Positions 1-44,676 of a stretch of 44,676 nucleotides of DNA are shown here, piece by piece. The notes beneath the pieces were generated by a model. It was not told where the DNA came from. It saw only the letters and a list, made by a program, of their open reading frames with translations, and did not search any database. The stretch comes from Nostoc sp. TH1S01 (GTDB lineage Bacteria > Cyanobacteriota > Cyanobacteriia > Cyanobacteriales > Nostocaceae). The stretch covers positions 1 to 44,676 of the forward strand of contig JAGKSW010000062.1 in NCBI GenBank assembly GCA_018993265.1, in the 5' to 3' direction. Each line of letters opens with the position of its first letter. Position 1 is the stretch's first letter. The position numbers and the translations under genes are program-made.

Positions 1-205
1 TATAAGCGTGCCAAATGACCCATTAGTTATTCAGCCCCAGTCAGGCATAAGTTTTTATTGACCATGAATATTTCCAATATAATCTGTAATTATATTAGAC
101 GAGAAAAAAGGTGTGGTTTTCAAAAATCGACATAAAAAAGCGTAAAAAAGCCGTGACAAATGAGTAGAAAGATTCATCACTAAAAAAGTAATAGCCCTCA
201 GTAGA

Positions 206-691
206 CTAGGAAACGCTATAGTCAATAATTTCATATTTTCTGCCCTTATACTGGTCAAATATTGAGCGATGAGATGAGTAACTAAATTCATCATCGCGTT
301 CTTCATATTTTTGAATCCAGTTTTGGAGAAACTCAAATGTTTCTGTTTGTGCCTTAATTGATATAAATTTGTGTGGTTCCCAAGGACGATTGCGATTATT
401 TTCAAGGCACTGGCTAATGCCGGGATTGAGGAAATAAATTTCGGTTGAAAATTTGAGAGCAACCTTAATTAGTGTACTGTAACAGCCTTCAATTACCCAG
501 GAAATATTGTTGTCTATAAAGTCTTGTAAATCCTTTAATGTATCTTCTTGAGGACGGCGGATAGCAATTTGATTAGGTTGCCAAACAATAGTATCGAGAT
601 CCAGTATTGGAATACTGAGGTCTTTGGCAAGTTTATTGGCGAGAGTGGTTTTTCCAGAGCCGGAATTCCCAAATATTAAAATTCGATACAT
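206..691 (-). CDS. P-loop NTPase, adenylate/shikimate-kinase-like
   Basis: A 161-residue protein that starts with a Walker A loop, GNSGSGKTT, at residues 8-16, directly after a short beta strand (YRILIF). This is the layout of small nucleoside-kinase-like or FlaR-type P-loop proteins. A DLDTIVW segment near residue 32 resembles the acidic substrate-side region of that group, and VIEGCY near residue 66 is the second core strand and turn. The substrate cannot be read from the sequence. It begins with ATG, no clear Shine-Dalgarno is visible, and it stands alone on the minus strand. An overlapping 135-codon frame at 55-462 has no recognisable domain and was treated as a shadow. The family call is firm; the function is unknown. 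Confidence 0.8.
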   Translation of the reverse strand: MYRILIFGNSGSGKTTLANKLAKDLSIPILDLDTIVWQPNQIAIRRPQEDTLKDLQDFIDNNISWVIEGCYSTLIKVALKFSTEIYFLNPGISQCLENNRNRPWEPHKFISIKAQTETFEFLQNWIQKYEERDDEFSYSSHRSIFDQYKGRKYEIIDYSVS

Positions 692-788
692 GACTGTGGT
701 GATTAAACTTCAAGCGGAACTTAGAATTAGTTTGACTTACTTGCTGTCATTAAAGACCATTGCTCCCTCCCACAAAATTACACTACTA

Positions 789-953
789 TAGGACTTACGC
801 AAAAAACTCTCAAACTCTCATTTCTCCGTGAACTCCCGAAGTTTGCTCAACGCGGGGAACCCGCGCACGCAACTTCTCTCTGCGTCTGGAGTGGTACCCT
901 TCGGGAAGCCGCTTGCGCGTCTACGATTTTCCGTAGGCTGTGCGTAAGTCCTA
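789..953. mobile_element. MITE, TAGGACTTACGCA family, expanded copy
   Basis: A 165-bp element bounded by perfect inverted ends: TAGGACTTACGCA at 789-801 and its reverse complement TGCGTAAGTCCTA at 941-953. The outer parts match the reversed 93-bp copy at 24536-24628: left, GCAAAAAACTCTCAAACTC followed by CCGTGAA; right, CGATTTTCCGTAGGCTGTGCG. The centre carries about 70 extra GC-rich bases, including a GCGGGGAACCCGC hairpin and a GGTACCC...GGGAAGCCGC motif, a type of repeat common in Nostoc-like genomes. It encodes no protein. The flanks (TACTA, TTTTA) no longer match as a clean duplication, which suggests an older insertion. Confidence 0.75.
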
Positions 954-1003
954 TTTTAAATAATTGTCGTCTAGCGATGGGTGGCTATTAAAAAGATGAA
1001 TAA

Positions 1004-1120
1004 TTAAAGTCCCCTGCACAGATAATCAATCCGTTTCCAAGCAACGGCAGCTTGCTCCCAAAGATATTCTGTGGGGCTATCAGAAAGTTCAGCAGGGCAG
1101 TGATTGAAATGGTTGGGGCA
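1004..1120 (-). pseudogene. Possible 3' remnant of an unidentified gene
   Basis: An open frame of 38 codons ends in TAA at 1004-1006 and is blocked upstream by an in-frame TGA at 1121-1123, with no start codon. Its translation contains PNHFNHCPAELSDSP and, further on, EYLWEQAAVAWKRIDYL, which has the composition of a real folded protein rather than a random frame. It may be the C-terminal end of a decayed gene, in a region that also holds the 789-953 MITE and a solitary TnpB. I do not recognise the family, and the coding character is a judgement from composition only. Confidence 0.3.
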
Positions 1121-1180
1121 TCAGCCATTGGGTTAGGTGATGTAAGTCGGGTTATACCTGCAATTGCTGTTTGAGCCTAT

Positions 1181-1207
1181 AATCCCCACCCTTCAAGGGT
1201 GGGGATT
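1181..1207. terminator. Perfect 13-bp hairpin downstream of the dehydrogenase
   Basis: AATCCCCACCCTT (1181-1193) and AAGGGTGGGGATT (1195-1207) are perfect inverted arms separated by a single C. The hairpin sits 26 bp past the stop of the minus-strand dehydrogenase gene and could end its transcript. No T-run follows on the minus strand, so a REP-like or transposon-end origin is an alternative. Confidence 0.5.
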
Positions 1208-1233
1208 ATGTCAATCTTGTTCTTTTCCTGATT

Positions 1234-2283
1234 TCATATTTCGGACGAGTCTAATTCTTGGCTACAAACCATTGCGACTTTAATTACCTGGCGGGCTTTC
1301 ATGTCATGAAAAACTTGTTCTAAATCTTTCAAAGGTCGCCTTTCACTGATGAGTAATTCTAAAGGTAGTTTTCGACTAGCTATCATTGAAAGTGCCGATC
1401 GCACATATTTCGGTGTATTGTGAAATACGCCTTTTAATGTGAGTTCGCTGTAGTGCAATTGTTCTGTATTGACGGTAATTGTCGTATCTCTTGGACAACC
1501 GCCGAATAAGTTGACTGTTGCACCAGGACGGGCGCAGGCGATCGCAGTTTCCCATACACTAGGTACACCAGTGGCTTCAATCACCACATCTGCGCCCCAG
1601 CCTTGGGTAAGTTCTTTCACCACACCAGGAATATCAGGAATTTGATGATAGTTAAATGTCTGGGCTGCACCAAGTTTTTGACCAATTTCTAGCCTTTGGT
1701 CACTTCCTCCCCAGAGTAATACTTTAACTGTCTCAGCTAATGCTGCTACAAACATTAAGCCAATCGCCCCATCTCCCAAAATCACTACTTTATCTTTGGG
1801 TTTAATATTGGAACGAGCGACACCATGCAAGACACAAGCTAGAGGTTCGGTCATCGCCGCCAATTCCCAGGGCAATTCATCAGGGAGGCGCAATAAATTA
1901 TGCTGGACGATGGGTGCAGGAATTCTTAAGTATTCGGCAAATGTGCCATTATTCCAGGTCAAATTCGGGCATAAGGAATACTCTTTATGTTGACAAAAAA
2001 AGCATTCCATGCATGGTGCAGAGTTATTGGCAACGACGCGATCGCCTACTTGCCAATTAGCCACACCTGCACCCACAGCGACAATTGTCCCTGCGGCTTC
2101 ATGACCAAACAGCGTGGGTGGTTTCAACATTTTGGCATGACCACCACGCCGCCAAACTTTCAAATCTGTACCGCAAGTTGTTGCTGCTCCCACTTGAATG
2201 ACGACTTCACCAGCCGCTGGTGTGGGGTCAGCTACTTGCTCTAACCGCAAATCTTCCTGGCCATAAAGTAATGCTGCTAACAA
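1234..2283 (-). CDS. Zinc-dependent MDR alcohol/polyol dehydrogenase
   Basis: A 349-residue medium-chain dehydrogenase of the threonine/sorbitol dehydrogenase type, predicted to oxidise an alcohol or polyol with NAD(P)+. The catalytic-zinc region is present: C37 in TTCGTD and the GHE motif at 60-62. The structural-zinc cysteines are C91, C94, C97 and C105. The Rossmann loop is VILGDGAIGLMF around residue 168. Length is normal for the family. The only available start at the family's usual position is TTG at 2281-2283; the first internal in-frame ATG is Met51. No Shine-Dalgarno is visible upstream, and the tnpB element lies directly upstream, so the native promoter and start region may have been altered by the insertion. 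The substrate is unknown. Confidence 0.85.
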   Translation of the reverse strand: MLAALLYGQEDLRLEQVADPTPAAGEVVIQVGAATTCGTDLKVWRRGGHAKMLKPPTLFGHEAAGTIVAVGAGVANWQVGDRVVANNSAPCMECFFCQHKEYSLCPNLTWNNGTFAEYLRIPAPIVQHNLLRLPDELPWELAAMTEPLACVLHGVARSNIKPKDKVVILGDGAIGLMFVAALAETVKVLLWGGSDQRLEIGQKLGAAQTFNYHQIPDIPGVVKELTQGWGADVVIEATGVPSVWETAIACARPGATVNLFGGCPRDTTITVNTEQLHYSELTLKGVFHNTPKYVRSALSMIASRKLPLELLISERRPLKDLEQVFHDMKARQVIKVAMVCSQELDSSEI

Positions 2284-2348
2284 GGCTTGTGACCCAATTC
2301 AAAAGCTCCACCTGATTTTATCAGGTAGAGACTTGCATAGTGAACTAC
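2284..2348 (-). ncRNA. Candidate right end and guide (omega) RNA 3' part of the TnpB element
   Basis: The 65 bp between the tnpB stop and the dehydrogenase start contain an imperfect hairpin at 2306-2330 (arms CTCCACCTGA and TCAGGTAGAG, one mismatch, 5-nt loop). In IS200/IS605-type elements the right end just past tnpB carries such hairpins and forms the scaffold of the guide RNA, with guide sequence taken from the flanking host DNA. By that model the guide would read into the first bases of the dehydrogenase gene. The exact element boundary cannot be fixed from this sequence alone. Confidence 0.35.
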
Positions 2349-3554
2349 CTACGGTGACGCAGAGCGTACACCGTAGGCTTCCTGCCCAACAGAAAGCGTG
2401 ACAGTGGATTTCTTTCGTCCTCCCTTGACACGACTTACATCTGGGCGACAGGCTTTGTCCCCCGTTCCAGAGGTCAAAATTCGTAGTCCCTCATCTCTGA
2501 GGTTAATGCTTGCGTTTACATCTCTATCATGCCTAGTTTGGCAATTTTCACAAGTCCAAAATCTTACATCAAGCGGTAAACTGCCAACCTGATTAAGACA
2601 CGCATGACAGGTTTTTGAACTGGGAAAAAACCTATCAACTTCAAGATAAATTTTCCCTGACATTTCTGCCTTGTATTTTAACATGGTGCAGAACATTCCC
2701 CAACCAACTTGATGTATAGATTTGGCTAGTTTATGGTTTTGCATCATGCCTTTAACGTTGAGATTTTCAAGCACTATAACTTGATTTTCGTTAACTATCC
2801 TACGAGATAGCTTGTGCAGGAAATCTTCACGGCAGTTAGTTATTTTTCTGTGAACTCTAGCAACTTTTTTTCTAGCTTTATTTCGGTTATTAGAACCCTT
2901 CTGTTTTCTAGATAGCTGCTGTTGTTTAAGTTTTAAATTCTTTTCGTGCTTGTTCAGTGTTCTAAGATTGTCAAATTTTGAACCATCACTTGTAACAGCG
3001 AAGTGGTTTAATCCCAAGTCAATACCTATCGCTTTACCTTCTGTATTTGAGCTAGGTTTATCTTTGCCATCGTCAAAAAGAATTGCTGCAAAGTATTGAT
3101 TAGAATAGTTTTTGGATATGGTTACGGTTTTGATTCTTCCTTCAATCTGTCTATGGATAATTGCTGTTACATCTCCTATTTTTGGGAAGGTTACACAATT
3201 ATCAGCAACTTTGACATTTTGAGGATATTGTATTGACTGCTTACCATGCTTTGATTTGAATGTGGGGTATTTAGCTCTTTTTTCAAAGAAGTTATTGAAT
3301 GCTACCCCAAGATTTAAACAAACTTGCTGTAAACATTGTGAGTAAGTTAGTGTTAACCACTCATGCTCTTTCTTTAACTGGGGAATTATCTTTTTAACTT
3401 CGTATCCAGATAAACCCTTACCTGTCTCTTTATATGTTTGGTTCATCAAGTTCAAACAATAATTCCATAACCAGCGACAACTGCCAAAAGCTTGCGCTAG
3501 TAACTGCTGCTGTTGGACATCTGGATATAACCTGACTTTGACGACTCTTAACAT
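2349..3554 (-). CDS. tnpB: TnpB, RNA-guided nuclease of an IS200/IS605-family element
   Basis: A 401-residue TnpB starting at the ATG at 3552-3554 (MLRVVKVRLYP, the usual TnpB N-terminus); an in-frame upstream extension to 3659 lacks family character. The fold is complete: an N-terminal helix-turn-helix-like region, RuvC aspartate D179 in GIDLG, glutamate E263 in VLENL, a zinc ribbon with C316, C319, C335 and C338, and the last RuvC aspartate D345 in HDRDVNAS. TnpB proteins are RNA-guided DNA endonucleases that help retain their transposon. No tnpA (Y1 transposase) lies nearby, so this is a solitary, IS1341-like unit that would need a transposase in trans. All catalytic residues are intact, so it may be active. 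Confidence 0.93.
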   Translation of the reverse strand: MLRVVKVRLYPDVQQQQLLAQAFGSCRWLWNYCLNLMNQTYKETGKGLSGYEVKKIIPQLKKEHEWLTLTYSQCLQQVCLNLGVAFNNFFEKRAKYPTFKSKHGKQSIQYPQNVKVADNCVTFPKIGDVTAIIHRQIEGRIKTVTISKNYSNQYFAAILFDDGKDKPSSNTEGKAIGIDLGLNHFAVTSDGSKFDNLRTLNKHEKNLKLKQQQLSRKQKGSNNRNKARKKVARVHRKITNCREDFLHKLSRRIVNENQVIVLENLNVKGMMQNHKLAKSIHQVGWGMFCTMLKYKAEMSGKIYLEVDRFFPSSKTCHACLNQVGSLPLDVRFWTCENCQTRHDRDVNASINLRDEGLRILTSGTGDKACRPDVSRVKGGRKKSTVTLSVGQEAYGVRSASP

Positions 3555-3680
3555 ATTAGAGTGAACAACGTTTGTTATAAAAGAGCATAACATAAGAATT
3601 GCTAGTTTCCTCCATATCTTCCTCCCTTGCTGTCGCATCGGTCGGAAGATTGTCGTCAACTAGCCTGTCATTCATCTCGT

Positions 3681-3767
3681 CACTCGTCCTATCGGACTGA
3701 GTGAGAGGCTTCTGCCAGTTCAAGCTAAAATAGCCCAGCTTGTGTTACTTCTGAATTTAGAAGTAAC
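3681..3767. repeat. Hairpin cluster upstream of tnpB, candidate element left end
   Basis: Two hairpins lie between tnpB and the zinc-ribbon gene. One has arms CACTCGTCC (3681-3689) and GGACTGAGTG (3694-3703), with one bulged base. The other has perfect 9-bp arms GTTACTTCT (3744-3752) and AGAAGTAAC (3759-3767) around GAATTT. Such hairpins mark the ends of IS200/IS605 elements. The second also sits 9 bp past the stop of the zinc-ribbon gene and could be its terminator, although no T-run follows. Confidence 0.4.
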
Positions 3768-3775
3768 AACAAGAC

Positions 3776-3961
3776 TTAAGTATTGATTTTTGGCGGAGTC
3801 AGCACTCCTGTAGTGCGGGTTTCTCCATTATTTAAGCGATTAATTGTTAACAGCGGTACTTCTTGTCGGCACGACAGGCAAAACCAATATAGTTCACCAT
3901 GACGGACATGACGCAGTAGGGAACCACCGCAACACGGGCAAGTGTTGGCTCGCATACTCAT
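3776..3961 (-). CDS. Small zinc-ribbon protein
   Basis: A 61-residue protein with a rubredoxin-like zinc-ribbon pattern: C8, C10 and C11 (TCPCCGG) and C28, C31 (WFCLSCR), each pair followed by a turn typical of zinc knuckles. The C-terminal half is probably disordered. It starts with the ATG at 3959-3961, preceded by a strong Shine-Dalgarno (AGGGAGGA, 7-nt spacing); a second ATG two codons later is less well placed. Small CxxC proteins of this kind occur as lone genes in cyanobacteria, and no specific function is known to me. It lies 57 bp downstream of the glycosyltransferase gene on the same strand and could be cotranscribed with it. Confidence 0.75.
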   Translation of the reverse strand: MSMRANTCPCCGGSLLRHVRHGELYWFCLSCRQEVPLLTINRLNNGETRTTGVLTPPKINT

Positions 3962-4018
3962 TCCAATGTCCTCCCTAAAAATAAGATTGATGTTAAAAGC
4001 AGGTAAAAAGGTTGTAAA

Positions 4019-5086
4019 TTATTGCCGAATTTCAGCGGCATGGATGTAACCATTCAGGTTGATGCGATTTTTTATAATTTTTTTGTAGGCTGTTTCGTAG
4101 CCGTCAACCATTTGAGTAACGCTAAATTTTTTGGCGACGTGTTCTCTACAAATGTGGCGATTCAGTTTCAAAGCTGCGGGAATCATCGCTGCCATTTCTT
4201 CATAGTTTTGGCAGATAAAACCTGTTTGACCTTGAACAATAACCTCCGGTACAGAACCTCGATTCATGGCAATTACTGGTGTACCAGTGGCCATTGATTC
4301 AATCATCACCAAACCAAAGGGTTCTTGCCAAGAGATGGGGAAAAGAGTAATTGCAGCATTGCCTAGAAGTTCAGTTTTCTCAGTGTGCGTGATTTCACCA
4401 AGATATTCTATTTGCTGACCATCTATTTGGGGGGCAATTTCTTGTTCAAAAAACTTTAAGTCTGCGACATCAACTTTTCCTGCCATTTTTAAGCGCCAAC
4501 CAGTTTGCTTCGCAATGGCGATCGCTTGTTGTGGCCCCTTTTCAGGAGAAAAACGTCCTAAGAATGCCAAATATGGCGGTTCTTTTGGTTTGTCTATCAA
4601 CGGATAATCGGCAAGCTGAATTCCGTTATAGATGGTGGCAATATAATTTAAATTAATTTGCCGTTGGGCGTTACTAATGCTGACGTATGCTTGCTTTTGG
4701 TGATGACTGTATGCATTAATGTTGTCTTTTGTAAAATTGCCGTGCAGAGTATGCACACTGGGAGTTGTAACCAAACTCGCCAAGGGTAATGCCGCAATTC
4801 CTACATGAGAATGAATGATGTCGAATTCCTCAGCTTGTTGATAAGCTTGACTCAATTCAAACATTTCATACACTGCATACTCTTTGACATTATTGTCTAA
4901 ACGTAATGCCTGTGGATGAATTGCTACTAAACGAGCCAGAGTTTGTGAATCACCAGAAGCAAACAAAGTTACTTCATGGCCGCGACGCACTAATTCATCG
5001 GTCAAGCGACTCACTACCAGTTCAATTCCTCCATAATTTGGAGGCGGAACTCGTTCCCATAAAGGGGCTACCTGAGCGATTTTCAT
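4019..5086 (-). CDS. Glycosyltransferase family 4 (GT-B fold)
   Basis: A 355-residue retaining GT4 glycosyltransferase. The N-terminal acceptor domain begins MKIAQVAPLWERVPP with the glycine-rich turn YGGIE (residues 18-22). HSHVGIAALP is near residue 93, the C-terminal donor domain begins at LAFLGRFSPEKG (173-184), and the EX7E motif is E255-PFGLVMI-E263, followed by MATGTPVIA. These enzymes transfer a sugar from a nucleotide-sugar to a saccharide or lipid acceptor at the cytoplasmic membrane. The neighbours give no pathway, so donor and acceptor are unknown. Downstream lies the zinc-ribbon gene; the 459-bp region upstream separates it from the divergent xth. Confidence 0.9.
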   Translation of the reverse strand: MKIAQVAPLWERVPPPNYGGIELVVSRLTDELVRRGHEVTLFASGDSQTLARLVAIHPQALRLDNNVKEYAVYEMFELSQAYQQAEEFDIIHSHVGIAALPLASLVTTPSVHTLHGNFTKDNINAYSHHQKQAYVSISNAQRQINLNYIATIYNGIQLADYPLIDKPKEPPYLAFLGRFSPEKGPQQAIAIAKQTGWRLKMAGKVDVADLKFFEQEIAPQIDGQQIEYLGEITHTEKTELLGNAAITLFPISWQEPFGLVMIESMATGTPVIAMNRGSVPEVIVQGQTGFICQNYEEMAAMIPAALKLNRHICREHVAKKFSVTQMVDGYETAYKKIIKNRINLNGYIHAAEIRQ

Positions 5087-5545
5087 AAGTTGTTTTGGTT
5101 CGGACTGTCAGAAAGTCTTACTGTAAAGATTATTAAAATCTTTTCTCGAAGACCATGCATTTTTACTGACTCTTTTAAGATTTCAATTAACTTAACTGAC
5201 CTTAAAGAGCGCAACATTAGTTAACAGTAATGTCCAAGTCAACTGCTAAATTTTAGACCTTTTCCAGGTGGTAGGCACTAGGTGTCTACCCTTTTAGAAT
5301 ATAGCTCACCTCCCTTGAATTTCATCTACCTTGGGGATCAGAATTATTCAGAATATTTTGTAGCGGAACTTACAAAAAACTAGATTTTGTAGCTATAAAT
5401 ACTAAAAATCCCATCCGGGATCAATTTTAGGGACAGAACAATCTATGTAAAAATCAGCAGTTGCGAGGATCATTAACATAATAATTAAATAATACTAAAA
5501 TTTTGTTAAATGAGAATATTAGGCATTAGTTCGATAAATAACTAA
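5087..5545. other. 459-bp AT-rich divergent intergenic region
   Basis: No coding sequence was recognised. This stretch should hold the promoters of the minus-strand glycosyltransferase gene and the plus-strand xth gene. The only clear structure is a hairpin at 5270-5290 (arms GGTAGGCAC and GTGTCTACC, one G-T pair, loop TAG) followed by CTTTT. It has the form of a rho-independent terminator for a plus-strand transcript, but no gene precedes it on that strand. Confidence 0.5.
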
Positions 5546-6328
5546 ATGAAAATTGTTACTTGGAATGTTAATTCAATTCGCACTCGCCTAGAACAGGTGA
5601 TTGATTGGTTAAGTCAGAATCCTGTAGATGTGCTTTGTTTGCAAGAGACAAAAGTCATAGATACGGACTTTCCGCGATCGCCTTTTGCAGAATTAGGCTA
5701 TCACCTCTACATATCGGGACAAAAAGCTTATAACGGTGTTGCGCTCATCTCCCGTCAACCACTCACAGATGTTTCGGCGGGATTCACAGCCATCTTGCCT
5801 GACTTAGAACCAGAATGGGATGAGCAAAAACGTGTAATTACAGGTGTGATTGACGGCATTCGGATTGTCAATTTATATGTGCCTAACGGTTCAGCGGTTG
5901 GTAGTGAAAAATATGAATTTAAATTACGTTGGTTAACTGTGCTGCGGGAGTATTTACAATTCTTGCTCAAATCACAACCAGCCATTTGCATCTGCGGTGA
6001 CTTTAATATTGCGCTGGAATCGATAGATATCCACGACAAAGTAAATCCAGATAACCACATTATGTCATCGCCAGCAGAACGCCAAGCCTTACGAGATGTC
6101 CTGGAATTAGGCTTTGCTGATGCTTTTCGCAAATTTACTGCTGAAGGTGGACATTACAGCTGGTGGGATTATCGTACAGCCGCCTTTCGCCGCAACTTAG
6201 GTTGGCGAATCGACCATCACTATCTCACACCAGTTTTGTATGAGCGTGCTAAAAGTTGCATCATTGATGTTAACCCCAGAAAATTACCCCAACCTAGCGA
6301 CCATACACCAGTAATTGTGGAACTGTAA
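5546..6328 (+). CDS. xth: Exodeoxyribonuclease III (AP endonuclease)
   Basis: A 260-residue exonuclease III of the EEP superfamily, which cleaves DNA at abasic sites and removes blocked 3' ends in base-excision repair. Family landmarks are all present: MKIVTWNVNSIR at the N-terminus, metal-binding E34 in LQETK, Y111 in VNLYVPNG, D152/N154 in GDFNIA, WRIDHH near 221-225, and the terminal D252-H253 pair in SDHTPV. Length is standard. It is monocistronic and converges with the histidine kinase gene, from which it is separated by a terminator hairpin at 6421-6436. The ATG start at 5546 gives the canonical N-terminus. Confidence 0.96.
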   Translation: MKIVTWNVNSIRTRLEQVIDWLSQNPVDVLCLQETKVIDTDFPRSPFAELGYHLYISGQKAYNGVALISRQPLTDVSAGFTAILPDLEPEWDEQKRVITGVIDGIRIVNLYVPNGSAVGSEKYEFKLRWLTVLREYLQFLLKSQPAICICGDFNIALESIDIHDKVNPDNHIMSSPAERQALRDVLELGFADAFRKFTAEGGHYSWWDYRTAAFRRNLGWRIDHHYLTPVLYERAKSCIIDVNPRKLPQPSDHTPVIVEL

Positions 6329-6420
6329 CCAAGTGCTGAGTCCATTAATTTTGAATTTGCAATTGACGCTTGATGTGAATTATGGGCTAAAGACCTGTAT
6401 TCTTTGTGTAGATACACTGA

Positions 6421-6440
6421 ACCCGCGTAGGCGGGTTTTG
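6421..6440. terminator. Terminator between convergent xth and kinase genes
   Basis: ACCCGC (6421-6426) pairs with GCGGGT (6431-6436) around GTAG and is followed by TTTG on the plus strand. It lies about 90 bp past the xth stop and just before the end of the minus-strand kinase gene. A second small palindrome, GCGACTTCAGTCGC, follows at 6452-6465. Confidence 0.6.
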
Positions 6441-6457
6441 ACCGTGTAGCCGCGACT

Positions 6458-7978
6458 TCAGTCGCTTGGTGCAAGATATGTGGATAGATAATTTAATGGC
6501 AACGTGACTGTAAATGTGCTACCAACACCAGCTTGACTGTTAATGCTGATTTGACCTTGATGAGTTTCTACGCACTTTTTAACGATTACCAATCCTAACC
6601 CTGTACCGGGAATTGATTGGACATTGGAAGCGCGATAAAATGATTCAAATATTCGGTCTTGATCGGCTTCTGGGATACCAATTCCTTGGTCTTGAATGCG
6701 AAATATAGCTGATTTTTCCGTTAGGTCGCAAGTTAAATCAAATGATATATTGCCGCCTGCTGGAGAGTATTTTACAGCATTATTTAGTAAATTCGTAAAT
6801 ATGTAACGTAATAGTTGTTCATCCATGCAGGCATCGGTGCGATCGCTATGACAGGTAAAAATAATTTCTGTTCCTCTGGGATGAGTTGTGCTAAATTCTG
6901 CCAGTAATTCTTGACAAAATTCTTTCAAATCCAAGGAAGTCGGATGACACTCTAATTTACCTGCATCTGATTTACCCATGAACAGCATATCTTCCATGAG
7001 TTGCTTCATGGATTGCAGCGCACTATTAATTCGCTTTATGTAAGTGTTTCTTTTCTCGGCGGTTAAGTTTTCTCCTTGCAATTCAATCAATTCTACTGAG
7101 GATTGAATCACACTTAAAGGATTGCGAAATTCATGAGAGACAGTAGAAATAAACAGCGATTTAAGTTTGTTAACTTCTCGTTCTTTATGCAATGCTTGTT
7201 CGAGTAATTGTGCTTGTTGCCGTTCACTGAGATCCCAAAACACAACGACTACACCATTAATTTGTCCAGGCTGGCGCATAATTGGAGAAGCACTATCACC
7301 AATAGGTACTCTGGAGCCATTTTTCCTAATCAGTGATGTAAAGTCATCTAAATATACAACTTGTCGCTCTCTTAAGACTCTGGCTACAGGATTTTCTAAT
7401 GAAGTCTCTGTGACTTCATCAACTAACTGAAAAATTTTCGAGATATCTTTCCCCAAAGCATCTGCTTGTTTCCAACCAGTGATTAACTCCGCCGCCGGGT
7501 TGACAAATGTGACAATTCCTTTTTCATTGGTGGCAATGACAGCATCACTCATTGAGTTGAGAAGCGTGGCTAATCGGTCTCGATTTTCTCGTAAGTCGCG
7601 TTCTAATTCGTGTTTTAATAAACCAATTTCAATCGCGATCCGCAAATCTTTTGGCGTGAATGGTTTAATGACGTAGCCAAATGGTTGAGTAGCTTTTGCT
7701 CTGTGTACTGTATTATTATCAGCGTAAGCTGTCAAAAAAATTACGGGTATATCTAACTGCTCACGAATTAGAGATGCTGCTGTAATTCCATCCATGTCAC
7801 CTTTTAAGATGACATCCATTAAAACTAATTCTGGTTTGCTTTCTAAGGCTTTAGCAATGGCAACTTGTCCAGAAGAAGCTGTACCGATTACTGTATATCC
7901 TAGTTGACTTAGTTGGTTAGCAATGGTTCTGGCAACTATGACTTCATCTTCAACAACTAAAATTCTCACTTGCTCCAT
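6458..7978 (-). CDS. Hybrid response regulator-histidine kinase (REC-PAS-HisKA-HATPase_c)
   Basis: A 506-residue signalling protein. An N-terminal receiver domain (1-120) has the acidic pair E10-D11, phosphoacceptor D55 in LVLMD, T83 and K105. A PAS domain follows (about 131-255: LATLLNSMSDAVIAT through GVVVVFWDLSERQ), then HisKA with phospho-His H282 in STVSHEFRNP, and HATPase_c with the N box NLLNNAVKYS (396-405), DQGIGIP and GTGLGL. Because the receiver precedes the kinase core, phosphorylation by another kinase would control this one's activity. The obvious partner is the kinase encoded just upstream (8-bp gap, same strand), which ends in a HisKA_2 transmitter. No DNA-binding domain is present in either protein, so the final output is elsewhere. 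The protein has no membrane segment. Confidence 0.93.
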   Translation of the reverse strand: MEQVRILVVEDEVIVARTIANQLSQLGYTVIGTASSGQVAIAKALESKPELVLMDVILKGDMDGITAASLIREQLDIPVIFLTAYADNNTVHRAKATQPFGYVIKPFTPKDLRIAIEIGLLKHELERDLRENRDRLATLLNSMSDAVIATNEKGIVTFVNPAAELITGWKQADALGKDISKIFQLVDEVTETSLENPVARVLRERQVVYLDDFTSLIRKNGSRVPIGDSASPIMRQPGQINGVVVVFWDLSERQQAQLLEQALHKEREVNKLKSLFISTVSHEFRNPLSVIQSSVELIELQGENLTAEKRNTYIKRINSALQSMKQLMEDMLFMGKSDAGKLECHPTSLDLKEFCQELLAEFSTTHPRGTEIIFTCHSDRTDACMDEQLLRYIFTNLLNNAVKYSPAGGNISFDLTCDLTEKSAIFRIQDQGIGIPEADQDRIFESFYRASNVQSIPGTGLGLVIVKKCVETHQGQISINSQAGVGSTFTVTLPLNYLSTYLAPSD

Positions 7979-7986
7979 TGGAAATA

Positions 7987-10137
7987 TTACTGCAAAATTA
8001 ACTGGGGAAATTGAATTGTAAAGGCTGTACCATGATTACGTTCTAAAATAATGCTGCCTTCAAGCTGTGCTGTAACTAAGTCATAAACTAGGGATAAACC
8101 TAAAGAACTACTATTATTCCAATCTAAATCATTTGGTATCCCAACACCATTGTCTTGAATAGACATTTCGATATAATTCTTAATATTTTGTAAAGTAATA
8201 ATTATAGTTCCCTTTTGCTCATTGGGAAAAGCGTGTTTCAGGGAGTTAGAGATTAATTCGTTAATAATCAAGCCGCAAGCGATCGCTTGATCAACATTCA
8301 GACTAACTGCGGCAATATTAGTTTCTAAGTCAATTCTTTCCAGTCCGATTTGGTAAGACATTAAAATACTAGTTGCTAAACTTTGGATATAGTCAACTAC
8401 ATCTAATTGCCCAATATTAGGTGAAGTGTATAAGTTTCTATGAATTAATGAGATCGAATCAATGCGATTTTGGCTATCTTGAAACACTCTAATAACTTCT
8501 GGATCTTTGAGAGTGAGAGATTGGAGTTGTAATAAACTTGAGACAATTTGTAAATTATTTTTAACGCGATGATGTACTTCTTTTAAGAGAATTTCTTTTT
8601 CTACCAAAGCACTTCGCAATTGTTTTTCGGCTTTTTGCCTTTCTACTAATTCAGTTTGGGCTTGCTGAAACATGCTAGATTTTTGAATAGCGATCGCAAT
8701 CGTCACAGAAAGTTGATCCAGCAAGTCTAATTGATTTTCTTCCCATTCCCGTGGACTAGAACATTGATGAGCCACCAGTAAACCCCAAAGGCAAGCGCCA
8801 GTGTTGTCTCCACCTACTTCTAATAAAATAGGTACGACTAAATTAGCCTTGACTTCAAATTGTTCTAATAACTGAATATGACAATCTGTAAGTCCGGCTG
8901 TGTAAATATTAGCGATCGCTCGTTTCCGCCCATGATAATACTCTACTCCTGCCCCTGTCTGAAAACAAGTATCTTCAATTTGCACACCTAAAGATGGTGT
9001 CCATCCCGCTTCGACTGATTCTGCTACAACTTTACCACTCATATCAGGGGCAAATTGATAAACAATTACTCGCTCGACTTGCAGCAGATGTCGTACTTCT
9101 TGAACTGTAGCATTGAGAATATCTTGCAAATTCAAAGATTGGTGAATTCGCTGCACCACAGTTCGCACTAATTGTTCTCGTTCTAACTGTGTCTTTAAAG
9201 CTTGCTCTGCTTGCTGGCGATTTGTAATATCTTGCCCAATATTAATGATTTCGCCATTAGGCAGTCTAATATTCGTCCCAGATGTATCTACAATTATGCC
9301 ATCGCGTACTTGAGCTTTAAAATCATCCTTGGTTTGGGTTGCTGATTTATTTTGCTCCTTCAGTTGTGTTTCTGTATTTTTGCGTTCGGTGATGTCAGAT
9401 AATACAGCTAACATAGCTGGCTCACCATTAAAAGTTAAAGGATGGAGTGAAGCAATAGCCCAAAACTTAGTTCCATCTGCTCTTTTGAGGAGGATTTCAT
9501 AGTTATGCAATGAGCCTTGTTTTTTTAGTTCTGTTGCTAGATTGTGAGACTCGGCTATATCGTGATAGATATCTGCAACTGGACAATTGATAACCTCTCC
9601 TGACGCACAACAAAAGGCTTGGAAAAATTTTTGATTAGCATTCACAATTAAACCATCAGATAACCGAGAAATCATTAACGGCACGGGAATAATTTCGGTA
9701 AATGTGTGAAATATTGCTTCATTTTCTAAAATATTTGGCTCTATTTCTATTTTTTTGCACTTGCTAATGTCTTGAACATACACTAAATGAACATTTTTAC
9801 CTTGATACTCGATGGTATGTGTGACTGTTTCAACATCAATACAACTGCCATCTTGGCAATAATGTTGACATTGGTCATGAAATTTTAAACTATTATGGTT
9901 CTTGCTTAAATTTTCTAAAAAAACAAACTGATAGTTTACATGGTAAATATCAGTAATCTGCATTTGCAAAAATTGAGATTTGGAATAACCATACTTACTA
10001 ATTGCAGATTCATTAACATTTAAAAATTTTAGACTCTCTTTATCGTATATCCAAATCGGAGTAGGATTATTATTGAATAGGAACTCATCATTCATACAGT
10101 TATTAACATCTTTTGAGATAAAATTAATAAATTGCAA
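7987..10137 (-). CDS. PAS-PAS-PAS-GAF histidine kinase with cyanobacteriochrome-type GAF
   Basis: A 716-residue soluble sensor kinase. PAS domains lie at about 20-125 and 140-255, with a short third PAS-like piece near 276-305. The GAF domain (about 335-490) has the DXCF motif D389-T-C391-F and a second cysteine C419 followed by H420, inside GLTDCHIQLLEQFEVKANL. The 28-residue spacing equals that of the two bilin cysteines of DXCF cyanobacteriochromes (TePixJ Cys494/Cys522). LWGLLVAHQCS and PREW follow, as in phytochrome-type GAFs. The transmitter is HisKA_2 (KEVHHRVKNNLQ, H523), with ATP-binding NELISNSLKHAF and DNGVGIP. Likely output is the REC-first kinase gene 8 bp downstream. The frame opens with TTG at 10137; the ATG at 10095 (Met15) is an equally plausible start that keeps all domains. 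Bilin binding is inferred. Confidence 0.9.
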   Translation of the reverse strand: MQFINFISKDVNNCMNDEFLFNNNPTPIWIYDKESLKFLNVNESAISKYGYSKSQFLQMQITDIYHVNYQFVFLENLSKNHNSLKFHDQCQHYCQDGSCIDVETVTHTIEYQGKNVHLVYVQDISKCKKIEIEPNILENEAIFHTFTEIIPVPLMISRLSDGLIVNANQKFFQAFCCASGEVINCPVADIYHDIAESHNLATELKKQGSLHNYEILLKRADGTKFWAIASLHPLTFNGEPAMLAVLSDITERKNTETQLKEQNKSATQTKDDFKAQVRDGIIVDTSGTNIRLPNGEIINIGQDITNRQQAEQALKTQLEREQLVRTVVQRIHQSLNLQDILNATVQEVRHLLQVERVIVYQFAPDMSGKVVAESVEAGWTPSLGVQIEDTCFQTGAGVEYYHGRKRAIANIYTAGLTDCHIQLLEQFEVKANLVVPILLEVGGDNTGACLWGLLVAHQCSSPREWEENQLDLLDQLSVTIAIAIQKSSMFQQAQTELVERQKAEKQLRSALVEKEILLKEVHHRVKNNLQIVSSLLQLQSLTLKDPEVIRVFQDSQNRIDSISLIHRNLYTSPNIGQLDVVDYIQSLATSILMSYQIGLERIDLETNIAAVSLNVDQAIACGLIINELISNSLKHAFPNEQKGTIIITLQNIKNYIEMSIQDNGVGIPNDLDWNNSSSLGLSLVYDLVTAQLEGSIILERNHGTAFTIQFPQLILQ

Positions 10138-10258
10138 TTGCTATTAAAACTATTTTGGATTTTTGTTAATAGTTAGAATTGAAAATGATTAGGTCAGATA
10201 GATTGCTGAGAATGTTATAATATACCTATTAGATATTTAACAGCTTACGAGAGATGAG

Positions 10259-10290
10259 AACACAGAGATTGTAAGTAATCTCTGTGTTTT
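10259..10290. terminator. Hairpin between sagB-like and kinase genes
   Basis: Perfect 12-bp arms AACACAGAGATT (10259-10270) and AATCTCTGTGTT (10277-10288) with a 6-nt loop, followed on the plus strand by TT. It lies just past the stop of the minus-strand nitroreductase gene, so it probably ends that transcript and insulates the kinase operon, although the T-run is on the opposite strand. Confidence 0.5.
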
Positions 10291-10301
10291 GATAGTTTGT
10301 T

Positions 10302-11891
10302 TTATCTTGGTCTTCCTAATGTCGTAATGTAGATTACAGCTTCATCAGTAGGAATGCATAAAACTTCATTTACTTGATCATCAAAGAACCCACCGATACC
10401 GCTAACACCCAAATTCAGATTAATTGCGGCTAAATTTAAGCGTTGACCCAAATGACCAGCATCCATGTGTAAATAACGATAAACGCGATCGCCGTACTGA
10501 GTAATGGCAGCTTTGAGGTCTGCGGTATGAAATACAACCGCAGCAGCATCTCTGCCTAAATCTTGACCCAAACACAGAAAGTGTAACTCACGCCGGAAGT
10601 TTTTAAATCGAATCTGACGTAATTCTTGAGCTTTGGGTGCGTAATAATAACAACCAGATTCTAAGCCTTTGACTCCACTCACCGCAATAAATGTTTCAAT
10701 TAAGTTGAGGTCAAAGTAGTCAGGATTCCTGTCAAGATGTTGGTCAATGTAATTTTGGGGTTGGTAAGTGAAATCCAGTAAAGCTTTTAGTTCATCAAAG
10801 GTTAAATCATCACCACTGTAAGCACGGGTAGAACGGCGCTTGTGAATGGTGGCTTCCAAACCGGAAAGATTTTCATCCCAGTTAATTGGTGTAGTAGCTG
10901 TGGGAATTTTCAGACAAAAAGGAAAATTATATTTGTCTTCCAAAGACTTTTCTTGTTTGATGGCGGGTAAATTCAGCTTGCCGGTGATACCTGATTGAAT
11001 TTGGGTGTGACGATGGAAATACTTCAGCAACTCACCGTCAGGAATGTGGGGATAGTTAGTTTCCGTCGCCGAAGGTAAAGCAGTACATCCTGTAGGCAAA
11101 TTTTGTTTGATATCTAATAAGTCTGCCATCGCCAGAACAGCGATCGCACCTTCTTGCTGCGGATCAATATATAACAAATCATTGACCGCATCATCAACAA
11201 AACCGCCAATTAAGTGTGGACGGTAATCAGTAATTGCACTTGCTAACTCAATATTCCCTAACAAATGCCCTGTATCGAGAAAAATTCGCCGATAAGCCCG
11301 ATCTTCATATCGCCAAGCCGAACGATAAAATACCGCAGTCACCACAATTGCCAATTGGGTACCTTCTAAAGCAGGGTGCCAAAAACAAGCATCTTGCAAA
11401 GCTCGCCACACATCATTTTCCCAATACAGCATCAGTGAATGAGTGCGACACTGATAGTTATAAAGTCCTGCTGGGAGGAAAGGTGTACCGCGAGAAACCA
11501 CATACACCTCTGCGGGATACAACCCGCCAGCACTGGGTGCAGAACGCAAATACACCGCACTACCCATAGAAGGCATTCTGGCAGTTAATCCGTAGCTACG
11601 AAACAGTAATCGAGACAGCCTTTGCCACCATTGAGCCTCTGGTTGAGCAGCAAGGGGTTCTAATGATTCTTGCAGGTAAGGTTTGAGATCAAAAGCCGAG
11701 CCAATTTTATATTCTTTAAAAGGTACTGGCTGTTTAGCCCAGTCTAGCCTTTGATTTTTCATGGCTAGAGTTTCAGGGTCATATTTAGTACGTTCGTGGT
11801 AGTGCTGAGCAATAGATTGGTGTATTTCTGGCATAGTACTTGCAATACCCTCAGGGCTTTCCTTTTTGATCTTGGCATTCATCTGGCTCAT
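10302..11891 (-). CDS. SagB/ThcOx-family tandem nitroreductase
   Basis: A 529-residue protein made of two nitroreductase-fold halves. The first carries RSAPSAGGLYPAEVYVV (about 116-132) and ends near FVDDAVNDLLYIDP. The second begins near residue 350 with KRRSTRAYSGDDLT and ends with GIGGFFDDQVNEVLCIP. This duplicated layout is typical of cyanobacterial SagB/ThcOx proteins, FMN-dependent dehydrogenases known from oxidation of azolines in ribosomal peptides such as streptolysin S. No YcaO cyclodehydratase, transporter or precursor peptide is visible nearby, so a natural-product role is not supported here. It starts with ATG at 11889-11891 and is probably monocistronic, with an 821-bp gap upstream. 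Confidence 0.85.
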   Translation of the reverse strand: MSQMNAKIKKESPEGIASTMPEIHQSIAQHYHERTKYDPETLAMKNQRLDWAKQPVPFKEYKIGSAFDLKPYLQESLEPLAAQPEAQWWQRLSRLLFRSYGLTARMPSMGSAVYLRSAPSAGGLYPAEVYVVSRGTPFLPAGLYNYQCRTHSLMLYWENDVWRALQDACFWHPALEGTQLAIVVTAVFYRSAWRYEDRAYRRIFLDTGHLLGNIELASAITDYRPHLIGGFVDDAVNDLLYIDPQQEGAIAVLAMADLLDIKQNLPTGCTALPSATETNYPHIPDGELLKYFHRHTQIQSGITGKLNLPAIKQEKSLEDKYNFPFCLKIPTATTPINWDENLSGLEATIHKRRSTRAYSGDDLTFDELKALLDFTYQPQNYIDQHLDRNPDYFDLNLIETFIAVSGVKGLESGCYYYAPKAQELRQIRFKNFRRELHFLCLGQDLGRDAAAVVFHTADLKAAITQYGDRVYRYLHMDAGHLGQRLNLAAINLNLGVSGIGGFFDDQVNEVLCIPTDEAVIYITTLGRPR

Positions 11892-12712
11892 TATTTCACT
11901 CTAGTCAGCATGACTAGATTTTATGAATCCCTACTGTAGTCTAGGGGATTAGCGATTAGCCAAAAGTCAATTTTGAGCGATCGCATCCACTAATTTATTA
12001 AAAAATAGATTAGCGACTTTAGCCATCAGCTAATATCCAGTCCGGTTAATTAGTTAGGACTTACGCACACAGTTTGTCTGTGCAGATTGGGTGTATGCTT
12101 CGACTGCGCCCTTACCTCGACTTCGCTCGGTACAAGTCGGCTACGCTCATGACAAGCTCAGTAACCAGGGTGTGAGGGTAAGCTATTGAGCACCTAATTT
12201 GCAGTTTAGACCACAGGGGAGCTTCAGGTGCTTAAGGTGCAGAGGAGAGAAATTCACGTTTTTCCCTAAATTCATCATGTGCAAGTTAAATGCCTAATAG
12301 CTGACTTTACTATTGCCTCGCCACTACTTAATCTTGATTTCGTCTTTAGCTTTAAGACTTTACCATTAATATAACTTTTGATAGATGCTAATTGACTTAA
12401 TTATATATTAAACAGAAAAATTATAACTATCAATGTTTGTATCTTTTGGTATATAGCTAATTATTACAACTAAATATAAACTTAATATATCGGCTAGAAT
12501 CCTACTTAAGTTAATACTAATCACGGGTAAGCACAGATCAAATATCGGTGTTTATCTGGTTACTTCAAAATAATTTTCTCCTAAAAAATATAAATAATTT
12601 TTATTAGATGCCAAAAATAAGTTTTTGCTGAAATAAGCAGTAGTCTGAAAGATAAAATGTCAGAATGCTAGGGTAAAGGCAAACTTATTTTCTCAAGTTT
12701 GAGGAAAGTGCT
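11892..12712. other. 821-bp intergenic region with dispersed repeat
   Basis: No gene was recognised. The right 400 bp is very AT-rich and should contain the aldolase promoter. Near the middle, AGGACTTACGCA at 12056-12067 is one end of the MITE family seen at 789, 23631 and 24536, but no matching right end follows. It is joined to a repeat containing CTTCGACTGCG and CTCAGTAACCAGGGTG, a close relative of which occurs at 19472-19500. Confidence 0.6.
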
Positions 12713-13795
12713 ATGACTACTACATTGATAGAGGCTAATTCTATCGAGTCAGTGTTGGGTAAAGAAGCAGAAGACCTGCTAAATTACAAAGCCAAAGTTT
12801 CTCAAGATTTATTGCATTTACCAGGGCCAGACTTTGTAGATCGAGTCTGGCTTAATAGCGATCGCAATCCTCAAGTTTTGCGTAATCTTCAACAACTTTA
12901 TTCTACAGGTCGTCTGGCAAATACTGGCTATCTTTCGATTCTACCTGTTGACCAAGGCATTGAACACTCCGCTGGGGCATCTTTTGCACCAAATCCTATA
13001 TACTTTGACCCGGAAAATATTATCAAATTAGCAATAGCAGGTGGTTGTAATGCTGTTGCAACTACTTTGGGAGTATTAGGCATTGTCTCACGCAAATATG
13101 CCCACAAAATTCCCTTTATTGCTAAAATCAACCATAACGAACTCTTAACCTATCCTAATCAATTTGATCAAGTATTATTTGCCAGTGTTGAGCAAGCTTG
13201 GAATTTAGGTGCAGTAGCAATAGGTGCAACAATTTACTTTGGTTCCGAACAATCAACTAGACAAATTCAAGAAATTAGTCATGCTTTTGAACGCGCCCAT
13301 GAATTGGGTATGGTGACTATTCTTTGGTGTTATTTGCGTAATAATGCTTTCAAACAAGATAAAGATTATCATCTGGCGGCTGACTTAACTGGACAGGCAA
13401 ATCATTTAGGTGTAACCATTGAAGCCGACATTATTAAACAGAAATTACCTGAATGTAACAATGGTTATGGTGCAGTGGCTAAAGCTACAGGTAAAAGTTA
13501 TGGCAAAACAAATGATCGAGTTTATACAGAATTAACCACTGATCACCCCATAGATTTAGCTCGTTATCAAGTGTTAAATTGCTATGCAGGCAGAGCAGGA
13601 TTAATTAATTCTGGTGGAGCATCTGGTAAAAATGATTTTGCTGAAGCAGTACGCACCTCTGTAATTAATAAACGCGCTGGTGGTACAGGATTGATTTCTG
13701 GACGTAAAGCTTTCCAGCGTCCGTTTGAAGAAGGAGTGAGACTATTTCACGCCATTCAAGATGTTTATTTATCACCCGATGTAACCATAGCTTAA
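12713..13795 (+). CDS. fda: Fructose-bisphosphate aldolase class I (DhnA/FbaB type)
   Basis: A 360-residue Schiff-base aldolase that interconverts fructose-1,6-bisphosphate with dihydroxyacetone phosphate and glyceraldehyde-3-phosphate, in glycolysis and the Calvin cycle. Recognisable segments are [17 protein letters not shown] (residues 72-88), [45 protein letters not shown] and [15 protein letters not shown] near the C-terminus. Cyanobacteria usually carry both class I and class II aldolases. A good Shine-Dalgarno (GAGGAAA, about 7 nt before ATG) supports the start, and a strong terminator follows at 13821-13850, so the gene is monocistronic. Confidence 0.93.
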
Positions 13796-13820
13796 AGTGA
13801 GCAATTAAATAACAAATTCA

Positions 13821-13850
13821 GGAAGGTGATTAATATTCACCTTCCTTTTT
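13821..13850 (+). terminator. Rho-independent terminator of the aldolase gene
   Basis: Perfect 9-bp arms GGAAGGTGA (13821-13829) and TCACCTTCC (13837-13845) are followed directly by TTTTT. The hairpin lies 26 bp after the aldolase stop and precedes the next gene's promoter. Confidence 0.85.
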
Positions 13851-13943
13851 ATATATGCACAATTAGCCCAGAGGAAGACGTTAATTTCAATTCAGGTTTT
13901 TTAGCATTTAGGCATTTGTTTCAGACATAGGAGAATTTTTTCC

Positions 13944-14270
13944 ATGCTAAACATTCAAACTGTTCTTTATCAATTAAGTCGAAAAATTGCTGTCTTCATC
14001 CTCGCTGGTTGTGTGATTTTGATTAGCTTACCTAGTAATTCTGTGTTGGCTGATGGCTATTATTCTGAGAAAAATCATAGGGTAGAAACAGTACCGCCTT
14101 ATTACACTGCTAAAGACCGCAAAATAGCAAGAACTGAACCTAGTAAACCTTATTACGCCACTAAAAAACGTCAAAATTCACAAGCTACCAGAAATTCTGA
14201 AGATTCTCTCAAAACTGGTAAGCGTGAAAATGAAATGCGGCTGAGAGATTTAGAAACAAAAAATCGTTAA
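13944..14270 (+). CDS. Small secreted basic protein, unknown function
   Basis: A 108-residue protein with a clear export signal: basic start (LSRK), hydrophobic core IAVFILAGCVILISLP (residues 15-30) and a probable signal-peptidase I site at VLA|DG (34-38). LAGC inside the core resembles a lipobox but is followed by more hydrophobic sequence, so a lipoprotein is less likely. The mature part is charged and contains two related segments, PPYYTAKDRK and KPYYATKKRQ, about 20 residues apart, then a helical charged tail. It starts with ATG after AGGAG with 9-nt spacing. I recognise no family. Neighbours are the aldolase upstream and a DUF697-like protein downstream, with no shared operon. Confidence 0.7.
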   Translation: MLNIQTVLYQLSRKIAVFILAGCVILISLPSNSVLADGYYSEKNHRVETVPPYYTAKDRKIARTEPSKPYYATKKRQNSQATRNSEDSLKTGKRENEMRLRDLETKNR

Positions 14271-14281
14271 ATCAAATCAAG

Positions 14282-14315
14282 ATAATAGAGATGTGAATGT
14301 TTACGTCTCTATTAT
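14282..14315 (+). terminator. Hairpin after the small secreted protein gene
   Basis: ATAATAGAGA (14282-14291) and TCTCTATTAT (14306-14315) form a 10-bp perfect stem 12 bp past the stop codon. It is AT-rich and followed by an A-run rather than a T-run on the plus strand, so termination is probable but not certain. Confidence 0.55.
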
Positions 14316-14821
14316 AAAAAATGTTTATTTTTAAATAAACAAACTTTTCTCTATTCAAGGGTATAAAAAATAACTAAAATTGTTAATTTACCATATCTAT
14401 AGATGAATATTGCCAATATTTTGAGACAATATCATAAATGTAAGCTTATAAGTTCTTCATATCCTCTAACTGACCAAAATATCGATGTATAAATGTATAT
14501 TTTTCATGATTTACAACATAATTAGTAACAAAGTATATGGGGATAAATTGGTAATTATGAATGCTAAAAATTGAATAAATATCTCACTTTTTGCTTTGAT
14601 AGTGTTAATATAGTTCCAATCATCAAGTCAATAAATTGTTGTGATTTGTAAATAGGCAGAAAAAGACTTTTAACTCTGTCGCTGATTAACTACCCCTTGC
14701 TATAAAGCCGAGAAACGCAAAGTATTTTGAGAGCTAATGCTGCTCGCCGCATCTACCCAGCCGTGGCTCTAAGAATTCCCTGAATAGACAAGAAATACTT
14801 TTTGGTAGCGAGATTTCTTCT
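14316..14821. other. AT-rich 506-bp gap with a GC-richer, possibly structured leader
   Basis: No gene was recognised. The first 350 bp are AT-rich and featureless. From about 14686 to 14785 the sequence becomes markedly more GC-rich and contains short potential stems (GAGAGCTAATGC paired against GTGGCTCT). It ends about 35 bp before the DUF697-like start. It could be a structured 5' leader or a decayed repeat. I could not match it to a known riboswitch class. Confidence 0.4.
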
Positions 14822-15226
14822 ATGAATAAATATTGTCGTGACCAAGCTAGAGATGAACTTTGGTTAATAATGGGAGCTGGAGCAGCAGCAGGAATTGCTG
14901 GTGGAACTTTTATGATTAGTGCAGTAACCTTTCAAGCTGGTTTAGCTGGTGTACAGGCGGCTGTAGTAACTCGAATTGCTCAAGTTTATGGTGTGAATTT
15001 AATTCCTGCTAGCGGCGCTGGAGCAACAGCCGCTGCAATTATCACAATGGGCGCAGGACAATATCTTTTCGAGATGGGCGGTATCATAGCAGGATTAATT
15101 CCCGGTATTGGACAAGTTGTTCAACCTGCTATTGGAGCTACTGCTGTGAAGGTCTTGGGTGAAATTGCAATTACCTATTTTGAGAATATGTATCCTAACA
15201 AAATCTACAGCCAAAAAACTTTGTAA
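14822..15226 (+). CDS. DUF697/YcjF-like small membrane protein
   Basis: A 134-residue glycine- and alanine-rich protein with two long hydrophobic stretches, about 16-50 and 66-96. The central block VVTRIAQVYGVNL, then LIPGIGQVVQPAIGATAVK and LGEIAITYFENM at the C-terminus, follow the DUF697 pattern (helix ending in YGV, a PG-G turn, then a TxALGxxxIxYFE-like helix). That domain is often found at the C-terminus of GTPases that associate with membranes; here it stands alone without a GTPase domain. It starts with ATG at 14822, with only a weak ribosome-binding site. The assignment rests on pattern recognition and is tentative. Confidence 0.6.
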   Translation: MNKYCRDQARDELWLIMGAGAAAGIAGGTFMISAVTFQAGLAGVQAAVVTRIAQVYGVNLIPASGAGATAAAIITMGAGQYLFEMGGIIAGLIPGIGQVVQPAIGATAVKVLGEIAITYFENMYPNKIYSQKTL

Positions 15227-15433
15227 GACCTCTGCTTGATTGTGATTTTGAATGGCTAGTACAAAAAGGCTGAAGTATGAAGTCTGTAGACGCTTTTAGC
15301 GGCTTGCCGCAGGCTAGTATGAAATGAAGAAACCCTGAGAGTGAGCTTTTCAGCAATTTATCATGGGTGCTTTATTTCCGCCTTGCTGTACTAGTAAGCT
15401 GAATAAGCGATCGCATTTAACTTCTTTAAACAA

Positions 15434-16384
15434 ATGACGTTAATTCTAGCCTTAGATTTTGGTGGTACTAAGTTAGCCGCAGCAGTAACTCAACTTGGTT
15501 CGCGTGAATGGTTGCGTTATGAGCGTCGTCTCTCACCCATAAACGGTAATGCTACCACTGATTTAGAAATTATGCGATCGCTCATTCATAGTTTGCTGCA
15601 AGATAACACTCCAGATGCAATTGGTGTCAGCTTTGGCGGGCCTGTAGATGCTACAACCGGAAGAGTACGACTCTCGCATCACGTTCCTGGCTGGGAAAAT
15701 CTTCCTCTCAAACATTTGCTAGAAGAAGAATTTGCTGTACCTGCTAGTGTAGATAACGATGCCAATGTTGCAGCTTTAGGTGAACATCGCTTCGGTGCTG
15801 GTCAAGGATACGATAGCTTGTTTTATATCACCATCAGCACGGGTGTAGGCGGTGGCTGGATACTTAATGGTAAACCTTGGCGTGGTACCGCAGGTATGGC
15901 TGGTGAAATCGGACATATAGTAGTTAATCCTGCGGGGCCAGTGTGTTTATGTGGTAAGCGGGGATGTGTAGAAAGACTAGCATCAGGCCCTTATATGGCT
16001 GAAGATGCGAAAGAATATTTATTAAAACAAGCAAATCACGTTCAAGGTAAACAATTACGCAGCTTAGTTAATGACAATTTAGATTTAATCACTGGCAAAA
16101 TTATCAGTGACGCTGCGGCGCAAGGAGATGAGTTAGCAATCAAGATTTTGCAAGGTGGTGCTTGGGCTTTGGGCGTGGGTATTGGGAATGTAGCGAATTT
16201 GATTAATCCACAACGCTTTATTTTAGGTGGTAGTGTGACGAAAGCCGGAGAACATTGGTGGAATACTGTACAAAAAACAGCCCGTGAAACAGCATTACCA
16301 GAAATAGACTTTGAAATTGTTGCTGCTGCTTTGGGTGATGATGCACCACTGTGGGGCGCGGTGGCTTTAGCAGAATCAGGTTGA
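15434..16384 (+). CDS. ROK-family sugar kinase (glucokinase-like)
   Basis: A 316-residue ROK kinase, phosphorylating glucose or a related sugar with ATP. The phosphate-binding loop is DFGGTKLAA (8-16). VSFGGPVD is at 65-72, the catalytic aspartate is D109 in VDNDANVAALGE, and the zinc site is H161 with C171, C173 and C178 in GHIVVNPAGPVCLCGKRGC. The C-terminal INPQRFILGGSVTKAG completes the fold. No helix-turn-helix precedes the kinase domain, so it is an enzyme and not a NagC-type repressor. The ROK zinc motif alone does not separate glucokinase from other hexose or N-acetylmannosamine kinases, but glucokinase is the commonest role in cyanobacteria. It is monocistronic. Confidence 0.88.
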   Translation: MTLILALDFGGTKLAAAVTQLGSREWLRYERRLSPINGNATTDLEIMRSLIHSLLQDNTPDAIGVSFGGPVDATTGRVRLSHHVPGWENLPLKHLLEEEFAVPASVDNDANVAALGEHRFGAGQGYDSLFYITISTGVGGGWILNGKPWRGTAGMAGEIGHIVVNPAGPVCLCGKRGCVERLASGPYMAEDAKEYLLKQANHVQGKQLRSLVNDNLDLITGKIISDAAAQGDELAIKILQGGAWALGVGIGNVANLINPQRFILGGSVTKAGEHWWNTVQKTARETALPEIDFEIVAAALGDDAPLWGAVALAESG

Positions 16385-16511
16385 ATATCAAGAATTCCGA
16401 AGTCAGAATTCAGAATTGAATTTTTTGTTTCGCGTATAGACGCAAAGAAAGGCTCATACATTAAGACTATGGCAATATGTCTATTGATTCTTGATTTTGC
16501 ATTTTTCTTCT

Positions 16512-16805
16512 TTAATGTCTAAGTATTTTTTTCAATATCCGCCAAGGATAAGCCCATACAGAAAAAACATCACAGAAACGGGGAAAAAATACTGGCTTAA
16601 TTTCTACATCTGACATAATTCTTTCGAGTTCACCCTCACTCAGTGGTTCTTCCCATAATCCATGTTCTACAAGATTATTGGCATGAAAAATTATGCGATC
16701 GCGCAAAAAGTTTAACTGCTCATCCCGTGGTGCTGCGGGTAAATGAATAGTTAAGGGAAAGTTGCCAAAGAAAACCACTACTTTCCCTAAACGATATTTC
16801 TGCAT
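16512..16805 (-). CDS. Conserved-looking hypothetical protein, 97 aa
   Basis: A 97-residue protein I do not recognise. It begins MQKYRLGKVVVFFGNFPLTIHLP, continues with an amphipathic helix rich in charge (DEQLNFLRDRIIFHANN), an acidic stretch (EEPLSEGELERIM) and an aromatic C-terminus (FPRFCDVFSVWAYPWRIL). It has normal codon use for the window and starts at an ATG. It converges with the ROK kinase gene and lies upstream of nothing obvious on the minus strand. The last segment could touch a membrane, but no full transmembrane helix is evident. Confidence 0.6.
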   Translation of the reverse strand: MQKYRLGKVVVFFGNFPLTIHLPAAPRDEQLNFLRDRIIFHANNLVEHGLWEEPLSEGELERIMSDVEIKPVFFPRFCDVFSVWAYPWRILKKILRH

Positions 16806-16961
16806 ATTCGTGATATTTTTTCAACTAGTTTAGGACGTATTGTGAATAGCCACTATTTTTCTTATAACTTTGTTGCATTTTTTCAACCCCATTCTCATCT
16901 GCTGATTTTAAAAACATCAAGCAGAAATGATGTTAGATGAAGAATATATTTCACTAGAAAT

Positions 16962-19307
16962 CTACAAGACAGATGATTTATTTTCTGTTTCTTGAATAAA
17001 TGATTCAAACTGACCATTAGGTGTCCATTGAATAGCACCATCACGTCCTGTTAAAAACACTTGTGTTGTGTTGTTGCTGATTTCGGTAATAATTTTTGGC
17101 TCAAGGTTAGTAGAAGTAGCAATAGCTACTTTTGGTTGAAACAATTTAATTAAATCTTTCAAAGCTTCGGGAGTACACCATAATACTTGGGGACTAGGTA
17201 AACTACCTGCTTTTGCTAATCTTTCTATTTCTTGCGGCTCTACATCACCTACTAATAACCAAGTTTGATTTTGAATTTGTAAATATAAAACAGGTAATTG
17301 CTCTTTGATTAATTGTGCAACCGTTAAACCTGTAACTACTTGTTGTCCTGGAACAACAGTTTGATAAATACCTTGCTGCTTTTGAATTTCTTGTTGAATT
17401 TCTTGATTTGTCAGGTCTGTTTCTGCTTTAAGAGAATATTTGTAGAAATTTTTGATGGTTAGGCTTTGTACTACTTCCAACCAAGCATTATTATCGTTAT
17501 TGTCAAAATCACTGGCGATCGCCCATTCAATTTTATTCACACCTTGCTGTTGTAAAAAGGGTACAATTGTGTATCGTCCTGTACCTTCATCGCCACTATT
17601 AATTAAGGTGATATTTCCTTTGTCTTGAATCACGACAACTGGTTCTGCGCCAGCTTCTAAAACTGTAATCCGAAATAATGTATTTGCCGAATGCCAAGCC
17701 GGAACAAGTACTAGACCAAATATCATTAAACCAGCAAACCACCAGCGTTGCTGCCACCATTTAACTAAGCAAACTAAAAGAATCAAAGCATAAACGGCTA
17801 ACATTTGCCAAGTTGAAATACTCCCCACGACTAATGAGTTTCCAGGCAAATTACTAAAAAATTCAACTAACTGAATTAGCCAATCACTAGGATATTGCAG
17901 TACTCCAGCTATTGCACTACCAAGATTAGATGATGCTAAGGCTGCGATCGCACTAATAATACCACCAATACTAATTACTGAAATAAATGGCGTAGTAATC
18001 ATATTCAGCAACAAACTGTAAGCAGGTACTACTCCAAACACCGAAAGTTGCACAGGTAAAGTCCAAATGGTCGCAGCTAAAGGTACAGCAATCAAAGCAG
18101 CGATCGCCGGAGGTAGCCAATTCAGTTTGTTAGTTATCGCTGGGACAGTAACAATGAGTCCTAATGTGGCTAAAAAACTCAGTTGAAAACCTAAATCCCA
18201 AATCCACAAAGGATTAAATAATAATAATAATGTTGCAGCTAATAAGAGCGAACCAAATTGTTTAACTTTTCTATCTAATAACAACCCAATTAATGCCGCA
18301 CTACCCATAATTACGGCTCGCAGTACCGCAGGCTGAAAACCTGATAAGCTGAGAAAAATAATTAAACCTAAAAAACCGAGTGTAAATTGTATTGCCTTAT
18401 TTGTACGTTTTGTGAGCTGTAATATTACACCCAAAATTAACGAAGTTTGAAAGCCAGATGCAGCCAAAGCATGAGCCATTCCAGCTTTAACAAACAAATC
18501 ACGAATATCGTAGGGTAAATCTACAGCTTTGCTACCCAAAACCATTGCACTGACTAGTGGCCCTTCAGGAATTCCCAAACTCCGAACTTGCGATTTTAAA
18601 ATTCGCTCCCGAATTTGCCACCATCCCCATTTATCTTCATCATTGACAATATTTATTTGCCTTCCTATCAAACCAGCAAATGAACCTTCTTGTTTGAGAT
18701 ACTTTTGAAAATCAAAAGCGCCAGGGTTAGAAGCGGCTTTTGGTTTATATAAAATCCCGGTGACAGCAATTTCTTGCCCAGGATGCAAACCAGTAGCTTG
18801 CAGTAGCGGTAGAGTTACATACAACTTACCCGTAACCCCTTTTGTTACACTGGCTGGGCCATTGCCATTTTTAACTTCATCTAACTGAGTTGCTGCTAAC
18901 CAAAATTGTCCGCGTTGACTGCGAGTTAACCGAGGACTACTTTCTACTTCACCGCGAACAATGAATAGTTGCTCTTGATTCGCCACATTGTCTGCGGGAA
19001 CAAATTGACTAATATCTTTGACACTGGGTTGTGGCGATCGCCATTGAAAATAAAAAGTTGCTAACAATCCTATCAAACCAGCAACTAACCAAACTCGCGG
19101 ATGCGGAAAAGATTGCCAAATATTGGGTGTAGCTTTACTCTTGCTGACAATGCTTTCTTTGAGTTGGGGCTGTGTGGTGCGCTTTCTCAAAAAAACTGCT
19201 CCCAGTATCGCCAAAATTAAAACCCATACCCCACCCCAAGGAACGGCTGTAAACAACAACCCGAAAATATAACCAAGGCAAATAATCACACCACTCGTCT
19301 GAAGCAT
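16962..19307 (-). CDS. comEC: ComEC/Rec2-family DNA uptake channel
   Basis: A 781-residue polytopic inner-membrane protein, the channel that passes single-stranded DNA into the cytoplasm during natural transformation. After two or three N-terminal helices (LQTSGVIICLGYIFGLLF, GGVWVLILAILGAVF) comes a periplasmic OB-like/DUF4131 region. The competence domain follows, with GMAHALAASGFQTSLILG and GFQPAVLRAVIMGSAALIG, then many helices. The soluble C-terminal part follows the metallo-beta-lactamase layout (ITVLEAGAEPVVVIQDKGN, LINSGDEG), but the metal-binding HxHxDH block is replaced by ASDFDNND at about 17488-17516. The start was set at the ATG at 19305-19307; a 26-codon upstream extension lacks membrane character. 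A metal-free C-terminal domain is unusual compared with textbook ComEC. Confidence 0.92.
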   Translation of the reverse strand: MLQTSGVIICLGYIFGLLFTAVPWGGVWVLILAILGAVFLRKRTTQPQLKESIVSKSKATPNIWQSFPHPRVWLVAGLIGLLATFYFQWRSPQPSVKDISQFVPADNVANQEQLFIVRGEVESSPRLTRSQRGQFWLAATQLDEVKNGNGPASVTKGVTGKLYVTLPLLQATGLHPGQEIAVTGILYKPKAASNPGAFDFQKYLKQEGSFAGLIGRQINIVNDEDKWGWWQIRERILKSQVRSLGIPEGPLVSAMVLGSKAVDLPYDIRDLFVKAGMAHALAASGFQTSLILGVILQLTKRTNKAIQFTLGFLGLIIFLSLSGFQPAVLRAVIMGSAALIGLLLDRKVKQFGSLLLAATLLLLFNPLWIWDLGFQLSFLATLGLIVTVPAITNKLNWLPPAIAALIAVPLAATIWTLPVQLSVFGVVPAYSLLLNMITTPFISVISIGGIISAIAALASSNLGSAIAGVLQYPSDWLIQLVEFFSNLPGNSLVVGSISTWQMLAVYALILLVCLVKWWQQRWWFAGLMIFGLVLVPAWHSANTLFRITVLEAGAEPVVVIQDKGNITLINSGDEGTGRYTIVPFLQQQGVNKIEWAIASDFDNNDNNAWLEVVQSLTIKNFYKYSLKAETDLTNQEIQQEIQKQQGIYQTVVPGQQVVTGLTVAQLIKEQLPVLYLQIQNQTWLLVGDVEPQEIERLAKAGSLPSPQVLWCTPEALKDLIKLFQPKVAIATSTNLEPKIITEISNNTTQVFLTGRDGAIQWTPNGQFESFIQETENKSSVL

Positions 19308-19383
19308 AAGACAATTCAAACTCTCAACTGGGCAGCACTCAAAATTGATGCTTTTGGTGAAGTATAGTTTATTAGATTCATAC

Positions 19384-19413
19384 AAACAAAGCCCGCAAAT
19401 GCGGGCTTTGTTT
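19384..19413. terminator. 14-bp perfect hairpin upstream of comEC
   Basis: AAACAAAGCCCGCA (19384-19397) and TGCGGGCTTTGTTT (19400-19413) form a 14-bp stem with a 2-nt gap, flanked by A- and T-rich sequence on both sides. It has the form of a bidirectional rho-independent terminator and would stop read-through from the DUF4079 gene before comEC. Confidence 0.65.
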
Positions 19414-19519
19414 ATCTAAACCAATAGAATTAATGCAGTAATGTGAAAAATCAAGGTTTTGTGAAAGGGTGTACTTCGACTGCGCTCAGTAACCGGGGTG
19501 TAGGTGTTCACAACCCTTC

Positions 19520-19820
19520 ATTGGTGTCAGCTTAACGTATAACTCATATCCTGCAAGGAACTCAAGTTCCTTGCTCATAGCAAAAGTCATCTGAAGATGA
19601 CTCAATATATCCAAAATTGGCGTTGCATAATTGCGGGATGATTTATCTCACGCAGAGAGAATCAGGAGTTAAAAATTTTCAATACGTCAACATTCATCTC
19701 CTGATTCAGCAATGCCCCAAAATTTTGTAGTCTACTTGAGTAGACTTGAGCTATTAGCCTTGAACTTGAGTTCAAGGCAGGTGAAGAAGCCAACTATTCC
19801 TAGCTTAAGTTGACACCAAT
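19520..19820. mobile_element. 301-bp foldback element with nested palindromes
   Basis: The element is bounded by 16-bp inverted ends with one mismatch: ATTGGTGTCAGCTTAA (19520-19535) and TTAAGTTGACACCAAT (19805-19820). Inside are four short palindromes with a 2-nt centre: arms GCAAGGAACT/AGTTCCTTGC (19553-19574), AGTCATCT/AGATGACT (19585-19602), AGTCTACT/AGTAGACT (19729-19746) and GCCTTGAACT/AGTTCAAGGC (19757-19778). There is also a larger repeat, GAATCAGGAG/CTCCTGATTC (19659-19707). There is no coding sequence and no clear target duplication. This looks like a non-autonomous, MITE-like element, placed between the DUF4079 gene and comEC. Confidence 0.65.
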
Positions 19821-19848
19821 TAAAACCCCTAAACCTATTCTCAACCGA

Positions 19849-20313
19849 TTAAATCAACCCCAACACACCATGAACAACCAACAGCCCCAAAATTGCGCTA
19901 CCTAAATAAGCATGAGTAGTACGTAAAGCAGGTTTATCACCACCAAAGCCACCTAACGAAAGTAAACTATTAATCAATAAAAGTATTAGTACAAGAGAAC
20001 CTGTCCAAAAATGGGGACTTTCAAAAATTGGGTGACGCTGCATCACTAAAGATAAAACCCCACCAGGATAACCCGCAGCCAAAAAGAAAAACATCCAAGG
20101 TGCTAGTAGACGATGCCCCATACGGTTGTTAAAAGACACATCTTTATCCTGCGCCAACCTCCCTCGCCAACCAGTCCATCCAACATAGCTACCCATCACT
20201 ACCACAACAATTCCCATCATTACAGGATGTCCCCATTCCACAATCGGCTGGGGTATTCCCAAAGAAAGGAACCAAGCTGCAAGAGGTTCTAGAGCTTCGC
20301 TGACGTTAATCAT
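19849..20313 (-). CDS. DUF4079 membrane protein
   Basis: A 154-residue integral membrane protein of the cyanobacterial and plastid DUF4079 family. It has four predicted helices, at about 28-46 (MMGIVVVVMGSYVGWTGW), 70-90 (LLAPWMFFFLAAGYPGGVL), 101-122 (FWTGSLVLILLLINSLL) and 135-153 (AYLGSAILGLLVVHGVLGL). Conserved histidines sit near the membrane faces (EWGHPVMMG, MGHRLLAP, HFWTGS, THAYLG, VVHG), an arrangement reminiscent of cytochrome-b561-like haem ligation, although haem binding is not established for this family as far as I know. ATG start. It is monocistronic and followed by the foldback element. Confidence 0.85.
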   Translation of the reverse strand: MINVSEALEPLAAWFLSLGIPQPIVEWGHPVMMGIVVVVMGSYVGWTGWRGRLAQDKDVSFNNRMGHRLLAPWMFFFLAAGYPGGVLSLVMQRHPIFESPHFWTGSLVLILLLINSLLSLGGFGGDKPALRTTHAYLGSAILGLLVVHGVLGLI

Positions 20314-20478
20314 AAAATATTCAAAATTTTTTAAGGATTACAGTAACTTTTTTATCACACTTTTAAGTAATGTAAAAAATAATTAATATTTTTGAAGTGT
20401 AAGAGCGATCGCTCCTTCATCTCAATATTTTTTAAGAAAGTTGCTGTCATATTTGCTCTGTGTAGCGATCGCACCTAT

Positions 20479-21192
20479 TCAATCATGAATGCTACCATCA
20501 GGCATGATTGCCCCTTGAAAATCGGCATTGGTGAGAATAGCCCCGGTTAAGTCTGCGCCTTGGAGGTTGGCTTTTCGCAGAACAGCACTTTCTAAATTGG
20601 CATAACTCAAGTCTGCATTTTGTAAACTCGCCCCAGTTAAATCTGCGGCTAAGTTACCCCACTGTATTGTCTTACTCAGATTAGCTCTACACAACTTGGC
20701 TTGATCTAAGTTAGCGTGATGCAAAGAAGCGGCTCTCAGGTCAGCGTAACTCAAATCTGCTCCACTCAAGACTGCATATCCCAAATCTGTGCGCTGGTTA
20801 GAACTAGGACGTAAATCAACTTGAAACAGCAGGGAGCGAGATAAGTTTGCCTTATGCAAATTAGCCCCACACAAACTTGACTTAATTAAATTAGTTTCTT
20901 CTAACCTGGTATTGACTAATTTTGCACCTGTTAAATCTGCTTCTCGCAAAACAGCACGATATAAATCTGCTTCACTTAAATCTATACCCCAAAGAATAGA
21001 TTCACTTAAATCTGCTTCTCGCAAACAAGCTTGGCTAAGATTAGTTTTACCCAGTCTAGTTTGACGCAAATCAGCATAGCTAAAATCTGCACCTGTAAGG
21101 TTGGCATTAGTTAATTCTGCTTCTTGCAAATTCAGTTTTTGGAAGTTTCTTTTACCAGCAACATACGAATTGAGGATTTCATTGATATTCAT
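20479..21192 (-). CDS. Pentapeptide-repeat protein
   Basis: A 237-residue protein built almost entirely of A(D/N)LXX pentapeptide repeats from about residue 20 (LQEAELTNANLTGADFSYAD) to the C-terminus (ADLTGAILTNADF), preceded by a short helical cap MNINEILNSYVAGKRNFQ. Such sequences form a right-handed quadrilateral beta-helix. The repeat register is disturbed once, around VDLRPSSNQRTDLGYA, which should form a loop. Heterocystous cyanobacteria encode many of these proteins, and the function of most is unknown. No signal peptide or membrane segment is present, so it should be cytoplasmic. It is a single gene with an ATG start. Confidence 0.92.
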   Translation of the reverse strand: MNINEILNSYVAGKRNFQKLNLQEAELTNANLTGADFSYADLRQTRLGKTNLSQACLREADLSESILWGIDLSEADLYRAVLREADLTGAKLVNTRLEETNLIKSSLCGANLHKANLSRSLLFQVDLRPSSNQRTDLGYAVLSGADLSYADLRAASLHHANLDQAKLCRANLSKTIQWGNLAADLTGASLQNADLSYANLESAVLRKANLQGADLTGAILTNADFQGAIMPDGSIHD

Positions 21193-21258
21193 AAATCAAT
21201 ATTAAAAATTACAAGTTTCAGAAATTACTTTAGAATTTCATTGTAATTAAGCATGGTC

Positions 21259-21270
21259 AGGACTTACACA
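21259..21270. repeat. Single MITE-type end, degenerate
   Basis: AGGACTTACACA matches the MITE end AGGACTTACGCA with one change and is followed by CAAGATTGT, as at 34957-34965 (CAAAGATTGT). No right end is visible. It lies between the nitronate-monooxygenase-like gene and the pentapeptide gene. Confidence 0.4.
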
Positions 21271-21413
21271 TCAAGATTGTTAGATTTTCTGTTAAGACTG
21301 ATTGTCGGGGCGAAAGAGTTGTAAAATCTAACACCTACACCCCTAACTTTAATTTTTCCTTTTTATGCGTAGCGACAATGCAGATTTGTCTACAAATTAC
21401 CATACTGTTGGTG

Positions 21414-22502
21414 TTAGGCGGTTAAATCTGCCATCAATTCTGCAACAGATATGAGTCGCCCAGGATGACTAACATTAGCACCAGAAAAAATTAAACCATG
21501 TTCCACATCACCACGGGCAGCTTGCGCTAGGGCATTGAGTAAGCAATAGGTTTTGCCTTTGTCTCGAAACAGGCAAGTTTCTAAACAATTGGCAATACAA
21601 AATCTTTCCTGTGATGAATCTGTCATAATTTGCTCGGCAAAGGAATTGCGTAAAGCACGACTAGGTTTGCCGACGGGACTGGGTACAGTGACGATATCTG
21701 CTAAATTTGCTTGCAAATGACGTTCTTTATAACGCTGATTGGCATCACATTCAATTGTCGTGATAAAACGAGTACCTATTTGCACGCCATCAGCGCCAAT
21801 TGCTAACATTTCGTCAATATCGTGGCGATCGCTAATCCCACCTGTCACAATCAAAGGTATCTTCGCACCCGTTGTCTGGGTTAAGTAATCTCGAATTTGC
21901 GAAATCACCCAGCCAACCGAAAACCCTGGAACATTGATCTGTTCACATTGGGTAAAATGTCCGCCAACCTTCTGGCAGTTTTCCACAATTAAAGCATCGG
22001 GTAGGCGATTATATCGATTTTTCCAAGTTTGACAAAGAAACTGGGCTGCATCAAAATTAGCGATCGTCGGTACAAGGGCAACATCAGGAAAATCAGCCGT
22101 GTACTCAGGTAAAGTTAAAGGCATTCCTGCCCCTGTCACAATTAAATTTGCGCCCTCAGATGCGGCGGTTGTTGCTAATTTGGCGTAATCTTTGGTACCT
22201 ACAAGAATATTCACCCCAATTACACCATCGGGGCTGATATGTCTGGCTTTAGACAATTCATCAATGAGTGCGAGTCGATTGGCGGTAAAAAAACTACTGC
22301 GTTTACTCTGATTAAAGTAGGGAGAATCTAAACCTAGCCCCAGAGAAGCTATCATCCCCACGCCTCCAGCATTAGCAACTGCACCAGCTAATTGTGCGCC
22401 AGATACCCGTACTGCCATTGCCGCTTGCATGATGGGATAACGGGCAATATGTTTACCAATCTGCAAGGGATGAAGCATTGAGGACATTTGATCGTTACTC
22501 AT
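21414..22502 (-). CDS. Nitronate monooxygenase-like FMN enzyme
   Basis: A 362-residue TIM-barrel flavoprotein of the nitronate monooxygenase/2-nitropropane dioxygenase family, expected to bind FMN and oxidise alkyl nitronates or a related substrate. Landmarks: RYPIMQAAMAVRVSG (about 20-34) for the first strand and FMN edge, GGVGMIASLGLG (47-58), GVNILVG (about 96-102), NLIVTGAGMPLTLPEY, PLIVTGGISDRHDIDEMLAIGADGVQIGTRFI for the phosphate-binding strands 7-8, and a cysteine-rich C-terminal section (CIANCLETCLFRDKGKTYCLLNAL). The cysteines of that tail (C-x3-C-x3-C) are notable and could bind metal, but this is inference. Isolated gene, ATG start. Confidence 0.87.
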   Translation of the reverse strand: MSNDQMSSMLHPLQIGKHIARYPIMQAAMAVRVSGAQLAGAVANAGGVGMIASLGLGLDSPYFNQSKRSSFFTANRLALIDELSKARHISPDGVIGVNILVGTKDYAKLATTAASEGANLIVTGAGMPLTLPEYTADFPDVALVPTIANFDAAQFLCQTWKNRYNRLPDALIVENCQKVGGHFTQCEQINVPGFSVGWVISQIRDYLTQTTGAKIPLIVTGGISDRHDIDEMLAIGADGVQIGTRFITTIECDANQRYKERHLQANLADIVTVPSPVGKPSRALRNSFAEQIMTDSSQERFCIANCLETCLFRDKGKTYCLLNALAQAARGDVEHGLIFSGANVSHPGRLISVAELMADLTA

Positions 22503-22589
22503 TATTAACTAAATAGCTAATGAGTAATTTTATCATCTCCGTGTGACTTTTCTTGGATAGTCATCCTTTGCTGGGATTTCTGTGGATGA

Positions 22590-22620
22590 AAAATTAGAGA
22601 CGCGAAATTTCGCGTCTCTA
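22590..22620 (-). terminator. Terminator of the PTPS-like gene
   Basis: TAGAGACGCGAAA (22595-22607) and TTTCGCGTCTCTA (22608-22620) form a perfect 26-bp palindrome. On the minus strand it is followed by ATTTTTC. It lies 6 bp past the stop of the minus-strand tandem PTPS gene. Confidence 0.8.
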
Positions 22621-22626
22621 CAAAAC

Positions 22627-23499
22627 CTAGAGCCTAACTAAAACTGGTTGGCTTTCTTCTACACTAACAGCATCCGATTCTGTATCTGTGCAGTAGATTT
22701 CGCAGGAGTTATTGGGACTTTCGATCAGTTTGACTTTGTAAAGTTTTGCTCCTAGTTCTTGGATAGGCGATCGCAGTAAATTACTAATATACAGGGCGAT
22801 ATTTTCCGCCGTTGGTACAACTTCGGCAAAATAAGGCACATCTTTGTTCAAAAAGGTGTGATCAAATGGTTCTACCACATAATCTTCTACCACTTGCTGC
22901 AACGCACCTAAATCAACAATCATCCCGGTGCGCTGATCAATTTCGCCTTTCACAGTCACTTCTAAATGATAGTTATGTCCGTGGCCGTTAGTCCGAGCGC
23001 ATTTGCCATAAATCTCAGTATTATCTTCTAAGCTGAGATCAGGATGTGCCAAACGGTGCGCGGCGCTGAAGTGAGTACTGATACTGAGGTAAGCTTCCAT
23101 TGAGTTTCCCATATAATCTGCCCAAAGTTCAGGATGTTCAAATAACTGTACGCGGACTACAGGCAAGTGGGGTGCTAACCGCCGCCAGATAACCCGTGCA
23201 ATATTTTCAGTTGTGGGTAGAGTTTCTTGAAATTCTGCCCAGACATCATTGAGATAAGAAAAATCCAGTTGGCTGGTAACTTCGCGTTTAATGACTTGTT
23301 TAACATCAGACAAATTCAGCACCATGCCATACTTATCTAGTTCCCCAGCCAGGGAAATAAATAAGACATAGTTGTGTCCATGTCCGGGAAATTTTGAGCC
23401 AGCACCAAATTTCTCAAAATTCTCAGCTTCACTCAGTTCAGGTAGCCAATAGCGATGACTAGCCGAAAATTGAGCGCGGCGATTTACGATACATTGCAT
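22627..23499 (-). CDS. Tandem 6-pyruvoyl-tetrahydropterin synthase/QueD-family protein
   Basis: A 290-residue protein with two PTPS-fold domains. Domain 2 (about 134-270) is complete: zinc ligands H148, H173 and H175, catalytic C167 six residues before H173, D213-H214 of the triad, and E260. Domain 1 (about 3-128) keeps the zinc histidines H15, H40 and H42 and the glutamate E121. It has glycine (G34) where the catalytic cysteine belongs and D79-F80 in place of Asp-His. One active and one inactive half is therefore likely. The family converts dihydroneopterin triphosphate to pyruvoyl- or carboxy-tetrahydropterin, for biopterin-type cofactors or queuosine. No other queuosine or pterin gene is nearby to decide. 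It starts at ATG. Confidence 0.85.
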   Translation of the reverse strand: MQCIVNRRAQFSASHRYWLPELSEAENFEKFGAGSKFPGHGHNYVLFISLAGELDKYGMVLNLSDVKQVIKREVTSQLDFSYLNDVWAEFQETLPTTENIARVIWRRLAPHLPVVRVQLFEHPELWADYMGNSMEAYLSISTHFSAAHRLAHPDLSLEDNTEIYGKCARTNGHGHNYHLEVTVKGEIDQRTGMIVDLGALQQVVEDYVVEPFDHTFLNKDVPYFAEVVPTAENIALYISNLLRSPIQELGAKLYKVKLIESPNNSCEIYCTDTESDAVSVEESQPVLVRL

Positions 23500-23630
23500 G
23501 AGTACACTGGGAGAAAAATTTAAATTTTCTTAATCTTTCACTCTTCTCAGGATAAACTACTTTCTTCCACTGTGGCGATGGGAATAATATTCATGTCCAT
23601 CAAATAGTTGACTATGGCTTCTGTCTTAAA

Positions 23631-23723
23631 CAGGACTTACGCAAAAATTCTCAAAAAGCTTAATTTATCGAACTGCCAAGTCGCCAAGAACGCCAAGAAA
23701 TCGTAGAGTCTGCGTAAGTCCTA
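23631..23723. mobile_element. 93-bp MITE with TTAAA target duplication
   Basis: Inverted ends CAGGACTTACGCA (23631-23643) and TGCGTAAGTCCTA (23711-23723) enclose 67 bp of non-coding sequence. TTAAA flanks the element on both sides (23626-23630 and 23724-23728), a 5-bp target duplication. It has the same length as the copy at 24536-24628 but a different centre. It lies 49 bp upstream of a small gene and may contribute to its leader. Confidence 0.8.
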
Positions 23724-23772
23724 TTAAAATGATAGCAGGAGCCTAATCAATTCAAATTTATACATTACTCTT

Positions 23773-24045
23773 ATGCCTTACCCCAAACTCAGTGGTGAAG
23801 AAATTACCCAACGTGGTAGAGAACTCTATGAAAACAGTATTCGTTCGCAAGTAGAGACAGCACAGAACATTGGCAAGATAATTTCTATTAATGTGGAAAC
23901 AGGTGAATATGAAATAGGTGATGACTTAATTATTACGAGTCGCAAATTACAAGCAAAACAAGCTGATGCGCCAATTTGGGCAGGACGAATTGGTTTTAAC
24001 GCGGTCTATGCTGTTGGTGGTACATTGATTAGGACGGCATCGTGA
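23773..24045 (+). CDS. Small partner of retropepsin-like protein, unknown
   Basis: A 90-residue soluble protein, MPYPKLSGEEITQRGRELYE at the N-terminus, then KIISINVETGEYEIGDD (a beta hairpin) and a C-terminal DAPIWAGRIGFNAVYAVGG. The stop codon overlaps the next gene's GTG start (GTGA), so the two are translationally coupled. Small proteins of this shape precede clan AA aspartic-protease-like genes in cyanobacterial genomes, in an arrangement like a toxin-antitoxin pair, but no experimental function is known to me. ATG start. The gene lies between two MITEs in an accessory island. Confidence 0.7.
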   Translation: MPYPKLSGEEITQRGRELYENSIRSQVETAQNIGKIISINVETGEYEIGDDLIITSRKLQAKQADAPIWAGRIGFNAVYAVGGTLIRTAS

Positions 24046-24410
24046 TACATGGAACGGTCTTTGGTCTACAAGCTCGAATTAATTTAATTTTTTGTCTGTC
24101 TCAAAGTTCAAATATAGAGATTGAATGTGTTGTTGATACAGGCTTTGAAGGTTATTTGACTCTACCATCCGCAGTGATTACTGAGCTTGGTTTGCCCTAC
24201 CTAGCTCGAATCGATGCCAATCTTGCTGATAATTCAAATGTTCCTGTTAACGTTCATCTAGCAACTATTCTTTGGCAAGGTATAGAGCGTAATGTTGCTG
24301 TGCTGGCAATGGGTAGTCGTCCTCTCATTGGCACTGCGCTGCTTGAAGATAGCCATCTCAGTATAGATTTTTATGATGGCGGTACGGTTATAGTTGATGA
24401 GATTTTGTAA
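24042..24410 (+). CDS. Clan AA retropepsin-like aspartic protease
   Basis: A 122-residue protein with the clan AA signature VVDTGFEGYLTLP: the catalytic-type motif is D32-T33-G34, preceded by strands of hydrophobic residues (IEIECV). A second conserved element, RPLIGTALLEDSHLSIDF at about 92-109, corresponds to the hydrophobic-glycine (h-h-G) element of pepsin-like halves. Such single-domain proteins would dimerise to form an active site. The start is GTG at 24042, overlapping the TGA of the upstream gene by four bases. No signal peptide is evident. Its substrate is unknown, and the coupled upstream protein is the obvious candidate partner. Confidence 0.78.
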   Translation: MIHGTVFGLQARINLIFCLSQSSNIEIECVVDTGFEGYLTLPSAVITELGLPYLARIDANLADNSNVPVNVHLATILWQGIERNVAVLAMGSRPLIGTALLEDSHLSIDFYDGGTVIVDEIL

Positions 24411-24489
24411 TTTTGAGCAAGTTTTTAATTGTAAGGTTGGTTAAATGGCGATATTCAGCCCAAAAAGATGGGAGAACGGCTGACCTCAT
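24388..24489 (-). pseudogene. Truncated RelE/ParE-type toxin gene, 5' remnant
   Basis: An ATG at 24487-24489 overlaps the original antitoxin stop (ATGA), as in intact two-gene modules. The reading frame gives MRSAVLPSFWAEYRHLTN, which has the look of the N-terminus of cyanobacterial RelE/ParE-like toxins (xLPSFWxxYRxL). After about 18 codons the frame runs into unrelated AT-rich sequence and stops at 24388-24390, inside the protease gene's 3' end. The rest of the toxin (normally about 90 residues) is missing. This supports a deletion next to the protease gene. Confidence 0.6.
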
Positions 24490-24530
24490 AACTGGTCATA
24501 ATCCATTAAAGTCGCTTTTCCCTCAGCAAT
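24486..24530 (-). pseudogene. Severed C-terminal codons of the antitoxin
   Basis: Fourteen codons plus TGA (IAEGKATLMDYDQL) that belong to the antitoxin gene at 24626-24814 but are separated from it by the 93-bp MITE. If the element and one copy of TTCTT are removed, the frame reads continuously ...AKQE-IAEGKATLMDYDQL-stop, giving a 76-residue protein of the usual type. Without that context this stretch would not be recognisable as coding. Confidence 0.75.
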
Positions 24531-24535
24531 TTCTT

Positions 24536-24628
24536 TAGGAATTACGCACAGCCTACGGAAAATCGAACCACAGAGACACAGAATTCACGGACAAATGAGA
24601 GTTTGAGAGTTTTTTTGCGTAAGTCCTA
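24536..24628. mobile_element. 93-bp MITE inserted in the antitoxin gene, TTCTT duplication
   Basis: Inverted ends TAGGAATTACGCA (24536-24548, one change) and TGCGTAAGTCCTA (24616-24628), flanked by TTCTT at 24531-24535 and 24629-24633. Reversed, its left part (GCAAAAAAACTCTCAAACTC) and right part (CGATTTTCCGTAGGCTGTGCG) match the outer parts of the 789-953 element. On the minus strand the first triplet of the element, TAG, now stops the antitoxin gene. Confidence 0.88.
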
Positions 24629-24814
24629 TTCTTGTTTAGCTTGTTTAGCCGCAGCAATCAATTTTGATTTAGTTCCTTTAAAAGCACTATTCCATCTCAT
24701 CTCATCTTGCAATTCATCAATGTACTCTCGCAGATGTTCTGCAATGCGGTCTTGTACCTCAATCGGTAAATATTCCATCATTTTGACTACAGTAGTAATT
24801 GCTGTTGATGACAT
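24626..24814 (-). pseudogene. Antitoxin gene truncated by a MITE (62 of 76 codons remain in frame)
   Basis: A 62-residue product MSSTAITTVVKMMEYLPIEV... with two amphipathic helices (EVQDRIAEHLREYIDELQDEM and KSKLIAAAKQAKQ), the form of a common cyanobacterial type II antitoxin. Its stop codon TAG is the first triplet of the inserted MITE. The last 14 codons survive beyond the element at 24486-24530. The N-terminal DNA-binding or dimer part may still be made, but the C-terminal toxin-contact tail is lost. The cognate toxin is itself truncated, so the module is dead. ATG start. Confidence 0.8.
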
Positions 24815-24930
24815 AATGTATGGTTTTTATGCAATGCTTTGATTTTAAACTAACACGAAATGCTTACTTCTACTCCTCTTTGCACCTATGCGTCTCTGCG
24901 TGAGATAAATCTTACCGCGATTCAATATTT

Positions 24931-25611
24931 TTACTCAATTACTGTGGATGATTTTGCTAATTGTTCTCTTACCCATTGCCGTACATAACGAATTAAACTT
25001 GTTTCCCCCATTGTTAAACTTAATTCTAAAAACTTCATCAGCACAGCAGCATTAAAGATTGGCAATGCTAATGAAATTTCACAAGGTTGATACTCTTCAT
25101 TAACTAAACTGCAAATTGTCAAAGTCTCACAATCGAAACGCCATACTTCTGGTACTTTCAGTGCCGCATAAATCCCCATTCGATTTATAGAACTGCTGGT
25201 ATTATCAACCTCAATTGCTAAATCTGGGGGCGGATCAATTGTTAAATCTATGACATCTTTACCGCGCACAGCTAATTCATTTTGAATGTAATAACACTCA
25301 TCTGGTTCTAAACCCTTGCGTAAATCTTCCCGCGTCCAAGTTGTAGAACCTAAACTGCGAATTTCTATTCCTAATTCTTCTGTCGTTACTTCAACAAAGC
25401 GACCAAGTAATTTCTTAAAAGTTTCATGGGGTGGTAGAGGCATGAGTATTTCTAAAGTTCCGTTATCATAAGTCAGTTTGGTTCCTGGTTGTGATTCTAA
25501 ATCTCGCACCAAATTTTGATAGGTGTCCCATTGAATGCCGTGCAGTATGGTTATATTTTGGGGTGGGAATGTTTCAGCTAAAGTTGTATTAGCAGCGATC
25601 GCATTATTCAT
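24931..25611 (-). CDS. Uma2 family (DUF820) PD-(D/E)XK endonuclease-like protein
   Basis: A 226-residue member of the Uma2 family, which is greatly expanded in cyanobacteria. It shows the restriction-endonuclease-like core: GTKLTYDNGTLEILMPLPPHE (about 43-63), EPDECYYI (about 121-128) and PPPDLAIEVDNTS (147-159), whose D and E-x-D residues are the expected metal-binding positions, then the usual KVPEVWRFD strand. Function in the cell is unproven; a nuclease or mobile-element link is inferred from the fold. It has a strong Shine-Dalgarno (AGGAG, about 6 nt before ATG) and follows the J-domain gene by 24 bp, so it may be cotranscribed with cysK and the J protein. Confidence 0.88.
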   Translation of the reverse strand: MNNAIAANTTLAETFPPQNITILHGIQWDTYQNLVRDLESQPGTKLTYDNGTLEILMPLPPHETFKKLLGRFVEVTTEELGIEIRSLGSTTWTREDLRKGLEPDECYYIQNELAVRGKDVIDLTIDPPPDLAIEVDNTSSSINRMGIYAALKVPEVWRFDCETLTICSLVNEEYQPCEISLALPIFNAAVLMKFLELSLTMGETSLIRYVRQWVREQLAKSSTVIE

Positions 25612-25635
25612 ACTTTTCTCCTTTAGCTATCAATA

Positions 25636-26325
25636 TCAAATTACAGAATCTTGGGCTTCGTAGTATAACCTGGTCGCTATCCGAAACATTTCTTGCCCGG
25701 TGTGCAGATAGCGATCGTCATAGTTCATGGGAAAGTATGCCAATTCTTCTATGCCATCGGCTACTTGATTGAGGCTGTAGTAAAGATGCGCCGCAGTTCT
25801 GGCTAAACTAGGGGGATTAGGCAGAGATCGAAAGATAACTTGAGCTTGTTTAATTTCTTCTCGACAAGTATCTAAATATTCCTGAAATTCTTCTAATAAT
25901 TGATCATCAAAAGGATCGGCGGCTAATTGCTCAATTTGCTCTTCTAAAGAATCAAGCACTTCACCAAGAATGCTGTTAACTGGTTGATAAATTAAACGTA
26001 GCCATTCTTCGACTTGTTCATCAGCGTTTTTACCTGATTGCCGTGTGGCTTGGTAATGTTTTTGCGCCGATGCTACCCGTTGTTGGCGATTTTGAGATTC
26101 ATCCTGCAATTTTTGGTCATAGTCAAGACGACTTTGGGTATCACCTAAGACTTCATAGGCAGCATTGATGCGGATAATTTCATCTTTATCGGCTGTTTGT
26201 TGATTGCTATCAGGATGAAATAATTTTACCAAGCGGCGATAAGCTTGTTTAATCTCCGCTTGGCTGGCATCACGATGAATTTTGAGAGTTTCGTAGTGGT
26301 TCTCGGTGTGTTTGGAGTTAACCAT
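25636..26325 (-). CDS. J-domain protein (DnaJ-like, type III)
   Basis: A 229-residue co-chaperone with an N-terminal J domain (about 9-70: YETLKIHRDASQAEIKQAYRR, HPD at 37-39, AAYEVLGDTQSRLDYD) that should stimulate Hsp70 (DnaK) ATPase. The rest is a helical region (ESQNRQQRVASAQKHYQ onward) without the Gly/Phe or zinc-finger regions of canonical DnaJ. The C-terminal half is acidic and helical (EQIEQLAADPFDDQLLEEF) with a conserved-looking aromatic end. It follows cysK by 15 bp on the same strand and is probably cotranscribed with it. The client is unknown. Confidence 0.9.
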   Translation of the reverse strand: MVNSKHTENHYETLKIHRDASQAEIKQAYRRLVKLFHPDSNQQTADKDEIIRINAAYEVLGDTQSRLDYDQKLQDESQNRQQRVASAQKHYQATRQSGKNADEQVEEWLRLIYQPVNSILGEVLDSLEEQIEQLAADPFDDQLLEEFQEYLDTCREEIKQAQVIFRSLPNPPSLARTAAHLYYSLNQVADGIEELAYFPMNYDDRYLHTGQEMFRIATRLYYEAQDSVI

Positions 26326-26340
26326 TAGTCTAAGTGATTG

Positions 26341-27303
26341 TTAGCTGACGCTGGTAGTTATTTTTGCTTCCAGGTCTTGGAACAACGGTGTACTTAAATA
26401 CCTTTCGCCAAAACTGGGCTGAATCATGACAATTAAGCGTCCTGCGTTTTCTGGGCGTTGGGCAACCTTAATTGCAGCGCATAAAGCCGCACCGCTAGAA
26501 ATTCCCGATAATAGACCTTCTTCTCTAGCTAACCGTCGTCCATAGTCGATCGCTTCTTCATCAGTAACAGTAATTACTTCATCAATAAACTTCATCTTTA
26601 AGACTTGCGGAATAAACCCTGCACCAATCCCTTGAATTTTGTGCGCCCCTGGTTGTCCGCCTGATAAGACTGGGCTATTGGCTGGTTCAACTGCGATCAC
26701 CCGAAAACTTGGTTTCCGTGCTTTTAGAACTTCTGCTACACCAGTAATCGTACCACCTGTACCCACTCCAGCCACAATCATATCTACCTGACCATCCGTA
26801 TCTTCCCAAATTTCTTCGGCGGTTGTTTCTCGATGGATTTTGGCATTTGCTGGATTGCGAAATTGCTGCAACATGTATGCGTGTGGTGTGGTACTAACTA
26901 TTTCCTGGGCGCGGCGAATCGCACCACCCATACCCTCAAGTCCCGCAGTCAATTCTAACTCTGCCCCATAAGCTCGTAACATCGCCCGCCGTTCGTTACT
27001 CATGGTATCGGGCATTGTCAAAATTAATCGATAACCCTTAGCGGCTGCTACCATTGCTAGAGCAATTCCGGTATTCCCGGAAGTCGGTTCTACTAACACA
27101 GTCTTTCCAGGAGAAATCAATCCTTCTGCTTCGGCTGCATTAATCATGCTAATCCCAATGCGGTCTTTTACTGATGCCGATGGGTTCATGCTTTCCAGCT
27201 TGACTAGTATTTGTGCTACACATCCCTCTGCTTGCGGAATGCGATTTAATTGCACTAAGGGTGTACGACCGATAATTTCTGTGATGTTACGAGCAATTCG
27301 CAT
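26341..27303 (-). CDS. cysK: Cysteine synthase A (O-acetylserine sulfhydrylase)
   Basis: A 320-residue PLP enzyme that makes cysteine from O-acetylserine and sulfide. It shows [15 protein letters not shown] with the Schiff-base lysine K46, the substrate loop [10 protein letters not shown] (about 74-83), the phosphate-binding [16 protein letters not shown] (about 177-192), and [12 protein letters not shown] near the C-terminus. The region between Ile217 and Gly226, [10 protein letters not shown], is the usual CysK active-site loop. ATG start. It lies 87 bp downstream of an Rrf2-type regulator gene and 15 bp upstream of the J-domain gene, on the same strand. The gap to the regulator contains a long hairpin. 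Confidence 0.95.
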
Positions 27304-27346
27304 AATATTTTTTGTTATTAATCAAAATTCAATAGTCAACAGTCAA

Positions 27347-27386
27347 TAGTCCCCAGTCAATAGTACAAACTATTGACTGGGGACTA
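27347..27386. repeat. 18-bp perfect hairpin between rrf2-like gene and cysK
   Basis: TAGTCCCCAGTCAATAGT (27347-27364) and ACTATTGACTGGGGACTA (27369-27386) pair perfectly around ACAA. It lies in the short gap between the regulator stop and the cysK start, next to a related direct repeat (AATAGTCAACAGTCAATAGT, 27331-27350). It could act as an attenuator or RNA-stability element. The same motif style is a frequent dispersed cyanobacterial repeat, so a mobile origin is possible. Confidence 0.6.
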
Positions 27387-27390
27387 ATAA

Positions 27391-27828
27391 CTAAATGTAG
27401 TACATGATGTCTAGCTGTTTGCGGGCATCTCTTTTTTCACAAAGATCCTGAAGCGTATAGTTTTGTAAAACAGCATTTGCGGCTAGGCAGGCTTCTTGCC
27501 AGACTTCATCTACAACGGCACTATCTACGCTTTTAATATTGGAAGTTTCTTCGCTCACACGCACATCTAAGCCTTCTAAGCATTCTAAAACTTCATATAT
27601 CGTAATTTTCCAAGGTTCTTTCGACAACAGATAGCCACCTTTAGAGCCGCGTTGACTCTTGATGATACCCCCGCGTCTCAAAGTTGCCAGAAGTTGTTCT
27701 AAATAGCGATCGGGTATGTTTTGTTGAGCCGCGATTTGCCGAATTTGCATCGGTTCGCCGTTTTCATAATGAGTTGCCATCTCGATGAGGGCTAGAATAG
27801 CGTACTCTGATTTACACGATAGTTCCAC
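27391..27828 (-). CDS. Rrf2-family regulator, CymR-like
   Basis: A 145-residue winged-helix protein of the Rrf2 family: MELSCKSEYAILALIEMA (helix 1), IRQIAAQQNIPDRYLEQLLATL (recognition region, 29-50), then SQRGSKGGYLLSK (58-70), the wing. The cysteine cluster that holds the [2Fe-2S] centre in IscR (near residues 92-106) is absent; only C83 and C114 occur there. It therefore resembles CymR-type cysteine-metabolism regulators more than IscR, and cysK lies directly downstream, which fits. GTG start at 27826-27828 without a clear ribosome-binding site. The upstream region carries a heptamer repeat. Regulation of cysK is inferred from position. Confidence 0.85.
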   Translation of the reverse strand: MELSCKSEYAILALIEMATHYENGEPMQIRQIAAQQNIPDRYLEQLLATLRRGGIIKSQRGSKGGYLLSKEPWKITIYEVLECLEGLDVRVSEETSNIKSVDSAVVDEVWQEACLAANAVLQNYTLQDLCEKRDARKQLDIMYYI

Positions 27829-27851
27829 AGGCGGTAATTAAATTTGAAGTT

Positions 27852-27879
27852 TGAAGTATGAAGTATGAAGTATGAAGTA
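27852..27879. repeat. Heptamer tandem repeat (TGAAGTA)4
   Basis: Four perfect copies of TGAAGTA, preceded by one variant (TGAAGTT, 27845-27851) and followed by a partial copy. Short tandemly repeated heptamers of this kind are a known feature of heterocystous cyanobacteria. It lies 24 bp upstream of the rrf2-like start, in its promoter region. Confidence 0.85.
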
Positions 27880-28077
27880 TGAAAGATAATACTTCACGCT
27901 TCTTTTAGTATACTCCGGTTAATTGCTGGGGTTTTTGGATTACTACGATTAACCTGGAATCAGGGATGATAAAAGTTGAGGTGCGATCGCCACATCACAC
28001 AAATCAAATACTGACGCAACATCAATAACACTGCATCAGTCTCAATAATTAGCTACAAGTCTTTGGGAATGTGAGGA

Positions 28078-28623
28078 ATGTCAAATCTTGTCAAACGCCA
28101 ATCTCGTCAACTCAAAAAACGCCGCCCTTTTGGTTTAGTGTTGGTAATTTTGGCTTGGAGTCTGGTTATGGGTTGGCTATTTGCTTCAGCAACTAGTGTT
28201 TACAGTGCTACACCCACTTCCGAAATCGGCACAGTTGATGTTATCCCGGCTCAGTACGATTTAGGACAAGAACTATACATAGAAAATTGTTCTAAATGCC
28301 ATATTGCCCTTCCACCACAAGTTTTACCCATCCAAACTTGGAAAAATCTGCTGGAAGACTCCCAACACTACGGCGTGCAACTCCAGCCATTAGTTGATCC
28401 TCCCCGGATTCTTGTCTGGAGATATCTTTCTACGTTTTCCCGCACCCAACTCAAAGACGAAGAAACACCCTATCGCGTCAACAAATCTCGTTTCTTTAAA
28501 GCTTTGCATCCTAAAGTTGATTTACCACGTCCAGTGCAAATCAGTGGCTGTGTTAGCTGTCATCCTGGTGCAGAACAATATAATTTTCGTCGTCTTGCTT
28601 CCGAATGGGAAAATTCTAATTAA
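28078..28623 (+). CDS. Diheme c-type cytochrome (DHC-like), membrane-anchored or secreted
   Basis: A 181-residue protein with a basic N-terminus, a hydrophobic helix (about 19-38: GLVLVILAWSLVMGWLFASA) that is a signal peptide or anchor, and two c-type haem sites, CSKCH (71-75) and CVSCH (158-162), about 83 residues apart. This matches small diheme cytochromes of the DHC type. It should sit on the periplasmic or lumenal side and carry electrons; the partner is unknown. Distal methionine or histidine ligands cannot be assigned from sequence alone (H144 in KALHPKVDL is one candidate). Start ATG at 28078, with GAGG very close upstream, so the ribosome-binding site is not ideal. Monocistronic. 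Confidence 0.85.
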   Translation: MSNLVKRQSRQLKKRRPFGLVLVILAWSLVMGWLFASATSVYSATPTSEIGTVDVIPAQYDLGQELYIENCSKCHIALPPQVLPIQTWKNLLEDSQHYGVQLQPLVDPPRILVWRYLSTFSRTQLKDEETPYRVNKSRFFKALHPKVDLPRPVQISGCVSCHPGAEQYNFRRLASEWENSN

Positions 28624-28696
28624 TGGGGAACAGAGAACAGCGAATAGGGAACAGGAACTGGGGATTTAAGCCCCCATCAAGACTTACCACCTATAG

Positions 28697-29029
28697 GTGA
28701 GGGCTCATGTCTCCCCATACTCTCCGCGCCTTTGCGCCTTTGCGCGAAACAAAACCACATCCCACAACACTCAACGCAGAAAATTTCCTGACACTTCCAC
28801 CTCAAAACCTGAAGTTTCACCCTTGGAACCTCAACGTTCGAGTAAAAAGGCTGAAACTTTACCCTCAGAACTTGAATGTTCACCCTTGGAACTTCAACGT
28901 TCGAGCAAAAAGGCTGAAACTTCACCCTCAGAACTCGAACATTTGACTACATACGAAAATCTTTGGATTTTGGGTGGCGCTGTCACTTTATCCAACCTAC
29001 TATTTTTTGCAGAAATTGATCAGGTGTAA
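28697..29029 (+). CDS. Possible 110-aa protein with 21-aa tandem repeats and a C-terminal helix
   Basis: A GTG-started frame of 110 codons that spans two 63-bp tandem repeats and so contains two near-identical 21-residue segments (SPLEPQRSSKKAETLPSELEC and SPLELQRSSKKAETSPSELEH style), followed by a hydrophobic helix ENLWILGGAVTLSNLLFFAE. The repeats differ at both silent and changing positions, so there is no strong sign of coding selection. The N-terminal part comes from a dispersed repeat (CGCCTTTGCGCCTTTGCG). It may be a real small membrane protein with a repeat linker, or a chance frame; I favour neither strongly. Confidence 0.3.
   Translation: MRAHVSPYSPRLCAFARNKTTSHNTQRRKFPDTSTSKPEVSPLEPQRSSKKAETLPSELECSPLELQRSSKKAETSPSELEHLTTYENLWILGGAVTLSNLLFFAEIDQV
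28795..28943. repeat. 63-bp tandem repeat with 23-bp sub-repeats
   Basis: Two direct copies, 28818-28880 and 28881-28943, begin CACCCTTGGAAC and differ at about nine positions. Each holds two versions of a motif of the form TTCACCCTTGGAACCTCAA..GTT: 28816-28838, 28858-28880, 28879-28901 and 28921-28943, with CGAG(T/C)AAAAAGGCTGAAAC as spacer. A fifth, weaker copy is at 28795-28816. It is not CRISPR-like, because the spacers are themselves repeated. Confidence 0.75.
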
Positions 29030-29354
29030 TATTTATCTTCACCTACACCCTTATACCCTTACACCCAGAAGGCTGATTACCAGACACGATATCATGGGGG
29101 CGATCGCTACTCGACTATGGTCGGAGTTCACTGCTTCAGATTCGAGCGAAATGATAGTATTAATAGAGTTTCAATATCAAACGTAAAATCAAACTAAATC
29201 TTTTAGTAGATTTATTTCATCTACGTTTTTTGTGATTTTGAGTGAATTTTCATTTCCTACCCATCTGCAATTAAGAAAGCTGGGTTAGGTTAAATTCTTA
29301 TAATCAATACCAAAGCTATATTTCCCATCCCCTTGATTTAGTTCCATAACCGCC

Positions 29355-32150
29355 ATGTTAAAACTCTTGTTGGGCGATCCCAACGCTCGTAAGCTGAAAA
29401 AATACCAACCTTACATCACGGAAATTAATCTCTTAGAGGAAGAAATTAAAGCTCTCTCTGATGAGGAATTAAAAGGTAAAACCGGAGAATTCCAACAGCG
29501 TCTCGCTAAAGGCGAAACTTTGGATGACATCTTACCAGAAGCCTTTGCCGTGGTGAGAGAAGCAGGACGGCGAGTCTTAGGGTTGCGGCACTTTGATGTC
29601 CAGATGTTAGGCGGTATCATCCTGCACACTGGGCAAATTGCGGAAATGAAAACTGGGGAAGGTAAAACCCTGGTAGCAACCTTGCCCAGTTATTTAAATG
29701 CTCTCACGGGTAAAGGTGTACATGTCGTGACGGTGAACGATTACCTCGCTCGTCGGGACGCAGAGTGGATGGGACAGGTGCATCGCTTCTTAGGGTTGAG
29801 TGTGGGACTAATTCAGGCAACGATGACTCCCAGTGAACGCCAGAAGAATTACGAATGCGATATTACTTACGTTACCAATAGTGAAGTCGGCTTTGACTAC
29901 CTGCGCGACAACATGGCCACTTCAATGGCTGATGTGGTGCAACGTCCGTTTAACTATTGTGTCATCGACGAAGTAGACTCGATTCTCATTGATGAAGCAC
30001 GGACACCACTGATTATTTCTGGTCAGGTAGAAAGACCAACAGAAAAATACTTACAAGCTGCGGAAATTGCTCTAACTCTGCAAAAAGATGACCATTACGA
30101 GGTAGATGAAAAAGCTCGTAACGTGTTGTTGACCGATGAAGGCTTTGCGGAAGCAGAACAGTTATTAGGTGTCACAGATTTATTTGACCCGGAAGATCCT
30201 TGGGCGCATTTTGTGTTTAATGCCATTAAAGCCAAAGAACTGTTCTTAAAGGATGTCAATTACATCGTCCGTAATGGCGAAGTGGTAATTGTCGATGAAT
30301 TTACCGGACGGGTGTTACCGGGAAGACGCTGGAGTGATGGTTTGCACCAAGCCATTGAAGCCAAAGAACACGTAGAAATTCAGCCAGAAACCCAGACTTT
30401 AGCGACAATTACTTACCAAAACTTGTTCTTGCTGTATCCCAAATTAGGCGGAATGACGGGAACAGCGAAGACCGAAGAAGCTGAGTTTGAAAAGATTTAC
30501 AAACTAGAAGTGAGTGTCATTCCGACAAACAGAGTCAGAAGACGACAAGATTTGTCGGATATGGTCTTTAAGACAGAGGCGGGTAAATGGCAAGCGATCG
30601 CTAGAGAATGTGCCGAAATGCACGAACTTGGTCGCCCTGTACTCGTAGGAACCACTAGTGTAGAAAAGTCAGAATATCTTAGTCAACTGCTGAAACAAGG
30701 CGGCATTCCCCACGAATTGCTCAACGCTAGACCAGAGAACGTGGAACGGGAAGCGGAAATTGTCGCACAGGCAGGACGCAGAGGTGCTGTTACCATTGCG
30801 ACAAACATGGCGGGTCGAGGTACAGACATCATCCTCGGCGGTAACTCTGAATACATGGCGCGGTTGAAATTGCGGGAATATTTCATGCCGCGCATCGTCC
30901 AGCCCGAAGACGAAGATGTGTTTGGCATCCAAAGGGCCAGCGGTAGTATGCCTAGTGGACATGGCGGTGGTCAAGGTTTTACACCTGGGAAAAAAGTCAA
31001 AACTTGGAAAGCTTCACCAGAAATCTTCCCCACCCAACTGTCAAAAGAAACAGAAAAATTGCTGAAAGAAGCAGTTGATTTTGCAGTGCGGGAATATGGC
31101 GATCGCAGTTTACCAGAACTAGAAGCTGAAGATAAAGTTGCGGTAGCTGCCGAAAAAGCACCCACCGCCGACCCAGTAATTCAAAGATTGCGGGAAGCTT
31201 ACAACCGGATCAAACATGAGTATGAACAGTTCACAGACAGCGAACACAATAACGTTGTCGAACTGGGTGGCCTGCACGTAATTGGCACAGAACGCCACGA
31301 GTCACGCCGCATTGACAACCAGTTGCGGGGACGTGCTGGTAGACAAGGCGACCCTGGTTCCACCAGATTCTTCCTCAGTTTAGAGGATAACTTGTTGCGG
31401 ATATTTGGTGGCGATCGCGTCGCTGGTTTAATGAACGCCTTCCAAGTCGAAGAAGATATGCCTATCGAGTCGGGAATGCTTACTCGCAGCTTAGAAGGCG
31501 CACAGAAAAAAGTCGAAACTTACTACTACGACATCCGTAAACAAGTATTTGAGTACGACGAGGTAATGAACAACCAACGTCGCGCCATCTACGCCGAACG
31601 TCGTCGGGTATTAGAAGGGCAAGACTTAAAAGAACAAGTCATCAAATACGCCGAAAAAACGATGGACGACATCGTTGACTACTACATCAACCCAGATTTG
31701 CCCTCAGAAGAATGGGAATTAGAAAAACTGGTTGAGAAAGTCAAAGAATTCGTCTACTTGCTCTCAGATATGCAAGCAAGTCAGCTAGAAGATATGTCTG
31801 TCACTGAGATTAAAGCATTCCTCCACGAACAAGTGCGAATTGCCTACGACATGAAAGAAGCGCAAATTGACCAAGTTCAACCCGGACTGATGCGCCAAGC
31901 CGAACGCTTCTTTATCTTGCAGCGCATTGATACCTTGTGGCGTGAACACCTGCAACAAATGGATGCTTTACGCGAGTCTGTAGGCTTGCGTGGTTATGGT
32001 CAAAAAGACCCGTTGATTGAATATAAGAGCGAAGGTTACGAACTATTCCTCGATATGATGGTCAACATCCGTCGAGATGTAGTTTACTCCTTGTTCATGT
32101 TCCAACCCCAGCCTCAGCCAATGGTGCAAACATCATCTGAAATGGTGTAG
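29355..32150 (+). CDS. secA: Preprotein translocase ATPase SecA
   Basis: A 931-residue SecA, the motor that drives preproteins through SecYEG at the plasma and thylakoid membranes. Walker A is [13 protein letters not shown] (GEGKT 101-105), followed by the DEAD-type [15 protein letters not shown]. The preprotein-crosslinking region is present, then [28 protein letters not shown], the arginine finger region [18 protein letters not shown], and the helical scaffold and wing domains. A cyanobacterial/plastid-type insertion ([20 protein letters not shown], about 534-553) lies before the second ATPase half. The C-terminal zinc/SecB-binding tail is absent, as usual in this group. ATG start at 29355. 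Single gene with a long upstream region. Confidence 0.97.
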
Positions 32151-32170
32151 CAGAGTCATTAAATATCTCA

Positions 32171-32302
32171 CGCAAAGACGCAAAGGCAAGGCAGCGCGTT
32201 GCGGGGGTTCCCCTCGTTGTAGCGACTGCCGCGCAGAGAGTTTTCTGAGCGTCTTTGCGTTTAAATTTTAGTAGGGTGTGTTGTCGCGTAGCGCAACGCA
32301 CC
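32171..32302. repeat. Dispersed palindromic repeats downstream of secA
   Basis: An 11-bp inverted pair CGCAAAGACGC (32171-32181) and GCGTCTTTGCG (32249-32259) encloses a GC-rich centre. It is followed by a REP-like hairpin at 32275-32302 (GGTGTGTTGTCGC against GCGCAACGCACC, with one mismatch). Both kinds are common intergenic repeats in Nostoc-like genomes. They may also terminate the secA transcript. Confidence 0.6.
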
Positions 32303-32366
32303 AAACAAATCCAAAATATAAAATCTCAAATGGAATGAGTTACGATCGCTATTTTAATCATCTGGT

Positions 32367-33470
32367 ATGAAAAGAATAGAAGTCGAACAAAGAACCATTT
32401 TGATTGGTTTAGCTGGTAGTCACGGTTATGGGTTAAATCGTCCTGACTCAGATTTTGATTTCCGGGGTGTGTTTATTGCACCGAAAAAATATTATTTGGG
32501 CTTTGATAATATCGAACAAAAGGATACTGGTTGGGATGAACCAGGCATATTTCCGTTTATTGATGGGAATAAAGATACGGTTATCTACGAATTAAGAAAA
32601 ATCCTGCAATTATTAGCAGGGGCAAATCCTAATGTTTTGGAATTGCTATGGTTACATAAATATCCTGTATTAACTGAAGTTGGTCAATATTTAATTAAAA
32701 ATAGACATTTATTTTTGACCAAGAAAGTTAAGCATACTTATTCAGGTTATGCTTTTGCTCAAATCAAAAAGATGGAAACCCATCGTAAGTGGTTATTAAA
32801 TCCACCACAAAAGCAACCATTACCTGCTGATTTTGGTATAGAAGGTGAAGAACCACTTAGTAAAGATGAGTTAAATGCTTTTTTGGAGTATTTGTATCTC
32901 TTAATTAGAGGGCGAATTGAATTTTTAGCAGAAGCAGAACAATTATATCAATTACTAACGGCAGATATTGATTTTAAAGGTGTGTTGAAACAACATACTT
33001 TACCTAATGAAACTTTAGAATATACAGAAAAATTAACTCATGGTCGCAAAGACTTTATTAGACTATTACAAAAAAGTCAAAGCTACCAAATTGCGTTGCG
33101 AGAATGGAAAGCATATTTATCTTGGCAAGAAAATCGCAATCCAGTTAGAGCCGAAATGGAAAGAAAGTCTGGATTTGACCTCAAACATGGAATGCACTGC
33201 ATTAGATTACTTCGTAGTGGCTTAGAAATATTGCAGCGAGGAGAATTAATTGTTGATAGAAGAATGGCAGGCGATGTTGATGATTTAAAAGCCATTCTCA
33301 AAGGCGAATACTGTTATGAACAAGTGATGCAAATGGCAGAAGATTTAGTAGCACAAATGGATGTTGTCTATGAAAAATCAACTTTGCCTGCTAAACCTGA
33401 CTTAGAAAAAATTAATGAACTATGTATAGAATTGGTGGAAATGCAAGGATGGAGTTATACCAATTCTTAA
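32367..33470 (+). CDS. RlaP-like nucleotidyltransferase (pol-beta fold)
   Basis: A 367-residue protein with a DNA-polymerase-beta-type nucleotidyltransferase core: GLAGSHGYGLNRPDSDFDFRG at the start, in which G17-S18 and D29/D31 are the expected nucleotide- and metal-binding residues. A third acidic position is likely near DTVIYELRKILQLLAGANPN (about 70-90). This layout matches the RlaP/PF10127 group, proposed to act in RNA repair or end modification, often near RNA ligases. No ligase or other repair gene is next to it here. The C-terminal half is helical. ATG start, no obvious ribosome-binding site, monocistronic. The reaction is inferred from the fold. Confidence 0.8.
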   Translation: MKRIEVEQRTILIGLAGSHGYGLNRPDSDFDFRGVFIAPKKYYLGFDNIEQKDTGWDEPGIFPFIDGNKDTVIYELRKILQLLAGANPNVLELLWLHKYPVLTEVGQYLIKNRHLFLTKKVKHTYSGYAFAQIKKMETHRKWLLNPPQKQPLPADFGIEGEEPLSKDELNAFLEYLYLLIRGRIEFLAEAEQLYQLLTADIDFKGVLKQHTLPNETLEYTEKLTHGRKDFIRLLQKSQSYQIALREWKAYLSWQENRNPVRAEMERKSGFDLKHGMHCIRLLRSGLEILQRGELIVDRRMAGDVDDLKAILKGEYCYEQVMQMAEDLVAQMDVVYEKSTLPAKPDLEKINELCIELVEMQGWSYTNS

Positions 33471-34097
33471 TTACAGCAGTGTAACGGTATTCGGCTTTGT
33501 GAATTTGCATCTGTTACTGAAATAGATAAAAACCGGTTAAAGCCTGAACTTCTGGCTGTGACTGGATTTTATAGTTTGTGAGACGTTCTATAAAACTGCG
33601 ATTTTAATTGCATATCATAAAATCAACCTCAAAACTAAAAATATTTCTACGTATTCTTCATGTAAACTTCAGAGAACTACTTAAGTAAATGCACTATGCT
33701 AATTTTGTGTGCATCAGTAGTTCTACTACAGCCTCCTGTTCCAGACAAAATTATCAAGATTATTTCTCTTCTGTCACTCTCAGACAATAATAATTAATGC
33801 CAAATTCTAAAGCTTTACCTTAATCACGGTTTGAGGCTTGATTTCTAATATTTATAAAAATTTATTGGTAAATAGTGGAATCAAAGCTTCATCAACTTTG
33901 GATATTTTGCATTTTGTAACGGTAGCGAAGAGAAATATGTCAGTTTTCAGTGTTTATTATCAGCAATAAATCAATTTTTCCCAGCTATTACAGCATATTT
34001 CAAGTAGGTTAAATACACCATTTAAGTTTTAAATCCAGGTAGATAGCCGATTCTAATTCTGCGCTAAGTCAGGCAATCCCAATAACATAGAAAAATT
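33471..34097. other. 627-bp AT-rich intergenic region
   Basis: No gene was recognised. The frame continues open for 36 codons past the nucleotidyltransferase stop (33471-33578) with a plausible composition, but it has no start and no recognisable motif. The rest is AT-rich with runs of A and T and should contain the promoter of the downstream bicupin. Confidence 0.5.
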
Positions 34098-34883
34098 ATG
34101 CAGCACGTAACCGCAAAGCTAGTACAAAAACAATCTCAAAATATTTCTCTTGAATCTGAACTATTGAGTATTTCTATGCCGGAAAACCAAAAGTTCTATT
34201 GTCAGCAATTCCTAGAAGAAACCAAAATTGACTACACAATGGCGAATCATCCATCTCGTGCTTATTGGGTGATTAATTCTATCCAAGTTAATGAAAGCGA
34301 ACAGGATACACACTTTTTATTTATTTCCGAAGGGGAAGTTACTCTCAACAGTAGTCATGGAGAGTTTTTATTACGAAAAAACAGCTTTGCCGCAGTTCCT
34401 GGTAACTTTTCTTTAGATGGTTCAGGAAAAGTATTAGTTGCAACAAGAATCAACTACACTGGACTTTTCACAATTGGAGGGCCGATTGAACCATTAGGAC
34501 GATTAAATTATATTGATGGTTGCTCTTCAACAGTACTGATTAATCCTTTAAAACGTGGCGAACCCTGCTTGAATTTTCTCTATGTTCCTCCTGGTGTATC
34601 GCAAACTCCCCATACTCATCCTTCATTACGAATTGGACTTGTGGCAGAGGGTAATGGAACTTGTCAGGTAGATGAAGGAACTTTCAAAATGCAGCCAGGA
34701 ACAGTTTTCTGTTTACCAGAAAACAAGTTACATAGTTTTAGTGCGATTGATGATTCCTTAAGAATTATTATTTATCATCCAGATTCTGATGTTGGCCCAA
34801 CAGATGACTCCCATACGATGCTCAATAATACTTTTGTTGGAGAAACTTCCGCTAAAGTTATTGAGGCGATTAGAACAAAATAA
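34098..34883 (+). CDS. Bicupin protein
   Basis: A 261-residue protein with two cupin barrels. The second (about 150-230) has the metal-binding motif: PPGVSQTPHTHPSLRIGLVAEG with H172 and H174, then MQPGTVFCLPENKLHSF with H202. The first half (about 60-130: FLFISEGEVTLNSSHGEFLLRKNSFAAVP) is a barrel without the full histidine set, so it is probably structural. Function (dioxygenase, isomerase or sugar-binding) cannot be chosen from sequence. It is followed by a terminator-like hairpin and the lone MITE end at 34945. ATG start at 34098. Isolated gene. Confidence 0.78.
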   Translation: MQHVTAKLVQKQSQNISLESELLSISMPENQKFYCQQFLEETKIDYTMANHPSRAYWVINSIQVNESEQDTHFLFISEGEVTLNSSHGEFLLRKNSFAAVPGNFSLDGSGKVLVATRINYTGLFTIGGPIEPLGRLNYIDGCSSTVLINPLKRGEPCLNFLYVPPGVSQTPHTHPSLRIGLVAEGNGTCQVDEGTFKMQPGTVFCLPENKLHSFSAIDDSLRIIIYHPDSDVGPTDDSHTMLNNTFVGETSAKVIEAIRTK

Positions 34884-34895
34884 CAACTGAATTAG

Positions 34896-34934
34896 GACTG
34901 TCTTTTAATTCGATTAATATCAAGAAAGGCAGTC
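34896..34934 (+). terminator. Hairpin after the bicupin gene
   Basis: GACTGTCTTT (34896-34905) pairs with AAAGGCAGTC (34925-34934), with one G-T pair, 12 bp after the stop codon. The loop is AT-rich and no T-run follows directly. Confidence 0.55.
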
Positions 34935-34944
34935 TGATGATATC

Positions 34945-34956
34945 AGGACTTACGCA
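34945..34956. repeat. Single MITE-type end
   Basis: AGGACTTACGCA matches the ends of the MITEs at 789, 23631 and 24536, but the reverse-complement partner is absent. The following CAAAGATTGTCGGTTG and a GGGTGTAAGGGTGTAAGG run recall the sequences after the lone ends at 21259 and 12056. Confidence 0.5.
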
Positions 34957-35143
34957 CAAAGATTGTCGGTTGAGACGGGTGTAAGGGTGTAAGGTTGATG
35001 AAACTCAGAATAACTCGTGATTTTTAGGGTCATTACTAATCACATTAAAAATCAAACTTTTATGATGAAGTCAAGTTGACTCAATCAGCATATCTGAATT
35101 GGTGCAACTTTAAATTACTATTATTTCTGTTCTAGGAGTGCTG

Positions 35144-36199
35144 ATGATTTCATTGACAAGTGATACTGAAACAAAGCCGACACAGGCGATGCGACAGGCG
35201 ATCGCTACTGCTGAGGTGGGAGACGAGCAAAGAGGGGAAGATCCCACCGTTAACCTCTTGCTAGAACGAGTTGCAGATTTACTCGGCAAAGAAGCTGCTC
35301 TTTTCTTTGCCTGTGGAACCATTTGTAACTTTGTAGCAATTAAAACCCACACTCGCCCTGCTGATGTGGTGCTAGTAGAACAAATGGCACACATTATTCG
35401 CGCCGAGTCAGGGGGTGCAGCCATGACTTCTGGTGTCTTAATGGAAGCAGTTGCCAGCGAGAAGGGAATTTTTACAGTTGATGCTGTGGCGCAAGCATTG
35501 GCAAGAGTAGCAACTGCACCCTATCTTTACTCAGCAAATCCCCGCTTATTATGTGTTGAGCAAACCCACAATTTTGGCGGCGGTTCAGTTTGGCAACTGG
35601 ATGAACTACGTGCAGTTTGCGACTTCTCCCGACAAAAAGGTTTAGCTACCCACATGGATGGAGCAAGATTATTAAATGCTGTGATTGCCTCTCAAACTCC
35701 AGCCAAAGATTTTGCCGCCTGTGTTGATTCTGTCTGGATTGATTTTACTAAAGGACTGGGCGCACCCATCGGTGCTGTGCTGGCGGGTACAAAGGAATTT
35801 ATCTCAGAAGCACGCCGATATAAACATATTTTTGGTGGTGCAATGCGTCAAGCGGGAATTGTAGCAGCAGGTTGTCTGTATGCACTAGACCATCATGTTG
35901 AACGTTTACAAGAAGACCACGACAATGCAACTTATTTAGCTCAAAAACTAAATGAAATTACTGGAATTACCCTCCTAAATGCCAAACCAGAGACAAATAT
36001 TGTTTTCTTTGATGTATCGGGATTAGGACTCGAAAAAGCTAAATTTTTGACTTTGTTACAAGAGCGTGGTGTGAAAATGGGAGCCGTTGGTAATTCTATT
36101 CGAGCCGTCACACATTTAGATGTTTCGCGGGCTAATATTGATGTTGCGATTAATGCTATTTATCAAATTGCGAAATCTTCTCAACCAGCAAAAATTTAG
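35144..36199 (+). CDS. ltaE: Low-specificity L-threonine aldolase
   Basis: A 351-residue PLP enzyme that splits L-threonine or L-allo-threonine into glycine and acetaldehyde. It shows GDEQRGEDPTVNLLLERVADLLG at the N-terminus, EQMAHIIRAESGG, the aspartate of the PLP ring in HMDGARLLNA, and the Schiff-base lysine in WIDFTKGLGAPIGAVL (about 204-219). The start was set at ATG 35144 because AGGAG at 35134-35138 gives a 5-nt spacing; an in-frame GTG at 35138 lies inside that ribosome-binding site. It converges with a minus-strand gene, and the two stop regions overlap by 4 bp. Confidence 0.92.
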   Translation: MISLTSDTETKPTQAMRQAIATAEVGDEQRGEDPTVNLLLERVADLLGKEAALFFACGTICNFVAIKTHTRPADVVLVEQMAHIIRAESGGAAMTSGVLMEAVASEKGIFTVDAVAQALARVATAPYLYSANPRLLCVEQTHNFGGGSVWQLDELRAVCDFSRQKGLATHMDGARLLNAVIASQTPAKDFAACVDSVWIDFTKGLGAPIGAVLAGTKEFISEARRYKHIFGGAMRQAGIVAAGCLYALDHHVERLQEDHDNATYLAQKLNEITGITLLNAKPETNIVFFDVSGLGLEKAKFLTLLQERGVKMGAVGNSIRAVTHLDVSRANIDVAINAIYQIAKSSQPAKI

Positions 36200-36483
36200 A
36201 GGAAATCAAAGAAACCGTAGAGGCTGATTAACAGTAATAATAAGGCAGTAAGGCGAGAAACTTGGGCTTGGGGCGAGGGTGCGATCGCTTCCCGAACTAA
36301 CATAGAAATAGCTGCTCCAATGGCATAACTTAGGCATAAGAGCATATAAGGTAATTCTTGGGTAAATCCCCAAATACCGAGCAGCAATAACGTCAGCATT
36401 AGCATGACAAACTCGATAAATCGGGCTGGTTCGTATTGACTAGACAGAAATAGACTGTTGAACCAAAAGCGCCAAAATCTCAT
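36196..36483 (-). CDS. Small membrane protein, cyanobacterial hypothetical
   Basis: A 95-residue protein with an aromatic N-terminus (MRFWRFWFNSLFL) and three predicted membrane helices: about 24-40 (FVMLMLTLLLLGIWGF), 44-62 (LPYMLLCLSYAIGAAISML) and 77-94 (RLTALLLLLISLYGFFDFL), with one short basic/acidic loop (REAIAPSPQ) between the last two. I do not recognise a family. It starts with ATG and lies 67 bp downstream of nothing on its own strand other than chlI (chlI stops at 36551), so it could be cotranscribed with chlI. Its stop overlaps the threonine aldolase stop. Confidence 0.72.
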   Translation of the reverse strand: MRFWRFWFNSLFLSSQYEPARFIEFVMLMLTLLLLGIWGFTQELPYMLLCLSYAIGAAISMLVREAIAPSPQAQVSRLTALLLLLISLYGFFDFL

Positions 36484-36550
36484 ACTTAATCAAGCAAATA
36501 AATTTCAGGGCGCGGTGCTACACGCCCCTACTTTTTATTTTCGGTGAAAA

Positions 36551-37675
36551 CTAGCGCACACCCGTTTTAATTTGTCCAGTACCGTTTTTCTTTGCAGAAT
36601 CTTCTTCTGGCAACTCTACACCAAAAACGCGAGCAAAAGCTTTTTCCACTTTGTAGCCAGAATCAATCGATTCTAGGGGGTCTTTCCGCAACCTGTGACG
36701 CAAGCACAAAGTAATCACGCGGCGGATATCATCAAGGGTAACTTCGGTACGTCCTTCAAAGGCGGCTATGGCTTTGGCTGCACGGTTGGTAACAATATCA
36801 CCCCGTAAACCATCCACATCTAACTCTGAACAAACTTCCGAAATTTTCACCCGCAAATCATAGTCAATTTTGACTTCTCTCAACAGATTTTGGGCATTGA
36901 CAATTTTCTGCTGGAGTGCTTCTTGGTCAGCTTTGTGCTGTGCCAAAAATGCTGGCGGGTTTTGGTCAAATTCCGAGCGTTGTTCGACAATTTGCACCCG
37001 CAACGCTGGTTCTTTCACAGTGTGAATTTCGGCGTGCATTCCAAAACGGTCGAGTAACTGGGGACGCAATTCCCCTTCTTCCGGGTTCCCAGAACCGACA
37101 AGCACAAACCGCGCTGGGTGACGAATAGAAATACCTTCCCGTTCCACGGTGTTCCAGCCACTAGCCGCCGAGTCGAGTAACACATCTACGAGGTGGTCAT
37201 CAAGCAAGTTGACCTCATCCACGTAGAGAATACCTCGATTAGCTTTCGCCAGCAGTCCTGGTTCAAAAGCTTTCACACCCTCAGACAAAGCTTTCTCGAT
37301 GTCGATAGTACCGCATACGCGGTCTTCTGTAGCGCCCAAAGGCAGGTCAATCATTTGCACCTTTCTGTGGTCTACAGGCACCTCCCCACCCTGTTCTACT
37401 GTTTGGCGGACTTCATCGCTCATCAAGTCGGGGTCGCTGGGGTGACTATTGAAGGGGTCATTAGCAACTACAGGGATTTCTGGCAACAAATCCGCTAATG
37501 CCCGGATAGTAGTTGTCTTGCCGGTACCGCGATCGCCCATAATCATGACACCACCGATTTTGGGATCAATCACGTTCAACAGCAGCGCCAGTTTCATTTC
37601 TTCCTGGCCCACAATTGCCGTAAATGGAAATACCACGCGACGCGCACTTGCCGTGGATTGAGCACTTGGAGTCAC
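36551..37675 (-). CDS. chlI: Magnesium chelatase ATPase subunit I
   Basis: A 374-residue AAA+ ATPase, subunit I of the Mg-chelatase (ChlI-ChlD-ChlH) that inserts Mg2+ into protoporphyrin IX, the first committed step of chlorophyll synthesis. It shows Walker [10 protein letters not shown] (47-55), Walker [11 protein letters not shown] (149-158), sensor 1 [12 protein letters not shown] (190-201) and the arginine motif [12 protein letters not shown], with the C-terminal helical lid. The start is GTG at 37673-37675; the sequence [24 protein letters not shown] fits family N-termini. It may be followed on the same transcript by the small membrane protein gene 67 bp downstream. It is divergent from miaB. 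Confidence 0.96.
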
Positions 37676-37868
37676 TAAATTACCTTAATAACTTTTTTTA
37701 TTACAGTTCTTTATTGTGCCACAGTTGGGGGCGGGGAGAACAGGGAATTGGAACTCATGAATAGGTTACTCTACGTATCTCCGCGTTACCCTTCGCGTAC
37801 CTCTGCGTTTAAAACTATAGAATAGAAAAACAGTATATCTAACACCAAGCTAATTAAGCACAATTCCC

Positions 37869-39233
37869 ATGACCACTTCTAAACGCCGCTATCACATTAC
37901 TACCTTCGGTTGCCAAATGAATAAAGCCGACTCAGAGCGCATGGCTGGCATTTTAGAAGACATGGGCTTTGAGTTTTCCGAAGATCCGAATAATGCAGAT
38001 GTAATTCTCTACAATACCTGCACAATTCGAGACAACGCCGAACAAAAGGTATACTCTTACCTCGGCAGACAAGCCAAGCGCAAACACGAACAACCAGACT
38101 TAACATTAGTCGTTGCTGGTTGCGTCGCTCAACAAGAAGGCGAAGCATTACTACGTCGCGTCCCAGAATTAGATTTAGTTATGGGGCCACAACACGCCAA
38201 CCGCCTGAAAGATTTGCTGGAATCAGTGTTTGGCGGTAATCAAGTTGTCGCCACTGAACCAGTGCATATTATGGAAGACATCACCCAGCCGCGCCGGGAT
38301 AGTAAAGTTACCGCCTGGGTGAATGTGATTTACGGTTGTAACGAACGCTGTACTTATTGCGTAGTGCCGAACGTGCGTGGTGTAGAACAGTCCCGCACCC
38401 CCGAAGCTATCCGCGCCGAAATGGAAGAGTTAGGCAGACAAGGTTACAAGGAAGTAACTTTGCTTGGTCAAAATATTGACGCTTACGGTCGAGATTTACC
38501 GGGAGTCACACCAGAAGGACGACATCTGCACACCTTTACAGATTTACTTTATTACGTCCATGATGTGCCGGGAGTAGAACGCTTAAGATTTGCTACCAGC
38601 CACCCCCGTTATTTCACGGAAAGATTAATCAAAGCTTGTGCGGAATTACCCAAGGTGTGCGAACACTTCCACATTCCGTTTCAGTCTGGGGATAACGATG
38701 TCTTAAAAGCGATGTCACGGGGTTATACCCACGAAAAATATCGCCGCATCATTGATACAATTCGCAAGTATATGCCGGATGCGTCAATTAGTGCGGATGC
38801 GATTGTTGGTTTCCCTGGTGAGACAGAAGCACAATTTGTAAATACTTTGAAATTGGTAGAAGATATTGGTTTTGACCAATTAAACACAGCCGCCTATTCT
38901 CCACGCCCCGGAACACCCGCCGCATTATGGGACAATCAACTGAGTGAAGAGGTGAAAAGCGATCGCCTACAAAGATTAAATCATTTAGTGGCAATTAAAG
39001 CAGCCGAGCGATCGCAGCGTTATTTTGGTCGCATCGAAGAAGTATTAGTCGAAGACCAAAACCCCAAAGATAAAACTCAAGTCATGGGACGCACAGGCGG
39101 AAATCGTCTCACATTTTTTACAGGCGATATTAATGAACTCAAAGGACAATTAGTGAAAGTTAAAATCACCGAAGTTCGCGCTTTTAGCTTAACTGGTGAA
39201 CCGATAGAAGTGCGTCAAGCTTTGACAGTTTAG
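37869..39233 (+). CDS. miaB: tRNA-2-methylthio-N6-dimethylallyladenosine synthase
   Basis: A 454-residue radical-SAM methylthiotransferase that modifies A37 of tRNAs reading UNN codons. The UPF0004 domain holds one [4Fe-4S] cluster on C15, C51 and C85. The radical-SAM cluster is C157-x3-C161-x2-C164 ([16 protein letters not shown]). [15 protein letters not shown]-type sequence ([12 protein letters not shown]) and [20 protein letters not shown] follow, and the C-terminal TRAM domain includes [14 protein letters not shown]. Length is normal. ATG start after CACAATTCCC with no strong ribosome-binding site. It precedes the DUF433 gene by 48 bp on the same strand, and read-through is possible. Confidence 0.96.
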
Positions 39234-39281
39234 GCAAACGTACACCACACTGAAAATAATTGCTTGTGGAGTCTTAATTAA

Positions 39282-39506
39282 ATGCCAGATTTATTACAAA
39301 GAATCACAGTCAACCCCAAACAGTGTGGTGGCCGTCCGTGCATTCGTGGTATGAGAATTCGAGTATCAGATGTCCTTGATTTGTTTGCTGCGGGACTCAG
39401 TACCGAGCAAATCTTGGCAGAAATGCCAGATTTAGAGATGGATGATTTGAAAGCATCTCTAGCATATGCTGCAAAGAAATTAAATCATCCCATCTTGACC
39501 CCATGA
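39282..39506 (+). CDS. DUF433 antitoxin-like protein
   Basis: A 74-residue DUF433 protein: RITVNPKQCGGRPCIRGMRIRVSDVLDLFAAG, then LSTEQILAEMPDLEMDDLKASLAYAA. The family is a helix-turn-helix antitoxin-like fold, usually coupled to DUF5615 or other PIN-like toxins. Its ATGA overlaps the next gene's start, so the two are translationally coupled. In the usual model the antitoxin binds and inhibits the nuclease and represses the shared promoter. ATG start. It is the first of three closely spaced genes. Confidence 0.85.
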   Translation: MPDLLQRITVNPKQCGGRPCIRGMRIRVSDVLDLFAAGLSTEQILAEMPDLEMDDLKASLAYAAKKLNHPILTP

Positions 39507-39844
39507 CAACAATTTGGGTTGATGCACATCTGTCACCTGCCATTGCTACCTGGATTACTAACACATTTGATATTACAGCATTGGCTTTGCGTGACATTGG
39601 ATTAAGGGATGCTGAAGACTCTGATATTTTCGAGGCAGCAAAAGCTCAAGGAGTCATCTTCATGACTAAAGATAGTGACTTTGTTGATTTAGTAGAACGG
39701 TTAGGCGAACCACCGAAAATTATTTGGCTAACTTGTGGCAATACATCAAATGCTCGTTTGCAAGAAATTCTGAGTGCAACATTATTGGACGCATTGAGGC
39801 TTTTACAAGCAGGAGAAAAATTAGTAGAGATTAGAGGAGATTAG
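39503..39844 (+). CDS. DUF5615 PIN-like toxin (predicted ribonuclease)
   Basis: A 113-residue PIN-like protein: TIWVDAHLSPAIATWI with D7 at the N-terminus, RDIGLRDAEDSDIFEAAKAQG with acidic residues near 31-40, and IFMTKDSDFVDLVERLG, whose D57/D59-type residues complete a PIN-type metal site. LGEPPKIIWLTCGNTSNARL follows, typical of DUF5615. It overlaps the DUF433 gene by 4 bp (ATGA). PIN-like toxins are RNases, and tRNA or mRNA cleavage is the expected activity, but no target can be read from the sequence. Confidence 0.85.
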   Translation: MTTIWVDAHLSPAIATWITNTFDITALALRDIGLRDAEDSDIFEAAKAQGVIFMTKDSDFVDLVERLGEPPKIIWLTCGNTSNARLQEILSATLLDALRLLQAGEKLVEIRGD

Positions 39845-39845
39845 T

Positions 39846-40073
39846 ATGAGTGTTTCACAGAATTCTGATGATGAGCTTTTAGCTGAGTACAACTTTGATT
39901 ACCAGAAAGCAAAACCAAACCGTTTTGCTAACCGTAGTGGAACACAAAGACTAACAGTTGTAGTGTTGGATGAAGATGTAGCGAAAGTTTTCCAAACTCA
40001 TGAATTTGTTAATAAAGTTCTCCGAGTATTAATTGAGTCGATGCCTCAAACACCCAAGAGCGAAACAACTTAA
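39846..40073 (+). CDS. Small antitoxin-like protein, third gene of the operon
   Basis: A 75-residue protein with a charged N-terminal part (ELLAEYNFDYQKAKPNRF) and a C-terminal beta strand and helices (TVVVLDEDVAKVFQTHEFVNKVLRVLIE) with the form of ribbon-helix-helix antitoxins (strand LTVVVLDEDV). It starts one base after the toxin stop, with AGAGGAGATT as ribosome-binding site. A third antitoxin-like gene behind a DUF433/DUF5615 pair is not part of the standard two-gene module. It may be an independent orphan antitoxin, or an extra regulator of the operon. Confidence 0.65.
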   Translation: MSVSQNSDDELLAEYNFDYQKAKPNRFANRSGTQRLTVVVLDEDVAKVFQTHEFVNKVLRVLIESMPQTPKSETT

Positions 40074-40262
40074 CATTTGGTAGCAGAAAATAACTGGTTA
40101 AGCTTTAGGCTGCTACAGATACATTTTTGGCTGTGAGGGTTAATTTCCCTTTCACTAAATAAATTAGAATAAACTAACCATTATTAGAGGCTTAGTCAGG
40201 AGTTTTTAAATAACTTGGCAAAGAATTTATATCTGTTCTCAATGCTAAAGGTTTAATAGATT

Positions 40263-40496
40263 ATGAATGGGAAAGTCAGCATTCAACAACAACAATCTTT
40301 AATTCAACAGCAATTGCTTTCAGGTCAAATTCTCGTTGAATCAATGCAAGAGAATAAAGAGCAAAAAGAAGATAAAGAATCTATTGTCGGTGATGTATTA
40401 TCTATCAAAAAATTTAATTGGGAGTTTATTGAGCTTGATCTCCCAACTTTACTAAGGCATTTGAAAACCACTTTTAAACGAAAAAAGACAGATTAG
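40263..40496 (+). CDS. Small hypothetical protein, 77 aa
   Basis: A 77-residue protein that I do not recognise: a glutamine-rich N-terminus (SIQQQQSLIQQQLLSGQIL), a charged middle (ENKEQKEDKESIV) and a C-terminal basic tail (LKTTFKRKKTD). It has no membrane segment and no known motif. It starts with ATG but has no clear ribosome-binding site, and its charge and composition also suit a short accessory gene. A terminator-type palindrome at 40533-40556 lies 36 bp past its stop. Confidence 0.45.
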   Translation: MNGKVSIQQQQSLIQQQLLSGQILVESMQENKEQKEDKESIVGDVLSIKKFNWEFIELDLPTLLRHLKTTFKRKKTD

Positions 40497-40532
40497 CTGA
40501 ATCTATATAAAGTTAGAAATGTGTAAGGTATA

Positions 40533-40556
40533 AGGGATATTTAGCTAAATATCCCT
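40533..40556. terminator. 24-bp perfect palindrome between convergent genes
   Basis: AGGGATATTTAG (40533-40544) and CTAAATATCCCT (40545-40556) form an unbroken inverted pair, probably a bidirectional terminator between the plus-strand hypothetical gene and the minus-strand cupin gene. Confidence 0.65.
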
Positions 40557-40581
40557 CTGCTAATAACTAGATGCGAACGCT

Positions 40582-41157
40582 TCATTTAGCATCTTTATTC
40601 CAGTATTTCACAAGCGATCGCTCGACACTCATCAAATTACCCAGGCGCACTAACACATTAACTAACAGGGTTTGCACTACTCGCGGAATACCGACGAGAA
40701 CTATATCGGCTTTTTTCAGCAATAAGGCAAAGTAGAGTAAATTAGTCGGCATTCCTTCTTGGTTAACTTTGCCATCAATTGCTAAACCATACATTGACCG
40801 GATAAACTGCTCAAATCCAGCAGCAGGTTGATTTTCACTAGTAAACGCCACCCAATCATCAGAAGGATTATGGAAACTGTGATGCACACCTGCGCTAACG
40901 TGCAGACTTTCTCCTGCATACAGCGTCCGGCGATTTCCTTTGTGTCCAAACTCCATTTCTAGACAACCCTGGAGAACAGTAAAGGTTTCGCTCATTTCGT
41001 TGTGGTAGTGCAGTGGACTACCTTTAGCTTTTGGCGGTAAATCAAAGCGAATTTTGCTATATGCCTCACCTGTTTCTAAGATAGTCATGCGATCGCCAGT
41101 CACAGGATTTACAATTACTTCTGGCTGTTGTTGTGTAGTTAACATTGATGTATTCAT
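40582..41157 (-). CDS. Single-domain cupin protein
   Basis: A 191-residue cupin. The first cupin motif is GSPLHYHNEMSETFTVLQGCLEMEFG, with H50, H52 and E56 (numbering from the chosen start) as metal ligands. The second is GESLHVSAGVHHSFHNPSDD, with a conserved histidine near 90. The C-terminal half is helical with a hydrophobic stretch (ALLLKKADIVLVGIPRVVQTLLVNVLVRLG). The start was set at ATG 41155-41157, preceded by AAGGAT at about 8-nt spacing; the upstream in-frame TTG at 41163 is less likely. It is divergent from an AraC-type regulator gene that could control it. Confidence 0.8.
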   Translation of the reverse strand: MNTSMLTTQQQPEVIVNPVTGDRMTILETGEAYSKIRFDLPPKAKGSPLHYHNEMSETFTVLQGCLEMEFGHKGNRRTLYAGESLHVSAGVHHSFHNPSDDWVAFTSENQPAAGFEQFIRSMYGLAIDGKVNQEGMPTNLLYFALLLKKADIVLVGIPRVVQTLLVNVLVRLGNLMSVERSLVKYWNKDAK

Positions 41158-41315
41158 TGGCAAAAATCCTTGTGTGGTGCGGTTTGACTTTGACTACACT
41201 TCAACAATAAATTTTCTCCTCAATTCTGAATTGACAAGTCCCGCCAAGAAATTGACCAATTACGCCATTTTTGTTATTCACTTACTCAGCACTTTCAACT
41301 CAGCACTCTTTACCT

Positions 41316-42338
41316 ATGAAGGAAGCAACTTTTTCTGTTTACCTCACGCGAGGTATTGTGCAATTTGCTGCTGCGAAATATGGAGTTGATGCAGATAGCT
41401 TGTGTAAAGATGTAGGAATTGACCCGATTTTGCTGAAAATGCCAGACCAGCAAATTGCGGGGAGCTTGCACAGTGCTTTATGGCAAGAGGTTATCAAGCG
41501 CACTGGTGATGAAAACTTTGCTTTACATCTAGGTGAAGCCTTTAATTTGGCAACTTTTGGGATTGTGGGTTATGTACTCGTCAACTGTCAAACCTTTGGG
41601 GAAGTTCTCGAAAAGTTTTCTCGCTACACACGTCTATTCAGCCAGGGAGCATATATTCATTTTACGGTTGCTGATGGTTTAGTACTTTGTGACTGCGACA
41701 TTGTACAAGATTTAAAAAATTACTTGTTGGAACAGCCGCAATATGCCATTGAAAGTACTTTTACATCGCTGTTAACCGCTACAAAATTCTTGACAGGAAA
41801 GCAACTTTACCTGCATACAGTTTGGTTTCAATATCCGTGTCCTGCTGATACTGCGGAATATGAGCGCATATTTCAAACAGGCTTACACTTTTCTATGCCA
41901 ACAAATCGCATTATCTTTGATGCTAATTGCTTGAATTGGGCAGTATTATCAGCTAATTCAAACTTACTTTCAATGTTTGAACAACATGCCCAAACAATGC
42001 TCGATGCGATGAATCAAGAAGATAATTACACGAGAAAAGTTGTACAGGAGATTTTACAACAACTCAAAGCCAATCTCCCGACTCTAGAAACTGTGGCGCG
42101 GAGTTTAGCCATCAGTGTTCGTCAGTTGCAGCGAGAATTACAAACTGAAGGCACATCTTATCAAGAACTTTTAGATAATACTCGTAAAGAATTAGCCCTA
42201 CGAAATTTAAAAAATCCCGCTACCCCAATTCATGATGTAGCATTTTTACTAGGTTTTTCTGAACCGAGTGCCTTTAACCGTGCTTTTAAAAAATGGACGG
42301 GGCAAACTCCGAGAAATTATCGCTTATCCTATTGTTGA
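41316..42338 (+). CDS. AraC-family transcriptional regulator (OruR/ArgR-like)
   Basis: A 340-residue regulator: an N-terminal arabinose-binding-like domain (PF12625 type: GVDADSLCKDVGIDPILLK, LHSALWQEVIKRTGDENF, FGIVGYVLVNCQTFGEVLEKF) and a C-terminal AraC HTH pair (TLETVARSLAISVRQLQRELQ and IHDVAFLLGFSEPSAFNRAFKKWTGQTPRNYR). This two-domain layout is common in regulators that bind an amino acid or organic-acid-like effector. The start was set at ATG 41316, because the upstream in-frame TTG at 41271 adds only unconserved residues. It is divergent from the cupin gene across about 158 bp, so the intergenic region is its likely operator. Confidence 0.88.
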   Translation: MKEATFSVYLTRGIVQFAAAKYGVDADSLCKDVGIDPILLKMPDQQIAGSLHSALWQEVIKRTGDENFALHLGEAFNLATFGIVGYVLVNCQTFGEVLEKFSRYTRLFSQGAYIHFTVADGLVLCDCDIVQDLKNYLLEQPQYAIESTFTSLLTATKFLTGKQLYLHTVWFQYPCPADTAEYERIFQTGLHFSMPTNRIIFDANCLNWAVLSANSNLLSMFEQHAQTMLDAMNQEDNYTRKVVQEILQQLKANLPTLETVARSLAISVRQLQRELQTEGTSYQELLDNTRKELALRNLKNPATPIHDVAFLLGFSEPSAFNRAFKKWTGQTPRNYRLSYC

Positions 42339-42393
42339 CATCAAGTGCGATCGCATTCTGCCTATACAAGCATGTGTGAAGGATAAACGTTAA

Positions 42394-43242
42394 TCAAGAT
42401 TGTTGACTAAGCAAGACAAGCTGATCTAATTGATATTGCATCTTACTCACAACCAATTCGTAGCATTCATCAACGTAACTGCGATCGCTTGCAGCTTCCC
42501 TGCCATAGCGTTCAAATAGAATTGGTGGACAAACTTGTGTATGAATAGATACGGGGAAGGGAATATTGGGAAGTGGGCCAATTGCTAATCCCCAAGGCCA
42601 ACCCAAGTAAATTGGAAATACCACCGGATCAATATCTAACAGCCAAGGCATTCCCCATTCATGGAGTTGGTGGACAATTTTGTAAATCTCCGCCAACACA
42701 ATCAAGGTGTCATGCGCTCCCGCAGAAATCACTGGTACAATCGGCACATTTTCCCGCAGTGCCAGTTTAATGAATCCTTGTCTGCCAGCAAAATAAATTT
42801 TATTTCTTAAATGATGGGGTCGAAAAACATCTTCTGCGCCACCTGGATAAACCAGCACACTTGCACCAAAACGCAAAGCTGCATAAGCCATTTTAGGATG
42901 AGCCATAATTGCTCCCATTTTGGCAGCTAGTTGTGCTAAAGGTGGCGCAACTTCCCACACTCTTGGGTGCATTAAACCATATACTGGTTGTTCTACACCA
43001 AAACGCTGGAACCAGTCGTACATCATCATCAGCATATCGGGGGCTGAAAGTCCGCCATTATGAGAACCGACAAACAGAACTTTTTGCTGTGGTGAGATGT
43101 GATGCCAACCGCTAGTTTGCACCCGAAAATAGTAACGATATAACAAGCCCAATAAAGGCATCATTGATTTGATGAACTGTGGATCTCGCTCATCTAAAGA
43201 CCAACCGAGTTTTTTTTCCAAAGTATGTCGCTTTTGTAACAT
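42394..43242 (-). CDS. Lysophospholipid acyltransferase-like protein
   Basis: A 282-residue protein of the PlsC/LPLAT superfamily, which adds acyl chains to lysophospholipids or glycerol phosphates at the membrane. LFVGSHNGGLSAPDMLMM (about 55-72) is the HX(n)D-like catalytic block, here H60 and D68, with spacing wider than the classical H-x4-D. VLVYPGGAEDVFRPHHLRN (around 130-148) is the second, EGxR-like block, with PGGAED in place of the usual EGTRS. NVPIVPVISAGAHDTL is the third conserved strand. This form matches the DGAT/TMEM68-like branch of the superfamily. Single gene, ATG start. Confidence 0.78.
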   Translation of the reverse strand: MLQKRHTLEKKLGWSLDERDPQFIKSMMPLLGLLYRYYFRVQTSGWHHISPQQKVLFVGSHNGGLSAPDMLMMMYDWFQRFGVEQPVYGLMHPRVWEVAPPLAQLAAKMGAIMAHPKMAYAALRFGASVLVYPGGAEDVFRPHHLRNKIYFAGRQGFIKLALRENVPIVPVISAGAHDTLIVLAEIYKIVHQLHEWGMPWLLDIDPVVFPIYLGWPWGLAIGPLPNIPFPVSIHTQVCPPILFERYGREAASDRSYVDECYELVVSKMQYQLDQLVLLSQQS

Positions 43243-43391
43243 CCAAAAATCTTAACAGTATTTATAAAAGTCTGACCACGGCCTTTTACTAGGGCGTTTG
43301 TGGTTGTAAAACAAACATACCTAAATATGGAGTGATTTTGGCTCATCCATAGTGGCAGAAAATTTATTAGTCAAAGGAAAATATAGCAACT

Positions 43392-43420
43392 TTGACAGGG
43401 TGTGATACGCTATCTGCGAT
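43392..43420 (+). promoter_or_regulatory. Possible -35/-10 promoter of ddl
   Basis: TTGACA at 43392-43397 is a perfect -35 box. The best -10 candidate at 17-bp spacing is TGCGAT (43415-43420), a weak match, 21 bp before the ddl ATG. Position is suitable; the -10 is not convincing. Confidence 0.35.
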
Positions 43421-43441
43421 AAGAGTGTAGAGGTACAGAAA

Positions 43442-44542
43442 ATGACTAAGCTCAGGGTGGGATTGTTATTTGGCGGACGTTCTGGAGAACATGAAGTATC
43501 GATTAGTTCAGCAAGAGCGATCGCTAAAGCCTTAAGTGCAGAGCAAAATGCTAGTAAGTACGAAATCCTGCCTTTCTACATTCAAAAAGATGGACGTTGG
43601 TTAGCTGGGGAAGCGCCACAACAAGTATTAGGTTCTGGTAAGCCTTTACTAGAATCTGAAAATTCCCCGAACTCAGAGTCAAGCCAACTCACCAATTCTC
43701 AAACCCAAACTCTGGGACGTTGGCAATCTCCTTCTCAAGTTGCAGAAGTGGATGTTTGGTTTCCCATTCTCCACGGCCCCAACGGGGAAGACGGCACAAT
43801 TCAAGGTTTGCTGACATTGATGCAAGTCCCCTTTGTGGGTTCTGGGGTGCTAGGTTCGGCAATGGGGATGGATAAGATTGCGATGAAAATGGCATTTGAG
43901 CAAGCCGGATTACCGCAAGTTAAATATAAAGCCTTAACAAGAGCGCAAATTTGGTCAAATCCTTGTGTTTTCCCCAAACTATGCGATGAGATAGAAGCGA
44001 CATTGGGCTATCCTTGTTTTGTCAAACCTGCTAACTTGGGTTCATCGGTAGGTATTGCCAAAGTGCGATCGCGCTCAGAATTAGAATCTGCACTTGACCA
44101 AGCCGCTAGTTATGACCGCCGCATCATTGTGGAAGCGGGAGTAGTCGCTAGAGAAGTAGAATGTGCTGTATTAGGTAACGACCAACCCCAAGCCTCTGTT
44201 GTTGGCGAAATTACCTTTGATAGCGATTTTTACGATTACGAAACTAAATATACAGAAGGTAGAGCCGATTTACTCATTCCCGCATCGCTTCCGGATAATA
44301 TCAGCCGTCAAATTCAAGATATGGCTTTACAAGCTTTCGCAGCGGTTGATGCGGCAGGGTTAGCCAGGGTAGATTTTTTCTATGTAGAAGCGACCGGAGA
44401 AATATTGATCAACGAAATCAATACCTTACCTGGCTTTACTGCTACCAGCATGTATCCTCAACTTTGGTCTCATAGCGGCGTAGGTTTTGCGGAATTAGTC
44501 GATAGATTAATACAACTAGCTTTAGAAAGACATTCTGCTTAA
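43442..44542 (+). CDS. ddl: D-alanine--D-alanine ligase
   Basis: A 366-residue ATP-grasp enzyme that joins two D-alanines for peptidoglycan precursor synthesis. It shows [21 protein letters not shown] (N-terminal dinucleotide-fold start, 4-24), [15 protein letters not shown] (about 109-123), [11 protein letters not shown] (ATP lid region), [16 protein letters not shown] (about 197-212), [16 protein letters not shown], and the metal-binding [17 protein letters not shown] (about 327-343). A serine-rich insert near residue 78-96 ([19 protein letters not shown]) is a low-complexity loop. GAGGT about 9 nt before ATG is the likely ribosome-binding site. Single gene, ending in a hairpin at the window edge. 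Confidence 0.96.
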
Positions 44543-44631
44543 GGTATTGAGTTAGACAAGCAAATGGGGAATAAGCTCGGTTGCATTCACGTTGCACATT
44601 CTTTGCTTGAGACTGTCATTTGTCATTTGTC

Positions 44632-44661
44632 CTTAGTCATTTGTCAATACAAATGACTAAG
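44632..44661 (+). terminator. Hairpin past ddl
   Basis: CTTAGTCATTTGT (44632-44644) and ACAAATGACTAAG (44649-44661) form a perfect 13-bp stem around CAAT. It lies about 90 bp past the ddl stop. A direct repeat (GTCATTTGTCATTTGTC, 44614-44630) precedes it, so it may be a dispersed repeat that serves as terminator. Confidence 0.5.
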
Positions 44662-44676
44662 TACAGCTTTGCATTA

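Follow-up and report, generated by a model that had tools for sequence, protein, structure and literature searches.

Genes and domains at the locus

The window, that is, the whole stretch of 44,676 nucleotides analysed from contig JAGKSW010000062.1 of Nostoc sp. TH1S01, encodes at 7987..10137 on the minus strand a sensor histidine kinase with the domain order PAS-PAS-(PAS remnant)-GAF-HisKA_2-HATPase_c. The frame comprises 716 codons, as an earlier note on this DNA had stated, and its first codon is TTG. Codon 15 is an ATG (10095) and is the likelier start because the frames of the relatives L063 and L088 open just 6 residues ahead of the Met that aligns with it; in L088 the kinase frame itself ends early. 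Pfam assigns PAS domain 1 (PAS_9) to residues 25-125 (9763..10065, minus strand, as are all parts of the gene), PAS domain 2 (PAS) to residues 140-249 (9391..9720), the HisKA_2 dimerisation/phosphoacceptor domain to residues 520-595 (8353..8580) and HATPase_c to residues 622-712 (8002..8274). The GAF domain, predicted from Pfam, alignment, tree and structure overlays to be that of a DXCF-type cyanobacteriochrome, lies at 8668..9135, and this earlier placement is correct because the Pfam GAF spans residues 336-484. A PHY domain was not among the Pfam families found in the protein. HisKA_2, which contains EVHHRVKNN, and HATPase_c score above their cut-offs (94.1 and 46.9 bits). The output had been described as HWE/HisKA_2, of which the HisKA_2 part holds; HWE_HK reaches 23.6 bits against a cut-off of 22.8, and the HWE label was rejected in view of the far higher HisKA_2 score.

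Eight bases downstream of the sensor kinase gene lies the gene of a probable partner, a REC-PAS-HisKA-HATPase_c protein (6458..7978, minus strand; Pfam and conserved adjacency) in which SHEFRNP and LVLMDV can be read. Upstream, a SagB-family dehydrogenase with two nitroreductase-type stretches is encoded at 10302..11891 on the same strand. Both neighbours recur among the 27 related loci obtained from a scan of named genomes. In 25 of them the partner gene adjoins the kinase gene downstream and shares its strand, and the remaining two, L086 and L088, reach the contig end at this point. The dehydrogenase gene is found upstream in 23 loci; L067 has too little upstream DNA, and none was found in the available upstream DNA of L073, L075 and L083. 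In L063 (Nostoc sp. LEGE 06077), the REC-PAS-HisKA gene is followed by an extra 773-codon frame (9923-12241), one stretch of which is 44% identical to the window kinase, unlike the window, where an exonuclease/phosphatase-family gene follows. Elsewhere the window encodes a TnpB-like transposon nuclease with OrfB_IS605 and Cas12f1-like TNB domains (2349-3659, minus strand), SecA (29355-32150, plus strand; 931 aa, four SecA domain models) and an RlaP-family nucleotidyltransferase (32367-33470, plus strand) with a weak AEP-domain match at residues 165-277 (24.4 bits, cut-off 23).

Two cysteines and a hairpin insert

The GAF domain carries the motif D-T-C-F at residues 389-392 (8962..8973, minus strand), with the second cysteine, C391, encoded at 8965-8967, and the canonical cysteine C419 (codon 8881-8883) followed by H420 (together 8878..8883, minus strand). 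The reading frame and the alignment agree with the earlier note on both motifs and on the distance of 28 residues between the cysteines. That note had also likened the pair to that of TePixJ, likewise 28 apart, and in the alignment C391 and C419 are each in register with the TePixJ cysteines.

The hairpin-loop extension EVGGDNTG, placed earlier at about residues 441-448, occupies residues 440-447 (8797..8820, minus strand; alignment) and makes the loop 7 residues longer than that of the paralogues. The insert is common to the loci L039-L053, and a similar one is present in RcaE; judged from these sequences, it is a family trait and not peculiar to the window kinase. Assignment to the insert-Cys cyanobacteriochromes was rejected since the loop sits after Cys-His and the neighbouring C449 is not kept in L039-L053; in the part of PMC5240096 consulted, the insert cysteine precedes the DXCF motif (C713 versus Y741 of UG1). 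The WXDXXL motif of the XRG red/green group is absent from the window GAF, which reads IEDTCF and has no Trp two places ahead of the motif Asp.

Placement among bilin-binding GAF domains

Of 113 GAF domains found in the strain's own genome, 112 were aligned and one short piece with a stop was dropped. A cysteine occupies the canonical column in 36 of the 112, and 19 of these 36 also have D-X-C; three of the 19 read DXCL and one has Cys-Tyr, and for C203 the canonical column differs between two alignments. The strict combination of DXCF and Cys-His occurs in 15 of the 112, the window GAF included. A further domain (G000:C127:24538-24972) has DYCF but lacks the canonical cysteine (VPHL there), hence the second cysteine minus the first, and shares its frame with three single-cysteine GAFs of the red/green group.

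A tree built without the motif columns from 111 own-genome rows and seven solved bilin-GAF references grouped the window GAF with all seven references (SH-aLRT 97). This was a quick tree in which about half of the branches are weak (52 of 115 open); in it the window GAF does not stand beside TePixJ, and the DXCF GAFs do not form one clade. The alignment and tree that the earlier note had proposed as a check thus place the domain in the bilin group and not with the non-bilin GAFs. Overlays of predicted structures match it to TePixJ and other bilin GAFs, and the genome has one member of the bilin-reductase family. The domain could nevertheless be a GAF that binds another ligand or none, its cysteine pair having arisen by chance. 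Neither the canonical cysteine nor D-X-C is present in 74 of the 111 own-genome rows, which comprise all 62 rows that fall outside the bilin group and 12 within it. In view of the bilin-group placement, the structural matches and the conservation of the cysteines described below, such a chance pair is highly improbable.

Conservation among relatives

Both cysteines are present in all 27 named loci. His follows the canonical cysteine in 26, with Tyr in its place in L087; 23 loci have T as the X of DXCF, and the others have K, L, M or S. That C391 is kept in every locus while the adjoining residue varies suggests selection on the cysteine. A search of 60 genomes, including that of the window, at a threshold of 1e-100 gave a match in 19, corresponding to 18 of 59 relatives; most matches came as two separate stretches, one over the C-terminal portion and one over the PAS portion. 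DXCF and Cys-His occur together in all 15 loci L039-L053 and in L054 and L055; L056 (REVF) and L062 (DTYL) are 45% identical over the match and do not keep the motif pair. The named and unnamed sets are not independent because some loci are the same contigs.

The register with TePixJ, the tree and the conservation in 27 of 27 loci give good support for a DXCF cyanobacteriochrome that signals into a HisKA_2 kinase, and the two-cysteine photoreceptor kinase suggested earlier gains strength from the same three observations. From sequence and modelled structure, the window protein is thus very probably a dual-cysteine (DXCF) cyanobacteriochrome histidine kinase.

Apparent partial loss of the third PAS domain

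Three PAS-type segments had been noted. Two are intact domains recognized by Pfam; the third is a remnant at about residues 264-308 (9214..9348, minus strand), where Pfam found no stretch and which was recognized by alignment to relatives. All eight aligned relatives have a whole third PAS ahead of the GAF, of which the window kinase lacks 64 residues in frame and retains the end alone; the loss was also compared as DNA against L063. It could be real or an assembly fault. PAS 2 is absent from L064 and L078 and PAS 1 from L080, so the PAS region tolerates loss, and four of the eight relatives have a long extension at the N-terminus that by eye resembles a GAF. The in-frame loss might weaken signalling in this strain, and one reading, compatible with the dual-cysteine kinase, is that a genuine DXCF photoreceptor gene is decaying or has been rewired here. 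Since the reading frame, the GAF and the kinase motifs are all intact and relatives dispense with other PAS domains, we consider decay or rewiring rather unlikely.

Paralogous GAF domains in the genome

Fourteen further GAFs of the genome carry the strict DXCF and Cys-His pair, and Pfam was run on their frames, except for the 185-codon C156. Among those scanned, C57, a kinase of 1583 aa, is the only other one on HisKA_2, and the idea that this output is unique to the window kinase was rejected on its account. C29, C42 and C241 are HisKA kinases with REC (C241 holds two strict GAFs), C132 and C55 HisKA kinases without REC, and C149 and C21 have HATPase_c with no HisKA match. C133 is a GGDEF-EAL protein, and C234 has three strict GAFs with no other Pfam match at 1e-5. 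Nearest in the tree are the GAFs of C29, C42 and C57, which are 62-65% identical to the window GAF and share both motifs but lack the hairpin insert. Their proteins differ from the window kinase in that C57 has REC ahead of the GAF and HisKA_2 at the end, and C29 and C42 have HisKA at the end plus REC domains (the best stretch alone was placed).

Predicted pigment and colour

Isomerisation of phycocyanobilin to phycoviolobilin is typical of DXCF GAFs but not universal. According to the part of PMC11284453 consulted, DXCF GAFs bind phycocyanobilin via the canonical cysteine, the second cysteine adds to C10 and moves absorption toward the blue, and typical members form phycoviolobilin, which is supported by Ile at one GAF position; in the proteins studied, isomerisation was lowered when Thr replaced Val. 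By residue counting, that Ile position would be occupied in the window GAF by Val455, where TePixJ has Ile and AnPixJg2 has Ala; this bulky residue hints at phycoviolobilin. T390 would, by such position matching, correspond to the isomerisation-lowering Thr of the same excerpt, and phycocyanobilin may therefore be kept in part. The residue hints are mixed, Val455 and the missing Trp speaking for isomerisation and Thr390 against it.

A blue-absorbing dark state is likely, and a change from blue to a green-to-orange state is somewhat favoured as the predicted colour pair. A teal-type colour was thought less likely, since Val370 occupies the beta-2 Phe position even though F427 is found at the helix position; we take these two columns to be colour-tuning by analogy with AnPixJg2.

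A putative light-signalling relay

C419 would bind phycocyanobilin, partly or wholly isomerised to phycoviolobilin, and in the dark C391 would add to C10 to give the blue-absorbing state. Blue light would break the C391-C10 bond and yield the longer-wavelength state. As gene order and motifs suggest, the photochange may pass into HisKA_2 and alter its autophosphorylation, whereupon phosphate may move to the REC domain of the downstream protein and tune that protein's own HisKA. The chances of this route from light to the partner's HisKA are about even. A broader proposal, a conserved two-kinase relay of Nostoc-like cyanobacteria in which the DXCF HisKA_2 sensor addresses the REC of a second kinase rather than a transcription factor and in which the PAS region is adjustable, is more tentative. 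If it is true, the complete or partial loss of PAS domains in different species would retune the coupling and leave the light sensor untouched. The light-sensing HisKA_2 kinase and the REC-PAS-HisKA protein form a testable pair in filamentous cyanobacteria. Across species the GAF stays constant and the PAS region varies, which offers a natural series on how flanking domains tune light signalling.

Comparison with known systems

The literature search returned no paper joining cyanobacteriochrome with DXCF and HWE and none joining it with dual sensor histidine kinase; PMC11164954 matched cyanobacteriochrome with HisKA_2, and the consulted parts of the papers on DpxA (PMC4937213) and on thermophile kinases (PMC9953108) have no bearing on the verdict. 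The blue/green GAF of TePixJ (PDB 4glq, 3vv4) is about 40% identical to the window GAF and shares with it both cysteines, the Asp and Phe of DXCF, Cys-His, the 28-residue spacing and the fold. The window GAF differs from it by T for P in the motif and F427 for L in the helix, and TePixJ carries the annotation of a methyl-accepting chemotaxis protein whereas the window protein is a HisKA_2 kinase.

By sequence, the best-scoring solved GAFs are PPHK (DQYF) and miRFP670nano (DRYF), the latter presumably derived from the NpR3784 lineage, and both are without a second cysteine. PPHK, the dual-sensor histidine kinase of Leptolyngbya JSC-1 (PDB 6oap), has the top PDB score and, like the window protein, is a histidine kinase (PMC11480761). 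The NpR3784 lineage has a similar GAF that also lacks the Trp of WXDXXL, and according to the excerpt of PMC11284453 it is without the DXCF cysteine; the window GAF has C391. These likenesses would suit a bilin GAF in which C391 forms no second bond and the photocycle is of the single-cysteine type, as in PPHK and the NpR3784 group, and the same excerpt cites a DXCF GAF whose second cysteine is replaceable with isomerisation retained. The retention of C391 in all 27 named loci in spite of the varying motif residue makes such a photocycle improbable and argues for the dual-cysteine kinase.

Predicted from its sequence to be a cyanobacterial light sensor of an established class, the window kinase is an unmistakable but unremarkable example. 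DXCF cyanobacteriochromes are well described, and the kinase adds a well-supported predicted photoreceptor to them.
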